A DNA stretch of 5,218 bases from Sulfuricella sp. (GTDB taxonomy: Bacteria; Pseudomonadota; Gammaproteobacteria; Burkholderiales; Sulfuricellaceae), in assembly GCA_030691435.1 (NCBI GenBank), contig JAUYEK010000231.1:1-5218 (forward strand). The letters run 5' to 3'. Shown here one piece after another: positions 1-5,218 of the stretch; the first letter of the stretch is position 1, and each line of letters starts with the position of its first letter. The translations under genes and the position numbers were made by a program. Under the pieces are notes generated by a model, which saw nothing but the letters and a program-made list of their open reading frames with translations, was not told where the DNA came from and did no database searches.

Positions 1-369
1 AAGGAAAGCGGCTGCAAGGCGGGTCTGGTGTTCAACCCGGCTACCCCGCTGGACGTGCTGGAATACACCCTGGACAAGCTCGACATGGTGCTGCTGATGT
101 CGGTGAACCCCGGCTTCGGTGGCCAGAAATTCATTCCCTACGTCCTGGACAAGGCCCGCAAGGTGCGCCAGATGATCGATGCGCGCGGCCTGAACGTGAG
201 CCTGGAAATCGACGGCGGCGTCGGCCCCGGCAATATTCTTGAAGTCGCCAGGGCGGGCGTGGACACCTTCGTGGCTGGTTCCGCCGTGTTCGGCGCCGCC
301 AAGGACAGCGACCCGCACCGCTACGATTCGATCATCGCCGCGTTGCGCGCGGAGTTGGCGAAGGTTTAA
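1..369 (+). CDS. rpe: Ribulose-phosphate 3-epimerase, C-terminal part (5' end outside window)
   Basis: Rpe interconverts D-ribulose 5-phosphate and D-xylulose 5-phosphate in the cytoplasm (pentose phosphate pathway and, in autotrophs, Calvin cycle). The frame is open from the first base, so the gene is cut by the window edge; the GTG at 28 is an internal valine, not a start. The 122 visible residues carry the family signatures: [11 protein letters not shown] (fragment residues 7-17), [16 protein letters not shown] (31-46), and EIDGGV, whose Asp (fragment residue 71) is the usual catalytic acid/base. [13 protein letters not shown] follows near the phosphate-binding end of the TIM barrel. The C-terminus looks complete, ending in TAA at 367-369. 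It is followed by gph, a frequent partner in proteobacteria. Identity is near certain. Confidence 0.97.
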
Positions 370-377
370 CAGCTTGA

Positions 378-479
378 ACCGCAGGGCGTAGGGCGTCAAT
401 AAGCGAAGCGCATTGCGCCGCATGTTGCTCGAATACGGTGCAAAGCGCTTCGCTTATTGCACCCTACATGAACTGCGGT
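378..479. repeat. Outer arms of a family-A palindrome enclosing the family-B element
   Basis: The 7-nt arms ACCGCAG (378-384) and CTGCGGT (473-479) are perfect reverse complements on either side of the family-B palindrome. The longer flanks match the trpE-trpG repeat: TTGAACCGCAG occurs at 374-384 and at 2780-2790, and CTGCGGTGAA at 473-482 and at 2841-2850. This looks like the ends of one family-A element separated by family B. The right end lies just upstream of the gph start. That the pair is a split element, rather than a chance match, is inference. Confidence 0.6.
388..467. repeat. Imperfect palindrome, family B (GTAGGG...CCCTAC)
   Basis: The arms at 388-420 and 436-467 are imperfect reverse complements. 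The core CAATAAGCGAAGCGC (397-411) pairs perfectly with GCGCTTCGCTTATTG (445-459), and the ends GTAGGG and CCCTAC also match. One single-base length difference and a few mismatches lie in between, with a 15-nt loop (421-435). No T-run follows, so it is not an obvious intrinsic terminator. From memory, GTAGGGTGCAATAAGCG-type palindromes are dispersed noncoding repeats (REP/MITE-like) in several proteobacterial genomes. It fills most of the rpe-gph spacer. Confidence 0.85.
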
Positions 480-490
480 GAAAATTGAAA

Positions 491-1177
491 ATGAAAAAAT
501 TTCCCATACCGATCAAAGTCGTCGTCATCGACCTCGACGGCACGCTGCTGGATACCGCCCCGGACATCGCCGAGGCGGCGCAGCGCATGTTGCACGACTT
601 GAAGATGCCGCCGGTCAGCCTGGAGAAAATCCGGTCCTACATCGGCAACGGCATCGCCAACCTGGTGAAGCGGGCGCTCACCGGCGAAATGCAAGGCAAG
701 CCGGACGACGCCCTGTTCGCCAAGGCGCTGCCGCTGTTCGAGAAGCATTACGACGAAGTGCTGTACCGCGAAACCCGGCCTTACCCGGGCGTCATGGAAG
801 GTCTGAATGTTCTGCGCGATGCCGGTTACACGCTGGTCTGCATCACCAACAAGGCGCAGCGTTTCACCCTGCCGCTGCTGGCGGCGATGGGCATGAAGGA
901 TTATTTCGACCTGATCCTTTCCGGCGACAGCCTGCCGCGCAAGAAACCGGACCCGCTGCCGCTGCGCTATGCCGCCATCTACTATGAAGCCGAAGCCAAG
1001 GATCTGCTGCTGGTGGGCGATTCGCTCAACGACAGCCAGGCCGCCCGTGCCGCCGGTTGCCCGGTGGTGCTGCTGCCCTACGGCTACAACGGCGGCAAGG
1101 ACGTGCGCGAGCAGGATAGCGACGCGGTGATCGAAAGCCTGCCGGAACTATTGGCGTTGATTAAAAAAGCAAATTAA
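491..1177 (+). CDS. gph: Phosphoglycolate phosphatase (HAD superfamily)
   Basis: Gph hydrolyses 2-phosphoglycolate, made by RuBisCO oxygenation or DNA-end repair, to glycolate in the cytoplasm. The 228-aa product has all four HAD motifs. Motif I is DLDGTLLDT with nucleophile Asp14 and acid Asp16, motif II has Thr119 in CITN, motif III is Lys152 in KKPDP, and motif IV is GDSLND with Asp177 and Asp181. Residues about 20-95 form the helical cap typical of subclass IA. The ATG at 491 is preferred; a TTG at 485 is in frame and would add two residues. The ribosome-binding site is weak, perhaps GGTGA at 478-482. The neighbours rpe and trpE match the usual order. Pyrophosphatase-like or other HAD specificities cannot be excluded by sequence alone, but the context favours Gph. 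Confidence 0.93.
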
Positions 1178-1190
1178 CCGCAGAGGACGC
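1176..1190 (+). repeat. Half-copy of family-A repeat at the gph stop codon
   Basis: AACCGCAGAGGACGC begins inside the gph TAA stop (1175-1177). It matches the left arm of the trpE-trpG palindrome at 2783-2797 apart from the bases after CAGAGG. No right arm is found before trpE; the family-C element follows instead. It is probably a truncated or overwritten copy. Confidence 0.6.
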
Positions 1191-1258
1191 AAATCAAAAC
1201 AAGCGCCTTTCACCATTGCCCCCTCTCCCCCTGTGGGAGAGGGTTGGGGAGAGGGGGG
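1191..1258 (+). repeat. Family-C repeat forming the trpE leader (copy 1)
   Basis: Bases 1191-1256 are nearly identical (about 5 mismatches in 66) to 4009-4074 upstream of trpD. CCCTCTCCC (1221-1229) can pair with GGGAGAGGG (1235-1243) around a 5-nt loop. An alternative pairing joins CCCCTCTCCCC (1220-1230) to GGGGAGAGGGG (1246-1256). Four G-runs at 1235-1258 separated by 2-3 nt also fit a G-quadruplex pattern. The purine-rich 3' end reaches into the trpE ribosome-binding region. There is no T-tract, so it is not an intrinsic terminator. Confidence 0.88.
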
Positions 1259-1262
1259 AAAG
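1251..1262 (+). promoter_or_regulatory. Probable ribosome-binding region of trpE
   Basis: The purine run from GAGGGG to GGAAAG ends 6 nt before the ATG at 1269. It is largely supplied by the 3' end of the family-C repeat, so a repeat-derived sequence appears to set translation initiation of trpE. The match to the anti-Shine-Dalgarno sequence is only moderate and its exact register is unclear. Confidence 0.55.
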
Positions 1263-1268
1263 CTCTTT

Positions 1269-2783
1269 ATGACTGAACATGAATTCAACATCCTTGTCGC
1301 CCAAGGCTACAACCGCATCCCTCTGGTCAGGGAAACCCTGGCCGACCTCGATACGCCCTTAAGCGTTTATCTCAAGCTGGCCAACCGGCCCTATTCCTAC
1401 CTGCTGGAATCGGTGGTGGGGGGCGAGCGTTTCGGTCGTTATTCCTTCATCGGCCTACCGGCCAAAACCCGGATCAGGGTGCATGGCCGCAGCGTGAGCG
1501 TCGAAAATGAGGGCACGGTGCTGGAGCGGGTTGAAACCGATGACCCGTTGCAGTTTGTCCAGGATTACGCCGCGCGCACGAAAGTGGCCGAGCACCCCGG
1601 TCAGCCCCGCTACACCGGCGGGCTGGCGGGCTACTTCGGCTACGATACCATCCGCTACATCGAAAAAAAACTGGCGATCCCTGTGGGTCAGGCTTCAGCC
1701 GTACAAGTCAGGCTGAAGCCTGACCCACTCAATACGCCGGATATCCTGCTGTTGCTGTCGGAAGAAGTTGCGGTGGTGGACAACCTGTCCGGCAAGATTT
1801 ATCTGGTGGTCTATGCTGACCCCGCCCAGCCCGGCGCGTATGCTCGCGGCCAGGCGCGGCTGGACGAAATGCGGGGCCAGTTGAACCGGTCGGTGGAAAT
1901 CCCCGTCACGGCCTCATATCCGCCCGCACAGGCGGCATCGGAATTCGGCGAAGACGCCTTCAAGCGGGCGGTGGAAAAAGCCAAGCGCTACATCTTCGAC
2001 GGCGACATCATGCAGGTGGTGCTGTCCCAGCGCATGTCGCAGCCCTTCGCCGCCTCGTCGCTTACTCTCTACCGCGCATTGCGCTCGCTCAACCCTTCCC
2101 CGTACATGTTCTATTACGACATGGGCGATTTCCAGGTGGTCGGCTCTTCGCCGGAAATTCTGGTGCGACTGGAAGAGGAAACCGTCACCGTGCGCCCGAT
2201 CGCCGGCACCCGCCCGCGCGGCAAGACCCGCGAAGAGGACGAGGCGCTGGCCGCCGACCTGCTGGCCGACCCCAAGGAACTGGCCGAACACCTGATGCTG
2301 ATGGACCTGGGCCGCAACGACGCAGGGCGCGTCGCCCAGACCGGCTCGGTCAAGGTCACCGAGAACATGGCCATCGAGCGTTACTCCCACGTCATGCACA
2401 TCGTCTCCAACGTCGAGGGCAAGCTGAAAAGCGGCCTGAACGCGATGGACGTATTGCGCGCCACCTTCCCGGCGGGCACCGTGTCCGGTGCGCCCAAGGT
2501 GCGCGCGATGGAAATCATCGACGAACTGGAACCGACCAAGCGCGGCATCTACGCCGGCGCGGTGGGCTATCTCGGCTTCAATGGCGACATGGACCTGGCC
2601 ATCGCCATCCGTACCGCAGTGGTCAAGGATGGCACGCTCTACGTCCAGGCGGGAGCGGGTATCGTCGCCGACTCGGTGGCGGACAGCGAGTGGACGGAAA
2701 CCCAAAACAAGGCCCGTGCCGTGCTGCGCGCGGCGGAATTGGCGCTGGGCGGGTTGGGGAACGAAGAAGGAAAAACCATTTGA
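1269..2783 (+). CDS. trpE: Anthranilate synthase component I
   Basis: With TrpG, TrpE converts chorismate and glutamine-derived ammonia to anthranilate, the first committed step of tryptophan synthesis. The 504-aa protein has the N-terminal domain with the LLES motif (45-48), linked in the family to tryptophan feedback inhibition, and a complete C-terminal chorismate-binding domain. Its motifs are PIAGTRPRG (from 310), [11 protein letters not shown] (341-351), GAPK (407-410) and [11 protein letters not shown] near the end. The ATG at 1269 is chosen because MTEHEFNIL fits the family; the in-frame GTG at 1233 would add a Gly-rich stretch encoded by the repeat. Residues 139-153 are encoded by a palindrome between EKKLA and PDPLNTPDI, a likely in-frame insertion in a variable loop. 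All catalytic motifs are intact, so it is probably functional. PabB is less likely given the full N-terminal domain and trp neighbours. Confidence 0.97.
1683..1728. repeat. Perfect palindrome inside the trpE coding region (family D)
   Basis: The left arm GTGGGTCAGGCTTCAGCC (1683-1700) is the exact reverse complement of the right arm at 1711-1728, with a 10-nt loop (1701-1710). The right half also contains a nested palindrome, GTCAGGCT-GA-AGCCTGAC (1707-1724). It encodes TrpE residues V139 to P153. From memory, GTCAGGCTGAAGCCTGACC-like palindromes are dispersed intergenic repeats in some proteobacteria. Family membership needs a genome-wide search. Confidence 0.93.
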
Positions 2784-2847
2784 ACCGCAGAGGCGCGGAT
2801 GCGCTGAGAAAATTACGATAAACTCTGCGCCTCCGCGCCTCTGCGGT
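2784..2847. repeat. Family-A palindrome filling the trpE-trpG spacer
   Basis: The left arm starts one base after the trpE TGA. ACCGCAGAGGCGCGGA (2784-2799) pairs perfectly with TCCGCGCCTCTGCGGT (2832-2847). The pairing extends inward to 25 nt per arm (2784-2808 with 2823-2847) with two mismatches and a 14-nt AT-rich loop (2809-2822). No T-run follows. It could form a strong intercistronic mRNA hairpin ending 14 nt before the trpG ATG. Confidence 0.92.
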
Positions 2848-2853
2848 GAAGGA
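2848..2853 (+). promoter_or_regulatory. Ribosome-binding site of trpG
   Basis: GAAGGA lies 8 nt before the ATG at 2862, directly after the right arm of the family-A palindrome. It decides for the start at 2862 over the ATG at 2871. Confidence 0.7.
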
Positions 2854-2861
2854 TATAAATT

Positions 2862-3431
2862 ATGCTGCTAATGATCGACAACTATGACTCTTTCACTTGG
2901 AACCTGGTGCAATATTTTGGTGAACTGGGGGAGGATGTGCTGGTGTTCCGCAACGACGAAATCACCGTGGAGCAGGTCGCGGCGCTCAAGCCCGACTATA
3001 TCGTGATTTCCCCCGGGCCGTGTACGCCCAACGAGGCGGGCATCTCGGTGCCGCTGATCCAGGAATTTGCCGGCAAGGTGCCGATTCTCGGCGTTTGCCT
3101 CGGCCACCAGAGCATCGGTCAGGCCTTCGGAGGGAAGATTGTCCACGCTGCGCAGCTGATGCATGGCAAGACCTCGATGATCCACCACAAGGACACGGGC
3201 GTGTTCAAGGGCTTGCCCAATCCGTTCCGCGCCACCCGCTATCATTCCCTGGTGATCGAGCGCGAGAGTATCCCCGATTGCCTGGAAATTACCGCATGGA
3301 CGGACGACGGCGAGATCATGGGAGTGCGCCACAAAACGCTGGCGGTGGAAGGCGTGCAGTTCCATCCCGAATCCATCCTGACCGAATACGGCCATGAGAT
3401 GCTGGCTAATTTTTTGAAGGAGAAACGGTAG
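2862..3431 (+). CDS. trpG: Anthranilate synthase component II (class I glutamine amidotransferase)
   Basis: TrpG hydrolyses glutamine and channels ammonia to TrpE. The 189-aa stand-alone protein is of normal family length and begins [14 protein letters not shown], the standard TrpG/PabA N-terminus. The catalytic triad is visible: Cys79 in GVCLGHQ, and His168 and Glu170 in VQFHPES. The oxyanion-region SPGPCTP is at 50-56 and the HGKTS segment is in the middle. A GAAGGA ribosome-binding site supports the start at 2862. It follows trpE after a 78-nt spacer containing a palindrome. In organisms with one such gene the subunit also serves PabB in folate synthesis; whether that holds here cannot be seen. 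The TAG stop is followed by a family-C repeat and the DUF559 gene. Confidence 0.97.
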
Positions 3432-3433
3432 TA

Positions 3434-3472
3434 CCCCCTCTCCCCAGCCCTCCCCCGCGAGGGGGGAGGGAG
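3434..3472. repeat. Family-C repeat after trpG (copy 2, opposite orientation to copy 1)
   Basis: CCCCCTCTCCCC-AG-CCCTCCCCC is followed by a 9-bp hairpin, CCCTCCCCC (3448-3456) with GGGGGAGGG (3462-3470). It starts three bases after the trpG stop. Its 37-nt core (3436-3472) matches 3872-3908 in the same orientation with about 5 mismatches, so the DUF559 gene lies between two direct copies. Confidence 0.87.
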
Positions 3473-3538
3473 TAAGTCGGCTGGATGCAAGTGGAGCGGA
3501 GGAGGTGTGGGAGATTCCTTACGGGGAGAAGGGATGGC

Positions 3539-3919
3539 ATGCCCACAAAGCTGACAAACTTTGCCCGCCAGTTGCGGACAAACTCGACCGACACCGAAAG
3601 TTTGTTATGGCGACACCTCCGGGCGAGTCGGTTTGACGACTACAAGTTCAAAAGGCAGCAGCCACTTGGAGGCTACATCGTTGATTTTGTCTGTTTTGAA
3701 TCCAGGTTGATTATCGAACTGGACGGAGGGCAACATGCAGATCAAGAGGACGCTGATAAAATTCGCGACCAATGGTTGAATAGCCAAGGGTTTCAAATTT
3801 TGAGATTCTGGAACAATGAAGTATTGACGAATTTGGAGGGGGTGATGCAGTGTATCCATGTGGCGCTGTCACCCTCTCCCCGACCCTCCCCCGTCAAGGG
3901 GGAGGGAGAAAAACAGTGA
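3539..3919 (+). CDS. DUF559 (Vsr-like endonuclease fold) protein inserted in the trp cluster
   Basis: The 126-aa product matches the DUF559 pattern. It has FARQLRTNSTDTESLLWRHL (8-27), YKFKRQQPLGGYIVDFVC (35-52), IIELDGGQH (58-66) and GFQILRFWNNEVL (84-96). The family is related to very-short-patch-repair endonucleases; Asp49, Glu60, Asp62 and His66 are candidate active-site residues, but its substrate is unknown. The start at 3539 is favoured by an AAGGGA purine run 5 nt upstream and by family length; an in-frame ATG at 3485 would add 18 non-conserved residues. Residues 111-126 (SPSPRPSPVKGEGEKQ) are translated from a family-C repeat and are not part of the domain. The gene is visibly more AT-rich than the trp genes, suggesting later arrival. 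No role in tryptophan synthesis is known or implied. Confidence 0.88.
   Translation: MPTKLTNFARQLRTNSTDTESLLWRHLRASRFDDYKFKRQQPLGGYIVDFVCFESRLIIELDGGQHADQEDADKIRDQWLNSQGFQILRFWNNEVLTNLEGVMQCIHVALSPSPRPSPVKGEGEKQ
3872..3908. repeat. Family-C repeat overlapping the 3' end of the DUF559 gene (copy 3)
   Basis: It is in the same orientation as the copy at 3436-3472. CCCTCCCCC (3884-3892) pairs with GGGGGAGGG (3898-3906). It encodes most of the low-complexity Ser-Pro-rich tail of the upstream protein. Confidence 0.87.
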
Positions 3920-3970
3920 TATGCCACGCCTTCCCTACTGGAGGCGAGGGTGAAAATATACAGTGCAAAA

Positions 3971-4007
3971 CCCCCTCCCCCCTCGCGGGGGAGGGTTGGG
4001 GAGAGGG
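3971..4007. repeat. Family-C repeat in the DUF559-trpD spacer (copy 4)
   Basis: A C-rich arm followed by a G-rich arm and TTGGGGAGAGGG, in the orientation of the trpE-leader copy and inverted relative to the two copies flanking the DUF559 gene. The hairpin loop is short. G-runs of 3 or more at 3987-4007 again fit a quadruplex pattern. Confidence 0.86.
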
Positions 4008-4008
4008 C

Positions 4009-4077
4009 AATTCAAAGCAAGCGCCTTTTTCTATTGCCCCCTCTCCCCCTGTGGGAGAGGGTTGGGGAGAGGGGAGG
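4009..4077 (+). repeat. Family-C repeat forming the trpD leader (copy 5, near-duplicate of the trpE leader)
   Basis: 4009-4074 repeats 1191-1256 with about 5 mismatches, including about 25 nt upstream of the palindrome itself (shared CAAGCGCCTTT at 4018-4028 and 1200-1210). CCCTCTCCC/GGGAGAGGG can form a hairpin. The last G-run merges into the GGAGG ribosome-binding site of trpD. Confidence 0.88.
4073..4077 (+). promoter_or_regulatory. Strong Shine-Dalgarno of trpD
   Basis: GGAGG is placed 5 nt before the ATG at 4083. It overlaps the end of the family-C repeat, so folding of the repeat could mask it. It decides for the start at 4083 against in-frame upstream starts such as 3963. Confidence 0.85.
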
Positions 4078-4082
4078 ATTTA

Positions 4083-5111
4083 ATGACACCACAAGCCGTA
4101 TTAACCGCACTGCTGGAAAAACGCGACCTGACCCGCGACGAGATGCTGTCACTCATGCATCAGATCATGGGCGGGGAGCTGATGCCGGTGCAGATCGCCG
4201 GTATTCTGGTCGCGCTGCGCGCCAAGGGCGAGACCGTGGCCGAAATCGCCGCTGCCGCCGAGGTGATGCGCGAGCTTTCAACCAAGGTGCCGGTCGGTGC
4301 CGAAGCGCATCTGGTGGATACCTGCGGCACCGGCGGCGATGGCGCCCATACTTTCAATATCTCGACCACTGCGGCGTTCGTTGCCGCGGCGGCGGGCGTG
4401 AAGGTCGCCAAGCATGGCGGCCGCTCGGTGTCCTCCACTTGCGGTTCCGCCGACGTGCTGGAGGCGCTGGGCGTGAACATGAATCTCACCCCCGACCAGG
4501 TGGCGCAGTCCATCCACGAAATCGGCGTCGGCTTCATGTTCGCTCCCAACCACCACAGCGCGATGAAATACGCCGCACCGGTTCGGCGCGAACTGGGCGT
4601 GCGTACCCTGTTCAACCTGCTCGGCCCGCTCACCAATCCGGCCGGGGCGAAGAACCAGGTGATGGGGGTGTTCCGCAAGGATTTGTGCCGCCCACTCGCG
4701 GAGGCGCTGAAATCGCTGGGCGCGAACCACGTCATGGTAGTACATGGCGGCGATGGCATGGACGAAATCACCATCACCACCGAAACCCACGTCGCCGAGC
4801 TGAAAGATGGCGGCATCATCGAATACGCCATCGACCCTGAAGAATTCGGCATGAAACTCGGGTCAGTCGAGGCGCTCAAGGCGCACGATCCCGAGGAAGC
4901 CAAGGCCAGGCTGATGGCGGTACTGGATAACACCCACGGCGCTGCACGCGACATCGTCGCGCTCAACGCCGGCGCAGCGATTTACGTCGGCGGCATGGCG
5001 CAGACGCTGGAAGCCGGGGTGAAGAAGGCGATTCATGTCATCGCCAGCGGCGAAGCCAGGGCCAAGCTGGAACAGTTGATTGCATTCTCGAATCGTTTTA
5101 AAACCGAATAA
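4083..5111 (+). CDS. trpD: Anthranilate phosphoribosyltransferase
   Basis: TrpD transfers phosphoribose from PRPP to anthranilate, giving N-(5'-phosphoribosyl)anthranilate. The 342-aa protein has the normal stand-alone length, with no fused amidotransferase. An N-terminal helical domain (about 1-65) precedes the phosphoribosyltransferase domain. Seen motifs are the PRPP loop DTCGTGGDG (79-87), NIST (92-95), KHGGRSVSS (110-118), PVRRELGVRTLFNLLGPLTNP (166-186, anthranilate side) and the metal-binding pair Asp227-Glu228 in GGDGMDE. The third residue after KH is Gly (Gly113), where many family members have Asn; I recall the Gly form in related proteobacteria, so no defect is inferred. Upstream in-frame codons (from 3963) encode only repeat-derived Pro/Gly/Arg sequence. 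It is separated from trpG by the DUF559 gene and three family-C repeats, yet looks intact. Confidence 0.97.
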   Translation: MTPQAVLTALLEKRDLTRDEMLSLMHQIMGGELMPVQIAGILVALRAKGETVAEIAAAAEVMRELSTKVPVGAEAHLVDTCGTGGDGAHTFNISTTAAFVAAAAGVKVAKHGGRSVSSTCGSADVLEALGVNMNLTPDQVAQSIHEIGVGFMFAPNHHSAMKYAAPVRRELGVRTLFNLLGPLTNPAGAKNQVMGVFRKDLCRPLAEALKSLGANHVMVVHGGDGMDEITITTETHVAELKDGGIIEYAIDPEEFGMKLGSVEALKAHDPEEAKARLMAVLDNTHGAARDIVALNAGAAIYVGGMAQTLEAGVKKAIHVIASGEARAKLEQLIAFSNRFKTE

Positions 5112-5194
5112 CCACAGAGGCACAGAGACACAGAGAACACCGGCTTTTTGAGATTGGGGTTTTGCCCTACTCTGTGCCTCTGTGTCTCTGGGGT
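5111..5194. repeat. Family-A-like palindrome (CACAGAGG type) in the trpD-trpC spacer
   Basis: The left arm (5111-5135) begins at the last base of the trpD TAA and reads ACCACAGAGGCACAGAGAC onward. The right arm (5170-5194) is its reverse complement at 22 of 25 positions; the loop is 34 nt. It is a variant of the CCGCAGAGG palindromes at the other junctions, with A in place of several G/C bases. It ends 9 nt before the trpC ATG. The loop holds a short TTTTT, but it is not placed like a terminator. Confidence 0.88.
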
Positions 5195-5203
5195 AAATGA
5201 AGT

Positions 5204-5218
5204 ATGTCCGACATCCTG
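5204..5218 (+). CDS. trpC: Indole-3-glycerol-phosphate synthase, first five codons (cut by window edge)
   Basis: Only ATG and the residues MSDIL are visible. MSDIL is, from memory, a common N-terminus of proteobacterial TrpC, and trpC normally follows trpD in this cluster. The enzyme would close the indole ring of 1-(o-carboxyphenylamino)-1-deoxyribulose 5-phosphate. The upstream ribosome-binding site is weak (GGGGT at 5190-5194, from the repeat arm). An out-of-frame ATG at 5197 is not favoured. The call rests mainly on context. Confidence 0.75.

Follow-up and report, generated by a model that had tools for sequence, protein, structure and literature searches.

An in-frame REP pair within trpE of a Sulfuricella genome and its probable route into the gene

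INTRODUCTION

REPs that lie in frame within genes have been published before. Passages of Di Nocera et al. (2013, PMC3733652) describe GTAG and CGTC REPs, and dimers of these, within coding sequences, tRNA synthetase and recB genes among them, with some copies in frame; they also describe RAYT genes flanked by GTAG REPs and mention the in-frame palindromic elements of Rickettsia. REPINs, as set out in part of PMC3116915, consist of two inverted REP sequences that form one hairpin-capable unit and are linked to RAYT genes. Rickettsia palindromic elements (RPE; Ogata et al., as related in passages of PMC3733652, PMC6649704, and PMC10969869) are palindromic, lie in frame, and occur in unrelated genes.

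Here we describe a palindromic insert in trpE in a 5,218-nt stretch of DNA from Sulfuricella sp. (hereafter the window, meaning the whole stretch that was analysed). Because the passages of PMC3733652 describe REPs and dimers inside genes, the insert belongs to a known kind. In particular, it resembles the GTAG REPs of those passages in having a short stem, a 2-nt loop, a GTRG-type tag on the outside, head-to-head dimers, and some in-frame copies, and differs from them in that the trpE case has a resolved empty site, with native bases replaced at a shared 9-mer. It resembles REPINs, as those are presented in part of PMC3116915, in its two inverted REP sequences, its single hairpin-capable unit, and its link to RAYT genes, and differs from them in that the two stems differ in sequence (a heterodimer) and the copy lies inside a conserved enzyme gene. 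A prior reading of the window made from its letters alone (the sequence-only reading) had likened the insert to RPE. The likeness is apt as an analogy, the element being palindromic, in frame, and present in unrelated genes, but does not extend to length or type: RPE are ~150 bp according to a passage of PMC10969869, whereas the element here is 46-48 nt, carries a GTRG tag as a REP pair, and occurs in a betaproteobacterial lineage.

The passages of PMC3733652 on REPs in genes name neither trpE nor Sulfuricella. A literature search combining trpE with REP terms found no report, and a search combining Sulfuricella with palindromic repeat gave matches that are unrelated by title and abstract start. 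The unusual parts of the case are the resolved empty site, the proposed seeded replacement, and the recurrence at the same TrpE site.

RESULTS

A perfect palindrome in the trpE reading frame

The gene that carries the insert is trpE (positions 1269-2783, plus strand), encoding anthranilate synthase component I of 504 aa (Pfam PF00425 and PF04715). Its dN/dS against the related genome G006 is 0.053 with the insert region dropped, indicating, as far as substitution patterns tell, strong purifying selection and an intact enzyme gene. An inverted-repeat search returned a left arm at 1683-1700, a 10-nt loop at 1701-1710, and a right arm at 1711-1728, all given on the plus strand; the 18-nt arms are 100% complementary. 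The repeat codes for TrpE residues 139-153, and the trpE frame is the only one of the six that is free of stop codons through the 46-nt stretch 1683-1728, both exactly as the sequence-only reading had it. Residues 139-153 would be made as part of TrpE. The repeat is the longest perfect inverted repeat in the window when loops of up to 20 nt are considered, and in 60 dinucleotide shuffles of the window no arm exceeded 10 nt (mean of the longest arms, 8.4). The DNA fold of 1679-1732 has an energy of -23.9 kcal/mol and a z score of -10.4.

The element is a GTRG-tagged REP pair

Alignment of copies (alignment A1) and a match to a covariance model (R1) place a 48-nt element at 1682-1729 (plus strand). 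REP unit 1 (1682-1704, plus strand) comprises an outward GTGGG tag and a hairpin that is imperfect in the window copy; REP unit 2 (1707-1728, minus strand) is inverted and comprises the hairpin GTCAGGCTGAAGCCTGAC and an outward tag. The consensus from 56 extracted places, TGTGGGTACGGCTTCAGCCGTACATGTCAGGCTGAAGCCTGACCCACA, is 48 bp long and contains two adjacent inverted hairpins with outward GTRG tags, both hairpins having short stems and 2-nt loops; most rows of A1 have GTGGG or GTAGG as the outer tag. Across 25 hand-picked copies from the 56 places, the two-hairpin structure pairs 96.4% of cells, with 7 covarying pairs and 18 cells changed on both sides, values as high being reached in 0 of 500 shuffles by a control that leaves kinship among the copies in; slid structures reach at most 2 pairs. 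At pair 4-47, for example, the 25 rows hold GC 18 times, AU 4 times, and GU 3 times. A single long hairpin was considered as the ancestral structure and rejected as weaker than two hairpins (88.4% paired, 4 pairs, 7 cells). Together with the many genomic copies, these features identify the element, on comparative grounds, as a GTRG-tagged REP pair of REPIN-like form.

The window copy has TCAGGCT in its left arm in place of TACGGCT, a variant that perfects the long palindrome but disrupts the first small hairpin. The TCAGG variant is also present in G006:C158 and G001:C14:6163; therefore, the perfect long palindrome was probably inherited from a subfamily of the element.

The sequence-only reading had proposed a dispersed element, and further copies of the arm sequence are indeed present in the host genome. 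Searches of the window's own genome (G000; 453 contigs, 79% complete) gave 14 match rows, two of them the window copy itself on its two strands, and the element occupies at least 10 places there. With 1679-1728 as query, G000 has five near-full-length places at 86-92% identity plus shorter pieces, and G006 has one place at 98%. The loci fetched from nine genomes, which hold a subset of all copies, contain 132 distinct places, 10 in G000 and 76 in G001. R1 matches 11 of 12 genomes of the genus, in a scan of 150 candidates per genome in which rows count both strands and the copies used to build the model necessarily match; the window copy, itself one of the 25 rows from which R1 was built, scores 68.2 bits (E 1.6e-16). 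Outside the genus, DNA matches were found in 3 of 49 other genomes (G015, G020, and G054).

Relatives have an empty site

A shorter linker in related TrpE proteins, as posited in the sequence-only reading, is borne out. Among 110 trpE loci (30 from a genome search and 80 from genome contigs, in overlapping sets that include the window's own), the distance between query residues 128 and 166 is 29 residues in 106, 31, 32, and 33 in one each, and 39 in the window only. A database search for TrpE scored 7,999 candidates and found 7,910 proteins; in the 120 listed and compared, the corresponding segment is 31 residues in 116, 34 in one, 35 in one, and 41 in two, namely the window protein (P0001) and P0018. 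The site is also empty in the partial trpE of G001, and the linker is shorter in all four solved TrpE homologues for which alignments were listed. In a protein search of plasmids, TrpE relatives reach at most 63% identity among the 20 matches listed. Homologues of equal length without a palindrome, or a host genome without other copies, had been set beforehand as grounds for giving up the insertion; neither was encountered.

The closest named record is L075, from a Sulfuricella sp. metagenome-assembled genome; judged by length and sequence, it is the very contig of G006. Blastn segments between the window and L075 stop at 1675 and restart at 1734, with flanks 94% and 90% identical. By this and by codon comparison, the 58 nt at 1676-1733 (plus strand) replace 28 nt of the relative, a net gain of 30 nt or ten residues; the stretch that differs is thus larger than the element itself, at 46-48 nt. 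The empty site of G006 reads CTG GCC CAC GCC GTC AAG CCT GAC GTG CTG GGC ACG.

The sequence-only reading had placed the insert in a tolerant surface loop. A predicted structure has a low-confidence loop at residues 139-148 (pLDDT <50), which supports a tolerant loop, as do the shorter linkers of the four solved homologues, although the insert is present in the window row alone of the underlying alignment, which by itself lowers confidence at these residues. The model predicts a disordered loop for the insert, with a helix on one side and a strand on the other. Because the frame is stop-free, the conserved Lys-Pro-Asp codons are kept, and the loop is predicted to be disordered, the insert is likely tolerated; judged from the model, it is probably harmless to the enzyme, and we infer that it is neutral for TrpE.

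The exchange may have been seeded on nine shared bases

The nine bases AAGCCTGAC (1716-1724, plus strand), codons Lys150-Pro151-Asp152, occur in the right arm of the element and also, natively, in trpE of the closest relative. Asp152 is invariant in 42 aligned TrpE proteins, and Lys150 and Pro151 are kept in at least 90%. The sequence-only reading had left two choices, that the element landed beside a fortuitously matching sequence or that it replaced it. The comparison narrows this choice: AAGCCTGAC is already native in the closest relative, and the bases on both sides of it have been replaced. A clean insertion would have left these flanking bases in place.

We think it rather probable that the 48-bp REP pair in trpE duplicates a copy from elsewhere in the chromosome, brought in by an exchange that the nine shared bases seeded, and homology-seeded exchange is the likeliest route into the gene. 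On this reading, the simplest one, the element would have been copied in at the shared bases, replacing native sequence on both sides of the 9-mer.

The position of the 9-mer is consistent with this route. In the 1,458 nt of G006 trpE scanned, no 9-mer of the element occurs other than AAGCCTGAC, which sits at the insertion point. In seven trpE genes of the genus, an element 9-mer occurs in 22 of 9,895 30-nt windows, all 22 from the insertion place, and in eight other loci of the genus in 201 of 35,442 (~0.6%). Against this route, the coincidence was noticed after the fact, and of the eight other loci of the genus compared at this site (L047-L054), five carry AAGCCGGAC or AAGCCGGAT, one carries AAGCCCGAT, and two (L053 and L054) carry AAGCCTGAC. 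Also against it, a search of the 12 genomes, including the 79% complete G000, found no donor copy with the trpE right flank and none with the trpE left flank, matches to the latter with up to two mismatches being slightly more numerous than in a backward-read control.

As a separate observation made by eye, taking the six central bases out of the hairpin GTCAGGCTGAAGCCTGAC (1707-1724) gives GTCAAGCCTGAC, a native 12-mer of G006.

A second filled TrpE in another clade

P0018, a TrpE from a separate branch, carries the same insert at the same site as the window. In a 35-protein tree built after removal of the linker, P0018 groups with P0021, which has an empty site (support 99/96), and the window falls among empty sisters in another clade (support 98/94). 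Because P0018 and the window lie in separate clades with empty sisters, the filled site would have arisen twice, moved between lineages, or been lost many times. A motif check of 154 proteins, to which P0043, P0105, P0121, and P0126 did not fit, found the insert in the window protein and P0018 only; P0043 and P0105 are not of the 41-residue class in the 120-protein list. A region search with P0018 returned 49 proteins at E <=10 among 100 candidates; the window protein was not listed, so the search is not exhaustive.

Movement of a filled trpE segment between lineages of the genus by recombination, such that the window and P0018 trace to one insertion event, is possible, but we lean against it. 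The identical site, the similar residues outside it (TPV...PDPLDT in P0018, IPV...PDPLNT in the window protein), and the empty site in P0021, the sister of P0018, would all fit such a transfer. However, P0018 keeps the residues of its own clade (GRLA and LLLQSEE) directly outside the insert, and the tract moved would therefore be just ~60 nt; the pattern would also be accounted for if the primed site had been filled on two occasions.

In-frame copies in other genes

A search within the fetched loci for in-frame copies alone, one blind to selection for frame, revealed that 22 of the 132 element places lie within an open frame that spans them with at least 40 codons on each side. The spanning frames make up 24 rows, 23 of them distinct; a Pfam scan covered 20 (all except L156:2970-3302, L276:1400-1792, and L177:1160-2446) and gave families for 6 and none for 14, the latter probably being shadow frames. 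Seven of the 132 places are in Pfam-supported frames: TrpE (G000), IleS (G001), ValS (G005), a PF02578 laccase-family protein (G003), and a PDDEXK-domain nuclease (two places in G001 and one in G007, two of the three being partial). In-frame insertion in unrelated genes, as in Rickettsia, is thus seen here in all five of these protein families.

Orthologues of the in-frame hosts align on both sides of the copy, and the linkers are shorter in other species. The laccase site in G009 has a degenerate copy of the element at the same position. The same linkers are often filled by other repeat families, in IleS of G007 and in ValS of G001, G003, G007, and G009. The REP pair within IleS of G001 follows AAATCCCCC, which also starts the G007 insert, suggesting that insertions in IleS were layered.

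Several related observations were made in passing. At the IleS loci L285 and L288, two separate linkers hold in-frame repeats of differing families in several members of the genus. The PDDEXK nuclease gene of G000 has two in-frame 57-nt palindromes of another GTAG REP family (L313:1750-1806 and 2995-3051), with perfect 23-nt arms. Two further long open frames of G001 contain a longer form of the element in frame (L342:2336-2491 and L343:2093-2221); they resemble a fused oligopeptide-transporter ATPase and SMC.

RAYT-type genes and transposition

In G001, a relative of the window's genome, a Y1 transposase gene of 149 codons (G001:C6, L208:1953-2402) has four full copies and one partial copy of the element within ~250 nt, and is thus a RAYT gene flanked by the same REP. 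A relative of this gene in G005 (51% identical) has the hairpin in its GTCGGGCTTCAGCCCGAC version as flanks, and one in G009 (57% identical) has a different GTAGG palindrome on one side. With the element profile, 30 distinct Y1/RAYT loci gave a match at 2 only, G001:C6 and, weakly, G005:C2. No RAYT gene adjoining the element was found in G000 (79% complete): the sole Y1 gene found there (G000:C6:4859-5431) shares 33% identity with the G001 RAYT within the part that matches, and the nearest element copy is ~1.7 kb off, beyond another gene. RAYT-type (Y1, HUH) transposases likely spread the element family.

The main rival to homology-seeded exchange is clean RAYT transposition beside or into the Lys-Pro-Asp codons, followed by deletions and drift that trimmed both sides. 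The existence in the genus of a RAYT-type gene surrounded by the element (in G001) speaks for this reading. Target-site duplication, the mark of a classical MITE, was not visible by eye at the filled trpE, IleS, ValS, and laccase sites, which also speaks for clean transposition; Y1 transposases are not expected to produce one. Against it, native bases are gone on both sides of the 9-mer even though the flanks are closely similar to L075, and two separate trims would be needed. We consider clean transposition unlikely.

DISCUSSION

The trpE insert is a resolved case of a selfish repeat within a gene for an enzyme of central metabolism, with the empty and the filled gene both in hand. The genus has run the same experiment again in IleS, ValS, the nuclease, and other proteins, at times filling one linker with repeats of more than one family, and it is therefore well suited to asking where proteins can accommodate insertions and by what route REPs enter genes; the activity of TrpE in its filled and empty forms would be easy to assay. 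A broader reading, which we put forward as speculation and doubt more than we believe, is that conserved enzyme genes serve as landing pads wherever linker codons recreate part of a REP arm, as AAGCCTGAC does for Lys-Pro-Asp. REP copies already in the chromosome would be pasted there by homology-seeded exchange without transposition, the same TrpE linker would be filled repeatedly across lineages, and proteins of the genus would grow by translating repeats.

It is highly improbable that the hairpin has been kept as a regulator of the trp operon mRNA, for example through ribosome stalling or altered decay. The RNA hairpin is very stable (-39.7 kcal/mol) and lies in a gene upstream of trpG and trpD. 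However, it is missing from nearly all relatives examined, the same element occurs in unrelated genes, and the left-arm variant that perfects the palindrome recurs in G006:C158 and G001:C14 and is not special to trpE. A regulatory role was rejected, hairpin stability being all that supports it.

An assembly chimera or ordinary variation in linker length, which the fragmentation of G000 and the varying linkers of other proteins in the genus might suggest, has next to no likelihood, given that P0018, a second database protein, has the same insert (which rules out an artefact), that the frame is kept and the gene order is unbroken on both sides, and that the inserted DNA resembles, at 86-92%, five near-full-length members of a repeat family in G000 and, at 98%, one in G006.

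Other repeats in the window

A DUF559 gene (3485-3919; Pfam PF04480) lies between trpG and trpD, in the stretch 3436-4007, and is flanked by 38-nt inverted repeats that are 95% complementary. Because L076 has ~10 nt between matching ends in the trpG-trpD gap while L075 matches most of 3436-4007, the trp operon seems to carry a mobile, endonuclease-like cassette at this point.

Intergenic palindromes of other repeat families are located at 397-459, 2784-2847, and 5113-5184, with arms of 27 nt (89%), 25 nt (92%), and 15 nt (100%), respectively. A further repeat, CCCTCTCCCC...GGGGAGAGGG, is present in five copies in both orientations (1219-1255, 3436-3475, 3872-3911, 3971-4007, and 4037-4073), and similar CCTCTCC repeats are seen by eye in frame inside ValS of several members of the genus.
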